Below, piece by piece: positions 1 to 49,406 of a stretch of DNA of 49,406 bases. Location: assembly GCA_022827885.1 (NCBI GenBank), contig JAJEIP010000097.1:1-49406 (forward strand). The letters are read 5' to 3'. The stretch is from Candidatus Poribacteria bacterium (lineage in GTDB: Bacteria > Poribacteria > WGA-4E > WGA-3G). Position numbers and translations under genes: made by a program. Each line of letters opens with the position of its first letter. Position 1 is the stretch's first letter. The notes beneath the pieces were generated by a model that saw only the letters and a program-made list of their open reading frames with translations, was not told where the DNA came from and ran no database searches.

Positions 1-93
1 CGTGCGAAAGCCGATGCTTTACCGCCTCCGCGCCGAAAGGATGAGCATAACAGGTTCATTGACCCATATCGCCCGATCACGCTATCCAATTAA
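1..93 (+). CDS. Possible C-terminal end of a protein running in from the left edge
   Basis: Frame 1 is open from the first base to a TAA at 91-93 and gives about 30 residues ending ...FIDPYRPITLSN. The composition looks protein-like, but there is no recognisable domain and no start inside the window, so this could be the tail of an upstream + strand gene or chance. It would be convergent with the Nudix gene that follows. Function cannot be assigned. Confidence 0.3.
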   Translation, partial: RAKADALPPPRRKDEHNRFIDPYRPITLSN

Positions 94-136
94 AGTTGCT
101 CGCCGCAAATTTAGATTCTTCTGTCTAAAAGAGCCG

Positions 137-604
137 TTACCTGATAAAAGTCGTCATTTCTCCGGTATAGGCATCTTTGATACGCTGTGTATGATTCAAA
201 AGCAGATCCAATTCTTGTATCTCTTGATAGGAGAAATATCCGTATTCGGTGGTTTCGCAACTCAGCCGGAGTTCACCCTCGACAATTTCTGCCTCAAAGC
301 ATAAAGCCACCAACTGGAATTTGTTTCCGTCTTGATACACAATTAATTCATGCGGGGTTGTGTAAACACCGATGAGACGGTTTATGGTGACTTGCAATCC
401 TGTTTCTTCTTCAACTTCTCGTACACACGCTTCGCTTGCGCTTTCTCCGGGTTCCATCCCTCCACCGGGTAAGCACCACTGGTTGTTATCTTCGCGCCTT
501 GTTAGCAGAACTTTTTCGCGGTGCTGATCAAAAATAATGGCTGAACATCCAACACGGATTATGCCATTTTGCCCAACACGATGTCCTGTAATAATTTTAG
601 CCAT
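137..604 (-). CDS. Nudix hydrolase
   Basis: Small cytosolic pyrophosphohydrolase of the Nudix superfamily, which cleaves nucleoside diphosphates linked to another moiety. The Nudix box GX5EX7REUXEEXGU is complete (GGMEPGE...REVEEETGL, about residues 48-70), so Mg binding and catalysis should be intact. At about 155 aa it is typical of a single-domain MutT-like protein; the substrate cannot be told. I prefer the ATG at 604 over the one at 610, because the GGAG at 613-616 lies 8 nt from the former and only 2 nt from the latter. It follows the DUF234-type ATPase on the same strand with a gap of about 50 bp, so co-transcription is possible but the functions are not obviously linked. Confidence 0.9.
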   Translation of the reverse strand: MAKIITGHRVGQNGIIRVGCSAIIFDQHREKVLLTRREDNNQWCLPGGGMEPGESASEACVREVEEETGLQVTINRLIGVYTTPHELIVYQDGNKFQLVALCFEAEIVEGELRLSCETTEYGYFSYQEIQELDLLLNHTQRIKDAYTGEMTTFIR

Positions 605-655
605 CCCCATGTCTCCATTTGTCGTTGAAAAATATGTGTTCTTTCAATAGTTAGA

Positions 656-2059
656 CTAAAACAGATCGTTTACTTCAATGAGACAGATATGTTCTTCTTT
701 CGCTCTCTCTTTGAGCGCGTCCGTGAAGCCATCGGCAGAAAACAGAATATATCGCCGATTACGCTGCCATTGATCAGGGACTTTCGCAGCGTTTTCGATG
801 AGATGGTTTAGGACATTTTCCCCAACTGGAGCACTCCACCACTTGCACTCACCAAACCAGTGACTTTCATCAACATTTTCTGTTAGGATATCAATTTCAA
901 GATTGCCTCCCCAATGCGCGCCGACCTGTTTAGGAGCGCCCCTTAATTTTTCTTTCCAATATAAACTGATATATTGACGACAAACGTCTTCAAAAATTTC
1001 GCCCATATAGTGCGAAAAGTTCGGAGCGATCATCTGCTTATACACCAACTCTGCATTGCCGGATTCGATAAGACTCCGATTGGGCAACACAAATCGAAAC
1101 CAGAATTTGATGTAGTTGTCCGCAATTTTATAAAGTCCTCTTTTACTTTTTTGAGGGGCCCGTTCGGTGATAGGTGTCTCACGTTTGACTAACCCGAGTT
1201 CTCGAAGCACACTCAGATATTTATTCACGCTTGTTGCGTCAAGTCCAACCCGTTGGGAAATCTCATTCAACCGCGTCGCGCCACCAGCGATTGCATGCAG
1301 CAAACTTGCATACGTTCTCGGCTCTCTGAGTTCTGTGCGTAACAAGAAATTCACTTCATCAAACAGGTAACCTTGCGGTGTGAGCAGTTCGTTTTTGATA
1401 TGCTGTTCAAGGACCCTTTGTGAATAATTTGAGGAACGCAACGCGAATTGATTGAGATACGCCGGAATACCACCGAGAACACCGTAAGCAATGAGTTTTT
1501 CTTTGGCAGGACATTCAGGAAAAAAACACCCACTATCGCGATAGGAGAGCGGCATCAAACGGAGTTGTCCAGTGCGTCGTCCATATAGTGGTGAGCGTTC
1601 CGCCAACACCTCTCGTTCCATGAAACTCACTTGAGAGCCGCACAGAATCAAGAAAAGTTTACTGTTTTTTCCGTGTAGATCCCAAAAGCGTTGGATCAGT
1701 GAAGGAAGCGCCGCGTTATCCTCACAGAGATATTGAAATTCGTCAAGTACCAGAACAAGTCTTTCTTCCCCTGCCTGCTGTGCGAAGTAAATAAGAGCAG
1801 ATTCCCAATCATTAAAGGCAAGACTCTGCAATAGTGGATCATTGACGACATGTCGTGCAGTCTCAGTCAGCTGCTCGAGGTGATCTCGCTCTTTTAACTG
1901 ACTGGCAAGGAAATAGATACTTCTTTTGTCCTTACAGAACTGCCATAGGAGTTCAGTCTTCCCAACCCGTCTCCTGCCATATAACACAAAAAATTCGGCG
2001 ACTTCCGATTGAAACATACGCTCTAAAGCCGCTAATTCTTGGTGCCGATTGACAAACAT
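656..2059 (-). CDS. AAA+ ATPase of the archaeal-ATPase / DUF234 type
   Basis: 467-aa P-loop ATPase. It opens with the family signature FVNRHQELAALE, then Walker A (LYGRRRVGKTEL, about residues 26-37) and Walker B with a downstream Gln (LVLVLDEFQYL, about residue 100). A winged-helix-like segment follows at about 250-310 (TRLNEISQRVGLDATSVNKYLSVLRELGLV), and a DUF234-like C-terminal domain with an E...D...EC-W pattern (residues 385-415, LEIDILTE...FGECKWW) recalls PD-(D/E)XK nuclease folds. The family is common in archaea and bacteria with many diverse paralogues; its role is unclear, possibly linked to mobile or defence functions. Start ATG at 2059 is preceded by a strong AAGGAGGAAAATTT. The promoter region carries three 15-bp repeats. 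Confidence 0.9.
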   Translation of the reverse strand: MFVNRHQELAALERMFQSEVAEFFVLYGRRRVGKTELLWQFCKDKRSIYFLASQLKERDHLEQLTETARHVVNDPLLQSLAFNDWESALIYFAQQAGEERLVLVLDEFQYLCEDNAALPSLIQRFWDLHGKNSKLFLILCGSQVSFMEREVLAERSPLYGRRTGQLRLMPLSYRDSGCFFPECPAKEKLIAYGVLGGIPAYLNQFALRSSNYSQRVLEQHIKNELLTPQGYLFDEVNFLLRTELREPRTYASLLHAIAGGATRLNEISQRVGLDATSVNKYLSVLRELGLVKRETPITERAPQKSKRGLYKIADNYIKFWFRFVLPNRSLIESGNAELVYKQMIAPNFSHYMGEIFEDVCRQYISLYWKEKLRGAPKQVGAHWGGNLEIDILTENVDESHWFGECKWWSAPVGENVLNHLIENAAKVPDQWQRNRRYILFSADGFTDALKERAKEEHICLIEVNDLF

Positions 2060-2080
2060 AAATTTTCCTCCTTAAATGCC

Positions 2081-2134
2081 GTCTAAAGTATTATACTCTA
2101 AAGTATTATACTCTAAAGTATAATTAAAATTCAA
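2081..2134 (-). promoter_or_regulatory. Promoter overlapped by three 15-bp iterons upstream of the ATPase
   Basis: Three head-to-tail 15-bp units lie at 2081-2095, 2096-2110 and 2111-2125 (consensus on the + strand CTCTAAAGTATTATA). Each junction contains the dyad TACT-N3/4-AGTA. On the gene strand a -35 TTGAAT (2134-2129) and a -10 TATAAT (2110-2105) are separated by 18 bp, so the -10 lies inside a repeat. The nearest repeat ends about 20 bp from the start codon. This arrangement suggests binding of a regulator, perhaps the ATPase itself through its winged-helix part; that is inference. Confidence 0.55.
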
Positions 2135-2300
2135 TAAAATTTGGCAAAAGTAGAATTTGCTGTTCGCGGGATTTGCTTGCACATATTTCGCTTTCATGAT
2201 ACACTATTGAGCAATCAAGCAATTTTGAGGATGGTTAGATTTACGTCACTGTTGGGGGTTGACCTCACGCGTACAGAAGAAATGGAGGAGATATTCCATA

Positions 2301-5300
2301 ATGTCCCAGACACAGCTATCATGTTTAAATTCTCCAAGATGGGTTCGCACGCGTTGTGTGAGCTTTGTGTTACTCCTGTTAGGACTCGCTATTGTGCTAC
2401 AACCCGTCTATGCTGAGAAGCTTCAATTCGACCGTGATGTTCTGCCGATATTGTCGGATAAATGCTTTGCGTGTCACGGTCCGGATCCCGCGGTCCGGCA
2501 AGCCAACCTACGGCTTGACACAAAGGAGGGTGCCTTCTCCGCACCGAGTGGTTATCCGATTATCGTGCCGGGTGAACCGGAAAACAGCGAATTGGTCCTA
2601 CGCATCACACACGAAAACATCGACCAACGGATGCCCCCGCAGATCGCCAATCGGCAGCCGACGCAGAAAGATATTGACACCCTCATCCAGTGGATTGCTG
2701 AAGGTGCTGAATGGGAAGAACACTGGGTTTACAGTCTCCCTGAACGGGTTGACCTGCCTCCTGTTGAGAACACCGGATGGGTCCGCAACCCCATCGATGC
2801 CTTCATACTTGAAAGATTAGAAGCAGAAGACCTCACCCCGTCAGCGGAAGCGGATAAACGCACACTTATCCGTCGTTTGCGTTTTGATCTCACCGGATTG
2901 CTGCCTACACCTGCTGAAGTAGAGAAGTTCTTGGGAGATGAAAACCCCGATGCATATCAATCGCTTGTCAACAGACTTCTATCTGAACCGCAATACGGCG
3001 AACAGATGGCGATGTACTGGCTCGATCTGGTGCGCTATGCGGATACGAGTGGTTACCATGCTGACGAAAATGTGAGTATCTGGCCCTATCGTGACTATGT
3101 GATAAAAGCGTTTAACGACAACATGCCGTTTGATCAATTTACGGTTGAAAACCTCGCCGGCGATCTCCTGCCGAATCCAACGCCGGCACAAAAGATCGCC
3201 GTTGGTTATAACCGTCTGAATCAGACAACCTCAGAAGGTGGCGCCCAAGCGAAGGAATATCTCGCGATCTATGCTGCTGACCGGGTGCGCACGACTGCGT
3301 CTGTCTGGCTGGGTGCGACGCTCGGTTGTGCACAGTGTCACGACCACAAGTTTGATCCGTATACGGCGAAGGATTTTTACAGTTTCGCTGCGTTTTTCGC
3401 TGATGTAGAGGGACCGGGGGTATATCCGGGTAGAAGTAAATGGGAACCCGTCGTCATGCTACCGACCCCTACTCAAGAATCAGTACTCCAGGATATTGAC
3501 GACGAATTGGCGAAATTGCAACAGGTATTCAAGACATCATCCCCCGCATTGGAAGCCGAGCAAACAGAATGGGAGAACGAAGTACTTTCACTGCTCGACG
3601 CAACAGAATCTGCCGATTTCGCGTGGGTAGACGACGTCCAAGCAAACGGTGGTCGGACTGAGGGCACATGGGAATTCGTCGGGAAAAATGAGGCACCCGT
3701 TTTCAGTAAATTATATTCACGGAAGCAGACAGCGGAAGCTGGAAAGACCGTCCAGCATGCTTTCCGTGGCGCAAATCGAACATTCACCGTAGCAGCCGGC
3801 GATCGACTCTTTGCATACATCTGGCTTGATCCCGAATCACCACCAGAAACCGTTATGCTCCAGTGGAATGACGGCAATTGGAACCACCGAGCATTTTGGG
3901 GTGAAGACAAAATCAACTTCGGTGAAATTGGAAGTAATACACCTGATCACAAGCCGATGGGACCGCTCCCTGCAGTCGGCGAGTGGGTACGTCTTGAGGT
4001 AGATCCAGCAGACGTTGGGTTGGAACCGGAGAGCGTCCTGAACGGAATCGCTTTCGTCCAGTTCGGGGGCACGGCTTATTGGGATATGGCTGGTGTCGCA
4101 ACGACTCGCGGCTCGGCGGTGAAGCACACACATACGGAACAGGTCATCGCGGCAATTCAGGTCGATGCGTCTGTCAGGACGACACATCAGCGTGAACAGA
4201 TCGCCGCGGAGTATCGCCGCATCACACCTGCGCTTGACGGTATTCGAAATCAGATTGCAGATTTAGAGAAGCAGAAGGGTGAACTCGAATCGCAAATTCC
4301 TTACTCACTTACCACTGTGTCCACACTCCCTCGGACGACACGCGTGCTACCGAGGGGTAACTGGATGGACGATTCGGGTGAGATCGTCGAACCGATGATA
4401 CCGGCTTTCCTGGGTGACCTCGGTATCAAAAACCGTCGACCGACCCGTTTAGAACTCGCACAGTGGATAGCGTCAAAGGACAACCCGCTTACTGCTCGGA
4501 CGTTTGTCAATCGGCTTTGGGCACTCTATTTCGGGACTGGATTATCCCGCGTCTTGGATGACCTCGGGGCCCAAGGTGAATCGCCGACACATCCTGAACT
4601 GCTTGACTGGCTTGCTGTCGAATTTGTCGAGAGCGGTTGGAACGTTAAGCATATCGTAAAACTCCTCGTCACCTCGAATACTTATCGTCAAGCCTCGAAA
4701 TCCAACGAGGTATTGGAGGAGAAGGACGCTTACAATCGCTTGCTGGCACGCCAATCCCGCTGGAGGCTCGACGCTGAGGCGGTCCGCGACAACGCATTGA
4801 TGCTGAGTGGACTTCTTATTCCCAAAATTGGGGGTCCGAGTGTGAGACCTTACCAACCGACGGGGTATTACGCAAATCTAAACTTTCCGAAGCGGGTCTA
4901 TGTGCACGACACAGGCGAGAATCAATATCGCCGTGGGCTTTATACGCATTGGCAGCGCACCTTCTTGCATCCGAGCATGATGGCGTTCGATGCCCCGAGC
5001 CGTCAGGAGTGTACCGCCGAACGGGCAACCTCTAATACCCCGATGCAAGCATTGACGCTCCTCAACGACCCAAGTTACGTTGAGGCGGCGCGCGTCTTTG
5101 CGGAGCGAATCATCCAAGAGGGTGGTGAATCCGTCGCTGAGCGGATTAACTGGGCATATCAGTGGACGCTGTCTCGGATGCCGCAGCCGAAGGAATTAGA
5201 GATCATAACTTCTCTCTATGAGAAGCACCACGCCGAATATACTGCCGACCTTGATGCCGCCAACGCTCTGGTCTCAACGGGTGAAGCACCTATGACAGCA

Positions 5301-5384
5301 GACGTTGCCCGTGACGAGTTAGCGGCGTGGACTTCTGTGGCACGGGTAATATTGAATTTGCATGAGACCATCATGCGGTATTAG
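2301..5384 (+). CDS. PSCyt1-DUF1549-DUF1553 (planctomycete-type cytochrome) protein
   Basis: Large exported protein of about 1027 aa. After a hydrophobic signal or anchor segment (residues 20-38) comes a PSCyt1 cytochrome-c-like domain with heme motif CFACH at 55-59 (FDRDVLPILSDKCFACHGPDP), then a DUF1549 domain with a second CXXCH, CAQCH at 343-347 followed by DHKFDP. A jelly-roll-like insert (about 450-620, ...QHAFRGANRTFTVAAGDRLFAYIWLDP) and a C-terminal DUF1553 domain (about 700-1000) follow. This order is standard for the family in Planctomycetes and relatives, where such proteins nearly always sit with DUF1501 partners and are thought to act in periplasmic oxidation; the reaction is unknown. 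I chose ATG 2301 because GGAGGAG lies at 2284-2290. The longer in-frame start at 2259 has no ribosome site and would put a charged stretch before the signal. Confidence 0.9.
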   Translation: MSQTQLSCLNSPRWVRTRCVSFVLLLLGLAIVLQPVYAEKLQFDRDVLPILSDKCFACHGPDPAVRQANLRLDTKEGAFSAPSGYPIIVPGEPENSELVLRITHENIDQRMPPQIANRQPTQKDIDTLIQWIAEGAEWEEHWVYSLPERVDLPPVENTGWVRNPIDAFILERLEAEDLTPSAEADKRTLIRRLRFDLTGLLPTPAEVEKFLGDENPDAYQSLVNRLLSEPQYGEQMAMYWLDLVRYADTSGYHADENVSIWPYRDYVIKAFNDNMPFDQFTVENLAGDLLPNPTPAQKIAVGYNRLNQTTSEGGAQAKEYLAIYAADRVRTTASVWLGATLGCAQCHDHKFDPYTAKDFYSFAAFFADVEGPGVYPGRSKWEPVVMLPTPTQESVLQDIDDELAKLQQVFKTSSPALEAEQTEWENEVLSLLDATESADFAWVDDVQANGGRTEGTWEFVGKNEAPVFSKLYSRKQTAEAGKTVQHAFRGANRTFTVAAGDRLFAYIWLDPESPPETVMLQWNDGNWNHRAFWGEDKINFGEIGSNTPDHKPMGPLPAVGEWVRLEVDPADVGLEPESVLNGIAFVQFGGTAYWDMAGVATTRGSAVKHTHTEQVIAAIQVDASVRTTHQREQIAAEYRRITPALDGIRNQIADLEKQKGELESQIPYSLTTVSTLPRTTRVLPRGNWMDDSGEIVEPMIPAFLGDLGIKNRRPTRLELAQWIASKDNPLTARTFVNRLWALYFGTGLSRVLDDLGAQGESPTHPELLDWLAVEFVESGWNVKHIVKLLVTSNTYRQASKSNEVLEEKDAYNRLLARQSRWRLDAEAVRDNALMLSGLLIPKIGGPSVRPYQPTGYYANLNFPKRVYVHDTGENQYRRGLYTHWQRTFLHPSMMAFDAPSRQECTAERATSNTPMQALTLLNDPSYVEAARVFAERIIQEGGESVAERINWAYQWTLSRMPQPKELEIITSLYEKHHAEYTADLDAANALVSTGEAPMTADVARDELAAWTSVARVILNLHETIMRY

Positions 5385-5439
5385 GGTTGATTCGATCTGC
5401 CAGTAAAGTATTGAAAAACGACGGACAGGAGGTATAGGT

Positions 5440-6879
5440 ATGGCTATGGATATTCACAAAGAAACCGATCTTCGCCTCACGAGGCGGACATTTTTAGGGA
5501 AAAGCGTGCGTAGCATCGGATCGCTTGCGCTTGGATCCCTACTGACACCATCGTTGCTCGGTGCCGCGCCGGAAATTGAGCGGTGGCAGGGCATTGTTAC
5601 CACCCCGCATGTGCCCCCCAAGGCGAAACGCATTATTCATCTCTGCATGGCAGGCGGTCCCTCCCATCTGGAAACTTTGGATTACAAACCGCAACTGGCG
5701 GAACTCGACGGTCAACCGATGCCGAAGTCTTTCACGGAAGGGCAGCCGATTGCGCAACTTCAAGGACAAGCGGATTCCCTCAAATGCCTCGGTCCGACCC
5801 ATGAATTCAAAAAGTATGGACAGTCGGGGCAAGAGATGAGCACAGCGTTTCCACATATTGGCAGTCTCGCCGACGATATTTGTATTGTGCGCTCCCTGAA
5901 AACCGAGCAGATTAACCACGATCCGGCACATACCTTCATGAACACGGGCACTGCAATCGCCGGCAGACCCAGCATGGGTTCGTGGCTGCTCTATGGACTC
6001 GGTAGTGAGAATGAAAACCTGCCGGGTTATGTCGTCCTTACCTCCTCTGGCGGCGGACAGGATCAACCGATTGCGACGCGGCAATGGCATAGTGGGTTTC
6101 TCCCAGGTCAGTTTCAAGGCGTTCAGTTCCACTCGATTGGCGATCCCGTTCACTACGTCACGAACCCTGGTGGTGTCAATACCGAACAGCAACGAGACGT
6201 TGTGGATGCCGTCCAAACCTTGAACGGCATGCTCGATGAGACTGTAGAGGATCCTGCAATTTCGACGCGGATCAGTCAGTATGAAATGGCGTTCCGAATG
6301 CAGACGAGCGTCCCGGAGTTGACGGACATTTCCAAAGAACCGCAGCACGTTCTGGATGCTTACGGTGCGGAGCCCGGTGACGGATCCTACGCTTCAAACT
6401 GTCTCCTCGCACGGCGGTTGGCAGAGCGCGGGGTGCGATTCATTCAACTTTACCACCGCGGCTGGGATCACCACGGCGGCATTGAAAACGCTATCAAGAC
6501 GACCTCAGGTTATGTTGATAAGGCAACCGCGGCACTTGTGAATGATCTAAAGCAGCGCGGTATGTTGGACGATACCTTAGTGATTTGGGGCGGTGAGTTC
6601 GGTCGGACACCCATGGCGCAAGGCACTGGACGCGATCACCACATCAAAGGGTTTTCGATGTGGATGGCTGGCGGTGGTATCAAAGGGGGTATCAGCTACG
6701 GTAACACCGATGAGTTAGGATATAATTCCGTTGAAAATATCGTGCATGTCCACGATTTCCATGCCACGATGCTTCACCTCTTTGGGATTAACCACGAAAA
6801 ACTGGTCTATCGCTTCCAAGGACGAGATTTCCGGCTCACCGATGTCCACGGGCATGTCGTCCGTGATATCTTGGCTTAA
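5440..6879 (+). CDS. DUF1501 protein, Tat-exported
   Basis: 479-aa protein of the DUF1501 family, an alkaline-phosphatase/sulfatase-like fold usually encoded directly after a DUF1549/DUF1553 protein. The N-terminus carries a twin-arginine signal (TRRTFLGKSV, Arg15-Arg16, then a hydrophobic stretch ending around GAA), indicating folded export to the periplasm. Typical DUF1501 motifs are present: HLCMAGGPSHLETLD, FPHIGSLADDICIVRS, HDPAHTFMNTG, and the C-terminal WGGEFGRTP...GRDHH. It lies 55 bp behind its partner with the strong site AGGAGGT at 5424-5430, so the two are very probably co-transcribed. Biochemical function of the family is unestablished. Confidence 0.92.
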   Translation: MAMDIHKETDLRLTRRTFLGKSVRSIGSLALGSLLTPSLLGAAPEIERWQGIVTTPHVPPKAKRIIHLCMAGGPSHLETLDYKPQLAELDGQPMPKSFTEGQPIAQLQGQADSLKCLGPTHEFKKYGQSGQEMSTAFPHIGSLADDICIVRSLKTEQINHDPAHTFMNTGTAIAGRPSMGSWLLYGLGSENENLPGYVVLTSSGGGQDQPIATRQWHSGFLPGQFQGVQFHSIGDPVHYVTNPGGVNTEQQRDVVDAVQTLNGMLDETVEDPAISTRISQYEMAFRMQTSVPELTDISKEPQHVLDAYGAEPGDGSYASNCLLARRLAERGVRFIQLYHRGWDHHGGIENAIKTTSGYVDKATAALVNDLKQRGMLDDTLVIWGGEFGRTPMAQGTGRDHHIKGFSMWMAGGGIKGGISYGNTDELGYNSVENIVHVHDFHATMLHLFGINHEKLVYRFQGRDFRLTDVHGHVVRDILA

Positions 6880-6897
6880 AAGGAGCAGGTGCCCTCT

Positions 6898-7106
6898 GTG
6901 GATATTAAAGGGACTTCTATAAAAAAAGCAAGCAAGATTTTAGTACACATCTCGTTCTTGTTGCTTTTAACGGTATCTGTCTTTTGGGAGCCCAAGTCGA
7001 ATACGGACTCTCAATAGATGTCCTCGGCTATCTCGTTGAAGTCGCGTCCGGGATGTCGCTCGATGCATTTTTCTCTGAGCGTATCTTCAAACCGCTTGGT
7101 GTCAAC
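6898..7106 (+). pseudogene. 5' remains of a beta-lactamase-fold serine hydrolase
   Basis: Two pieces of a class C beta-lactamase-like hydrolase remain. A signal-peptide-like leader starts at GTG 6898 (VDIKGTSIKKASK then a hydrophobic run) and ends at a TAG at 7015-7017. In another frame, about 6987-7106 encodes EYGLSIDVLGYLVEVASG...ERIFKPLGVN, the region of this family that contains the catalytic Tyr (Y-x-S) and the following helices. The part with the SxxK nucleophile is missing, so the gene is dead. The reading is cut at 7106 by the left end of the IsrB element, and the C-terminal end reappears beyond its right end. Confidence 0.7.
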
Positions 7107-7306
7107 TACCCTAAGCTAAAGCATAGGGCTTGTGCGAAGCATATACCAAAGGTTCACTCCACGAGTTAAACTGTTGACTACAGTAAAATATCGCATATCT
7201 CTGGCGTGGTAGCCAGTTCTATGTTTCAGATGCTCCCCAAGTCTGATTCCTCTTGGATACTGTGATCTGGATGGGGAAATATACACCCGAAAGGGGATTA
7301 CAAACG
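7101..7306 (+). ncRNA. Predicted omega RNA region of the IsrB element
   Basis: In IscB and IsrB systems the guide RNA is encoded directly upstream of the nuclease, with the guide at its 5' end taken from sequence flanking the element. Here about 200 nt of non-coding sequence separates the element end from the isrB ATG and is rich in short stems: CCCTA/TAGGG (7109-7128), GCTT/AAGC (7128-7140), CTGGC/GCCAG (7201-7216), CCAAG/CTTGG (7237-7256) and CCCC/GGGG closing around the last (7235-7276). The guide would be roughly the 16-20 nt ending at 7100. Boundaries are inferred from the family, not seen. Confidence 0.5.
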
Positions 7307-8345
7307 ATGTTTGTTATAGTCGTAGACCAAAACCAGAATCCACTGATGCCGACAAAGCCTTCGCGCGCAAAAAAGTGGATAAAATCACGGAAGGCAACAC
7401 CTTTTTGGCGAAATGGTGTGTTTTGTGTTCGTCTGAATGTGAGCCCTTCAGATGCTTACACGCAAGAGATTGCTGTGGGTGTAGACCCTGGTAGCAAAAA
7501 AGAGGGGTTTACCGTCAAAAGCGAAGCACACACCTATCTCAACGTACAAGCCGATGCCCATAACAAAGTCAGCAAAAAGATAGAAAAGCGTCGTGAGTTG
7601 CGGAGAAGTCGTCGGTCTCGGAAGTGTCCGAATCGAAAGAATAGGACGAACCGCCTTGCGAACCAAGCGCGCATCCCTGCTGGCACCCGCGCAAGATGGG
7701 ACTGGAAACTGCGTATCCTTGAGTGGTTCTCGAAACTCTATCCGATCACACACGTCTGTGTTGAGGACATCAAAGCCCGAACCCTCGAACGCGCAAGGCA
7801 GTGGAATCAATCGTTTAGTCCTTTGGAAGTCGGTAAGCAGTGGTTCTACGCTGAAATAGAAAAGCGTTGGAAACTGCTAACGCTGCAAGGATGGGAAACA
7901 AAGGAGCTACGCGATAGACTTGGACTCAAGAAGTCTCGCAAGAAGCTATCAGAAACGTTTGAGGCGCACTGTGTGGATAGTTGGTGTCTGGCACATCATA
8001 CTGTCGGTGGTTCTGATATACCCGATCATACGGGTATCTTCTGTATATCGCCAATCCTGATCCAGCGAAGGGGGTTACACAGAGAACAACCGAAAAAGGG
8101 TGGGATTCGTTCAAGGTATGGCGGAACAGTCTTGGGAAAGGGTCTGGTTAAGAACGTGCTTGTCAAGCATGTGAGGTATGGTTTCTCACGCCTGTCGGGT
8201 ATCAACGCGAAAGGTTTATTTGCTATCTATAGTCTTGATGGGAAACGCTTAACAACCAGTGCGAAGCAAACCAGCTTCAAAGTCCTCACACGGCTTAACT
8301 TTAACTATAGGATCGGGCATTCCTCCCCAACCTAAAGGATGGGCC
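7107..8345 (+). mobile_element. Non-autonomous IS200/IS605-like element carrying isrB
   Basis: The element is bounded by subterminal hairpins in the same orientation: CCCTA-N10-TAGGG at 7109-7128 (loop AGCTAAAGCA) and CCCA-N10-TGGG at 8326-8343 (loop ACCTAAAGGA), the latter preceded by the CATTCCTCCCC typical of IS200/IS605 ends. There are no inverted repeats or target duplication, as expected for HUH-transposase (TnpA) elements. Only isrB is present, with no tnpA, so movement would need TnpA in trans. It sits inside a degraded serine hydrolase gene immediately after GTCAAC (7101-7106), the same hexamer that adjoins the TnpB element. Exact cut sites are uncertain by several bases, and GTCAAC itself may belong to the element. 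Confidence 0.75.
7307..8335 (+). CDS. isrB: IsrB-type RNA-guided nickase (IscB relative lacking HNH)
   Basis: 342-aa protein. It starts with the PLMP domain (residues 12-15 PLMP, followed by PSRAKKWIKSRKA), then RuvC-I (VGVDPGSK, Asp60) and an arginine-rich bridge helix (about 90-116, KRRELRRSRRSRK). RuvC-II follows (HVCVEDIKAR, Glu153) and RuvC-III (FEAHCVDSWCLA, His221/Asp224), then a basic C-terminal domain. Only about 68 residues separate Glu153 from His221, so there is no HNH insertion. That, with the length near 350 aa, points to IsrB rather than IscB. Known IsrB proteins nick the non-target DNA strand guided by omega RNA. All RuvC residues are present, so it looks active. Start ATG 7307 has AAAGGGGAT upstream and puts the PLMP domain at the usual place; the in-frame codons from 7253 would lie in the RNA gene. 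The stop codon (8333-8335) lies within the loop of the right terminal hairpin. Confidence 0.85.
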   Translation: MFVIVVDQNQNPLMPTKPSRAKKWIKSRKATPFWRNGVFCVRLNVSPSDAYTQEIAVGVDPGSKKEGFTVKSEAHTYLNVQADAHNKVSKKIEKRRELRRSRRSRKCPNRKNRTNRLANQARIPAGTRARWDWKLRILEWFSKLYPITHVCVEDIKARTLERARQWNQSFSPLEVGKQWFYAEIEKRWKLLTLQGWETKELRDRLGLKKSRKKLSETFEAHCVDSWCLAHHTVGGSDIPDHTGIFCISPILIQRRGLHREQPKKGGIRSRYGGTVLGKGLVKNVLVKHVRYGFSRLSGINAKGLFAIYSLDGKRLTTSAKQTSFKVLTRLNFNYRIGHSSPT

Positions 8346-8351
8346 CCTGCC

Positions 8352-8456
8352 CGAAGATTGATGATTGGTATTTTCTTATGTCAATTGCATCCCAGTGGCG
8401 GCTTGGACCTCGGAGAGAAAATTCGCATCCTCACTTACCAAGCAATCGCCGATTAA
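8352..8456 (+). pseudogene. 3' remains of the interrupted serine hydrolase
   Basis: Directly right of the IsrB element the frame encodes IGIFLCQLHPSGG...EKIRILTYQAIAD and stops at 8454-8456. This is the characteristic C-terminal end of the beta-lactamase-fold hydrolase whose middle is found left of the element. The codons just before (8352-8364) would read P-E-D-L-M-I-G if one T were restored in GAAGATTGATG, so there is also a probable one-base frameshift. Roughly the central and late part of the gene, expected to be well over 100 codons, is missing between the two pieces. Confidence 0.65.
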
Positions 8457-8593
8457 TTATACCTTGCGGAGAAACGACGTAGGTTAGAACTGTAATGTGC
8501 CTTTCCTCAACCCGCCCTCCCACTTCGTTACGGACTACGGTTTTGATTCTATTTTTGAGGACACAAATTACCAAGAGGAGATAAATTAAAAGT

Positions 8594-9628
8594 ATGCTAA
8601 GAGAACTCATTGCCCCCGCACAAGAACAGGTCGCTTTCCGAGAGTATGAAAACCAACCGTTGCAAGCCAATGAAATTCGGGTCAAGAGCCAGTTTGGTGC
8701 CGCCAAACACGGTTCAGAGATGGCATCATATAAGGGATATGCCGGTCCCCGCGGCGGCTACGATGGCGAATATAAAATCTTTCGAGCAGATGGTTCCGGC
8801 GGGATGGTAAGCTATCCTTCAGGACTTGGGAACATGTGTGTCGGCGAGGTAACTGAAATTGGGGCGGACGTTACCGACATTGAGGTCGGAGAACGCGTTT
8901 TTCGGCACAGCTCCTTCCGCGAGGAAAATGTTTGGGGGGCATCAGGTGTTCGGAAACTTCCCGATGGTGTGCCTTGGCAGGCAGCTGTCTGTTTGGATCC
9001 GACGGATTTTGCCTTAGGTGCTGTGCGTGACGGCAATGTCCGCATTGGAGATGCTGTAGCCGTCTTTGGAATGGGGGGCATCGGACTGATGGCCCTGCAG
9101 CTCGCCAAGTTAGCGGGTGCCTATCCGGTGATTGGGGTCGATCCACTCGAATTGCGCCGTAATGTTGCCCTCGACTGTGGTGCGGATCTGGTTATCGACC
9201 CGACGACGGAAGATGCGGGTTTGGAGATTAAAAAAGCCACCGACAAACGGGGTGCCGATGTTTGCATTGAATATAGCGGTCATCATTCGGCACTACAAGC
9301 GGCGATCCGTGGCGTGATGTATTTAGGGACGGTTGTCGCTGGTGCATGGCCCGGGACCTATCCTGCGGGATTGGATCTCGGTGCGGAAGCGCATTTCAAC
9401 AGACCGACGATTATTTTCTCACGTGCGTGTAGTGAGCCGAATCCTGAGTATCCCAATTGGAATGAAGGGAGACTCTTTGAAATCAGTTGGCGCCTCCTTT
9501 GCGATGGGAGTCTGAAATCTGAACCGGTTATATATCCTGTTGTCGATTTTGACGATCTGTTGGACGAGTATCCGAAGATCGCGACGCATCCGGGTGAGAA
9601 TGTGAAGTTAGGCGTTCGATTCGCATAA
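8594..9628 (+). CDS. MDR-family (alcohol dehydrogenase-like) oxidoreductase
   Basis: 344-aa medium-chain dehydrogenase/reductase. The Rossmann nucleotide-binding motif is clear (AVFGMGGIGLMALQLAK, about residues 155-171), followed by GADLVIDPTTED and GADVCIEYSG, typical of NAD(P) binding in this family. The usual catalytic-zinc ligands are not all there: the position of the CGSD motif reads KHGSEM, and the GHE motif is not seen near residue 70, so it may be a zinc-independent or atypical member. Substrate unknown. GAGGAG lies at 8576-8581, about 12 nt from ATG 8594, a slightly long spacing. It is separated from the broken hydrolase by about 140 bp in which I see no gene. Confidence 0.85.
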   Translation: MLRELIAPAQEQVAFREYENQPLQANEIRVKSQFGAAKHGSEMASYKGYAGPRGGYDGEYKIFRADGSGGMVSYPSGLGNMCVGEVTEIGADVTDIEVGERVFRHSSFREENVWGASGVRKLPDGVPWQAAVCLDPTDFALGAVRDGNVRIGDAVAVFGMGGIGLMALQLAKLAGAYPVIGVDPLELRRNVALDCGADLVIDPTTEDAGLEIKKATDKRGADVCIEYSGHHSALQAAIRGVMYLGTVVAGAWPGTYPAGLDLGAEAHFNRPTIIFSRACSEPNPEYPNWNEGRLFEISWRLLCDGSLKSEPVIYPVVDFDDLLDEYPKIATHPGENVKLGVRFA

Positions 9629-9726
9629 TAGTGATTTTTAGGGTTTTGTCCTTTGAATTTTAATGTCATCAGGTTATCCACTCAGACAGCAACCTCAAGA
9701 GAACAAGGTTGGAAGAAAGGGAAACT

Positions 9727-10671
9727 ATGACCGCTGGTATCCTGCTGGTTTTAATGGGACTTGCTTCATCCCAAATTATTGGCGACAACGCGATGCAAAG
9801 TATTGAGGTGACACCGACAATTGAAATCGTAGAGATACCGAGCGAATTTTCTGTTTTCAGACAAGTGGGCTGCGACAAATATGTCAACGTTTTCGGCGTT
9901 CACATCTTCGCAAGCCCAACGACAACTGAAGATAAGCTCCTTCACGCCGCAGGCGTTTTGGCACAATATCTCGACAACGACGAAGATGGCGTTCCTGACA
10001 ACACACGGGTTCTCAGTCAGTTGGTGAGCCGAAGCGTTTTCATCATTATGCCCGGAACAGAGGCGGAGATGGCGGGGTTGGAAATGGATATAGTAGATGA
10101 GGCAGGCTACCGATTTGGTCAAGACCTGTATGGCGAAGAAACCAAACCGGATTTCCTTATTGATGGCAAAATCAATGCCTCCGATGGATCTTACTACGAC
10201 GGGGCATTAGAGGAAATTCTGCATCCCATTACACAACATGGTTATGCCAATGCTTATCCGGAGGTGTTCGGCGAGGTACGGGGGTCCACTTTAGCGAAGT
10301 GTATGGATGCCGCCCGTGGCGGATATTTCGAGCAAGTACCGAAAGGTGGACCCAAGAGCGGATATCCGGCAGAGGCTTGGTATCACTATACGGATGAAAC
10401 CTGTGATTATGGTTGCATGGTTACAGAGTATATCTACTGGGCTTTGACATCGATATTGGGAACACAAGACTTTCCAGGACGACACGAGGCACTTGAAATC
10501 GAATGGGAATTGAACACCAGAGAACTGGTGAGAACCGGGGATACCGCGGTATATGAACTTCTAACGGACCCCCAGTACAGATTTCCGACCCAGGCACCAG
10601 ATGGAAACTACAAACCATCGGCATTTCCTGTTACGGTCGTTCCAATCATTCCCATCAAAGACGAAGATTAA
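9727..10671 (+). CDS. Secreted protein of unknown function with a Ca-binding-like loop and an EEILH motif
   Basis: 314 aa with a short N-terminal hydrophobic signal (TAGILLVLMGLASSQ), so probably exported. Residues around 75-85 read DNDEDGVPDN, an acidic loop like thrombospondin type-3 or dockerin calcium sites. Further on, DGALEEILHPITQHGYANAYPEVFG resembles a degenerate zincin site (E-x-x-H with a later H-G), and four Cys residues may form disulfides. I do not recognise the family and assign no activity. ATG 9727 is chosen because AAAGGGAAAC lies just upstream; an in-frame TTG at 9709 is possible but puts charged residues before the signal. The gene is convergent with the following - strand gene, only 17 bp apart. 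Confidence 0.75.
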   Translation: MTAGILLVLMGLASSQIIGDNAMQSIEVTPTIEIVEIPSEFSVFRQVGCDKYVNVFGVHIFASPTTTEDKLLHAAGVLAQYLDNDEDGVPDNTRVLSQLVSRSVFIIMPGTEAEMAGLEMDIVDEAGYRFGQDLYGEETKPDFLIDGKINASDGSYYDGALEEILHPITQHGYANAYPEVFGEVRGSTLAKCMDAARGGYFEQVPKGGPKSGYPAEAWYHYTDETCDYGCMVTEYIYWALTSILGTQDFPGRHEALEIEWELNTRELVRTGDTAVYELLTDPQYRFPTQAPDGNYKPSAFPVTVVPIIPIKDED

Positions 10672-10688
10672 TAGGGGTAATCGTGCTT

Positions 10689-11219
10689 TTAAGCGGTTTT
10701 AGGTAGGTATTGGGACAGGAGCTTATTAGCGTTCTGGCGCTGGTCCGCTCGAAATTTGTCCCACTCAAGCCACCATGGAAATTTGTCTCCCGATTTCGTC
10801 ACGCCGAGTACATACGCCTCTTTGCCCAATCCTAATGCGTAGTCCCCTTCTTTTTTCCATTCAAAGGCGTTCAGTTTCTCCCACTTTACAAAATTTCCCT
10901 GAGAGATAATGCCAGCTTCTCTGATTTCAAATCGGTTTGGGGAATGCATACGAAATAGGGAAAATATGGGTGCCACTATCACGGGCCAAAATTGTGGTGC
11001 AGACTGCCAACCATCCCTGATTAGGAACACAATTTGCGTAATTATGATACCCGCCCACACAAGGATGACAAGCTTCAAAAGCACTTTGTGGCTTTTAGAT
11101 GTAGGCAGGTGAAACAGCACTTGCCCCATCGTTCTCTGTTTCCAAGACAGATAACAAGGCAGTGTCACCAAGACGGATAGACCCACAATGACAAAACAGA
11201 TATTAATTATGACTACCAT
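10689..11219 (-). CDS. Membrane protein of unknown function (DUF5673-like)
   Basis: 176 aa. Hydrophobic segments at residues 3-25, about 47-67 and perhaps 77-90 suggest two or three membrane helices near the N-terminus. A cytosolic C-terminal part follows with alternating hydrophobic and Trp-rich strands (IREAGIISQGNFVKWEKLNAFEWK). The pattern 'G-I-...-G-...-W-..-I/L-..-W' after two helices recalls DUF5673 or other PH-like bacterial membrane proteins; this is a resemblance only. It stands alone on the - strand. The 186 bp between it and the next - strand gene hold no gene that I can see. Confidence 0.65.
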   Translation of the reverse strand: MVVIINICFVIVGLSVLVTLPCYLSWKQRTMGQVLFHLPTSKSHKVLLKLVILVWAGIIITQIVFLIRDGWQSAPQFWPVIVAPIFSLFRMHSPNRFEIREAGIISQGNFVKWEKLNAFEWKKEGDYALGLGKEAYVLGVTKSGDKFPWWLEWDKFRADQRQNANKLLSQYLPKTA

Positions 11220-11405
11220 CGCTTACATCCGTCCTTAACTACTGCAATACTCTTTGTGATTTGATTGAGGACAATTCATCTAAGCCCACAAACAGCTCTG
11301 ATGTGGAAGCGTTCCGACCTAACACTATCATCCCACAATTGCTCAGTTAACATAAAGTATAATCAAATTTAAGAAGAATGTCAATGAAAAATTAAACTGG
11401 GTTCT

Positions 11406-12401
11406 TTATGACTGTCGCAATCCGGCTGCCCGCAGCACGGTTTCCTGAACAGCGAACTCGTGATCGAGGGAACGATCCGGAGATTTCTCGCCCCGAATAT
11501 CGGCGATGAACGCCCGAAGGCTTTCGACGTAACGCGGTCTCGGCTCCACAGGCACTGTCTGCCAACCTTTCTCGTAACCATCCCGCGCCTCGTTAAGACA
11601 CAACCGCAATGCTGGCGGTTCAAGCGGTTCCAGTATTGCACTGCCCCGTGTCCCGTAGACCTCCAATCGCCTGGATTTGCCCGAATCCACCTCCAAGGAC
11701 GTTGACTCAAGAATCGCCAACGCTCTGGGATATTCAAATACAGCCGCTGTGTTGTTCCGATACCACGGCACGTCATGTCCATCGTGCCGCGAAAAGGGTG
11801 TCACGCGTGTGGGTCGTCCGAGTAATGCGACGATAATATCGGTGAGATGACAGGCAAGGATGAACATAATGCCACCCGAGTGCTCACCGAGTGAATCCCA
11901 ACGTTTCCAATGGGCATCGCTTGAAGGTCCTGATGAGATGCGTCCCCGCACAGAAAAAATATCACCGAGCTTGCCGGCGTTCGCCCAATCAAGGATGAAC
12001 TGAAAACCGGCATTGTATCGGAACATATAACCGAGTTGGACGAGCAGCTTTTTGTCTCGTGCGATGTCCAAGACCTCTCGAAATTCGTCAAGGTTATCCC
12101 CCGCAGGTTTATCGAACCACACATGCTTGCCGTGTTCAAGAATCTCCCGTGCAAAGGTGAGGTTCTGAGACACGCGTCCTTGCGCTGCCACCCCAACGAT
12201 TGTTTCGTCTTCAAGTATCTCTTCTTTGGATGCAAACCAGTGAACGCCTTCGTAGACTGGACTTTGACCGAGGGTCTCTCGGACTTCCGGTGACGGCTCA
12301 AAGACACCGGCGAACTCGATTTCATCACTTTCCTTCATCACGCGGGCTTTTCCAGAAGCATGGTCGTGGGAAATACCGTATTGTGCGAGTCTCATTTTCA
12401 C
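11406..12401 (-). CDS. Gfo/Idh/MocA-family oxidoreductase
   Basis: 331-aa NAD(P)-dependent oxidoreductase likely acting on a sugar or inositol-type substrate in the cytosol. The N-terminal Rossmann part begins MRLAQYGISHDHASGKARVM; the conserved EKP-type motif appears as WFDKPAG (about residue 95), and the substrate-binding domain contains GGIMFILACHLTDII, equivalent to the catalytic G-G...D..H..D region. I take the GTG at 12401 as start, because AAGGAG lies 8 nt upstream; ATG 12395 two codons later is the alternative. The gene is single, divergent from the small thioredoxin-fold gene. Confidence 0.88.
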   Translation of the reverse strand: MKMRLAQYGISHDHASGKARVMKESDEIEFAGVFEPSPEVRETLGQSPVYEGVHWFASKEEILEDETIVGVAAQGRVSQNLTFAREILEHGKHVWFDKPAGDNLDEFREVLDIARDKKLLVQLGYMFRYNAGFQFILDWANAGKLGDIFSVRGRISSGPSSDAHWKRWDSLGEHSGGIMFILACHLTDIIVALLGRPTRVTPFSRHDGHDVPWYRNNTAAVFEYPRALAILESTSLEVDSGKSRRLEVYGTRGSAILEPLEPPALRLCLNEARDGYEKGWQTVPVEPRPRYVESLRAFIADIRGEKSPDRSLDHEFAVQETVLRAAGLRQS

Positions 12402-12548
12402 GTTTTTTCTCCTTAGATAGTATTACCTTTGAAACCTATGATTGCCAAAAACAGTGGGTAAGGTTTAACATGATTTTATCATATAGTTCGTATTAGTTCA
12501 TGTAAAAAATGGGTGAGATTTTTGGCGACTTGTGCTAAACTCTGAAAT

Positions 12549-12833
12549 ATGGATTTTCCGATGCAACTCCAGTTCTACACGAAGCCGGATTGTCCGCTCT
12601 GCGACGATGCAAAGCGCGTGCTACAGCGTATCAGAGCGAAGACATCGTTTATTGCTATAGAGGAAATCGACATCACGAAGGATCTGGGGCTCTTCACGAA
12701 ATATAAACATCTGATTCCTGTGCTTGAATTAGATGGACACAGACTTTTCGAGCATCACATCAACCGCCGGAAATTAATCTGGCAGTTGCGATGGCACTGG
12801 GTCTGGAAGTATTTAGCAAAGTTTACAAACTAA
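12549..12833 (+). CDS. Glutaredoxin-like (DUF836) thioredoxin-fold protein
   Basis: 94-aa protein with a CPLC redox motif at Cys15-Cys18 in the expected place after the first strand (LQFYTKPDCPLC). The cis-Pro region appears at HLIPVLELDG, so the fold is glutaredoxin/DUF836-like. The family probably takes part in thiol-disulfide exchange; the partner is unknown. No strong ribosome site is visible before ATG 12549; the ATG at 12561 would also keep the fold complete. Its end is followed directly by the 67-bp tandem repeats. Confidence 0.82.
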   Translation: MDFPMQLQFYTKPDCPLCDDAKRVLQRIRAKTSFIAIEEIDITKDLGLFTKYKHLIPVLELDGHRLFEHHINRRKLIWQLRWHWVWKYLAKFTN

Positions 12834-12843
12834 ATTTGCTGTA

Positions 12844-13020
12844 GTAGGACTTACATATAGCGTCGGGGTTACAAACCCCTCCCACAAGAGGTAGATATAC
12901 CGACTTAATAGTAGGACTTACATATATTGTCGGGGTTACAAACCCCTCCCACAAGAGGTAGATATGCCGACTCAATAGTAGGACTTACATATATCGTCGG
13001 GGTTACAAACCCCTCCCACA
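12844..13020. repeat. 67-bp tandem repeat, about 2.6 copies, each with a hairpin
   Basis: Copies lie at 12844-12910, 12911-12977 and a partial one at 12978-13020. They start GTAGGACTTACATATA and differ by only a few bases. Each contains the perfect hairpin GGGGTT-ACA-AACCCC. The array ends about 30 bp before the gamma-glutamyltransferase start, so it forms that gene's leader region. The hairpin core resembles the single GGCGAGGTT...AACCTCGCC palindromes elsewhere in the window. There are no variable spacers, so it is not a CRISPR array. Confidence 0.9.
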
Positions 13021-13052
13021 ATCGGACATAAAAAAGAAACGAGGAGGTCAGC

Positions 13053-14672
13053 ATGGCTTTTCCATCACACGGTACAACGCATCGATCCACTGTAACGGGC
13101 ACACGCGGCATGGCGACGAGTGCACATCCGCTTGCGAGTCTTGCGGGTGCACGCATGCTGCTCGCTGGCGGCAATGCCTTTGATGCGGCGGTCGCAGTCG
13201 CTTCAACACTCAACGTCGTTGAACCTTATATGTCGGGTATTGCCGGCAATGGGTATATGCTAATCTATAGTGCGAAGGAAAAAACGCACCACGTGATAGA
13301 TTACCTCGGCACCGCCCCTTACGCGGCGATGCTGGATGTCTATCCGACACTCGAAAGTCAACAGATTGGCATTCGTGCCGGTATGGTCCCTGGTGGCTGT
13401 GGTGGCTGGCTCGCCCTTTTAGAACGCTACGGGAGTATGGATCACGCAGACGTCTTTGCTCCGGCGATTGAATTGGCAGAAAATGGATACGCCGTCACCG
13501 TCAAGAATGCGGAATTCATCGCTGGTGCGCGTCCGTATTTCTCCGAGAGAGCCGAAGAGGTGATCGCTTCACGAGGGAGAACACCACATCCTGGCGAGGT
13601 CTTGGTCCAACAGGATTTAGCAAACACGTTTCGTCAAGTCGCTGAAGGCGGTGCCGAGGCGTTCTATCGCGGCGACATTGCCAAGGAGATCGTCCGTTTT
13701 TCCGAAGAAACCGATGGACTGATTACCGAAAAGGATTTAGCTGATTTTGAGGTAGAGTGGCAGGAACCGATCTCCGTTACGTACAAAGATTATGAGGTCT
13801 ACTGTCCACCCCCGCCGTGCTCTGGCTTTCAGTACTTAGAGACCCTGAACATTTTAGAAAACGATGCCCTCGGTGAACTCGGACACAATACCCCAGAATA
13901 TCTACACCTCCTGATTGAAGCGATTAAGTTAGCGAGTGCGGATAGAGCCGAGTATGCCCCGCGTCCGAACCCTCCGATTGAACGCTTGTTATCCAAAGAC
14001 TATGCGCGTGCGCAACGTGAACGCATCGGCGAACAAGCTGCAGTCAGCGGTGGTGAACGCTGGTCAAAGGACAAACTCCCGGGTGAGATCCGAGCGGACG
14101 ATTGGACCACCGAGTGCACAACCCATTTTGACACCGCCGATGCAGAAGGCAATATCGTTGCTGTAACGCAGAGTCTCGGACAACCCTTCGGCTCAGGCGT
14201 GATTCTGGGATCAACCGGCATGTTCCTTAACAATTTCATGAACTGGTTCGACCGGATCCCAGAGAGCCCAAACGCCGTTGGACCGCATAAACGGATAGAG
14301 ATGTGTATGTCGCCGTGCCAAGTTTGGAAGGATGGAAACCCGTTCGCGGCGATTGGCACCCCTGGAAGCCACGGTATCCTTCAAACGACGTTACAGATGG
14401 TGTTGAATTTGATTGAACACGGGATGAACGTGCAAGCGGCGATTGAAGCACCGCGCGTTCGGTTGATAGATCCGGGAACACATGTCAGTATGGAGGGACG
14501 CATTCCTGCTGCTGTCCGTGCGGCACTGGAAGCACGCGGACATGCGGTAGAGGTGTTGCCCGATTGGACTGCCACTGTCGGCGGCGGACAGGGAATCACC
14601 TTTGATACCGAAGAGGGAAGTTTTATGGGCGGGGCTGACCCACGGCGCGATGGGTATGCCATCGGTGTGTAA
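13053..14672 (+). CDS. Gamma-glutamyltransferase family protein
   Basis: 539-aa Ntn-hydrolase of the gamma-glutamyltransferase family, which transfers or hydrolyses gamma-glutamyl groups of glutathione-like compounds. The family opening (GMATSAHPLASLAGARMLLAGGNAFDAA) and the processing site TTHFDTAD are present. Thr357, the second Thr, should become the N-terminal nucleophile after autocleavage. Later motifs GSGVILGSTGMFLNN and GTPGSHGILQT match the oxyanion and substrate-binding regions. No clear signal peptide is visible, unlike classical periplasmic GGT. GAGGAGGTC lies just before ATG 13053. It overlaps no other gene; the truncated Nudix gene follows after 16 bp and was probably in the same transcript. 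A second member lies at 43581-45218. Confidence 0.92.
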   Translation: MAFPSHGTTHRSTVTGTRGMATSAHPLASLAGARMLLAGGNAFDAAVAVASTLNVVEPYMSGIAGNGYMLIYSAKEKTHHVIDYLGTAPYAAMLDVYPTLESQQIGIRAGMVPGGCGGWLALLERYGSMDHADVFAPAIELAENGYAVTVKNAEFIAGARPYFSERAEEVIASRGRTPHPGEVLVQQDLANTFRQVAEGGAEAFYRGDIAKEIVRFSEETDGLITEKDLADFEVEWQEPISVTYKDYEVYCPPPPCSGFQYLETLNILENDALGELGHNTPEYLHLLIEAIKLASADRAEYAPRPNPPIERLLSKDYARAQRERIGEQAAVSGGERWSKDKLPGEIRADDWTTECTTHFDTADAEGNIVAVTQSLGQPFGSGVILGSTGMFLNNFMNWFDRIPESPNAVGPHKRIEMCMSPCQVWKDGNPFAAIGTPGSHGILQTTLQMVLNLIEHGMNVQAAIEAPRVRLIDPGTHVSMEGRIPAAVRAALEARGHAVEVLPDWTATVGGGQGITFDTEEGSFMGGADPRRDGYAIGV

Positions 14673-14688
14673 TGAAAGCGAGGGTTAA

Positions 14689-14815
14689 ATGGATCATCCG
14701 CAACACATTGTTGCCGTCTCTGGCTTGATAAGTCATCTCGACGGTAGAATCTTGCTCATACGGGGACCACGTCGTGGTTGGGAGTTTCCGGGTGGTCAGG
14801 TCGAAGAAGGTCAAC
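14689..14815 (+). pseudogene. Nudix hydrolase truncated by the TnpB element
   Basis: The reading begins MDHPQHIVAVSGLISHLDGRILLIRGP and enters the Nudix box at EFPGGQVEEGQ, then runs into the element after GTCAAC (14810-14815) and ends shortly within it. Only the first half of the box remains; the REUXEE part and everything after it is missing and does not reappear right of the element, so the protein must be inactive. The start has GAGGG 8 nt upstream and lies 16 bp behind the gamma-glutamyltransferase, suggesting a former two-gene operon. Confidence 0.75.
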
Positions 14816-14960
14816 TACCCCCAGTTAAAGCAAGGGGCTTGACAAGAGGGCATCAAACAGCGATAACTGATTGGCATTCTTGAAACCTAATGCTTTTTGC
14901 GGGGTGTTTCTCGTTTCATAGAGGGTGGAAACCCACCGCTCTCCACGATGGGCAGCAGCT
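14810..14960 (-). ncRNA. Predicted omega RNA overlapping the 3' end of tnpB
   Basis: TnpB guide RNAs overlap the 3' end of the gene and end with a guide copied from the flanking DNA. Here the tnpB stop codon lies in the loop of the terminal hairpin (14819-14837), and the shorter stem CTTG-A-CAAG (14838-14846) lies next to it, as expected for the omega RNA 3' scaffold. The guide would be the Nudix-gene bases just outside 14810 read on the - strand. The 5' boundary is a guess. Confidence 0.4.
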
Positions 14961-16117
14961 GCCCGGAAGAGTATATTGAGCGCAGCATTGTGGTCCCGGC
15001 CTAACGACATGCCACAAAAACTACAATCAAAGGTCCGTATCGCCAGCGAGAGTTTTTTTGGCGATTTGATACCGCAACAGGAGCAGGTTTGGGAAGTGTC
15101 TTTGGGGTTCACTTGGTGGAAGTGGAAACCGTCTCTTTCGGCTATGTTCCCACACCACTGAAAGAACTTTGACCAAGACGCATCCGAAATGCTCTTGCTG
15201 AGGTGCTTATTCTGAACCATATTGGAGACTTTCAAGTTCTCCGCAACAAGGACGTTGTTTTCTTGATGATGATAAAGTTTATAGACGAGTTTGCCGATAA
15301 AGTCTTTGCGTTTGTTAGTAGTGCGTTCTTGGTGCAGTGCAGACGCATGCACAGCCTTATACCAACGTTTAGAGCCTTTCTTTCGGCGTGCCATCGTCTG
15401 GTTATGTTTATGCAGGAGCCCCTCTACCTTGCGATACCAACGAGGGTTATCTTCTGTTTCACCTTCAGAAGTCGTCAGGTAGTGGGTCGTGCCAACATCA
15501 ACCGCAATCGCATCCGTCGGACCCACTTTTGGTGTGTCAGGCAACTTACAGGTGATATGAGCATACCAGCCCGACGCTTTCTTAACGATCGTGACTTCTT
15601 TGGGATCCCCTGCAAGCGGACGGTGCATGTATATCTTGACTTCACCCAGTTTCGGCACTTTCAAACGGTCATGTTTCCATGCTGTTTCTCGGATCGGGTT
15701 TTGACGAACGCGAATCGTCTGTTTTGGAGCGTCTTTCGTCTTGGGACGAACGACTTTGGTATATTTGCGAAGTTTCCACGTCAGCGACTTTATCCGTTTG
15801 CGATGTCTTGGATAGCCTTTTTTCGCAGCACCGTTCTCGCAGCGTCTATAAAAACCGTCAAAGGCTTTATCTGTGCGTTCCAAAGCACAGATTTGTATAT
15901 CTTGTGGCACTTCTCGGAAGTCGGCGTATTTTTCACGAGCAACCTTCAACTTCTTTTGTTGGTCGTTGCAAGAAATGCGTTCCCCTTCAGTCTCCCAAGC
16001 GACCTTGCGATCATGGCGCGCAGAGTTCTGAAGTTCACACAGGTGATCAAGCCACTCAAACAATACGGTTTCCTGTGTATTTGTTGGATACACAGGATAT
16101 TTGAAAGTCAGTTTCAT
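14825..16117 (-). CDS. tnpB: TnpB, IS200/IS605 RNA-guided nuclease
   Basis: 430-aa TnpB, an omega-RNA-guided DNA endonuclease that helps retain IS200/IS605 elements by cutting the empty donor site. The protein looks complete: helix-turn-helix-like N-terminus, then RuvC with Asp207 (AVDVGTT), Glu293 (VLVAENLKV) and Asp375 (GRDHNAALNI), and a zinc finger CSCC...CSFC (Cys345/348/365/368). All catalytic and metal ligands are present, so it is probably active. ATG 16117 gives the usual N-terminus MKLTFKYPVYPT. The stop codon (complement of 14825-14827) lies in the loop of the terminal hairpin, paralleling the isrB arrangement. Confidence 0.93.
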   Translation of the reverse strand: MKLTFKYPVYPTNTQETVLFEWLDHLCELQNSARHDRKVAWETEGERISCNDQQKKLKVAREKYADFREVPQDIQICALERTDKAFDGFYRRCENGAAKKGYPRHRKRIKSLTWKLRKYTKVVRPKTKDAPKQTIRVRQNPIRETAWKHDRLKVPKLGEVKIYMHRPLAGDPKEVTIVKKASGWYAHITCKLPDTPKVGPTDAIAVDVGTTHYLTTSEGETEDNPRWYRKVEGLLHKHNQTMARRKKGSKRWYKAVHASALHQERTTNKRKDFIGKLVYKLYHHQENNVLVAENLKVSNMVQNKHLSKSISDASWSKFFQWCGNIAERDGFHFHQVNPKDTSQTCSCCGIKSPKKLSLAIRTFDCSFCGMSLGRDHNAALNILFRAAAAHRGERWVSTLYETRNTPQKALGFKNANQLSLFDALLSSPLL

Positions 16118-16127
16118 GGTATATCTC

Positions 16128-16209
16128 GTATCTCGCTTTTATCCCCTTCCGAGTGGGAGGCAAGCACGTAGCCGAGAGACTACGCTCAGAATGCTTGCCT
16201 ACGAGATAC
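16128..16209. repeat. Nested inverted repeat upstream of tnpB
   Basis: Three tiers can pair: GTATCTCG (16128-16135) with CGAGATAC (16202-16209), AGGCAAGCA (16158-16166) with TGCTTGCCT (16192-16200), and CGTAG (16167-16171) with CTACG (16080 offset: 16180-16184). It lies between the tnpB start and the element end, in the 5' leader of tnpB, and might limit its translation or act in transposition. Confidence 0.7.
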
Positions 16210-16331
16210 ATATATTAAACCACAATTTAGGACCATAAGTCAAGGAAAAATGAAGGCTTTGGTCCTTTCCAAGAGGGCGGATTTCCTTCCCCTCGCTAAA
16301 GCATAGGGGAAACCTCCAATCCGTAAGTTTG

Positions 16332-17381
16332 GTGAAAAATTTTAGCATTTTTAGTAAATACTTTTTTTTAGCGTTCGGACTGCTTTTAATCTGTGGTTGT
16401 GAGGCGATTCAAGATGTTGTTCTCACTAAACCCGCAAGCGAAATAGATGCTGAGTCCCTTCGCGTAACAATGGTGTATCCAAGCGATTGCGTTGGCGATT
16501 CGGCTTACTGTGACAGTTTCCATATCGGTGTAAGGGCTGCTGAAGCAGTGCTCGGGATTAACCTCACTGAAGTTAGTGGCGTGGAAGGCGATGCGACGGC
16601 GTCAGAAATGTTGTTAAGAGAAGCTGCACAAAATTCGGACCTCGTTTTAACAGCGGGCTATCAAATGGGAGAACCTCTGGCGATGATAGCACCTGAATTT
16701 CCTGATGTCCAATTTGCAATCTTTGATGTTGTCCTTGATATTCCAAATGTGGCTTCCGTGAACTACAAATCCAACGAAGGGTCATTTCTGGTTGGCACAA
16801 TTGCGGCTTTAAAATCAGAGAGCGGTAAAATCGGTTATATTGGTGGCGTGGATGTTCCGTTGTTACGTGAGTTTGAAGGGGGTTACGTCGCCGGAATTCA
16901 AGCGATCAATCCAGATGCAACAATCTCCGTAGCATACATCAGTGAGGATGTAACCGGTTTCGGTCAACCTGAAAAAGCAAAAGAACTGGCGTTGGCGCAA
17001 TATGAAAGCGGTATTGATGTCATTTACGTCGCCGCGGGTGGGTCGGGTCAGGGTGTGCTTGAAGCCGCCCAAGAACAACAAAAATTTATTATTTGGGTTG
17101 ACGCCAACGGTAACCATCTTGCCCCAGGCATTGTTTTAACGAGTATGACAAAAGAGATTTCAATTTCTGTGGAGCGCATTATCCGAGAAACCGCTGAGAG
17201 CAATTTTATGGCAGGTATCCGATACTTCGGACTCAAGGATGGTGGTGTGAGTTATGCCGTCGATGAACACAACCAATCCTTGCTTTCGGACGACATGATA
17301 GCGACCGTTGAATCATTGAAAGCAAAGATCATTGCTGGCGAGATCGTTGTTCCCGATACAGTTTCGCTTCCGCGCGAATAG
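16332..17381 (+). CDS. BMP-family (PnrA-like) substrate-binding lipoprotein
   Basis: About 349-aa periplasmic binding lipoprotein of the basic-membrane-protein family, which usually delivers nucleosides to an ABC transporter. A signal segment with lipobox-like LLICGC is followed by the BMP fold: VTMVYPSD, GDATASEMLLREAAQNSDLVLTAGYQ, FAIFDVVLD and YKSNEGSFLVGTIAALKS (the hallmark), then GKIGYIGG and VIYVAAGGSGQGVLEAA. No permease or ATPase gene is adjacent. The start is unsure: GTG 16332, or TTG 16329 one codon earlier, lies only about 20 bp from the end of the TnpB element. No good ribosome site is visible there, so the insertion may have removed its natural promoter and leader. Confidence 0.85.
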   Translation: MKNFSIFSKYFFLAFGLLLICGCEAIQDVVLTKPASEIDAESLRVTMVYPSDCVGDSAYCDSFHIGVRAAEAVLGINLTEVSGVEGDATASEMLLREAAQNSDLVLTAGYQMGEPLAMIAPEFPDVQFAIFDVVLDIPNVASVNYKSNEGSFLVGTIAALKSESGKIGYIGGVDVPLLREFEGGYVAGIQAINPDATISVAYISEDVTGFGQPEKAKELALAQYESGIDVIYVAAGGSGQGVLEAAQEQQKFIIWVDANGNHLAPGIVLTSMTKEISISVERIIRETAESNFMAGIRYFGLKDGGVSYAVDEHNQSLLSDDMIATVESLKAKIIAGEIVVPDTVSLPRE

Positions 17382-17510
17382 TATGTGTAATAACATCGTT
17401 GTAGAGCAAGCAGTTTCACTTACCCCGATGGCAACAAACAATCAAATAGTAATGTTTGAGAAAAATAATGTCCGATAAATTGTGGACCTTATTTCAAAAT
17501 GGAGGATTTT

Positions 17511-17885
17511 GTGCTAAATCAATACCCTTACCCAGCGTTTGATGCTCAACAGAGTCTCAAGACTGGTATTTTGCTGATTCTAATTACAATGGGTATCTAT
17601 ATTTTTTTCTGGAAAAGGAAGCAAAAGCGGATATTGAATGCTTGGGTTGGACGCAATGAATTCCGTTTCGGGAAGGGATTTTTACTTACTATAGTTACTT
17701 TGGGTTTTTATTTTTTTTACCAAGAATATAAAATAGGACAGGTCATTAATGAAATTCAGCGTAAAAACAAATTCAGGGTGAAATCGAACCTCCCCGTTGT
17801 CTGTTTTCTGCTTGGACCGATCATCGCGAGGTTTATTCAACAGCGTCATATCAACGAGTTTTACATTAAACGTTCGGAGGCTTAA
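17511..17885 (+). CDS. DUF4234-type membrane protein
   Basis: Small inner-membrane protein of about 124 aa with two copies of the DUF4234 signature: TGILLILITMGIYIFFWKRKQ (split here) and, 45 residues later, GFLLTIVTLGFYFFYQEYKIG. Each is a helix followed by aromatic and basic residues; a third hydrophobic stretch (VVCFLLGPIIARFI) precedes the C-terminus. Function unknown. I choose GTG 17511 since GGAGGA (17501-17506) lies 4-5 nt before it; the ATG at 17499 would itself contain that site and has none upstream. A truncated DUF2752 gene follows immediately, and such small membrane proteins often occur together. Confidence 0.75.
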   Translation: MLNQYPYPAFDAQQSLKTGILLILITMGIYIFFWKRKQKRILNAWVGRNEFRFGKGFLLTIVTLGFYFFYQEYKIGQVINEIQRKNKFRVKSNLPVVCFLLGPIIARFIQQRHINEFYIKRSEA

Positions 17886-17892
17886 TCATACA

Positions 17893-18060
17893 TTGTGCTC
17901 CCGTCTGTTTCTTATTGGATTAAGTATAGTGGGACTTTATACTGAGATAACTGGAATATCGATCAAAGATATCTCATTGATTCCATGTATATTTCATTCG
18001 TTGACGGGTTTGATATGCCCTGGATGTGGAATATCACAGGCGTGCCTTGCTTTATGGTAG
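17893..18060 (+). pseudogene. Truncated DUF2752 membrane protein
   Basis: From a TTG at 17893 the frame gives a hydrophobic helix and then CIFHSLTGLICPGCGISQACLALW, the hallmark CPGCG motif of DUF2752. It then stops at 18058-18060, where family members continue with one or two more helices. The stop lies about 15 bp before a hairpin repeat (18075-18123), so repeat insertion or decay may have removed the end. GGAGG at 17875-17879 is about 13 nt upstream, a poor spacing. Confidence 0.55.
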
Positions 18061-18074
18061 ATTTTAGAATTAAT

Positions 18075-18123
18075 TGGACATCCACACTGGCACAGGCTAA
18101 CAGCCTATGCTACAAAGATGTCC
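18075..18123. repeat. Hairpin repeat with a 25-bp unit found again at the right edge
   Basis: TGGACATC (18075-18082) pairs with GATGTCCA (18116-18123), and an inner AGGCT-AAC-AGCCT hairpin lies at 18094-18106. The 25-bp core at 18090-18114 is repeated without change at 49303-49327. It lies in the 307-bp gap that otherwise holds only the DUF2752 fragment. Confidence 0.7.
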
Positions 18124-18192
18124 ATTTATTTTTAGGATCCACTATAACACACAGAATTTGGACTTACAAATTGTGGGCATAAAAGCGTAGTC

Positions 18193-19134
18193 TTAATGTC
18201 CCCGCAGGATAGTTCCTTTTGCACCGACGATCCACCCGGCATTTTTCTGCAGATGGATATCCTGCAAGTTATGCTGCGCCGGTGTAGGATAGCGATTCCA
18301 GGTGCTGCCGCCGTCTGTTGTATGGAGGATCAATCCGTTTTCACCTACTGCCCATCCGCGTTTTTCGTCCCGGAAGGCGATGTCTCTTAAGGTCTGATTC
18401 ACAGGCGTTCTTTGTCGAACCCAGGTTATTCCACCATCAGTGGTATGGAGAATCAAGCCGTTAGTCCCGACAATCCACCCGTGCGTCACATTTACAAAAT
18501 GGACAGCGAACAAAGGCTGCTCGGCGTTACTTCGCTGTTGAACCCACCGGTTTCCGCCATCTTGGGTATGGAGAATTTCACCCTCTTCGCCGACAATCCA
18601 CCCGTGTGCAGGGTCAACAAAATACACACCCCATAAATGTTTATTTGACAGATCTCTTTGATTTTCCCAACGGCTCCCGCCATTCTCTGTTTTGAGCACT
18701 GTCCCTTTCCCGCCAACTGCCCAGCCATGCGTCGTGTTAGTGAAATGTAGATCCAAGATGCCAGGCGAGGTCTTACCGGTCCCGCGTGCTTGATGTTGCA
18801 AGTTCCACGAGGCACCCCCACTGCCTGTATAATGCACCTGTCCAATGCTGACTGTCCAACCGTTGTTTGGCGTCGCGAAATTAACCTGCGTCAGCGTGGC
18901 GTGTGAAATGGAAGTCGTCTTCCAAGAAATTCCACCGTCAACCGTAGAGAGTACTGTTCCACCAGCGCCGACCGCCCATCCGTGTTTCGTATCTATAAAA
19001 TGGATGCCGTAAAGATGTTCACCCGTCCCACTTTCAAGTTGTCGCCATTCAAATTGTACTGTATCTTGGGAGCAACCGAAGCACACAAGCGTTCCACATA
19101 AAACCGTGAGCGCGATGTAGTTTCTATTTTGCAT
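18193..19134 (-). CDS. YCF48/BNR-type beta-propeller lipoprotein
   Basis: About 313-aa exported propeller made of seven repeats of roughly 43 residues with the signature HGWAVG-x-G-x-(I/V)L-x-T-x-DGG-x-x-W (for example HGWIVGEEGEILHTQDGG). This is the YCF48 / BNR-Asp-box pattern. A short signal ending in a lipobox-like CFGC precedes it, so it is probably anchored on the periplasmic side. YCF48 in cyanobacteria helps assemble photosystem II; here the role is unknown, probably binding to proteins or sugars. ATG 19134 is preferred over 19167 because it opens directly into the signal peptide. The last repeat is incomplete but closes the propeller. It is divergent from the sugar kinase gene. Confidence 0.85.
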   Translation of the reverse strand: MQNRNYIALTVLCGTLVCFGCSQDTVQFEWRQLESGTGEHLYGIHFIDTKHGWAVGAGGTVLSTVDGGISWKTTSISHATLTQVNFATPNNGWTVSIGQVHYTGSGGASWNLQHQARGTGKTSPGILDLHFTNTTHGWAVGGKGTVLKTENGGSRWENQRDLSNKHLWGVYFVDPAHGWIVGEEGEILHTQDGGNRWVQQRSNAEQPLFAVHFVNVTHGWIVGTNGLILHTTDGGITWVRQRTPVNQTLRDIAFRDEKRGWAVGENGLILHTTDGGSTWNRYPTPAQHNLQDIHLQKNAGWIVGAKGTILRGH

Positions 19135-19171
19135 TTTGAGGCCCCTACTATAAAAATTTATTTGCAACCAT

Positions 19172-19200
19172 TTGCTAAATCGTGTAAACTACATTATAGA
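19172..19200 (+). promoter_or_regulatory. Candidate promoter of the kinase-murQ operon
   Basis: TTGCTA (19172-19177) and TATAGA (19195-19200) are spaced by 17 bp, about 50 bp before the kinase ATG in the divergent intergenic region. It is recognised by consensus similarity only. Confidence 0.4.
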
Positions 19201-19251
19201 GGATGCAAGCCGAATTGTCAAGTTCTTACAGGGATGTTATTCCAAAGTATC

Positions 19252-20157
19252 ATGTACATCATCGGAATTGATGGCGGTGGAACGAAAACGATAGGTATTC
19301 TGGCAACAGAAACGGGGCACCCCCTTGCAGAAGTGGAATCGGGACCCGCAAATTACCACGTCGTTGGTGAGGCAGAGACACAGGCGGTTTTGGAAAATAT
19401 CATTGCGGTGCTCCACGAAAAAGCAGGCGTTCCATTAGGGAGTCCTGTTCGGTGCTGTTTGGGTATGGCGGGTTTGGGACGCGCCGCAGACCGAGAAGTG
19501 ATTGGACGGATCTGCGACGAACTCGGTATCTGCCAAAATCGGATATTAACCCACGACGCACACATCGCTCTCGTGGGTGGCACGGAGAAACAGGAAGGTG
19601 TCATCGTCATCTCTGGAACGGGTGCGATTGCCTACGGCATCAATACCCATGGGAGAGAAGCCCGCGCGAGTGGATGGGGATACCTCCTTGGAGATGAAGG
19701 GAGTGGTTACGCCATTGCGATAAAGGGACTCCAAGCCGTCGCTCGTGCTGCTGACGGCAGAGGCGATCCAACCGACTTGACAGACCGAATCCTCAATAGA
19801 CTTGAACTCAACGAACCGAGCGAACTGATTCGTTGGACGCACGCCGCGAGTCGAGATGCGATTGCCCAATTAGCAGCGGTGGTATTTGAGACTGTCCGCA
19901 TAACGGATACAGTGGCTGCAGACATCATTGACGAAGCGGCTGATGAACTCGTTCGTGCCGCAGTCAGTGTAATTGAACAGTTAGAATTCACAGAGCCGTT
20001 TGATATTGTTCTCAGTGGTGGGAATCTTATCCATCAAACGATATTCGCAGACAAACTCCGACACCGGTTTGCGAAGGTTCAGCCAACGGCATCGGTGCAA
20101 CTCCCGAAACATGAGCCTGCGTATGGTGCTGTATTGTTAGCACAAGCAAGTTTGTAG
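19252..20157 (+). CDS. BadF/BadG-type amino-sugar kinase (NagK/MurK-like)
   Basis: 301-aa ASKHA-fold kinase. The phosphate-1 motif IGIDGGGTKT (residues 4-13) is followed by HDAHIALVGGT, GVIVISGTGAIAYGI (phosphate-2) and GYLLGDEGSGY, all standard for the BadF/BcrA and N-acetylglucosamine kinase family. The neighbour murQ makes a MurNAc/GlcNAc kinase (MurK-like) the best guess: it would make MurNAc-6-phosphate for MurQ. An in-frame start at 19129 would run through the promoter region and the divergent gene, so I use ATG 19252, where the protein begins MYIIGIDGGG as relatives do; no clear ribosome site is seen. It ends 28 bp before murQ. Confidence 0.85.
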   Translation: MYIIGIDGGGTKTIGILATETGHPLAEVESGPANYHVVGEAETQAVLENIIAVLHEKAGVPLGSPVRCCLGMAGLGRAADREVIGRICDELGICQNRILTHDAHIALVGGTEKQEGVIVISGTGAIAYGINTHGREARASGWGYLLGDEGSGYAIAIKGLQAVARAADGRGDPTDLTDRILNRLELNEPSELIRWTHAASRDAIAQLAAVVFETVRITDTVAADIIDEAADELVRAAVSVIEQLEFTEPFDIVLSGGNLIHQTIFADKLRHRFAKVQPTASVQLPKHEPAYGAVLLAQASL

Positions 20158-20185
20158 TCGAAAATAACCATCAGCAAAGGGATGC

Positions 20186-21070
20186 ATGGAGTCCACAACG
20201 GAACAACAAAACCTGAATTCTGTTGACATTGATCTGAAGTCAACATCAGAAATCGTCCGGATTTTTCACGAAGAAGACCGGAAAGCGATGGAGGCAGTAG
20301 AAGCCGAGTCCGAAGCGATTGCAGATGCCATTGAATTATGCGTTGCTGCATTCCGCAGTGGCGGCAGACTCTTTTATGTCGGTGCTGGCACGAGCGGTAG
20401 ACTCGGGGTGTTGGATGCGTCTGAATGTCCACCGACCTTTAGCACGTCCCCGGAAATGGTCCAAGGGATAATTGCCGGTGGGGACATCGCCTTACGTCGT
20501 TCGGTGGAAGGAGAAGAGGATAAACCCGACAGTGGCATGCGCGCTGTCCGAGAGCGACATCTTACATCGCAAGATGTGCTCGTCGGAATCGCAAGCAGCG
20601 GGCGGACCCCTTACGTGATAGGTGCTTTGAAAGAGGCGCATACTATTGGTGCGACAACAATATTTCTCTGCTGTGTTCCACCGCCTGAGCAATTGAAAAG
20701 ATGGGTGACGCATTTCATCACACCAATTGTCGGTCCAGAAATCATTGCAGGCTCGACCCGATTGAAAGCAGGGACAGCCACGAAACTGGTTCTGAACATG
20801 CTAACGACTGTTTCTATGATCAAACTGGGTAAGGTCTACAACAACCTGATGATAGACGTCCACGCCTCTAACACGAAATTGGTCGCGCGGAGCGTCCGAA
20901 TTGTCCAAGCTATCACTGGGGTAGATGCCGCGGTGGCTGAGGCAACATTAGCACGAGCGGACGGTTGCGCCAAACTCGCTATCGTAATGCTCGCAAAAGG
21001 GCTGAATCCAACGGACGCGAACACACTCTTAGAAAAACATGGAGGATTTCTAAGGCAGATTCTTGATTAA
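20186..21070 (+). CDS. murQ: N-acetylmuramic acid 6-phosphate etherase MurQ
   Basis: 294-aa cytosolic lyase that removes D-lactate from MurNAc-6-P to give GlcNAc-6-P in peptidoglycan recycling. The SIS domain is plain: GGRLFYVGAGTSGRLGVLDASECPPTF, with Glu80 at the place of the catalytic Glu83 of E. coli MurQ. It is followed by GIIAGG, VGIASSGRTPYV, the GSTRLKAGTATKLVLNML signature, and VYNNLMIDVHASNTKL. Length and order match the family well. It follows the kinase with a 28-bp gap; the pair makes a two-step route from MurNAc. No PTS MurP gene is seen, which fits kinase-dependent rather than PTS-dependent MurNAc use. Confidence 0.93.
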   Translation: MESTTEQQNLNSVDIDLKSTSEIVRIFHEEDRKAMEAVEAESEAIADAIELCVAAFRSGGRLFYVGAGTSGRLGVLDASECPPTFSTSPEMVQGIIAGGDIALRRSVEGEEDKPDSGMRAVRERHLTSQDVLVGIASSGRTPYVIGALKEAHTIGATTIFLCCVPPPEQLKRWVTHFITPIVGPEIIAGSTRLKAGTATKLVLNMLTTVSMIKLGKVYNNLMIDVHASNTKLVARSVRIVQAITGVDAAVAEATLARADGCAKLAIVMLAKGLNPTDANTLLEKHGGFLRQILD

Positions 21071-21199
21071 AAAAATTTTTAACGACTGGGTTTCTGCTCT
21101 AATTTCCCCGTTTCTCATTGAGGGCAAGATCGGGTTTTCGGTATGAACAAAGAACATCGGGAAAGATTAGGAGCACCCACAAAAGATCAGGAGGAACCG

Positions 21200-22150
21200 A
21201 TGGGTACGAAAGTTGGGCTTGCCAAAACCGGCAGGCGGCGTTCTAACGTTTTTGAAGCGTTGGACAATATACGCGAGGCGCTCACACCGAAAGTTCGTGA
21301 GCAGGTGCTGTTAAAACCGAATTTCCTCTCCAGCACGAATCAACTCGCCTCCTCGCACGTCGACGCGATGCGCGGTGCGATTGATTTTCTGCTGAGCACA
21401 CCACATCCACCAAAAGAGATAATTGTCGCTGAGGGCGCGAATGAAGCCTTCTCCGGCGAGGCATTCCAAGTTTTCGGGTATGAAGCACTTCAAGCCGAAT
21501 ACGATCTCCCAATCCGGCTCGTGGATTTGCATCAGGAAACTGAATGGGTAGAAACCACGGTCTTTCTTGCTGAACGTAATGAAGATACCGTGAGAATGCC
21601 GAAGATCGTCATAGATTGCCCCTGCACTCTCTCTGTTGCCATCGCTAAGACACATGATGCGGGTGTTGTAACGCTTGCTATGAAGAATATGATTATGGGT
21701 ACCTTGCATAAGGAAGATCGGATTAAAATGCACGGCTACCATAGTCATGCAGACCGAGTGCTCCCGCGCGAAGCACAGACGTTGAATATCAACCTACTTC
21801 GCCTCTCACGTCACCTTAAGCCCGACATCGCTATTGTTGATGGCACGGTTGGGTTACAAGGCAACGGACCGGGTGGGACCGATTCCGTGCCTCTCGGTAT
21901 CGCAGTGGCGAGCGGCGATGTATTCGCAGCGGACGCAGCTACAACCAAAGCGATGGGATTTGAGCCGTTGGAGATTGGGCTGTTCCACTATGCCAATGCG
22001 TTAGGATACGGCACCGCAGATCTTGACAAAATTGACATTACCGGACCCGCTATAGAAACAGTTGCCACAGCGTTTAAACCGCATGAAACCGCTGAACTCC
22101 AGTTCCAATGGCAGGAAGCGAGTCCTGCAGAATATCTGGCAGCAGATTAA
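21200..22150 (+). CDS. DUF362 domain protein
   Basis: 316-aa protein of the DUF362 family (VLLKPNFLSSTNQLASSHVDAMRGAIDFLL, VAIAKTHDAGVVTLAMKNMIMG, ...PDIAIVDGTVGLQGNGPGGTDSVPLGIAVASGDVFAADA). Related proteins are often iron-sulfur associated, but here no ferredoxin-type Cys cluster is visible, so this is the stand-alone domain. The role is unknown. Start ATG 21200 is chosen for CAGGAGGAACCG just before it; the upstream in-frame ATG at 21143 adds 19 charged residues and lacks a site. It follows murQ after about 130 bp. Confidence 0.85.
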   Translation: MGTKVGLAKTGRRRSNVFEALDNIREALTPKVREQVLLKPNFLSSTNQLASSHVDAMRGAIDFLLSTPHPPKEIIVAEGANEAFSGEAFQVFGYEALQAEYDLPIRLVDLHQETEWVETTVFLAERNEDTVRMPKIVIDCPCTLSVAIAKTHDAGVVTLAMKNMIMGTLHKEDRIKMHGYHSHADRVLPREAQTLNINLLRLSRHLKPDIAIVDGTVGLQGNGPGGTDSVPLGIAVASGDVFAADAATTKAMGFEPLEIGLFHYANALGYGTADLDKIDITGPAIETVATAFKPHETAELQFQWQEASPAEYLAAD

Positions 22151-22187
22151 CCCGTAGCATAATTTGTATGAAGTTTCAGAAAATAAA

Positions 22188-22273
22188 TCGGTAATAGACG
22201 GGCAATGAATTGCCCTACTACGAACGGGCCTGCTTGTAGTCGTGCGATTTATCACACGTCCAATAATTACCGA
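22188..22273. repeat. 86-bp palindromic intergenic element with nested hairpins
   Basis: TCGGTAAT (22188-22195) pairs with ATTACCGA (22266-22273), and an inner stem GGGCAAT-GA-ATTGCCC lies at 22200-22215. The inner core with GTTCGTA...GCAATTCATTGC (read on the - strand) is found again near 47610-47636. It looks like a small dispersed palindromic element. Confidence 0.65.
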
Positions 22274-22318
22274 ATTAATAAATTAATCTTCATTTAGATT
22301 GTGCCCTAAAGGAGAATT

Positions 22319-23206
22319 ATGAAGCGTTTCTGTAATATCTTTATTCTATTTTCGATACTCCTCACGACCCCGGCGTGGGCATGGTGGGGAGGCGGACACG
22401 ATATCCTCACACAAGCATCTGTCAAAGCGCTTCCCGAAGAGATGCCTGATTTTTTCCGAACCGCCGAAAAAATGGTTGCTCACTGCGTCTATGACCCCGA
22501 CATATCCAAAGAGCGTAGCACCCCGCATGCGCGACAGGCTGAATATGGTGAACACTATATTGATGTGGAATTGCTGAAAGATCATCCGATTCCAGAGGGA
22601 CGCGAGGCACACATTAAGTTATGTGCGGAGTTAGGACTCGCACCGCGAACGGTCGGCACCCTCCCTTATGCGTTGGCAGAATGGACAGAACGGCTCGCTC
22701 TTGCTTTCGCGGAGTACCGGAAGTGGCCCGACAATCCGATGATCCAAAACAAGTGCTTTCTCTATGCCGGATTTCTCGCACACTATGCGCAGGATATGTG
22801 CCAACCGTTGCATCTGACAATCCATTTTAACGGGATTGTTCAGGAAGATGGAACGCGCTTACATGCCGGTATCCATGAAAAAGTCGATTCAGCCATTGAG
22901 ATGTTGAAACTGGATCCGACAGCACTCGCGAAAGCACAAGAGATTGAAGCCGTTGGCGACTTAATGCCAGCAATCGTAAAGCAGGTTCAAGCAGGGTTCA
23001 GTTTAGTAGGCAGCGTTTACGAACTTGCGGGTGACTGGCAAAATCTGAAAGACCCGACCCCCGCATTGGTTGATTTCACAAATGATCGAGCGCGTGAATC
23101 AGTGCGTTGGACGGCTTCACTCTATTTGACTGCATGGCAACTCTCTGAAAACATCAAACTGCCTGGTTGGCTCGACCGGGCACAAAACGATACGGATAAC
23201 CCATAA
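22319..23206 (+). CDS. S1/P1 nuclease / phospholipase C-fold zinc protein
   Basis: 295-aa secreted protein. After a signal peptide (...TTPAWA) the mature chain begins with WWGGGHDI, giving the N-terminal Trp and first His ligands typical of this fold. Two HxxxD pairs follow (HYAQD with DMCQPLH, and HEKVD in LHAGIHEKVD), together with GEHYID and an Asp in YDPDI. This ligand set matches trinuclear-zinc nuclease P1 and bacterial phospholipase C. So it is probably a periplasmic phosphoesterase of that fold; whether it acts on nucleic acids or lipids cannot be decided. ATG 22319 follows AAAGGAGAATT. SBP56 follows after 29 bp, likely in one transcript. Confidence 0.8.
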   Translation: MKRFCNIFILFSILLTTPAWAWWGGGHDILTQASVKALPEEMPDFFRTAEKMVAHCVYDPDISKERSTPHARQAEYGEHYIDVELLKDHPIPEGREAHIKLCAELGLAPRTVGTLPYALAEWTERLALAFAEYRKWPDNPMIQNKCFLYAGFLAHYAQDMCQPLHLTIHFNGIVQEDGTRLHAGIHEKVDSAIEMLKLDPTALAKAQEIEAVGDLMPAIVKQVQAGFSLVGSVYELAGDWQNLKDPTPALVDFTNDRARESVRWTASLYLTAWQLSENIKLPGWLDRAQNDTDNP

Positions 23207-23235
23207 TCAACAACCCTTAAAAAGGAGAAACAACT

Positions 23236-24624
23236 TTGTTACAACAGTGGAGACCCGATCCGACCTTTTATCCGTCCCCAAAGATGGCGATTGAGGCACC
23301 AATTGAAGATGTCGCCTATGTCGCTGCACCGAGAGATGACGGCAACCCCGACGCTATGTGTGTGGTTGACCTCAACAAAGCGTCTGACACCTACGGCCAG
23401 ATGGTCCATAGGCTGGAGCTCGGTGTTCGTGATGAAATCCACCACTTCGGTTGGAATGCTTGTAGTGCAGCACTCTGTCCCTACGCACCACACCCGTATG
23501 TAGAACGGCGTTATCTCGTTGTGCCAGCACTGCGCGGTTCTCATATCTATATCCTTGATGTCAAGGAGAACCCAAAGGCACCGAAACTCATTAAAACGTT
23601 GGATGCCAGTGAAGTTGAGTCGCGTTCGGGATATACCCGTCCGCATACAGTCCATTGTGGTCCCGAAGGCATTTATGTCAGTGCTTTGGCTTCAGCAGGT
23701 TCTGAAGAAGGTCCCGGGGGCATTTTCCTCATGGATCACTACAACTTCAATATTCTGGGGCAGTGGGAAGTAGAACGCGGTTCTCAATCCCTCTCTTATG
23801 ATTTCTGGTGGCACTTGGGTTATGACATCGCTGTTACCAGTGAGTGGGGATATCCTGCAATGATTGAAAATGGCGTGAGCCTTGAAGATTTAGGTGAACG
23901 CAAGTTCGGACATAAGATCCATATCTGGGACATCCGGCATCGGAAAAACATCCAGACCTTGGACTTGGGCGACGATTATCAGATGATCTTGGAATTACGT
24001 CCCGCACACGATCCGACCAAAGCGTATGGGTTCGTCAATGCCGTGCTTAATATGAACGATCTGTCGAGTTCCATTTGGACGTGGTACAAAGATGGAGACA
24101 ATTGGGATATCCAAAAGATTATTGATATTCCGGCACAGGTGCCTGAAAATCCAGATGACTTGCCACCTGCTTTGAAAGATATTGGGATGATACCTCCGCT
24201 TGTCACTGACCACATCCTCTCACTGGATGACCAGTTCCTGTATGTCTCTTGCTGGGGGACCGGAGAGATGTTGCAATACGACGTATCCGATCCTTTTAAT
24301 CCGAAGCATACGGGTACGCTCGAAATCGGCGGGATTACAAAATCGCATCCACACCCGGCTGCTGGACCTGTGAGTGGCGGTCCACAGATGGTTGAATTGA
24401 GCCGCGATGGCAAACGCCTCTATTTCACGAATTCTCTCTACGTCGCCTGGGACAATCAGTTCTACCCAGATGGCGCAAACGGATGGATGGTGAAGGCGGA
24501 TGTGAATCCGGACGGCGGACTGGCATTAGATCCCGATTTCTTCGTAGACTTCGGCGAAAGTCGTGCCCATCAGATCCGATTGCAAGGCGGCGATAGCTCC
24601 TCTGATACTTTTTGTTATTCCTAA
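23236..24624 (+). CDS. Selenium-binding protein SBP56 / methanethiol oxidase family
   Basis: 462-aa member of the SBP56 family, whose human form oxidises methanethiol to formaldehyde, hydrogen peroxide and H2S using copper. Family motifs are well kept: HHFGWNACSAAL, GYTRPHTVHCGPEGIYVSAL, FLMDHYNFNILGQWE, DFWWHLGYDIAVTSEWG, LYVSCWGTGEMLQYDVSDP, KSHPHPA and the C-terminal RAHQIRLQGGDSSSD. No signal peptide, so cytosolic. The start is TTG 23236 with AAAAAGGAG about 10 nt upstream. It may take part in methylated-sulfur metabolism, but nothing next to it supports this beyond the family assignment. Confidence 0.93.
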   Translation: MLQQWRPDPTFYPSPKMAIEAPIEDVAYVAAPRDDGNPDAMCVVDLNKASDTYGQMVHRLELGVRDEIHHFGWNACSAALCPYAPHPYVERRYLVVPALRGSHIYILDVKENPKAPKLIKTLDASEVESRSGYTRPHTVHCGPEGIYVSALASAGSEEGPGGIFLMDHYNFNILGQWEVERGSQSLSYDFWWHLGYDIAVTSEWGYPAMIENGVSLEDLGERKFGHKIHIWDIRHRKNIQTLDLGDDYQMILELRPAHDPTKAYGFVNAVLNMNDLSSSIWTWYKDGDNWDIQKIIDIPAQVPENPDDLPPALKDIGMIPPLVTDHILSLDDQFLYVSCWGTGEMLQYDVSDPFNPKHTGTLEIGGITKSHPHPAAGPVSGGPQMVELSRDGKRLYFTNSLYVAWDNQFYPDGANGWMVKADVNPDGGLALDPDFFVDFGESRAHQIRLQGGDSSSDTFCYS

Positions 24625-24675
24625 GAATTAATGGCATTTTGAATTTCAGAGTATGCCATTAAATACGCGTCTAAA

Positions 24676-24707
24676 AGAGGGTGCGCAAGTTCTCTTGCGG
24701 CACCCTC
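24676..24707 (+). terminator. Hairpin after the SBP56 gene, possible terminator
   Basis: GAGGGTG-C-GCAAG pairs with CTTGC-GG-CACCCTC, loop TTCT. It lies about 50 bp after the stop. No U-run follows, so it may be an RNA end-stabilising hairpin rather than an intrinsic terminator. Confidence 0.45.
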
Positions 24708-24729
24708 ATATTATGGAAAGATATTTTTT

Positions 24730-25371
24730 ATGGATACTGTTTCATGGCTAAGTTACACTCTTCTCGGCGTATTTCACGGTATTAATCCGGGGATGGGATG
24801 GCTTTTTGCTGTCGCATTGGGCATGCAAGAAAAGCGGAGAAGTGCGGTTATCGGTGCGCTCTTCCCGATGGCACTCGGACACGCGATATCTATCGCAGTT
24901 GTGGTTTTCGTCATTGCCTTAGCACAGCAACAACTCCAAGAAGACGTGCTGCGTATCGCCTGTGCAACGGTGTTGTTTGGTTTTGGTGTGTATAAGTTTT
25001 TCCGAGCGCGGCATCCGAAATGGGTCGGGATGCGTGTTAATTTCAAAGACTTAACGATTTGGTCGTTCCTGATGGCCTCCGCACACGGGGCGGGTTTGAT
25101 GCTGGCACCGCTGCTATTACGCATGCCTGCTGCCGAAGCATCCGAGCACATGCATCACGCCCCTGCAAGCATGGCACACAACGCGACGATGTTATTGTCG
25201 GCAGTTGGGGTGCATACACTCAGCTTTTTCGTCGTGATGGGGATTGTAGCAATTATTGTTTACGAGGTCGTGGGACTTGCACTGCTCCGTAAGGCGTGGT
25301 TTAATATGGATCTGTTATGGTCTATCGCTTTGATGATTGCGGGTGTTGTTACGTTCTTCTGGAAACATTAA
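24730..25371 (+). CDS. Polytopic inner-membrane protein, unknown function
   Basis: 213 aa with five or six hydrophobic segments (about residues 6-28, 40-68, 72-90, 105-130, 150-180, 190-211). The N-terminus GVFHGINPGMGWLFAVAL and the repeated G-H or H-G pairs (ALGHAISIAV, ASAHGAGLMLAPLL) are typical of small-solute or metal exporters, and the loop EHMHHAPASMAH is His-rich. I cannot name the family; a metal or small-anion transporter is a guess. ATG 24730 has GGAAAG upstream (24715-24720). It converges with the nucleotidyltransferase gene across a strong palindrome. Confidence 0.7.
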   Translation: MDTVSWLSYTLLGVFHGINPGMGWLFAVALGMQEKRRSAVIGALFPMALGHAISIAVVVFVIALAQQQLQEDVLRIACATVLFGFGVYKFFRARHPKWVGMRVNFKDLTIWSFLMASAHGAGLMLAPLLLRMPAAEASEHMHHAPASMAHNATMLLSAVGVHTLSFFVVMGIVAIIVYEVVGLALLRKAWFNMDLLWSIALMIAGVVTFFWKH

Positions 25372-25427
25372 GAGACTTGTAGGAGAGGTTTTCACCCCAA
25401 CTTTTTCAGGAAGATCCCCTACCCCGG

Positions 25428-25451
25428 TAGGCGAGGTTTCCTAACCTCGCC
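25428..25451. repeat. GGCGAGGTT palindrome between convergent genes
   Basis: A 9-bp perfect stem GGCGAGGTT (25430-25438) and AACCTCGCC (25443-25451) with loop TCCT. Almost the same 25 bp occurs in the other orientation at 49376-49400. Its place between two convergent genes suits a bidirectional stop, although no long T-run follows. Confidence 0.7.
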
Positions 25452-25467
25452 GGGCTTCCTTGTTTTG

Positions 25468-26013
25468 CTAATCGTTCATCTGCTCAGCAAGCAACTTAAC
25501 GCCGAATTTCTTCTGCAGTGCTCGCATATCAGCAAAGTCTGTATCCTGCAACGTGTAGCCAGCGTGCGAACGGACTTGGTAATCCACTGACAAACATCGC
25601 ACTTCCCGCCCTCCAATAAGACCAACAGCACTCAACTCCGATTCGGTGATTACCCAATCGATTTCACCGGGACCGTAAATCGCGCCGCCTTCGGTAAGTT
25701 CGATGACATGGAAGTCGATCATTCCATGCAATCGATGTCCCATCACGAAGTTTCGATCCTTACGGTCGTCGGTATAAACGTCAACAAAACGGTGTTGATA
25801 GAGTGCCGCGGTGAGTATTGCTGAATCCTCCCATGAAATCATAATATCCAAATCCTGATGTTCCCGAGTGCATTCACCTAATAGCGCATCGACTCCCCAG
25901 CCGCCATCAATCCAGACTGTGATATCGAGTTTATCAAAGAGGTCAAAGAACCAGTGAACCATGTCAATAGTCATAGGACTTGCGCAAAAGGAAGATTGTG
26001 TTAAGTTTTGCAT
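25468..26013 (-). CDS. Nucleotidyltransferase (LinA / ANT(2'')-like fold)
   Basis: 181-aa protein of the aminoglycoside-2''-adenylyltransferase/lincosamide nucleotidyltransferase group. The key motif is intact: WIDGGWGVDALLG...REHQDLDI (residues about 35-58), giving the GG and D-x-D metal ligands of the DNA-polymerase-beta-like fold. Such proteins are widespread in environmental genomes and most do not confer resistance; the natural substrate is unknown. The start at ATG 26013 has no strong ribosome site, and ATGs a few codons inside (MTIDMVHWFF, about 25974) are possible. The next - strand gene lies 29 bp upstream, so co-transcription is likely. Confidence 0.8.
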   Translation of the reverse strand: MQNLTQSSFCASPMTIDMVHWFFDLFDKLDITVWIDGGWGVDALLGECTREHQDLDIMISWEDSAILTAALYQHRFVDVYTDDRKDRNFVMGHRLHGMIDFHVIELTEGGAIYGPGEIDWVITESELSAVGLIGGREVRCLSVDYQVRSHAGYTLQDTDFADMRALQKKFGVKLLAEQMND

Positions 26014-26042
26014 AGTTTAAATTTTTCACAGATAAAGCCAAC

Positions 26043-26705
26043 CTAATAGACTTTTTCCATTGGAATCAATTTAGCCCTGCCCGTTTCGTAATCTTCTATC
26101 CTCCGATCTAACTCTTCTGCAAATTCAGGTTGCATCTCTAGACCTTCATCTGGATTGTAATGGTAATCCTCCAAGGCAAGTTCCAAGAGTTCATAAGCGA
26201 CGAAAAACTCACGAAATGCAGCGTCCAACTGCTCCATGGAGGCGTTCTGTTCAAGCAACGCTGCGATCCGTCCGCGTACGACAAAGATCTCTTGGGTTAC
26301 GAGGTCAGGGAGCAGTTCTCGGAATTCGGTGGGGGACAGCTCAATAATTTTCTTATTTGGCATGGGGTCACTTTTAAGATAGACCCCCATCCTTCTATGG
26401 ATTCGCTCTTCAAGCGTTGTCTTCCGATTGGCGAGGATGTACTCGCGTTGCCGCTTGAGTTTTTTAGCAAGCGACGTATGTAGGTCGAGTCCTTTAAGTG
26501 GATCTTCCTCATATTCCTCAAACCAAAACCCCAGATCTTCAGTGTCGCCGTGAAAGTGAAAGAATTCCGCCTCCAGTGCCTCCTGAGTGCCATTTCTCGC
26601 CAGCAATTCGGCAAGTCGTTCTTGTGATTTGAAGAGTTCCTCGTTAACAAGGGTATGTAGCAACTCGCGGAATTCAACCGGGTTCATCTCCGTAATTTTT
26701 TTCAT
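26043..26705 (-). CDS. Unknown acidic helical protein made of two similar halves
   Basis: 220 aa, charged and predicted all-helical, with an internal duplication. Residues 1-90 (KITEMNPVEFRELLHTLVNEELF...EEYEEDPLKGLDLHTSLAKKL) and about 117-207 (KIIELSPTEFRELLPDLVTQEIF...EDYHYNPDEGLEMQPEFAEEL) align over their length. Shared landmarks are EFRELL-x2-LV, E-x-F, A-x-LL-x2-N and (E/D)Y-x2-(D/N)P-x-(K/E)GL(D/E). No signal, membrane or catalytic motif is seen. Single-copy versions may exist as small antitoxin- or regulator-like proteins, but I do not recognise the family. ATG 26705 is preceded by GGAGAGGAGTC. Confidence 0.7.
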   Translation of the reverse strand: MKKITEMNPVEFRELLHTLVNEELFKSQERLAELLARNGTQEALEAEFFHFHGDTEDLGFWFEEYEEDPLKGLDLHTSLAKKLKRQREYILANRKTTLEERIHRRMGVYLKSDPMPNKKIIELSPTEFRELLPDLVTQEIFVVRGRIAALLEQNASMEQLDAAFREFFVAYELLELALEDYHYNPDEGLEMQPEFAEELDRRIEDYETGRAKLIPMEKVY

Positions 26706-26822
26706 GACTCCTCTCCTTCGCTGGAATTGAGTATCTCCAGAACTTATTCTATTTCAGGTAGTGGAACCTGCTTCAATTCGCTAAACTTAAGCATTTAATA
26801 AATTTCCTTTATTTACATAACC

Positions 26823-27386
26823 TTAAAGTATTTTCAACGCCGCTTCGTATGTGTCTCTAACTAATTCTTGAACATCTGCCCGTAGTTTCTGCCAACTCCG
26901 TTGTAGTTTGGCTTTGACCCATAGTCTACCTTCATCGATTCCCATTCCGTGATGAATGTATGCTAAGTATAATAACGATGGGACATGTTCAATATGAGAC
27001 ATGGCATCAGCATTGGCAAGACACTCCCCCTCGGCACTCCGATGCTTCACTGTTACACTGGCTCGATGCGTTGCGATAGCCTCCTTGACGGCTTCCGTTT
27101 TTGCTTGTGGATAGCCGAAACGCTTGAGAAGTTTCTCCGCTTCAATGGGACCGTGAATATGATGGTCGGCATAGAGTGCCTTGTCCTTGATAGAGGCATA
27201 ATCGTGGAGTAATGCCGCAAACTCCATAATTTCAGGATTAGCATCAAAGCGTGGAGCGAGTTGTTTCGCGTTTTGAACGACTGGCAGGATATGATGCGTC
27301 CAAATATCGTAACCGAAGATATTGGTATCCGCGGCACACGCCTGTTCAACAATCTGCGCAACCTTGCTTTTTATAGTTTCAATCAT
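26823..27386 (-). CDS. HD-domain phosphohydrolase
   Basis: 187-aa metal-dependent HD-family protein. His31/His32 (WTHHILPV), His61-Asp62 (AALLHDYA), HHIHGP at 75-80 and a late Asp in ANADAMSHI give the H...HD...D ligand set. The family hydrolyses phosphate monoesters or diesters of nucleotides; the substrate here cannot be told. I use ATG 27386 (MIETIKSKVA), which has AGAAGG seven bases upstream; the longer start at 27449 would add 21 residues without any site. It is the first gene of a three-gene - strand group with the duplicated protein and the nucleotidyltransferase, though 117 bp separate it from the next. Confidence 0.82.
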   Translation of the reverse strand: MIETIKSKVAQIVEQACAADTNIFGYDIWTHHILPVVQNAKQLAPRFDANPEIMEFAALLHDYASIKDKALYADHHIHGPIEAEKLLKRFGYPQAKTEAVKEAIATHRASVTVKHRSAEGECLANADAMSHIEHVPSLLYLAYIHHGMGIDEGRLWVKAKLQRSWQKLRADVQELVRDTYEAALKIL

Positions 27387-27531
27387 AGGCGACCTTCTTT
27401 TGTTAGAGACGGGTACACAACGCATCCTCAACAACATTAAGCATATCACAAAACTGGCGTCAGAGCAACTGAAAGAATGGAAAAAAAGAGGAATATCGCG
27501 TCGTTATTTCTACGGATGCTGAAACGAAATC

Positions 27532-27560
27532 TTGCCTTTTTTCGGGATGTGTGCTATAAT
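27532..27560 (+). promoter_or_regulatory. Sigma-70-type promoter with extended -10 before the DUF4432 gene
   Basis: TTGCCT (27532-27537), 17-bp spacer, then TATAAT (27555-27560) preceded by TGC (extended -10). It lies about 115 bp before the likely start of the DUF4432 protein. It is the best consensus match in this gap. Confidence 0.6.
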
Positions 27561-27674
27561 TTCATTTTAGAAACGGAATACAGAAAGTTTAATCTATCTT
27601 CTTAACATAGGCTTGAAGGAAACGCCCTTGAATTGAAGCGATCAAGCTGCATCAGAAGAAAGGGGAACCTCAAT

Positions 27675-28763
27675 TTGATAAACTTATATGGAGCGACGTA
27701 TGACAGAATGCAACTGCTTCGCCACGTCGGAGATGTATCGCAAATTGCCCATGCCAAAATGTACCAATTAACGGATGGCAACGAAAAGGGCGTTGACGCT
27801 ATCGACTTCCGAACCGGTAGCGGTCTTAATTTCACCGTGCTGCCGAGTCGCGGTTTGGATGTATCGTATGCAGAATATCAGGGCATCCCGCTCTGTTGGC
27901 GTTCGAGTACAGGCGATGTCAGTCCTGCACATTATGAACCCGATGGGCTGGGGTGGCTACGGGGTTTTTATGGCGGCTTGCTGACAACTTGCGGTATGCG
28001 ACAAGTCGGTGTTCCCGGCGAAGATGACGATGAGGCCTTAGGGCTCCACGGCAGAGTCTCCCATATCCCTGCCAAGAACGTTTGGGTGGACAGCCGATGG
28101 GAAGGACAACGCTATATGCTATGGGCGCAGGGCAAGGTGAAAGAAACCGCTGCTTTGGGTGAACACCTCTCTCGCACGCGTAGAATTTGGACGGAATTAG
28201 GTTCGCGGACGTTGCATATTGAGGACATTGTAGAAAACTTGGGATACCAAGATTCACCGCACATGTACCTCTTCCATATTAATATCGGATTCCCAATCCT
28301 TACCCAAAACAGCGAATTGATTGCCCCTTCGTCACAAGTGACCCCGCGGGATGAACAAGCTGCCGCAAACCTAAACAATTATAATCTCTGCGAACCACCA
28401 ACTGTCGATTTTCAAGAAGAAGTTTTCTATCACGAAATGGAACCGGATGTTGATAATCACATTCACGTCGCGCTGGTAAACCGCAATTTTAACGGTGGAC
28501 AAGGTATCGGCGTATCGGTCCGCTACCACAAAACCCAGTTTCCACATTTTGTCCAGTGGAAGATGTGTGGCGAAGGCAGCTATGTGTTCGGTTTAGAACC
28601 CTCGAATTGCGGGGTAGAAGGCAGGGCAAAGGAACGCGAACGGGGGGCTTTACAATATATTGAACCCGGTGGCCGTAGGCACTATGAAGTCGAAATCGGT
28701 GTATTGGCTTCCAATGCGGAAATCGATGCACTCCAAGAAAAAATATCAAAAACTCAAAATTAA
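27675..28763 (+). CDS. DUF4432 family (aldose-epimerase-like) protein
   Basis: 362-aa cytosolic protein with the galactose-mutarotase-like beta-sandwich of DUF4432. Landmarks are GLNFTVLPSRGLDVSYAEYQGIPLCWRS, then LRGFYGGLLTTCGMRQVGVP, LGLHGRVSHIPA, DSPHMYLFHINIGFPIL and the C-terminal YVFGLEPSNCGVEGR. The His in LGLHGR and HINIGFP are the likely active-site residues. The family probably binds or mutarotates a sugar. The start is taken as TTG 27675, because AAAGGGGAA lies about 8 nt before and relatives begin at this point; an upstream TTG at 27633 is possible. A large lipoprotein gene follows after 59 bp. Confidence 0.85.
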   Translation: MINLYGATYDRMQLLRHVGDVSQIAHAKMYQLTDGNEKGVDAIDFRTGSGLNFTVLPSRGLDVSYAEYQGIPLCWRSSTGDVSPAHYEPDGLGWLRGFYGGLLTTCGMRQVGVPGEDDDEALGLHGRVSHIPAKNVWVDSRWEGQRYMLWAQGKVKETAALGEHLSRTRRIWTELGSRTLHIEDIVENLGYQDSPHMYLFHINIGFPILTQNSELIAPSSQVTPRDEQAAANLNNYNLCEPPTVDFQEEVFYHEMEPDVDNHIHVALVNRNFNGGQGIGVSVRYHKTQFPHFVQWKMCGEGSYVFGLEPSNCGVEGRAKERERGALQYIEPGGRRHYEVEIGVLASNAEIDALQEKISKTQN

Positions 28764-28822
28764 TACTATAAACCTGGTGCGGATACACCGATAGATTATC
28801 CCGCACCTCAGGAGAAACTATA

Positions 28823-30847
28823 ATGAAGAGATGTTTGGCTTTACCCCTGATTGCCTTCGCATTACTGGCAACGTTGATATTCGTTGGGTGCAGCGCGAAA
28901 GAGACGCCTCCAGTTCCAATCACTACCGAAGCACCTATCACACAACAAGAACCAGAAGAAAAACATGAAGAATCACAGACTATAGAACAAGATATCGATG
29001 AACACAGCGAATCGCCAGAGGAAACACACGAAGAACCACAGACAGCCGAAGAGGAAACGCATCGTGAAGTCGAATCTGAAGAAGCCATGCCACCGGTAGA
29101 GATTCCAGGTAGCAGTGTGCTGCATCTGATACCGGAACACATAGCCGGAATTATCTATTGTCCGAGTTTGAATGCGTTAAATGATCGGGTCAATATGTTA
29201 GCGATGGACTTGATGCCGACCGCTGAAAATCCGGAGATCATCGCCAAAATTTTAGCAGATACTTTCGGAGCTGGCTTTGAGAATCTGAGTGAATTGGAGG
29301 AAATTGGGCTGGACATGAATCAAGATTTTGCCATCTTCATGACCTCCTTGCACCCACACGATCTTTCCGCAACTGTGCATCTCACTGATCCTGGGGCTAT
29401 GAAACAGGTCATTGATGCCGAAAGCGAAGGCACGGCACCTATAGTGTATAACGGCGTAACCTATTGGAACGCTGCTGGTGGGGGCGGTAGTTTCGCCATC
29501 ATAGATAACATCCTCGTCTTTTCTCAGTCCTCTGAAGTGTGTGAAAACGTTATCGACACCTATAAAAAAACAAAATCCGCTGTCACAACCGATCCCGATT
29601 ATAGCACCTTCCTTACTGAGGTATCAGCAGGGACTGCCCAGCTCGCAGTCCACTTTAACCTTGAATCAATTGCGCCGCTGTTGAGCGTGGCACTTAAGGG
29701 TGAATCGGAAGCAATGAAGGACAGCCTTGAAAGCGATCCTGCAGCCATGGCGGCATCGCCCATCCTTGAAAGTATGTTCGTTGGCGCGATAGATTTTATT
29801 GAGCAGCTGAAATCTCTGAGTGCCACGCTGGAAGTAGAAGGCACCGATGTGAAACTCTCTCCATTTCTGAAGTTCCAGAGCAATGGTGGAATTCAGAAGG
29901 CGTTAAAAGGGATGGCTCCCAACGAATTAACCCTCCTTAGCGAACTCCCAAGCCCAGCATTTACGAACGGTGCTCTTCAGGGGAAACCCGAACTGATGAT
30001 TGAGATGAGCATGTTCTGGCTGAAAATACTCGCACAGGACTCCGACCCGGAACAGACTGAGATGCTGGCGTCCCTTACCAAACGGATGAACGACTTTTAC
30101 GAGGCTCTCGGTAAAGAATGGGCGTTCTCCATCAATTTTGGTAGTAGTATCCTCCCCGACTATTTAATTATCTATGAGTTGAGAGATAAACAAACGGCAA
30201 AAGCCTACATGGAAGAGGCGTTACTCAAACAACTCCAAGACTCAATGGCATTCGCTCGAAACATGATTGGTGATAGTGCCAATCTGGACATGTACAAAGG
30301 GGCATATCCAGGTGAACCCATGATGCATAACGGTGTTGAGATTAAAAGTTACGTCTTTCCAAATTTCGGTAGTGCATTCGGGACGATGCCACCCGAGGCT
30401 GCTGGGTTGATGCCACAGGAGTGGCACTGGTACTATGCTATTACTGATGATCACTTATTTATGGTGACGGGCAGCCCTGAACTCCTAAAGATGAACCTGG
30501 ATAACAGAGCGGGTGTCGCTACCGTCCCCAGTTTCTCTGGCGAACCGAGTTATGAAAAATTGGTCACGGCTTTAGGCTTGGAGAGTAACCTGTTTTTTGC
30601 TATTTCTCCAATGACCTTAGTTAAAAGTCTCCTACCGATTATTGCGAAGGTGGCGGATCCGAATGGTGCAGCCGCATTGCAAATGATGTCGGGCATGTTT
30701 ATGAATTTGCCAGAGAACTATAGCATCGGTTTTTCCGCGAAAGTCCAAGACGATGGCATCGGTGCGGAACTTCTGTTAACCCTCGGTGATTTCAGGCAAC
30801 TTATCCAAACCTTGGCGATGATGCAAGGTATGGGTCAGATGCAATAG
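28823..30847 (+). CDS. Large DUF3352-like lipoprotein with acidic linker
   Basis: 674 aa. A signal with lipobox-like FVGC (Cys about 23) is followed by a Glu/Thr-rich, probably disordered linker (residues 30-90, with repeated EETHEEPQT-like segments). A long domain follows with the style of DUF3352 proteins: PEHIAGIIYCPSLNALNDRV, then ...FMTSLHPHDLSATVHLTD, YWNAAGGGGSFAIIDNILVFSQS and later DDHLFMVTGSPELLKMN. Many alternating strand-helix units and two similar halves are suggested. It is probably anchored to a membrane facing the periplasm; function unknown. ATG 28823 follows CAGGAGAAAC. A strong intrinsic terminator follows. Confidence 0.75.
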   Translation: MKRCLALPLIAFALLATLIFVGCSAKETPPVPITTEAPITQQEPEEKHEESQTIEQDIDEHSESPEETHEEPQTAEEETHREVESEEAMPPVEIPGSSVLHLIPEHIAGIIYCPSLNALNDRVNMLAMDLMPTAENPEIIAKILADTFGAGFENLSELEEIGLDMNQDFAIFMTSLHPHDLSATVHLTDPGAMKQVIDAESEGTAPIVYNGVTYWNAAGGGGSFAIIDNILVFSQSSEVCENVIDTYKKTKSAVTTDPDYSTFLTEVSAGTAQLAVHFNLESIAPLLSVALKGESEAMKDSLESDPAAMAASPILESMFVGAIDFIEQLKSLSATLEVEGTDVKLSPFLKFQSNGGIQKALKGMAPNELTLLSELPSPAFTNGALQGKPELMIEMSMFWLKILAQDSDPEQTEMLASLTKRMNDFYEALGKEWAFSINFGSSILPDYLIIYELRDKQTAKAYMEEALLKQLQDSMAFARNMIGDSANLDMYKGAYPGEPMMHNGVEIKSYVFPNFGSAFGTMPPEAAGLMPQEWHWYYAITDDHLFMVTGSPELLKMNLDNRAGVATVPSFSGEPSYEKLVTALGLESNLFFAISPMTLVKSLLPIIAKVADPNGAAALQMMSGMFMNLPENYSIGFSAKVQDDGIGAELLLTLGDFRQLIQTLAMMQGMGQMQ

Positions 30848-30856
30848 GTCCTATCT

Positions 30857-30895
30857 AACTCACCTACAATTCGATTGTAGGTGAGTTTTTATATT
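30857..30895 (+). terminator. Strong intrinsic terminator after the DUF3352-like gene
   Basis: A perfect 14-bp stem (AACTCACCTACAAT / ATTGTAGGTGAGTT) with TCG loop at 30857-30887 is followed by TTTTATATTTT. It ends the DUF4432-lipoprotein transcript. Confidence 0.9.
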
Positions 30896-31181
30896 TTACC
30901 CAAGTTGCCTTCTCTGTAGCACGATACAAAAAATCCGATAAAATGCTAAAGTATGATGTCCTTTTCAAGCAAAATTAGCAATTTCTGTGTCAATAATTTG
31001 CTTTTCCCGAAAAATGTGACCTGATTTATAGTTAGATATAGACTTAATTTTTTTCTTTTTTCTTGAAAAAAAGTAAAATTGATTTATTATAACTATATAA
31101 CCTTAAGTTGCTACTTAGGGCGTTATAAGGGTTTGAACAAATTTTATTGAACGGCATTGTCTCACTGAGGGGGAAAGGCTC
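30896..31181. other. AT-rich gene-free region before the porin gene
   Basis: About 290 bp without a supportable gene on either strand. It is rich in A and T and holds long T and A runs (31047-31075). A candidate promoter in the + direction is TTGAAA (31063-31068), 16 bp, TATTAT (31085-31090). The roughly 90-nt leader after it includes a G-rich stretch, GAGGGGGAAAGG (31168-31179), that serves as ribosome site. Confidence 0.5.
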
Positions 31182-32519
31182 GTGCACAAATACGAAAGTT
31201 TCATGAACTGTTTTCTTATAAAAGATCGAAAATATCAATATATCTTCGGCTTCAGCATTGCGATTTTGCTAATCGTTTCTTCTTATGCCATCGCTGATAC
31301 AACCGAAGATATAGAAGAGGCCGTTGAGGCTCCGGCACCTAAGAAGAGTCCCATTAAAGTCGGCGGTGCAATGCGGGCGAATTACATCTATGGCAGTTAC
31401 GTCGATCAAGGACGAGGCGAAAAAATCGGAGATGTTGACCTTGAGATCTTACGCCTCAATGCCGACTTGGACTATAACAACATCATTGGCAGATTTGAAT
31501 ACCGGTGGTATCCCAGGTATTTCGGAGGGACTCACGGTTACAGCATGATACATACAGCGTGGTTAGGCTATAAGCTCAGTGATTCTGGCACACTTAAAGC
31601 GGGTATTGTGCGGGTTCCCTTCGGACCGACCGCCTATGGTGTTTCTACAAGTTGGTTCTTTGACCAGCATTTTTATGTCGGGCTCGCCGACGATATGGAC
31701 TTAGGAATCAGATGGAGTGACACTCTTGATAAACTGACACTTGATGTGGCCTATTATCCGATGAGCGAACCCCAAACATTTGGGGGTAGTTTGGCGAGTT
31801 CACGCTACAGTTATGACATCGTCAAGTGGGAAGAACAAGCAGATGCAAAAGGAGACGTCGAATGGGGTGCCGGCGAAAACGGGTATGATGAACAACATCA
31901 ATTTAATCTTCGTGCAATCTACGCACTTGAAAATATCGCAGATGTTGGTGTATCACTGCAATTCGGACTGTTGAAGGGAACAAATGTGGGCAACGATGAC
32001 AATGGTAACCACTACGCATTTTCCGCACACATGAAGAATTCCTTCGCAGATTTCACGCTCTTTTCGCAATTCTCTTATTACGCGCATAATATCACTGACG
32101 ATACACCTTGGGGGACTGGCGACCTAATTCCGATGGGGGCTTACGACTTCGCCTGGCCCATCGCCTCAAATGGATTAATACCGGCACTATCGCTGCGTTA
32201 CGGTGGTATCGACACCTCAGGTGTCTCATGGATTGACAGTGTCACGCCCTACGTGGAGTGGAGCACTATCATGAAAACGGTGGAAGACTACAATGCTAGT
32301 ACTCTTGTGACACTTGGAGCGAGCTGGACGGTTTTTGGGGCGCTCTATGTATATACTGATGTAGGACTTTCCGATGGCAACTTTTTTGTTGGGAACAAGA
32401 CAAGTGATGGCGAGAAAGAAGGCTACGGTAATATCTACGATGGTGCCGGTGACTTCGGTGCTAATGGAAATAACGCCTGGAATTTGCGACTTAACTTTAA
32501 CTTCGGTTATTATTTCTAA
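31182..32519 (+). CDS. Outer-membrane porin (OprO/OprP-like beta-barrel)
   Basis: 445-aa outer-membrane protein. After a signal peptide (hydrophobic FSIAILLIVSSYAIA) and an acidic/Pro-rich spacer, alternating aromatic strands follow to the end (for example RFEYRWYPRYFGG, SGTLKAGIVRVPFGP, LRLNFNFGYYF). The last residue is Phe, as the barrel-assembly machinery prefers. The order GGAMRANYIYGSY...DLEILRLNADL...FEYRWYP...G.VRVPFGP resembles phosphate-selective or related porins. The start GTG 31182 follows GAGGGGGAAAGG. A nearer start at ATG 31203 would leave a more usual signal peptide length. A BCCT transporter follows, so it may serve the same solute. Confidence 0.85.
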   Translation: MHKYESFMNCFLIKDRKYQYIFGFSIAILLIVSSYAIADTTEDIEEAVEAPAPKKSPIKVGGAMRANYIYGSYVDQGRGEKIGDVDLEILRLNADLDYNNIIGRFEYRWYPRYFGGTHGYSMIHTAWLGYKLSDSGTLKAGIVRVPFGPTAYGVSTSWFFDQHFYVGLADDMDLGIRWSDTLDKLTLDVAYYPMSEPQTFGGSLASSRYSYDIVKWEEQADAKGDVEWGAGENGYDEQHQFNLRAIYALENIADVGVSLQFGLLKGTNVGNDDNGNHYAFSAHMKNSFADFTLFSQFSYYAHNITDDTPWGTGDLIPMGAYDFAWPIASNGLIPALSLRYGGIDTSGVSWIDSVTPYVEWSTIMKTVEDYNASTLVTLGASWTVFGALYVYTDVGLSDGNFFVGNKTSDGEKEGYGNIYDGAGDFGANGNNAWNLRLNFNFGYYF

Positions 32520-32544
32520 TCGGTTACGCGACCTTTCAGTGGGT

Positions 32545-32595
32545 GTGCGCGTTTCGTAAGCGTGCACGCCGTTCCGTGCGCGGTTGAAAAACCGC
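32545..32595 (+). promoter_or_regulatory. Two RNA hairpins between porin and BCCT genes
   Basis: First, a 10-bp stem with two G-U pairs at 32545-32567 (GTGCGCGTTT against AAGCGTGCAC). Second, GCGGTT-GAAA-AACCGC at 32580-32595, a perfect stem with a GNRA tetraloop. Neither is followed by a U-run. They could stabilise or set the ratio of the two messages. Confidence 0.45.
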
Positions 32596-32625
32596 CAAAT
32601 CAACTCTAAAAGGAGAATTTTGAAA

Positions 32626-34245
32626 ATGCACGAAGAAGGAAAACAACCGCAGTATATGCAAGAAAGGGAGTATAAGAAGTTATTCGGTTTAGAGATTTAC
32701 CTCACACCTGTATTCATTATTTCCAGTATCGCCATTGTTGCTTTTATTATCGGATCCCTCATTTTCCAAGAAGGTGCGACCAAACTTTTTGGAGGTCTCC
32801 GAGTCTGGCTCACCACGAATCTTGATTGGCTGTTCATGATTTCTACCAACCTTGTCTTTCTTTTTTGTCTGTTTGTTGCATTCTCACCGCTTGGAAAGGT
32901 GCGTCTCGGTGGAGCGGATGCAAAGCCTGAATATTCCTACTTAACTTGGCTTGCCATGCTTTTTGCTGCAGGCGTGGGTATCGGGCTTCTCTTCTTCGGC
33001 GTGTCGGAGCCGATTACCTATTTTCAGGGTGGTAGCTATTCACCGCTGGGGATAGAAACGGTTTACGACCCAGAAACAGCCTACAACGCCGGAAATGTTC
33101 CTGACGCTGGGGATCCGAAGGTTCAAACGGCGGCTTCCTTGGGTATAGCGACAACGGTCTTCCACTGGGGTTTACAAGGGTGGGCAATCTACGGTGTCGT
33201 TGGGCTTGCCCTCGCGTTTTTCGCTTACAATCGGGGTTTGCCCTTGCTCATCCGCTCTGCGTTCTATCCCATATTTGGTGACCGGATATGGGGGTGGCCC
33301 GGACATATCATCGATACCTTTGCCATATTTGCAGGTATCTTTGGACTCGCAACCTCTCTCGGTTTGGGGGTCCAACAGGTGACCTCTGGCCTCAACCATC
33401 TGTTTGGAATACCAGCGAGCAACCTCACGATGGTCCTGTTGATTGTAGGGATCACAGCAATCGCGCTGATCTCGGTGATGACGGGGATTAATGTCGGTAT
33501 CAAACGTCTCAGCCAGTTTAACATAATTCTCGCATTTGTGTTGCTCGCGGCTGTTATCCTCCTCGGTCCAACGTTCTACATTTTCCGCAGCATTTTTACG
33601 GGTCTCGGCACCTATGTTATGAAAATTGTGCCACTCAGTAACTGGATCGGACGCGAGGACACCGGTTTCTTTCACGATTGGACAACTTTCTACTGGGCAT
33701 GGTGGATTGCTTGGGCACCGTTCATCGGGACCTTCATTGCTCGCATTTCAAAGGGACGCACGGTGCGCGAGTTCGTCATCTTCGTGCTGCTGCTACCGAC
33801 ACTGTTGTGTGTGATCTGGTTTGGTGCTTTTGGTGGTACTGCTATCCACCAGTTCCTGACTGCGGGTTACACGGGTGTAACCGAAAAAGTTGAGACATAT
33901 AATTACGAACTCGCCCTGTTCGAAATGTTTGAAGGACTCCCATGGACAATGCTGCTCTCCTGCGTCGCTATGACACTAACGATCATCTTTTTCGTTACTT
34001 CATCGGACTCTGGTTCCCTGATTATTGACATCATTGCGGCAGGGGGTAAGGTTGACGCACCTGTTCCCCAACGCGTGTTCTGGTGTACTGCGGAAGGTTT
34101 AGTTGCCATTGCCTTGTTACTTGGTGGCGGGTTAAAGTCCCTACAGGCTGCCTCGCTCGCGACGGGTTTTCCCTTCGCAATTGTGCTATTGGGAATGGGG
34201 GTTTGCGTCTGGATAGGGCTTCGTAACGAAGCTCGTCAATCTTAA
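32626..34245 (+). CDS. BCCT-family transporter (betaine/choline/carnitine)
   Basis: About 539-aa inner-membrane secondary transporter with 12 predicted helices. Family signatures include SYLTWLAMLFAAGVGIGLLFFGVSEP, and WWIAWAPFIGTFIARISKGRTVREF containing the conserved Trp-rich segment of helix 8. It imports quaternary-ammonium osmolytes or related zwitterions with sodium or protons; the specific substrate is unknown. ATG 32626 is chosen since AAAGGAG lies at 32609-32615; a TTG at 32620 just before it is possible. It is paired with a porin upstream, and a long hairpin separates it from accA downstream. Confidence 0.95.
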   Translation: MHEEGKQPQYMQEREYKKLFGLEIYLTPVFIISSIAIVAFIIGSLIFQEGATKLFGGLRVWLTTNLDWLFMISTNLVFLFCLFVAFSPLGKVRLGGADAKPEYSYLTWLAMLFAAGVGIGLLFFGVSEPITYFQGGSYSPLGIETVYDPETAYNAGNVPDAGDPKVQTAASLGIATTVFHWGLQGWAIYGVVGLALAFFAYNRGLPLLIRSAFYPIFGDRIWGWPGHIIDTFAIFAGIFGLATSLGLGVQQVTSGLNHLFGIPASNLTMVLLIVGITAIALISVMTGINVGIKRLSQFNIILAFVLLAAVILLGPTFYIFRSIFTGLGTYVMKIVPLSNWIGREDTGFFHDWTTFYWAWWIAWAPFIGTFIARISKGRTVREFVIFVLLLPTLLCVIWFGAFGGTAIHQFLTAGYTGVTEKVETYNYELALFEMFEGLPWTMLLSCVAMTLTIIFFVTSSDSGSLIIDIIAAGGKVDAPVPQRVFWCTAEGLVAIALLLGGGLKSLQAASLATGFPFAIVLLGMGVCVWIGLRNEARQS

Positions 34246-34294
34246 GAGCAATTGACTGTCAGCACTTGGCAGTCAGAAGAAGGGTTATTGGTAG

Positions 34295-34336
34295 GCGGTT
34301 AAGATGCTTTGATTAAATCAAACATCTTTTAACCGC
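34295..34336. repeat. Long hairpin between the BCCT and accA genes
   Basis: GCGGTTAAGATG, a one-base bulge and TTTGATT pair with AATCAAA, CATCTT, a TT bulge and AACCGC, with a one-base loop, giving 19 paired bases. No T-run follows. A shorter inverted repeat TGACTG...CAGTCA lies at 34254-34276. It is probably a transcript end or processing signal, or an intergenic repeat. Confidence 0.7.
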
Positions 34337-34360
34337 TGCCGAAAGCGAAAGTCAATAAAT

Positions 34361-35332
34361 ATGAACACAACAGATCTGGAATTTGAAAAGCCGTTTATCG
34401 AATTAGAACGGCACCTTGCGCGCCTGGAAGCCTTCGCGGAAGCACATCCTGAATTAGACCTAAAGGAAGGGATGGCGGCACTAAAGCAGAATACGAATAC
34501 GCTTACACGGCAAACGTTCCAAAAGCTAAGTCGCTGGGATAAAGTCCGGTTAGCGCGGCATCCGCAACGTCCACAAGCACCCTTTTATATTGATGCCCTT
34601 TTTGATGAACATGTTGAACTTCACAGCGATAAACTCTACGGTGACGATCGGGCACTCGTTGGGGGTTTTGCTTGGTTCGACGGACAACCCCTTGTCTACC
34701 TGGCACAACAAAAAGGCACGAATCTCGAAGAGCGACAGGAGATGAATTTCGGGTACACGCATCCGGAGGGTTATCGTAAGGCCAGACGATTGATGCAGTT
34801 AGCTGATAAATTCAATCGACCCTTAATCTGTTTTATTGATACGCCAGGGGCACACTTTGACCTCCGTTCCGAAGAATACGGGCAAGCCATGGCGATCGCT
34901 GAAAATCTTGCGGAGATGATGACCCTGCGTGTTCCGCTCCTTGCCGTCATTATTGGCGAAGGTGGCAGTGGCGGTGCTTTGGCAATCGCAGTTGGAAATC
35001 GCGTCTTGATGATGGAATACGCTGTCTACTGTGTCGCACCCCCTGAAGCCTGCAGCGGCATCGTGTGGAAGGATAAAGGCGAACACGCTCCCGAAGCAAC
35101 CGAAGGCTATAAACCCACCGCCCCAGATCTGCTCAAGTTAGAGATTATTGACCAGATTATTCGGGAACCGCTCGGTGGGGCACACAGGGATGCGGAAGCG
35201 GCTGCACGCAGCGTCAAACGCGCAGTCCGTAGACACCTCACTGAATTGATGCAGATGACACCCGAACAACTGATTCAACAAAGATACGAGCGTTACCGGC
35301 ATATAGGACTTTATGGCGAAGATCATGCTTGA
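34361..35332 (+). CDS. accA: Acetyl-CoA carboxylase carboxyltransferase subunit alpha
   Basis: 323-aa AccA, which with AccD transfers the carboxyl group from biotin to acetyl-CoA in fatty-acid synthesis. It has FEKPFIELERHLARLEAF at the start, HPQRPQAPFYIDALFDEHVELHSDKLYGDD, GYTHPEGYRKARRLMQLADKF, FIDTPGAHFDLRSEEYGQ, the oxyanion-forming IGEGGSGGALAI and the C-terminal LEIIDQIIREPLGGAHRD. The usual SPE-x-A-SILWKD motif appears as PPEACSGIVWKD. The length fits the family (about 320). No accD or biotin genes are adjacent. No clear ribosome site is visible before ATG 34361. Confidence 0.95.
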   Translation: MNTTDLEFEKPFIELERHLARLEAFAEAHPELDLKEGMAALKQNTNTLTRQTFQKLSRWDKVRLARHPQRPQAPFYIDALFDEHVELHSDKLYGDDRALVGGFAWFDGQPLVYLAQQKGTNLEERQEMNFGYTHPEGYRKARRLMQLADKFNRPLICFIDTPGAHFDLRSEEYGQAMAIAENLAEMMTLRVPLLAVIIGEGGSGGALAIAVGNRVLMMEYAVYCVAPPEACSGIVWKDKGEHAPEATEGYKPTAPDLLKLEIIDQIIREPLGGAHRDAEAAARSVKRAVRRHLTELMQMTPEQLIQQRYERYRHIGLYGEDHA

Positions 35333-35350
35333 TGAGTTAATAGACGCACT

Positions 35351-36481
35351 ATGAAAATTCGAACGATTACCACGGGCATTCCACTCCCTTTTTCGCCGTA
35401 CCAACTTCAACGTGCAGCAAAATTCAACGCTGACTGTCAATCCTATTTTGAGGCGAACGGTTACGAGGTCCAAACAACTCGTGTCAGTTGCCAAATCTGG
35501 GATGAGAATCGGGACGTAGATACCCTCTTAAGGTTGGAATCCGATGCACGGGCATTGGGAATTGCGTTTCTTAACTTAGGGACCATCCTACCTGAAAAAC
35601 GGCACACCCAAACGCATATTGCTCGCATCGCTGACGTAATTATCCAGAGCGAGATTCTCTTCGCTACTGTTACCCTTACGACGCAATCTGGACAGATCGC
35701 ATCGGAGATAGCAGAAAGCACTGCTGCGGTTATTCAGCAAATTGCGCATCGAACCGATGCTGGTTATGGGAACCTTCGTTTCGCAGCCTTGATGAATTGC
35801 CCACCAAACACCCCCTTTTTCCCGGCAGCCTTCTGGCAAGACACCCGAACTAACTTTGGTATCGGATGGCAAGCGGCGGACCTTGTGCAACAGGCTTTCG
35901 CAGATGCCCCTAATTTGGAAATTGCGTTGCAAAATCTGAAGACGCTCATGGAAGTCGAAGGACAGAAGATTGTCGCACTCGCAGAAACCTTTGCGCAGGA
36001 ATGGGGCGTGAAATTTGTCGGTATAGATGTATCACCCGCGCCAATGGGTGATGAGAGCATCGCTTATGCGATGGAGCACCAACTGCCCGGTTTCTTTGGT
36101 GAGCGCGGGACCCTTACAGTTGCTGCTGGTTTGACGCGAACACTTCGATCCCTCTCATTACCTCTCTGTGGATATTCGGGATTGATGCTCCCAGTCCTTG
36201 AAGATGTTGGACTGGGAAAACGCAGCGAAGCGGGACACTTTAACCTCGACAGTCTCCTCCTCTATTCCACTGTCTGCGGGACGGGGTTGGATACCATTCC
36301 GATACCCGGCAATGCTTCAACCTCTCAAATTACTTCTATTCTGAAGGATGTCGCCACGCTCTCTATACAGTTAAACAAACCGTTATCCGTCCGTCTTTTT
36401 CCGGTTCCGGGATGCAACGCAGACTGCATGACAGAATTTGATTCCCCTTATCTCACAAATACTGTAGTGATGCAGATATAG
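35351..36481 (+). CDS. DUF711 family protein
   Basis: 376-aa cytosolic protein of the DUF711 (UPF0210) family. It has the opening KIRTITTGIPLPF, VQTTRVSCQIWDE, LNLGTILPEK and FVGIDVSPAPM, the central GYSGLMLPVLEDVGLGKR, and a C-terminus with two Cys (PVPGCNADCMTEFDSPY). The fold is like pyruvate-formate-lyase relatives, but no activity is established. ATG 35351 lies 18 bp behind accA with no strong site, so translational coupling is possible. The functional connection with AccA is not known. Confidence 0.85.
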   Translation: MKIRTITTGIPLPFSPYQLQRAAKFNADCQSYFEANGYEVQTTRVSCQIWDENRDVDTLLRLESDARALGIAFLNLGTILPEKRHTQTHIARIADVIIQSEILFATVTLTTQSGQIASEIAESTAAVIQQIAHRTDAGYGNLRFAALMNCPPNTPFFPAAFWQDTRTNFGIGWQAADLVQQAFADAPNLEIALQNLKTLMEVEGQKIVALAETFAQEWGVKFVGIDVSPAPMGDESIAYAMEHQLPGFFGERGTLTVAAGLTRTLRSLSLPLCGYSGLMLPVLEDVGLGKRSEAGHFNLDSLLLYSTVCGTGLDTIPIPGNASTSQITSILKDVATLSIQLNKPLSVRLFPVPGCNADCMTEFDSPYLTNTVVMQI

Positions 36482-36617
36482 TCAAGGCATTCATCATCAG
36501 GTCGAAGTTGATTGCGATTTTTTCCTTGTCAATTGCCATACCTTTTGATAAGATGATACGAATGAACCGATTATAACCTTCTACTTTTCCCAATATGACC
36601 GACAAAAAAGGAGAGCC

Positions 36618-38075
36618 ATGAGCGACAAACCCCATGTTCTTCTGATTTCGACAGACCATTGGCCTAATTCTTTATTAGGTGTCAATGGACATCCTGCCAT
36701 CCAAACACCGACGCTGGACACACTTGCTCGTGCGGGCACCCGCTTCACACGAGGTTACAGTGAATGTCCCGTCTGCGTTCCGGCGCGAAAAACGTTGATG
36801 ACCGGCACAACAACACGCACCCATAAAGACAGGGTTTTCAACGACCGGCAGGGATTAAATGGACTCCCTACAATTGCACAGACCTTTCGGGATGCGGGGT
36901 ATCAAGCCTATGCTGTTGGTAAATTGCATATCCATCCCCAACGAAGCCGCATCGGTTTCGACGATGTGCTGTTGGGTGAGGAAGGCAGATTGCAGCACGG
37001 CGTGGTCGATGACTATGAGCTTTTTCTCGGCGACAGAGGTTATGCAGGTCAACAGTTCGCCCACGGGATGTGCAACAACGACTATCTCAACCGTCCGTGG
37101 CATCTTCCTGAAGACTGCCATGTCACAAACTGGAGCACGCAGCAGATGGTGCGGATGCTTAAACGCCGCGACCCAACACGCCCTGGGTTCTGGTTCCTCT
37201 CCTACTGCCATCCACATCCCCCCTTAGCACCGCTTCAGTGCTACATGGACATGTATCGCGATATTGACGTGGACATGCCCTATTGTGGTGAATGGGCGCA
37301 GCAAACCGATCGACTCCCGCTGCCCCTAAAGGCGCGACAGAAACAGGACGCGCATTTCACAGAAGACCAAATTCGTTCAGCACGCCAAGCATTTTATGCC
37401 CTCTGCACACATATCGACCATCAATTACGGGTTGTTATTGGGACTTTACGGGAGGAAGGACTCCTGAACAATACAATTCTCTTGTTTACCTCCGACCATG
37501 GCGACATGCTCGGAAATCATCGGATGTGGGCAAAACGGCTCTACTATGAGGATTCTGCCAACGTTCCTATGCTGCTCGTCGGCACCGCAGGCGATGAACG
37601 CGTAGGACATCATAGAGTGGACAACCGGCTCGTCGGATGGCAGGATGTCATGCCGACACTCCTCCATCTCGCAGGCATTGACATTCCAGATACCGTAGAT
37701 GGGATCCCGATGGTAGGCGACGAAAAGCGCGATTGGTTATACGGCGAGATTGGTGAAGGCGGGAGCGCGACCCGAATGATTCATGACGGACGTTTCAAGC
37801 TAATTTACTACGCCACTGGAAACTACCGTCAACTTTTTGATTTGGAAGAGGATCCAAGGGAATTGAACGACCTCGCCGATTCACCGGCGCATACTGAGAT
37901 ACTGGAACGTCTGACAAACCATCTCATCGGTGAACTCTATGGAGACGATGAAGACTGGATACAAGATGGTAAACTCGTCGGCTTGCCTGACCGAGCGTAT
38001 CGTCCGTCTCCCAACCGCGCCTTATCCGGTCAACGCGGACTCCACTGGCCACCGCCGCCATCCGCAGGGCATTGA
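36618..38075 (+). CDS. Sulfatase family hydrolase
   Basis: 485-aa type I sulfatase. The active-site signature C-x-P-x-R is present as CVPAR at residues 53-57 followed by LMTG; Cys53 would be converted to formylglycine. Metal ligands appear as STDHWP near the N-terminus and FTSDHGDMLGNH in the centre. The C-terminal part ends in a usual pattern, LFDLEEDPRELNDLA. No signal peptide is visible (MSDKPHVLLISTDH), so it appears cytosolic or exported by another way. The substrate is unknown; it could be a sulfated sugar or choline-sulfate type ester. ATG 36618 follows AAAGGAGAGCC. Confidence 0.93.
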   Translation: MSDKPHVLLISTDHWPNSLLGVNGHPAIQTPTLDTLARAGTRFTRGYSECPVCVPARKTLMTGTTTRTHKDRVFNDRQGLNGLPTIAQTFRDAGYQAYAVGKLHIHPQRSRIGFDDVLLGEEGRLQHGVVDDYELFLGDRGYAGQQFAHGMCNNDYLNRPWHLPEDCHVTNWSTQQMVRMLKRRDPTRPGFWFLSYCHPHPPLAPLQCYMDMYRDIDVDMPYCGEWAQQTDRLPLPLKARQKQDAHFTEDQIRSARQAFYALCTHIDHQLRVVIGTLREEGLLNNTILLFTSDHGDMLGNHRMWAKRLYYEDSANVPMLLVGTAGDERVGHHRVDNRLVGWQDVMPTLLHLAGIDIPDTVDGIPMVGDEKRDWLYGEIGEGGSATRMIHDGRFKLIYYATGNYRQLFDLEEDPRELNDLADSPAHTEILERLTNHLIGELYGDDEDWIQDGKLVGLPDRAYRPSPNRALSGQRGLHWPPPPSAGH

Positions 38076-38090
38076 ATGATATTCCAAACG

Positions 38091-38121
38091 GGGTTGGTGC
38101 GGTTTCCAACCGCACCAACCC
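38091..38121. repeat. Perfect 14-bp-stem palindrome after the sulfatase gene
   Basis: GGGTTGGTGCGGTT (38091-38104) and AACCGCACCAACCC (38108-38121) with TCC loop, directly after the sulfatase stop. It could end the transcript; the following sequence is only weakly T-rich. The shape (GGTT-TCC-AACC core) is like the other palindromes in the window. Confidence 0.75.
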
Positions 38122-38214
38122 AATCCGTAGTCTTTCCGCCCTCTATTTAAACCCATAATTTCGACAACCAGCGTCTAAATTCCGGAATTGAAACCAAAGT
38201 TTCCACAAAAATAT

Positions 38215-38243
38215 TTGACAAAGTTTCAAAAATCAACTATACT
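38215..38243 (+). promoter_or_regulatory. Sigma-70-type promoter of the STAS gene
   Basis: TTGACA (38215-38220), a 17-bp spacer, and TATACT (38238-38243): nearly perfect consensus, about 85 bp before the STAS start. Confidence 0.75.
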
Positions 38244-38326
38244 TATCTATCAGGCATTTTTTGTTAGGGCATGTATTTCAATCCTAAATCAATGTCATAA
38301 CGCAAACAACTAAGAAAGGAAAATAT

Positions 38327-38680
38327 ATGTTAGCAGAAATCCGTCAAAGAGAAGGGGTCATTGTCATTCGCCCCACGGGCCGTATGATTGGTGCGGCAAA
38401 CGCTGAAATTAGAGAGCAAATTAATGAGGAATTGGAGGAGCATTTTGACTCCCCAAAGGTTATCTTTAACCTCGAGAATGTTACCCGTATGGACAGTAGC
38501 GGTCTCGGCACGTTGGTATCTGTGAACGTGACGGTTTCCCGCAAAGGCGGGCGGACGGCACTCGTCAACGCAGGTGCGCATATCCGCAATCTTCTCATCC
38601 TTGGACGCTTAATGAGCGTTTTTGAAAACTACAATAGCGAAGAAGAGGGAATCCTCGCCCTAACCTCTGAGGAAAGCTAA
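38327..38680 (+). CDS. STAS-domain anti-sigma factor antagonist
   Basis: 117-aa single STAS domain like SpoIIAA/RsbV. Such proteins free sigma factors or other partners by binding an anti-sigma kinase when their conserved Ser is dephosphorylated. The phosphorylation motif MDSSGLGTLVS is present, with Ser57 at the usual place. No kinase, phosphatase or sigma factor is adjacent, so the partner must lie elsewhere. ATG 38327 follows AAGAAAGGAAAATAT and a near-consensus promoter. Confidence 0.9.
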   Translation: MLAEIRQREGVIVIRPTGRMIGAANAEIREQINEELEEHFDSPKVIFNLENVTRMDSSGLGTLVSVNVTVSRKGGRTALVNAGAHIRNLLILGRLMSVFENYNSEEEGILALTSEES

Positions 38681-38753
38681 TCAACAAGGCGATGGTGCCT
38701 GTTGTTACTTAGGAAAATTTCTGAGAGGAATCAAGATACGAGGAAGGAGATTT

Positions 38754-39908
38754 ATGTCAAATCAGAATCTTCCGACGTTTACTGTCGACGCTGGTTTTCA
38801 CAATCGGGATGGGTGCCCAGTTAGCGTTAACGTTGACCATCCCGGTGTGAGCCAACTCCACGATCGTGCCGTCACCTTAACAGATGTCGCATCCGGTGAT
38901 GTTATTTCGGCACAATGCTACGCTGGGGAGGATGGCACGACGACCTTAGCTTGGATACTCAATGGACTCGCCGCCGGTGAATCGCGGACCTATACGCTAT
39001 CGGAAGGAAGTGTTACGGGCGAGACAGGCGTTCAGTTAAAAGAAGCAGCCGAAACGATAACCGTAACACTCAACGACCGACATTTTACAACATTTCGCTA
39101 TGCAAAAGCGCAGTTTCGTCCATATTTTTTTCCGGTTCTCGGTCCGAATGGACGCGAGGTAACACGCGGTGAAACCAGCGACATCTCAAAGGACCACGTC
39201 CATCACCGTTCCCTCTACGTCGCCTACGGCGAAGTCAACGATGTTGATTTATGGGGTGAAGGCAGTAATTCGGGAAGGGTTGTGCACCAAGGCTTCACAC
39301 AAAAACAGGGTGGGGCTGTGGTCGGTAGACTCTATACGGAAAACAGTTGGCAGACCCAAGCGGGAGCGGTTTTGATGACGGACGTACAGAATTTCCGCAT
39401 CTATAACCTACCCGAAGATGCCGCGATTCTCGATCTCGACCTCAACTTTATCGCTTCTGTTGGGGATGTCCATTTCGGAGATACCAAGGAGGGCGGTATC
39501 ATCTCAATTCGCGTGCATCCGTCGATGAACGCTTCAGACGGCGGGAAGATAGAGAACGCTTTTGGCGGTATCAATGAGACAGAAACTTGGGGGAAGCGTG
39601 CGAATTGGTGCGATTATTCCGGTATTGTTGATGGAACGTCTGTTGGTATTGCTGTGTTCGATCATATTGTCAACCCACGCTATCCGACGTATTGGCATGT
39701 GCGCAATTACGGGCTCATGGGAAGCAATATATTCGGAGGCGGCACTTTCGAAAGCGACCCTTCTAAAGATGGTTCCTATACGCTCAAACAGGGTGAAGAG
39801 ATGCACTTCCGGTTCCGCGTCCTTATCCATGCTGGCGATGCAAACGTTGGAAAAGTCGCGCAGAAATATCACGATTTCATCAACCCACCTGTCGTTGAGG
39901 CTTTTTAA
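38754..39908 (+). CDS. DUF6807 / PmoA-like family protein
   Basis: 384-aa protein of the family often called PmoA or DUF6807, found in sugar-degrading gene groups. Landmarks are FRYAKAQFRPYFFPVLGPNGREVTRG, then KDHVHHRSLYVAYGEVNDVDLWGEG, GGIISIRVHPSM, NWCDYSG and YGLMGSNIFGG. It is probably a beta-sandwich protein. No signal peptide is seen. The family is not related by fold to methane monooxygenase, despite the name. ATG 38754 follows GAGGAAGGAGATTT. A Gfo/Idh/MocA oxidoreductase comes next, a common pairing in these lineages. Confidence 0.82.
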   Translation: MSNQNLPTFTVDAGFHNRDGCPVSVNVDHPGVSQLHDRAVTLTDVASGDVISAQCYAGEDGTTTLAWILNGLAAGESRTYTLSEGSVTGETGVQLKEAAETITVTLNDRHFTTFRYAKAQFRPYFFPVLGPNGREVTRGETSDISKDHVHHRSLYVAYGEVNDVDLWGEGSNSGRVVHQGFTQKQGGAVVGRLYTENSWQTQAGAVLMTDVQNFRIYNLPEDAAILDLDLNFIASVGDVHFGDTKEGGIISIRVHPSMNASDGGKIENAFGGINETETWGKRANWCDYSGIVDGTSVGIAVFDHIVNPRYPTYWHVRNYGLMGSNIFGGGTFESDPSKDGSYTLKQGEEMHFRFRVLIHAGDANVGKVAQKYHDFINPPVVEAF

Positions 39909-39996
39909 TTATTAAATCTGGGCACCGTTCCAGGGTGGTTTTCGGTTAATTCCAATTCCTTACTATTAGCGTCAGCGTACGAACGGAGACTTTTAA

Positions 39997-41067
39997 ATGC
40001 CGATTCCTACGATTCATGTCGGATGCACCCATTTCGCGCACGGTCGTCTACAAGCGCAACTCAATTCCAAAGGGCTTAACCCGGTTGCGTGTGTAGATAT
40101 CAATCTCCCCGCGGCTCGCGAGGCTATAGCAGGTTTAGAAGGCGATGTTCCTGACTATCTTGCCGATCGCATTTATACGACAATAACCGAGGCGAAAGAG
40201 AAACACGAGGCGCAGGCATGTCTTATCTACGCCGCAACCACCGTTCATGCCCAATTAATTGTTGAAAGCTTGAACCTCGGCATGCACACCCTTTGTGTCA
40301 AACCCATTGCAACGACCCAAGCAGAATTCCACGACATTATACGCGCACATAAAGCGAACCCTGGCTTGCTGCTTGTCCAAGGGCAGAATAAGCGATGGAA
40401 TCCTGCTGCCGCGAAAATGCGGGAGTGGCTTCGGGAAGCGGGTGGCATCGGTGAGATGTTAGCAGGGGAGTGTCGATTCTGGATTCGGCAAAATTTGTAC
40501 ACGGGTCCAGACTCTCGGCAACCCGATGCCTATGTCGATGGTCTTTTCTTCCACGCTGGCACGAGTCACCAACTCGATCAGCTTGTTGCGGCGAAGGGAC
40601 TTCCCAAATACGTTACCGCTCACGTTCATAATCGACGAGACCCAGAACTTGGACAGATTGAAGCGTGGGGAACGGCTGGTGGCAACGCGCTCATGGAGTA
40701 CGCCAACGGCGCGCCTTTCTCCTACGCAGGAACGCGGGCAGCACACACGGCTCCGTTCGGGTGGAGTGGGCATTGGACCTTCCACGGCGAAGACGGAGAC
40801 CTCCGACGGGACGCAGGACACCTACAACTCTTCCGACTTGGTGAAACGATTGAAGATCTAAACCTCCAAGATTTGCACGCTGGTCTCATAGAAGACGACC
40901 GCCTCCAGTTTGATGCGTTTGCGCAGGCAATTGCCAACGGAACGGATCGGGACTGGATGCAAGATACAACGGTCGGTACATGGGTACTTATGGAAGCATG
41001 CAATGAATCCGCTCGAACGCACGAAAAAGTTGATGTTGAAGCGTTCGCCAAGAAGATGCTTACTTAA
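39997..41067 (+). CDS. Gfo/Idh/MocA-family oxidoreductase
   Basis: 356-aa NAD(P)-dependent oxidoreductase. The N-terminal domain begins PTIHVGCTHFAHGR, a looser form of the Rossmann glycine motif. The EKP-type motif appears as LCVKPIATT (about residue 103). The central domain contains DGLFFHAGTSHQLDQLVAA, with the H..H..D type substrate residues. It likely acts on a sugar or inositol derivative, perhaps together with the DUF6807 protein upstream, from which it is separated by about 90 bp. ATG 39997 has CGGAGA at 39983-39988. The downstream lipoprotein starts 19 bp after its stop. Confidence 0.85.
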   Translation: MPIPTIHVGCTHFAHGRLQAQLNSKGLNPVACVDINLPAAREAIAGLEGDVPDYLADRIYTTITEAKEKHEAQACLIYAATTVHAQLIVESLNLGMHTLCVKPIATTQAEFHDIIRAHKANPGLLLVQGQNKRWNPAAAKMREWLREAGGIGEMLAGECRFWIRQNLYTGPDSRQPDAYVDGLFFHAGTSHQLDQLVAAKGLPKYVTAHVHNRRDPELGQIEAWGTAGGNALMEYANGAPFSYAGTRAAHTAPFGWSGHWTFHGEDGDLRRDAGHLQLFRLGETIEDLNLQDLHAGLIEDDRLQFDAFAQAIANGTDRDWMQDTTVGTWVLMEACNESARTHEKVDVEAFAKKMLT

Positions 41068-41086
41068 GTTTCAACGGAGGTTACGG

Positions 41087-42274
41087 TTGAGATTTTTTCT
41101 ACTGATCCTCTCAGCAACACTTAGCATAGCAATGCTCACTGGGTGCGAGAGATCACTTTTATCACCGATCAAAGATATTCCTAATCACCAGAAAACCAAT
41201 ACACAATTTGCCCAAAGTGCCCTCTTGGAACTTGCAGAAACGGCAACTTCGCGAGGATTTATGGAACTTGCTGATGCAGCAACTGGTTTTGCAGAAGCAC
41301 TCGCAACGGAAGATGGGATATCCGTAGAACCGACATTCTCAGAACTGGCTCGGTTTACTGGTGAGGTAATTTACATAGAAAACACATGGGTTAACGCAGG
41401 ATGCAGCATCGAATTGGGGACACTTGCGCAAGCATCCGTAGATGCAATAAGAGCCTACACCATAAGGGACCCCTCGGACATGGAGCAGACATTGCAGAAC
41501 CTTGCGCAAGAAGCAGAGACAGCAGAAACGGCACTGCAGCAACTGCCTGCTCAGAACACCTTCACTCCCTTCGCCTTCGGCGGAGGCAGTTTATCTCGGA
41601 AGGGACTGGTCTATCAACCCGGTAAAATATGGTTACAGTATGACGAAACCCGGCCGGTGCCCAAAACAAAAGCAACTGTTGTTGAGTTTTTGGCACTCAA
41701 AGGATATAAGGCGACGGTGTTTCCGGAGTCGGATGTTATACATTTAGATGCTACTGTTGATCCGCTTCTTATTGTGGGAGAATTGAGCAACATTCCCGGC
41801 GTTGCGTTAGCGCGAGGCATCCCCATAGAGCCGCAACATGAACCTCAGATAGCTATCCCCCCAGATGCTAACTTTGGCATAGTAAGCGGAATACTACATT
41901 CGGTGTGGGAAAGATACACTAAGGCTTTTTGTCAAGGCAACCTTGGTGTTATAGACACTATCTTAACCGAAGAGAGCGGGTTAGATTTTTTTGATTTTTC
42001 TTTCGTCCGCAGTCTCGTAAAGATCTATGAAGAAGAAGTCCCTGAAGCAGCAGAACATATCCGAACGAATAGATTCCGTTCCGTCTCCATCGTGAGACCA
42101 TTTTTGGTGATCTACTTCCAAAATTCGGAGAGACCTCTCGACGAGATCATTGCGCAATTCCGGCAATCTATCAGAAATAAACCATGGGGTATACCTCCAT
42201 CGGGAAGAACAGTTTACTATTACTATTATACTAATTATTGGGGACAATTTGTCACTGATCATTTGAATAAATAA
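41087..42274 (+). CDS. Lipoprotein of unknown family (copy A)
   Basis: 395-aa exported lipoprotein with signal RFFLLILSATLSIAMLTGC; LTGC is a perfect lipobox. The mature chain is acidic and helical with an Ala-rich stretch, then paired Cys and a long mixed domain. The family is not recognised. It aligns along its whole length with the next gene: shared GCSIEL-x2-(F/L)AQASVDA, YTIRD-x-(S/A)DME, LQNLAQEA, EFLALKGYK, FCQG/WCQG, DFFD(F/Y)SF. The start is TTG 41087, with ACGGAGG at 41074-41080; the frame is open further upstream inside the oxidoreductase gene but that would put 59 residues before the signal. The gap to the next gene is 13 bp. Confidence 0.75.
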   Translation: MRFFLLILSATLSIAMLTGCERSLLSPIKDIPNHQKTNTQFAQSALLELAETATSRGFMELADAATGFAEALATEDGISVEPTFSELARFTGEVIYIENTWVNAGCSIELGTLAQASVDAIRAYTIRDPSDMEQTLQNLAQEAETAETALQQLPAQNTFTPFAFGGGSLSRKGLVYQPGKIWLQYDETRPVPKTKATVVEFLALKGYKATVFPESDVIHLDATVDPLLIVGELSNIPGVALARGIPIEPQHEPQIAIPPDANFGIVSGILHSVWERYTKAFCQGNLGVIDTILTEESGLDFFDFSFVRSLVKIYEEEVPEAAEHIRTNRFRSVSIVRPFLVIYFQNSERPLDEIIAQFRQSIRNKPWGIPPSGRTVYYYYYTNYWGQFVTDHLNK

Positions 42275-42287
42275 TGGCGGCTTCATA

Positions 42288-43568
42288 ATGCAATCTCCAC
42301 GCGGTATCACGGCTTCAGCGTTTTGGCTGAAGTGTTTTAAACTACTTTTTGTTGCCGTGCTTAGTGCGATAATACTCATTGGGTGCGAAGGGCAACTTTT
42401 ATCTCCTCTCAAAGAGGTTCCCGAGCCCCCGACCAATACACAGTTCGCGCAAATGGCATTGTCAGACCTTGCTGACACGGCAACGAAACACGGACTTATG
42501 GACCTTGCTAACGCAGCAAGTGGTCTCGCAGAGGTACTTGCAATAGAAGATGGAATATCAGTACAGCCGACATTCTCGAGGCTTACTAACCTTGCACAAG
42601 CAGTAACTGTCTTGGAACAAGCATGGGCTAAAACTGGATGCAGTATAGAATTGCGGGACTTTGCTCAAGCATCAGTGGATGCAGTAAGGTCTTATACAAT
42701 AAGAGACGCAGCTGACATGGAATTGTCCTTGCAGAACCTTGCTCAAGAAGCTTTGAATGCGAAAACGGGATTGCAGCAGTTGCCTGCTGAGAACCCCCTC
42801 ATCCCTTTCGCATTTGGATACGGACCAGACACACCTGCTACCACGAGTCGCTATGCTTATCATGTGTGGGACTGGGACCAACGGCCCGCGTATGAGCTCG
42901 GTGTAATCTTGATACAGTACGACAGTACAACTCGCCCCGCGAGCGAAACATGGGCAGCTGTGATTGAGTTTCTGGCTCTCAAAGGATACAAAATACAAAT
43001 GGAGGGGGTACTCGATGATATTGGAGCTATAGACTTAGGTGCAGATGTTGATCCGCTTCTTATTATGGAAGAATTAATCAGCATTCCCAGCGTGGCACTT
43101 GTGCAGCCCAATTTTTATTTCACTACTGCAGAAGTCCCACCCCCTCCGCCTTTACAGGTTGAGATAATAAACCGTGTACGGACACTATACAATGGCACTT
43201 GGTGTCAAGGTAGTGACAACCTTGACATTATAGACGACATCTTGAGAGGCATTATAGACGGCATCTTGGGAGATGTTATAGACCGCACCTTGGGTATAGA
43301 AAATGGGTTAGATTTCTTTGACTATTCTTTTATCCTCAACCTGGTCGACATCTATGCAGAAGAAATTCCTGAAGCAGCAGAACGTATTCAAATGAAGGAG
43401 TTTTCTGTCCGTTCGATAGCCATTGAATTTCTTGGGATTTACTTTGAGCATTCAGAGAAATCTCTCGACGAAATTATTGAAATCTTCCGGCAATCTGTCA
43501 GAAATGGGCATGTGAGTATTGATCATGCGACAATTAAGCACTATTACCATTGGTATTGGAATAAATAA
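42288..43568 (+). CDS. Lipoprotein of the same unknown family (copy B) with borrowed start
   Basis: 426-aa paralogue of the preceding lipoprotein, with lipobox LIGC after KLLFVAVLSAIILIGC. Its first 12 residues, MQSPRGITASAF, are not from the lipoprotein family: they match the first 12 of the gamma-glutamyltransferase that follows (MQSPHGITASAF). Where copy A has its TTG start, copy B has CTG, so translation must use the borrowed ATG. The N-terminal addition is still followed by basic and hydrophobic residues, so export may work. Relative to copy A it carries insertions around residues 185-200 and 310-335 (Asp/Ile-rich). Function unknown. Confidence 0.75.
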   Translation: MQSPRGITASAFWLKCFKLLFVAVLSAIILIGCEGQLLSPLKEVPEPPTNTQFAQMALSDLADTATKHGLMDLANAASGLAEVLAIEDGISVQPTFSRLTNLAQAVTVLEQAWAKTGCSIELRDFAQASVDAVRSYTIRDAADMELSLQNLAQEALNAKTGLQQLPAENPLIPFAFGYGPDTPATTSRYAYHVWDWDQRPAYELGVILIQYDSTTRPASETWAAVIEFLALKGYKIQMEGVLDDIGAIDLGADVDPLLIMEELISIPSVALVQPNFYFTTAEVPPPPPLQVEIINRVRTLYNGTWCQGSDNLDIIDDILRGIIDGILGDVIDRTLGIENGLDFFDYSFILNLVDIYAEEIPEAAERIQMKEFSVRSIAIEFLGIYFEHSEKSLDEIIEIFRQSVRNGHVSIDHATIKHYYHWYWNK

Positions 43569-43580
43569 TGGAGGATCAAG

Positions 43581-45218
43581 ATGCAATCCCCACACGGTAT
43601 TACCGCTTCAGCATTCCGTCCATCTGTGATGGGTCGGAACGGAATGGTTACTTCTGGACACGTACTCGCCTCACAAGCGGGTATTCAGACGATGATGGCG
43701 GGTGGCAACGCCGTTGATGCAGCCATCGCAACCGCTGTAGCTCTCGGTATGGTTGAACCTGCCGGCTCTGGACTTGGTGGCGACGGCTTTATCCTCATTT
43801 ATTGGGCGGAAACAGGGCAGGTTGAGGCGGTAAATGGAACTGGGCCCGCACCGCGTGCCGCGACCCGAGAAACCTACCTCAAAGATGGTGGGATCCCGAT
43901 GAAAGGCATAAGAAGTGTCTCAGTGCCAGGGATCGTCGACGCCTGGCTCCTCGCGCACGAACGCTACGGATCCCTCAAGTTAGAAGATGTTTTCGCGCCA
44001 GCAATTTCGCTCTGTGAGGAGGGGTTTCCAGTGAGTCATAGACTCGCAGGCGGCCTTAAAGGCGAAAACGCTCGCTTCGCTGCCGAACCGGACTCGCGCG
44101 CTGTCTTTACCAACGACGGCGAACCGATCGCCGCGGGTCAATTCCTCGCGAATCCCAATCTCGGTAACACCCTCCGAAAAATTGCCAAACATGGAAGAGA
44201 CGTATTCTACAAAGGTGAAATTGCTAAAACCATCGGTGCATTCAGCCGTGCCTACGATGGACTCTTGACGGCCGAGGATCTCGCGAATTACCAGGCACAC
44301 TGGGCTGATCCCATAAATGTCAACTACCGTGGATACGAGGTCTATGAGATGCCGCCCAATTCAAGTGGGCATATCTTATTGCAAGAATTAAACATGGTTG
44401 AGTTATTCGATTTGCCAAATTTAGGGTGTAATACTGCTGAAAGTGTGCATCTGATGGTTGAGGCGAAAAAACTCGCTTTCGCGGATCGAGAGAAATATAT
44501 GGCGGATCCAGAGTGGGTAGATGTTCCGATAGAAGGCATGCTATCTAAGTCCTATGCCGCTGAACGAGCAGAACGTATTGATTTAGATAAAGCGGCTTTT
44601 GATGTGCCAGCAGGAGGTCCAGAAGCATACGAAGATACAACCTGTTTCTGCACCGCGGATCGGGCGGGAAATCTCGTTTGTATCCTGCAGAGTATCCAAT
44701 CCGGATTCGGCTCCAGTCTCATCGCGGGGGACACGGGTGTCCTCTTGAACAATCGCATGACCTATTGGCATTTGGAAGAGGGGCATCCCAACTGTTTGAT
44801 GCCGGGCAAACGCGTCCGCCACACCATGAACCCCGTCATCGTTACGAAGGACGGTCAACCGTTCATAGCCTGTGGCACTCCTGGTGCAGATACACAGGTC
44901 CAAACGAATCTACAACTCGTTACCCACATGATCGACTTCGGAATGACACCGCAAGAAGCCGTCTCCGCACCGCGCTGGCGGAGTTTGCAGAACCCGATGG
45001 AATCCACTATTCCGCACACCTGCTCCAATGACCTTCAGTTAGAAAACCGGTTCCCTTCGGATACCAAGGATGGGTTAGGAGAAAGGGGACATGAACTCCA
45101 GATTGTTGGTGATTGGGGTGGTCCGGGGAGTGCTCAGGCTATCATGGTACATCCTGAATCGGGAGCGCTCATCGGCGGTTCCGATCCGAGAACGGATGGG
45201 TATGCGGTTACTTTTTAG
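43581..45218 (+). CDS. Gamma-glutamyltransferase family protein (second copy)
   Basis: 545-aa Ntn-hydrolase of the gamma-glutamyltransferase family, related to the one at 13053-14672 but clearly diverged. It opens RPSVMGRNGMVTSGHVLASQAGIQTMMAGGNAVDAA; the autocleavage site reads EDTTCFCTAD with Thr354 as the nucleophile. The small-subunit motifs FGSSLIAGDTGVLLNN and CGTPGADTQVQ are present. No signal peptide is visible. Hydrolysis or transfer of gamma-glutamyl groups is the likely role; some relatives are acylases, so the substrate is open. ATG 43581 is preceded by TGGAGGATCAAG. It follows lipoprotein B after 12 bp and shares its first codons with that gene. Confidence 0.92.
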   Translation: MQSPHGITASAFRPSVMGRNGMVTSGHVLASQAGIQTMMAGGNAVDAAIATAVALGMVEPAGSGLGGDGFILIYWAETGQVEAVNGTGPAPRAATRETYLKDGGIPMKGIRSVSVPGIVDAWLLAHERYGSLKLEDVFAPAISLCEEGFPVSHRLAGGLKGENARFAAEPDSRAVFTNDGEPIAAGQFLANPNLGNTLRKIAKHGRDVFYKGEIAKTIGAFSRAYDGLLTAEDLANYQAHWADPINVNYRGYEVYEMPPNSSGHILLQELNMVELFDLPNLGCNTAESVHLMVEAKKLAFADREKYMADPEWVDVPIEGMLSKSYAAERAERIDLDKAAFDVPAGGPEAYEDTTCFCTADRAGNLVCILQSIQSGFGSSLIAGDTGVLLNNRMTYWHLEEGHPNCLMPGKRVRHTMNPVIVTKDGQPFIACGTPGADTQVQTNLQLVTHMIDFGMTPQEAVSAPRWRSLQNPMESTIPHTCSNDLQLENRFPSDTKDGLGERGHELQIVGDWGGPGSAQAIMVHPESGALIGGSDPRTDGYAVTF

Positions 45219-45352
45219 AGGAGCTATTCTTCGTATAAAGTAGGGTTTGAAGTAAAAAATAAAGATGTTTGCGTGTTAACGATATTCATGGTAGTTTACC
45301 AAAATATTCTGCCACAATATCATTATTCGGTTAGAACCTATGGAGGCTAATT

Positions 45353-46201
45353 ATGAGTACCATCCCTATGAGGATCGTTACATACGCGGTTCTGACGATA
45401 ACCTTTTGTTTTGTAGCACCACAAACTTGGAGTCGTGAGGTTGTCCTTTTTGAAGAAGATTTTGAAGGCGTGACACTCGAAGCCAGTATCATGGAACAGA
45501 TTAAGGATAAAGACGTCTGGTCAGGCACACCGCCTGAGGGTTGGGAAATCACAAACGAAAATCCTGAAGACCTCGGAATGCCTGAGTGGAGAACGTGGGC
45601 GATTGTCGACCTTGAGTGGTGGACACGAACGGCGGAAGACCAACGGCGTAGTGAGTTCACAGGGGTACACAATGACGGTAAGGGTGTAGGTAAAGGAGCC
45701 GTTTCTGATCCTGATGAGTGGGACGATTGGGAAGGAAATGGCGACCCTGACGCTCAGAGTCGTTGGAATGGACACTTAATTACCCCACCGATTAAAATCA
45801 AAGGCGCGGCAGCAAAGTCGCTCGTCTTAACATTGGATTCGAGTTGGCGCCCTGAAGATACCCAAAATGGTGAGATCATAGTAAGTTTCGACGGGGATAA
45901 AGAGGAACAAATCCTATTCTTCAAGAGCGTCGGTATTGACGCAGGCGCGCATACCCTTGTTACGATTCCTACCCTCAAACTCAAAGAGGAAAAGATAAAT
46001 GATGGGGAGCAGATAAACGAAACGTTAGAAATCCCCATCGACAACCCCGCCGGTGCCGCTGAAATGACGATTAGTTTCGGTGTCGTCGACGCGCAGAACG
46101 ATTGGTGGTGGGCAATAGATAATATAAAGCTCATAAGTACCGCATTTTCTGTAGAGCCAAGACATAAATTAGCAGTTAGGTGGGCAGAGATCAAATCCTA
46201 A
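45353..46201 (+). CDS. Secreted beta-sandwich-like protein of unknown function
   Basis: 282 aa. A signal peptide (IVTYAVLTITFCFVAPQTWS) is followed by the pattern FEEDFEGVTLEAS...PPEGWEI...WWTRTAEDQRRSEF, seen in jelly-roll domains attached to phosphoesterases and adhesins ('cleaved-adhesin' type). Later parts contain LITPPIKIKGAAAKSLVLTLDSSW and a closing WWWAIDNIKL, typical of the last strands of such sandwiches. No catalytic domain is attached, so a carbohydrate- or surface-binding role is likely. There is a clear terminator after it. ATG 45353 has TATGGAGGC 8 nt upstream; an ATG at 45368 is possible. Confidence 0.7.
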   Translation: MSTIPMRIVTYAVLTITFCFVAPQTWSREVVLFEEDFEGVTLEASIMEQIKDKDVWSGTPPEGWEITNENPEDLGMPEWRTWAIVDLEWWTRTAEDQRRSEFTGVHNDGKGVGKGAVSDPDEWDDWEGNGDPDAQSRWNGHLITPPIKIKGAAAKSLVLTLDSSWRPEDTQNGEIIVSFDGDKEEQILFFKSVGIDAGAHTLVTIPTLKLKEEKINDGEQINETLEIPIDNPAGAAEMTISFGVVDAQNDWWWAIDNIKLISTAFSVEPRHKLAVRWAEIKS

Positions 46202-46267
46202 CAACGACCGCTTTCGTTGAACTGTGAGTGCCTGGACATCGTTCGCGGCTCGGGAAAGATCGTTGTA

Positions 46268-46310
46268 AAGCAGGGCTGCATCCACCTGAGTGCAGCCCTG
46301 CTTTTTATAT
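46268..46310 (+). terminator. Intrinsic terminator after the secreted protein gene
   Basis: AAGCAGGGCTGCA (46268-46280) pairs with TGCAGCCCTGCTT (46291-46303), followed by TTTATATT. A 13-bp stem with a T-rich tail. Confidence 0.88.
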
Positions 46311-46371
46311 TGGGTGAATATAGGAATGTGTAGACGTTATTAGCGGAAACAGATCCACCTCTCTCTTCACT

Positions 46372-46392
46372 GGCGAGGTTTGTAACCCTGCC
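46372..46392. repeat. Imperfect GGCGAGGTT palindrome before the epimerase gene
   Basis: GGCGAGGTT-TGT-AACCCTGCC, flanked by CACTG (46368) and CAGTG (46397). It is related to the palindromes at 25430 and 49376 and lies about 55 bp before the epimerase start. Confidence 0.6.
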
Positions 46393-46446
46393 ACAACAGT
46401 GAGGTAATCGTATATTTGCTATCATTGGATTTTAGGAGAACAATTA

Positions 46447-47499
46447 ATGAAAATTTTAGTCACAGGTGGCACAGGCCGTATTGGGTCCAACCTTGTCAAA
46501 AAATTGTTAGAAAAGGGACATGACATCCGCAGTTTTGTCTATCCGGGGGATGTCAATCGTGTTGGACGATGGGATGGGACGGATCGCGTTGAGACCGTTC
46601 TTGGCGACCTACGGGAATACGAGGACGTAAAAAAAGCCGTTGATGGCGTAGATGCGATCTATCACATCGCTGCAGCATTCGGGGGTCCGTTTGATAATCG
46701 TCAGTACTTGGCAATCAACGGGATGGGAACGCTCAATATCTTAGAGAGCATCCGTGAGGTCAATCCGAACATTCATCGACTCGTCTATGCCTGTACTGAA
46801 GCGATCTATTGGGAACTCACCGAAAAAGGTAGGCGTTTCGATACACACATTACCGAAGACATGGTCGCCAAATATCATCACATGCCCTATTTCCTTACGA
46901 AATGGATTGGCGAGGAATTGTGCATGACATATCATCACCAATATGGTGTGCCTGCAACCGTCTTTCGCTTCACAACCGTTATTGAACCGAGCGAATATCT
47001 CAACGAAGACGGCTTACCGAAACAATTCGTCTTTAGTCCCATCTATAATCGATACGAAAATTATAACGGCGATGATCCAGTTGAGTTAGAGACCGCGGAT
47101 ACCGTCAAACGTCTTTGGGACGGGCAGGAAAAATTCATACTCAAACGCAATCCTGACGGACGCCCGTATAAGGAGCATTTCACGGATGTCCGGGATATTG
47201 TCCAAGGGTTGGTGTTAGGGATTGAAAAGGATGCCGCTGTCGGTGAAGAATTCACGCTCGGCGGAAACGGTATCTTCAAGCATGAAGAGGTGATTCCATA
47301 CCTATGTGAACGTTACCAGATGGATTCTGTTGATGTGCGACTCCCCCAATCTCTCTATTTTGAGTTTGATTTAAGCAAGATCAAAACGCTATTGGACTTT
47401 GAACCACAACACGATTTAGCAAGTATCCTCGATGCGGCTGAAGCGATGCGCCGTGGTGAAGATGTAGGCATCATCCCAACGGGGGTCCGGTGGACTTAA
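46447..47499 (+). CDS. NAD-dependent epimerase/dehydratase (extended SDR)
   Basis: 350-aa extended short-chain dehydrogenase, cytosolic. It has the NAD motif VTGGTGRIGSNL (residues 5-16) and the conserved Asp in LGDLREYEDVKKAV. The H-I-A-A-A substrate loop and the catalytic Tyr and Lys in PYFLTKWIGEE (YxxxK) are also present. The usual active-site Ser/Thr is Thr in YACTEAIYW. Such enzymes epimerise or dehydrate nucleotide sugars; the substrate is unknown. ATG 46447 is preceded by TAGGAGAACAATTA. Confidence 0.9.
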   Translation: MKILVTGGTGRIGSNLVKKLLEKGHDIRSFVYPGDVNRVGRWDGTDRVETVLGDLREYEDVKKAVDGVDAIYHIAAAFGGPFDNRQYLAINGMGTLNILESIREVNPNIHRLVYACTEAIYWELTEKGRRFDTHITEDMVAKYHHMPYFLTKWIGEELCMTYHHQYGVPATVFRFTTVIEPSEYLNEDGLPKQFVFSPIYNRYENYNGDDPVELETADTVKRLWDGQEKFILKRNPDGRPYKEHFTDVRDIVQGLVLGIEKDAAVGEEFTLGGNGIFKHEEVIPYLCERYQMDSVDVRLPQSLYFEFDLSKIKTLLDFEPQHDLASILDAAEAMRRGEDVGIIPTGVRWT

Positions 47500-47609
47500 T
47501 GTCCACTTTTCCGCTATTTCACAACGCTGGCGATTTTCCTTGATGTCTTCTGAATAAATAGGTTAAACTTAATCTAATGTTTCATCGAGTTTCAAATTGG
47601 GGTTCATCC

Positions 47610-47636
47610 GGTTCGTAATCGTGCAATTCATTGCGC
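47610..47636. repeat. Second copy of the GCAATTCATTGC dispersed repeat
   Basis: GTTCGTAATCGTGCAATTC and the following ATTGCGC match the reverse complement of the core of the 86-bp palindromic element at 22188-22273 with a few differences. It lies in the 156-bp gap between the epimerase and the DUF1549 gene. Confidence 0.5.
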
Positions 47637-47655
47637 ATTCGAGGGTTCGTTTCTT

Positions 47656-49299
47656 GTGAAGACCTCTCTTGGTATATCCTCACTTTCCCTATTCGTTTTT
47701 ACCTGCCTGATGCTCAGTTGCACTCAGACGACGGTCGCGCCGACACGGCAGGTCTCATCAAGCACGAAACATCTCGATCGGTATATCAATGTCGTGCTTA
47801 AGCGGGAAGGTATCCAACCCTCAAAGATGTCGGAAGATGCCGAGTTTTTGCGTCGGGTTCATCTCGATTTGACAGGAAAAATCCCAACCCCCGAAGCAGT
47901 CTTGGATTTTCTCAAGGACGGTTCTTCAAACAAACGTCAACGAAAAATTGAGCAGTTGCTAATTAGTGATGTTTACTTTGACTATTGGACAGAGTTATGG
48001 GTAAATTGGTTAATCGGTAGACGTGGGGATAGAGACACTCACCGCGTTGGCTTAACGCCTTGGGTCCGGGAGGCACTCACAAACAATATACCGTATAATC
48101 AGTTTGTTCAAGAACTCATCACAGCTGATGGCGAATTACGGGAGAATGGTGCTGGAAACTATATCCTACGTTACGAACATTCACCGACTTTTCTCACCTC
48201 GCATGCCTCACGTTTGTTTTTGGGGCTTCCTATGCAGTGTGCCGAGTGTCACGATCATAAAACGGAAATGTGGACCCAAGCGGATTACTACGGTATTGCT
48301 GCTTTTTTCACCGGCATTAAGAGTGAGCGAAAGGAGAACATCGACAGTGTAGATATGATTGGTAATAAGATGACAATTAGGAATTTTCTTATTACCAACC
48401 AGCCAGCAGAGACAATTTGGGTGGAGCGACTTGAAGAACAGGTCGGTCCACATTTCTTAGATGGGAGCGCATATAAAGGTTCACTCCTCAAAAAGCGAGA
48501 AGCCCTCGCGCAGTGGATGACAGATAAATCAAATCCGTATTTTAGTCAAGCCATCGTGAATCGTATCTGGAAGCACTTTATGGGGCGAGCGTTTGTCGAA
48601 CCGGTCGATGGATTCGGAGCAGAAAATCCACCGACCCATCCTGAACTCTTGAAGTGGCTCGCAAAGGATTTCGTCATTCATGGTTACGACTTACAACATT
48701 TGATGCGGACTCTCCTGAATTCAGAGACGTATCAACGCACCTCCCAAACGAACGCGAGCAACAAAGACGATCAACGCTATTACTCGCATGCATATCTGAA
48801 ACCCTTAAGCCCCGAACAGTTCTTCTATTCCATGCTACAAGCCACCGATTTTGAAAGACTTCAAGAGGTCAGAATGGAAGGTCTGAATCAGCGACGGAGT
48901 CAAAACAGGGAAAATATGCTACGTCAACTTGAGCGGATGAAACGCGAGCATCTCAAAAAGTTTCTCTTTCTCCTCGATAACGGTGAGATGGAAGAGATCG
49001 AGGCATTCAATGGCACCATCCCTCAAGCACTTATGATGATTAACGGGGATATGGTGAATGATAGCGCGAGTCATGAAGAATACGGGAGTTTTGTGAATTA
49101 CGTATTAGGAAAATGGCGTGAACCGATGGAACGGTTGGAGTATATCTATCTGAACGTCCTATCTCGGTTGCCCACTGCTAAAGAGAAAACTTATTTTCGA
49201 CGCTATTTAGAGCGGAGTCTTTATCGAAACAAGGATTTGGCTTACGAAGACCTCTATTGGGTGTTACTCAATTCAGCGGAGTTTTCGATTAACCATTAG
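47656..49299 (+). CDS. DUF1549/DUF1553 lipoprotein-like protein
   Basis: 547-aa exported protein with DUF1549 and DUF1553 domains. A signal with a lipobox-like LMLSC is followed directly by the DUF1549 start (HLDRYINVVL...RRVHLDLTGKIPTPEAVL). A CXXCH motif, CAECH at 195-199 followed by DHK, and DUF1553 (SNPYFSQAIVNRIWKHFMGRAFVEPVDGFG...) come next. The N-terminal PSCyt1 cytochrome and the jelly-roll insert of the protein at 2301 are absent. A DUF1501 partner is expected downstream, beyond the window. The start is GTG 47656, with GAGGG 10 nt upstream. Confidence 0.9.
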   Translation: MKTSLGISSLSLFVFTCLMLSCTQTTVAPTRQVSSSTKHLDRYINVVLKREGIQPSKMSEDAEFLRRVHLDLTGKIPTPEAVLDFLKDGSSNKRQRKIEQLLISDVYFDYWTELWVNWLIGRRGDRDTHRVGLTPWVREALTNNIPYNQFVQELITADGELRENGAGNYILRYEHSPTFLTSHASRLFLGLPMQCAECHDHKTEMWTQADYYGIAAFFTGIKSERKENIDSVDMIGNKMTIRNFLITNQPAETIWVERLEEQVGPHFLDGSAYKGSLLKKREALAQWMTDKSNPYFSQAIVNRIWKHFMGRAFVEPVDGFGAENPPTHPELLKWLAKDFVIHGYDLQHLMRTLLNSETYQRTSQTNASNKDDQRYYSHAYLKPLSPEQFFYSMLQATDFERLQEVRMEGLNQRRSQNRENMLRQLERMKREHLKKFLFLLDNGEMEEIEAFNGTIPQALMMINGDMVNDSASHEEYGSFVNYVLGKWREPMERLEYIYLNVLSRLPTAKEKTYFRRYLERSLYRNKDLAYEDLYWVLLNSAEFSINH

Positions 49300-49302
49300 T
49301 TT

Positions 49303-49327
49303 GCACAGGCTAACAGCCTATGCTACA
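49303..49327. repeat. 25-bp hairpin repeat, identical to 18090-18114
   Basis: Begins GCACAGGCTAACAGCC and contains AGGCT-AAC-AGCCT. It lies three bases after the DUF1549 gene stop. All 25 bases are the same as in the copy after the DUF2752 fragment. Confidence 0.75.
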
Positions 49328-49375
49328 TGAAATACAACTACAGTGGATCTCAGAATTACTTATACACTCTATATC

Positions 49376-49397
49376 GGCGAGGTTAGAAAACCTCGCC
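49376..49397. repeat. GGCGAGGTT palindrome at the right edge
   Basis: GGCGAGGTT-AGAA-AACCTCGCC, a 9-bp perfect stem. With the next three bases it matches, in inverse orientation and with one difference in 25, the repeat at 25428-25451. Confidence 0.75.
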
Positions 49398-49406
49398 TAC
49401 CAGGAG

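What the first reader, a model, noticed from the sequence alone, without database searches (positions are those of the whole stretch)
7101..8345. Compact IsrB (HNH-less, PLMP + RuvC) RNA-guided nickase element with a structured upstream RNA region
The protein has PLMP, bridge helix and all three RuvC motifs (Asp60, Glu153, His221/Asp224) but no room for HNH, so it fits IsrB, a rarely annotated ancestor-type relative of IscB and Cas9. The roughly 200 nt before it carry at least five short stems, and the predicted guide can be read directly from the DNA left of 7101, which is sequence of the serine hydrolase gene. At 342 aa it is small, with all active residues present.
Basis: partly seen in the sequence, partly recalled or inferred. 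Interest (0 to 1): 0.75.

Follow-up and report, generated by a model that had tools for sequence, protein, structure and literature searches.

The report
IsrB RNA-guided nickase mobile element
This is an intact 1.26-kb mobile element from a sponge-associated Poribacterium that encodes IsrB, a small RNA-guided DNA-nicking relative of Cas9, together with its structured guide RNA. It is a known kind of system, here multiplied throughout one bacterial genus and accompanied by ORF-less guide-RNA elements that carry an unexpected extra RNA domain resembling signal-recognition-particle RNA.

Summary
Observation and interpretation both hold. The ORF at 7307-8335 (342 aa) is an IsrB: DtIsrB (PDB 8dmb) is the top sequence hit (E 1.9e-33) and top fold hit (E 1.8e-22). 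RuvC residues D60, E153, H221 and D224 are invariant in 77 copies, with no HNH. The 206 nt upstream is a covarying omega RNA of eight helices plus two pseudoknots, starting exactly where the Rfam HEARO model places it (7101). Sixty-two copies in unrelated sites fix the left end at 7101 (GTCA[AG]). The right end is at about 8360, followed by ATGA (58), GTGA (8) or TTGA (1) in 67 copies. The 20 nt left of 7101 match the uninterrupted serine hydrolase gene of relatives at 17-19/20, next to ATGA; the occupied site lacks a TAM. The family is far from rare: 31 of 35 same-genus genomes carry it. Novelty: new member of a known kind. Two things go beyond the finding. Copies often sit exactly between a Shine-Dalgarno sequence and a start codon. 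ORF-less omega RNA elements, two in this genome, carry a conserved 3' domain with the SRP-RNA domain IV motif GTCAGGTC...GAAGCAGC. At the window site 447 bp of the host gene are missing at the insertion.

The parts
7101..8360 (+). whole IsrB element, left end GTCAA to right end ...CCCGAAGATTG (right edge certain to about 1-2 nt)
   Evidence: sharp end of similarity at both sides in 62 left and 67 right junctions at unrelated sites
7081..7100 (+). predicted 20-nt guide, from the left flank (serine hydrolase gene): GTATCTTCAAACCGCTTGGT
   Evidence: omega RNA starts at 7101; guide matches uninterrupted alleles of nine relatives 17-19/20, each followed by ATGA; its only near match in the own genome is its own locus, which lacks a TAM (GTCA)
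7101..7306 (+). omega RNA scaffold (HEARO-type), group A pseudoknot topology
   Evidence: HEARO CM hit 7101-7358, 28.8 bits, E 3.3e-4, below gathering score 83; covariation
7101..7178 (+). guide-adaptor part: P1 7101-7106/7173-7178, SL1 7109-7116/7121-7128, SL2 7129-7134/7160-7165 with inner 7139-7142/7150-7153
7145..7210 (+). pseudoknot 1: 7145-7148 (SL2 loop) with 7207-7210 (SL4 loop)
   Evidence: 95.9% paired; G-C to A-U swap in 25 sequences at one pair
7181..7269 (+). nexus: S2 7181-7183/7267-7269, S3 7190-7200/7256-7266, SL4 7203-7205/7212-7214, SL5 7226-7231/7241-7246
7235..7276 (+). pseudoknot 2: 7235-7239 (SL5 loop) with 7272-7276 (after S2)
   Evidence: 96% paired; A-U to U-A swap in 20 sequences at the closing pair
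7307..8335 (+). IsrB, 342 aa: PLMP domain, RuvC-I D60, arginine-rich bridge helix (R95, R99), RuvC-II E153, RuvC-III H221/D224, C-terminal TAM-interacting domain (R314 aligns with DtIsrB R323)
8325..8344 (+). right-end subterminal hairpin, approximate edges
   Evidence: conserved in all copies and shared, reverse-complemented, with the left end of IS605-type TnpA elements of the genus
8361..8364 (+). ATGA, target site and presumed TAM side of the uninterrupted site
   Evidence: ATGA 58, GTGA 8, TTGA 1 of 67 copies
6986..7100 (+). remnant of the interrupted serine hydrolase gene, 5' side
   Evidence: 82-87% identical to nine relatives, similarity ends at 7100
8361..8456 (+). remnant of the same gene, 3' side; 447 bp present in all nine relatives are missing between the two remnants

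Best explanation
It is an intact IS200/IS605-superfamily element of the IsrB (HEARO-type) kind. Transcription entering from the left flank would yield an omega RNA whose 5' end is about 20 nt of flanking DNA (the guide), followed by the 206-nt scaffold. IsrB binds this RNA. The complex finds DNA that matches the guide next to an NTGA TAM and RuvC nicks the non-target strand; there is no HNH, so the target strand stays whole. The site matched is the uninterrupted allele of the insertion site. The occupied allele is spared because the guide match is followed by GTCA instead of NTGA. Nicking the uninterrupted allele would favour copying the element back or retaining it. The element has no transposase; movement would need a TnpA in trans. 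Shown here: protein family, catalytic residues, RNA structure, ends, target motif, guide/TAM relation, purifying selection. Inferred: transcription, nicking, retention, mobilisation in trans. The confidence given is for the identity; for the retention role it is about 0.6.
For: IsrB by sequence: top PDB hit 8dmb, E 1.9e-33 over residues 5-317, ahead of every IscB; RRXRR 1.2e-32; the IscB equivalog model matches only the N-terminal half, below its cut-off. Fold: AF2 model (pLDDT 64) best matches 8dmb along the whole chain, E 1.8e-22. Active site invariant 77/77. Median dN/dS 0.10 over 33 pairs. Omega RNA: HEARO hit starting at 7101, strong covariation with both pseudoknots. Ends and [AG]TGA target. 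Clean uninterrupted sites for four sister copies, no duplication or loss. Guide matches uninterrupted alleles 17-19/20 with ATGA; no TAM-bearing copy in the own genome. DtIsrB nicks the non-target strand at NTGA TAMs (PMC9581776).
Against: No expression or activity data. Rfam HEARO score is below its gathering threshold. In the own genome no TnpA gene has matching ends, so the copy may be stranded. The 447-bp loss at this site does not follow from a simple insertion.
Confidence: 0.92

Rival explanations
1. A decayed IscB that lost its HNH domain, or an inactive remnant, rather than a true IsrB.
For: RRXRR/PLMP region is shared with IscB.
Against: Closest solved relative is IsrB, not IscB; all 77 full-length copies lack HNH and keep all RuvC residues; dN/dS about 0.1.
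Confidence: 0.04
2. IsrB here acts mainly as an RNA-guided binder or regulator of the downstream genes at whose start codons many copies sit, not as a retention nickase.
For: 14 of 50 copies sit exactly between a Shine-Dalgarno sequence and a start codon, against 3.3% of control RTGA sites, p 7e-10; the guide then covers the translation start region of that gene.
Against: RuvC catalytic residues are under strict conservation; the position follows from an [AG]TGA target plus selection against gene disruption; the window copy is inside a gene.
Confidence: 0.1
3. The 447-bp loss at the window site is an element-caused deletion, or recombination between two copies inserted at two ATGA sites of the same gene, so the present guide may not be the one acquired at insertion. 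This concerns the history of the site and can be true together with the best explanation.
For: All nine relatives have exactly 447 bp between the two flanks; an ATGA is at the left junction in all nine, and the right-hand site begins ATGA in six of nine.
Against: Four sister copies are clean insertions. At L054 a similar gap is explained by a 12-nt direct repeat, so deletion before insertion is possible here too. The gene has another deletion upstream, so decay is general.
Confidence: 0.35

Closest known systems
IsrB of Desulfovirgula thermocuniculi (DtIsrB, PDB 8dmb)
   Same: size (342 vs about 350 aa), PLMP-RuvC-bridge helix-TAM-interacting layout, HNH replaced by a short linker, omega RNA directly upstream, [AG]TGA target matching its NTGA TAM, TAM-reading Arg323 conserved as R314 in 44/45
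   Different: about 28% identity; Gln326, which reads TAM position 4, is T317 here (T/Q/R across copies); phosphate-lock Asn265 is not conserved; omega RNA has the other pseudoknot topology and a shorter scaffold (about 206 vs 262 nt)
Group A IsrB omega RNAs (CsIsrB, K2IsrB, BbIsrB; PMC9581776)
   Same: SL2-SL4 and SL5-(after S2) pseudoknots
   Different: direct sequence comparison not made; the present RNA has not been tested biochemically
Rfam HEARO (RF02033)
   Same: start, 5' hairpin and nexus line up over the full model; insertion upstream of ATGA or GTGA (the published preference is recalled, not checked)
   Different: 28.8 bits, below the gathering score of 83; HEARO is named for HNH-bearing ORFs, and there is no HNH here
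IscB (OgeuIscB, 7xht and others)
   Same: PLMP/RRXRR, RuvC, omega RNA
   Different: IscB has an HNH domain; none here

Membership tests
IsrB | PLMP N-terminal domain | tested here: met
   LMP invariant in 77/77, RRXRR Pfam 1.2e-32
IsrB | split RuvC with D, E, H..D | tested here: met
   D60, E153, H221, D224 invariant
IsrB | no HNH domain between RuvC-II and RuvC-III | tested here: met
   68 residues between E153 and H221, aligned end to end with DtIsrB; no HNH family hit
IsrB | closest to IsrB rather than IscB | tested here: met
   8dmb first in sequence and fold searches; no full tree was built
IsrB | upstream omega RNA with two pseudoknots | tested here: met
IsrB | NTGA-type target motif on the right flank | tested here: met
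   67/67 NTGA, 66 of them [AG]TGA; the right junctions were found with a pattern that mostly required NTGA, so the stronger evidence is the unfiltered alignment
IsrB | RNA-guided nicking of the non-target strand | not testable with these tools
   needs biochemistry
HEARO (Rfam RF02033) | score above gathering threshold | tested here: not met
   28.8 vs 83 bits, E 3.3e-4 in a 451-nt search
IscB | HNH domain and NCBIfam IscB cut-off | tested here: not met
   94.4 vs 175 bits, N-terminal half only
IS200/IS605 superfamily element | subterminal hairpins, fixed tetranucleotide at one end, no target duplication | tested here: met
IS200/IS605 superfamily element | own TnpA | tested here: not met
   no TnpA in the element; own-genome TnpA loci do not share its ends; TnpA elements in sister genomes share the right-end hairpin. 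Elements without tnpA are common in this superfamily.

The most novel reading that the evidence does not exclude
The window element is the protein-coding half of a two-part system. ORF-less omega RNA elements (about 405-575 bp, same ends and ATGA target) live off its IsrB in trans, and they replaced the IsrB gene with an RNA domain that mimics domain IV of the host signal recognition particle RNA (invariant CAGG/AGCA loop). This could recruit Ffh or ribosomes to capture nascent IsrB or TnpA, a bacterial parallel to Alu elements and 7SL RNA.
Probability: 0.2. Interest if true: 0.85.

Novelty: new member of a known kind. Interest (0 to 1): 0.5.

Why it matters
It gives a deep natural data set (211 matches, fragments included, in 31 same-genus genomes) for IsrB, the HNH-less relative thought to precede IscB and Cas9: covarying omega RNA, target motif, uninterrupted alleles, and likely transposase partners in sister genomes. 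It makes testable what a nickase that cannot cut both strands does for a mobile element. The ORF-less partners with an SRP-like domain, if functional, would be a new kind of omega RNA.

Tried and rejected
First ORF coordinates (7308) were out of frame. Rfam at gathering threshold finds nothing in the window; the HEARO signal needs the permissive search. Single-sequence folding is weak evidence (z -1.74). TnpA partner in the own genome: rejected, ends do not match. Literature: nothing held links Poribacteria with IscB, and nothing relevant links HEARO or IscB with SRP RNA; the HEARO-ATGA search returned only unrelated papers, and the HEARO and OMEGA discovery papers are not held, so the known ATGA/GTGA preference of HEARO is from memory. 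An SRP family match on the ORF-less elements: Rfam gives none at E 0.5 or better; the resemblance rests on the motif and its pairing.

Full report
What is there. The window is contig C53 of a 5.1-Mb genome; its closest named relatives are Candidatus Poribacteria metagenome-assembled genomes. The ORF 7307-8335 encodes 342 aa. Pfam gives RRXRR at 1.2e-32. The NCBIfam IscB model matches only residues 3-156, below its cut-off. Against solved structures the first hit is IsrB of Desulfovirgula thermocuniculi (8dmb, E 1.9e-33, residues 5-317), far ahead of IscBs. The AlphaFold2 model from 45 copies is moderate (pLDDT 64), but Foldseek ranks 8dmb first along the whole chain (E 1.8e-22), then IscBs and RuvC. 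No HNH domain is hidden: 68 residues separate E153 from H221, and they align with the DtIsrB linker region.

Is it functional. Across 77 distinct full-length copies D60, E153, H221 and D224 are invariant, as is the LMP of PLMP. Bridge-helix R95 and R99, which align with DtIsrB R100 and R104, are invariant in 45. R314 aligns with the TAM-reading R323 of DtIsrB and is kept in 44 of 45; the Q326 position is T here and mostly T/Q/R in the family. Median dN/dS is 0.10. The window copy has no stop or frameshift.

The RNA. Rfam at default thresholds is silent. A permissive scan of 6950-7400 gives HEARO over its full model, starting exactly at 7101 (28.8 bits, E 3.3e-4, gathering score 83). Fifty-five copies were aligned. 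RNAalifold already finds compensatory change in 19 of 35 pairs. A covariation scan adds two pseudoknots. The complete 56-pair structure has 93.6% paired cells and 312 double-change cells, against a mean of 93 in shuffles and at most 75 when partners are slid. Because the structure was partly derived from this alignment, the slid control favours it; the size of the gap does not rest on that alone. The pseudoknots join the SL2 loop to the SL4 loop and the SL5 loop to the strand after S2. That is the group A topology of PMC9581776, not the group B topology of DtIsrB.

Ends and target. The second copy in the same genome (80% protein identity) aligns from 7101 to the right end and not beyond. Sixty-two left junctions begin GTCA[AG] in all but two and have unrelated flanks. 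Sixty-seven right junctions are followed by ATGA (58), GTGA (8) or TTGA (1). That tally used a pattern that mostly required an NTGA; the unfiltered alignment of right ends shows the same motif, with rare exceptions such as ATGG or TTGACGA. Four sister copies have uninterrupted homologous sites in other genomes with no duplication and no loss at the junction. The element is therefore 7101 to about 8360. This fits IS200/IS605-type insertion next to a fixed tetranucleotide.

Guide logic. The left flank is a serine hydrolase gene. Nine relatives carry it without the element, and the 20 nt left of 7101 match them at 17-19 of 20, each followed by ATGA. In the own genome the only match within three mismatches is the element's own left junction, followed by GTCA, which is not a TAM. 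So the predicted complex would attack the uninterrupted allele and spare the occupied one.

An oddity at this site. In all nine relatives exactly 447 bp lie between the positions of the two flanks. They are missing here. The left-hand site is ATGA in all nine; the right-hand site begins ATGA in six. The gene is broken further upstream too (its signal peptide is joined to the later EYGLSID segment; read). Deletion before insertion, recombination between two copies, or an element-caused deletion are all open. If the deletion followed insertion, the present guide is not the original one.

Spread and mobility. Thirty-one of 35 same-genus genomes have matches, 1 to 22 each, 211 in all including fragments; outside the genus they are few. 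No TnpA is in the element, and the four Y1 transposase loci of the own genome lack its ends. In sister genomes IS605-type elements with TnpA, and what reads as a TnpB start downstream, have a left end that resembles the reverse complement of the IsrB right end (terminal CTAATCTTC or CAAATTCTTC plus hairpin). They are the likely source of transposase, unproven; the base next to that end differs (TTAT against TCAT). In L139/L047 an IsrB element sits at the start codon of such a tnpA.

Start codons. Of 50 copies with both flanks read, 14 lie exactly between a Shine-Dalgarno-like sequence and a start codon opening a frame of at least 60 codons, against 3.3% of control RTGA sites (p 7e-10). The control does not correct for gene density or for selection against insertions within genes.

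ORF-less relatives. A covariance model of the scaffold finds four omega RNAs in the own genome but only two IsrB genes. The two extra ones (C65, C97), and others in sister genomes, share the left end; in 21 of 27 the right end was also found, all 21 before ATGA, with element length 405-575 bp and 27 distinct left flanks. Standalone omega RNAs are known for IscB (PMC9581776). What is unusual is what replaces the ORF: a 153-nt domain found in 19 of 35 genus genomes, 46 matches, and in a few genomes of a sister genus. Of 30 copies parsed, 27 have GTCAGGTC and 27 have GAAGCAGC, with covarying helices on both sides. The host SRP RNA reads CGTCAGGTC-CGGAAG-GAAGCAGCG. So both strands of the SRP domain IV loop are there, with the tetraloop stem replaced by a longer hairpin. 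Rfam SRP models do not reach it. I treat this as a strong motif resemblance whose function is unknown.

Verdict. The finding is right and its object is a new member of a known kind. Interest lies in the scale of the family, the clean natural experiment it offers, and the SRP-like ORF-less partners.

Noticed in passing
L177 365-880 (G000:C65), L178 380-880 (G000:C97); also L173, L179-L185, L189-L218: ORF-less omega RNA elements (about 405-575 bp where both ends were found) with the same ends and ATGA target as the IsrB element, carrying a conserved 153-nt 3' domain with the SRP-RNA domain IV loop motif GTCAGGTC...GAAGCAGC in place of the IsrB gene; 46 matches in 19 of 35 genus genomes.
   Followed up: partly
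window 7100/8361: Exactly 447 bp of the host serine hydrolase gene, present in nine relatives between an ATGA and a second site that is ATGA in most of them, are missing where the element sits.
   Followed up: partly
67 element copies, e.g. L041, L068, L102, L088: Elements often sit exactly between the Shine-Dalgarno sequence and the ATG(A) start codon of a gene (14 of 50 vs 3.3% of control sites).
   Followed up: partly
L139 190-1456: An IsrB element is inserted at the start codon of the tnpA of an IS605-type element.
   Followed up: partly
L140, L158, L159: IS605-type TnpA (with apparent TnpB) elements of the genus have a left end that resembles the reverse complement of the IsrB right end, which makes them candidate helpers.
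   Followed up: partly
window 6890-7100: Upstream part of the same serine hydrolase has a second deletion: a signal-peptide-like segment is joined to the EYGLSID region.
   Followed up: no
A1 columns 80-81 (window 7176-7177): About half of the omega RNAs have TT instead of GA in the 3' strand of P1, breaking two of its six pairs; the two forms are mixed across the family.
   Followed up: no
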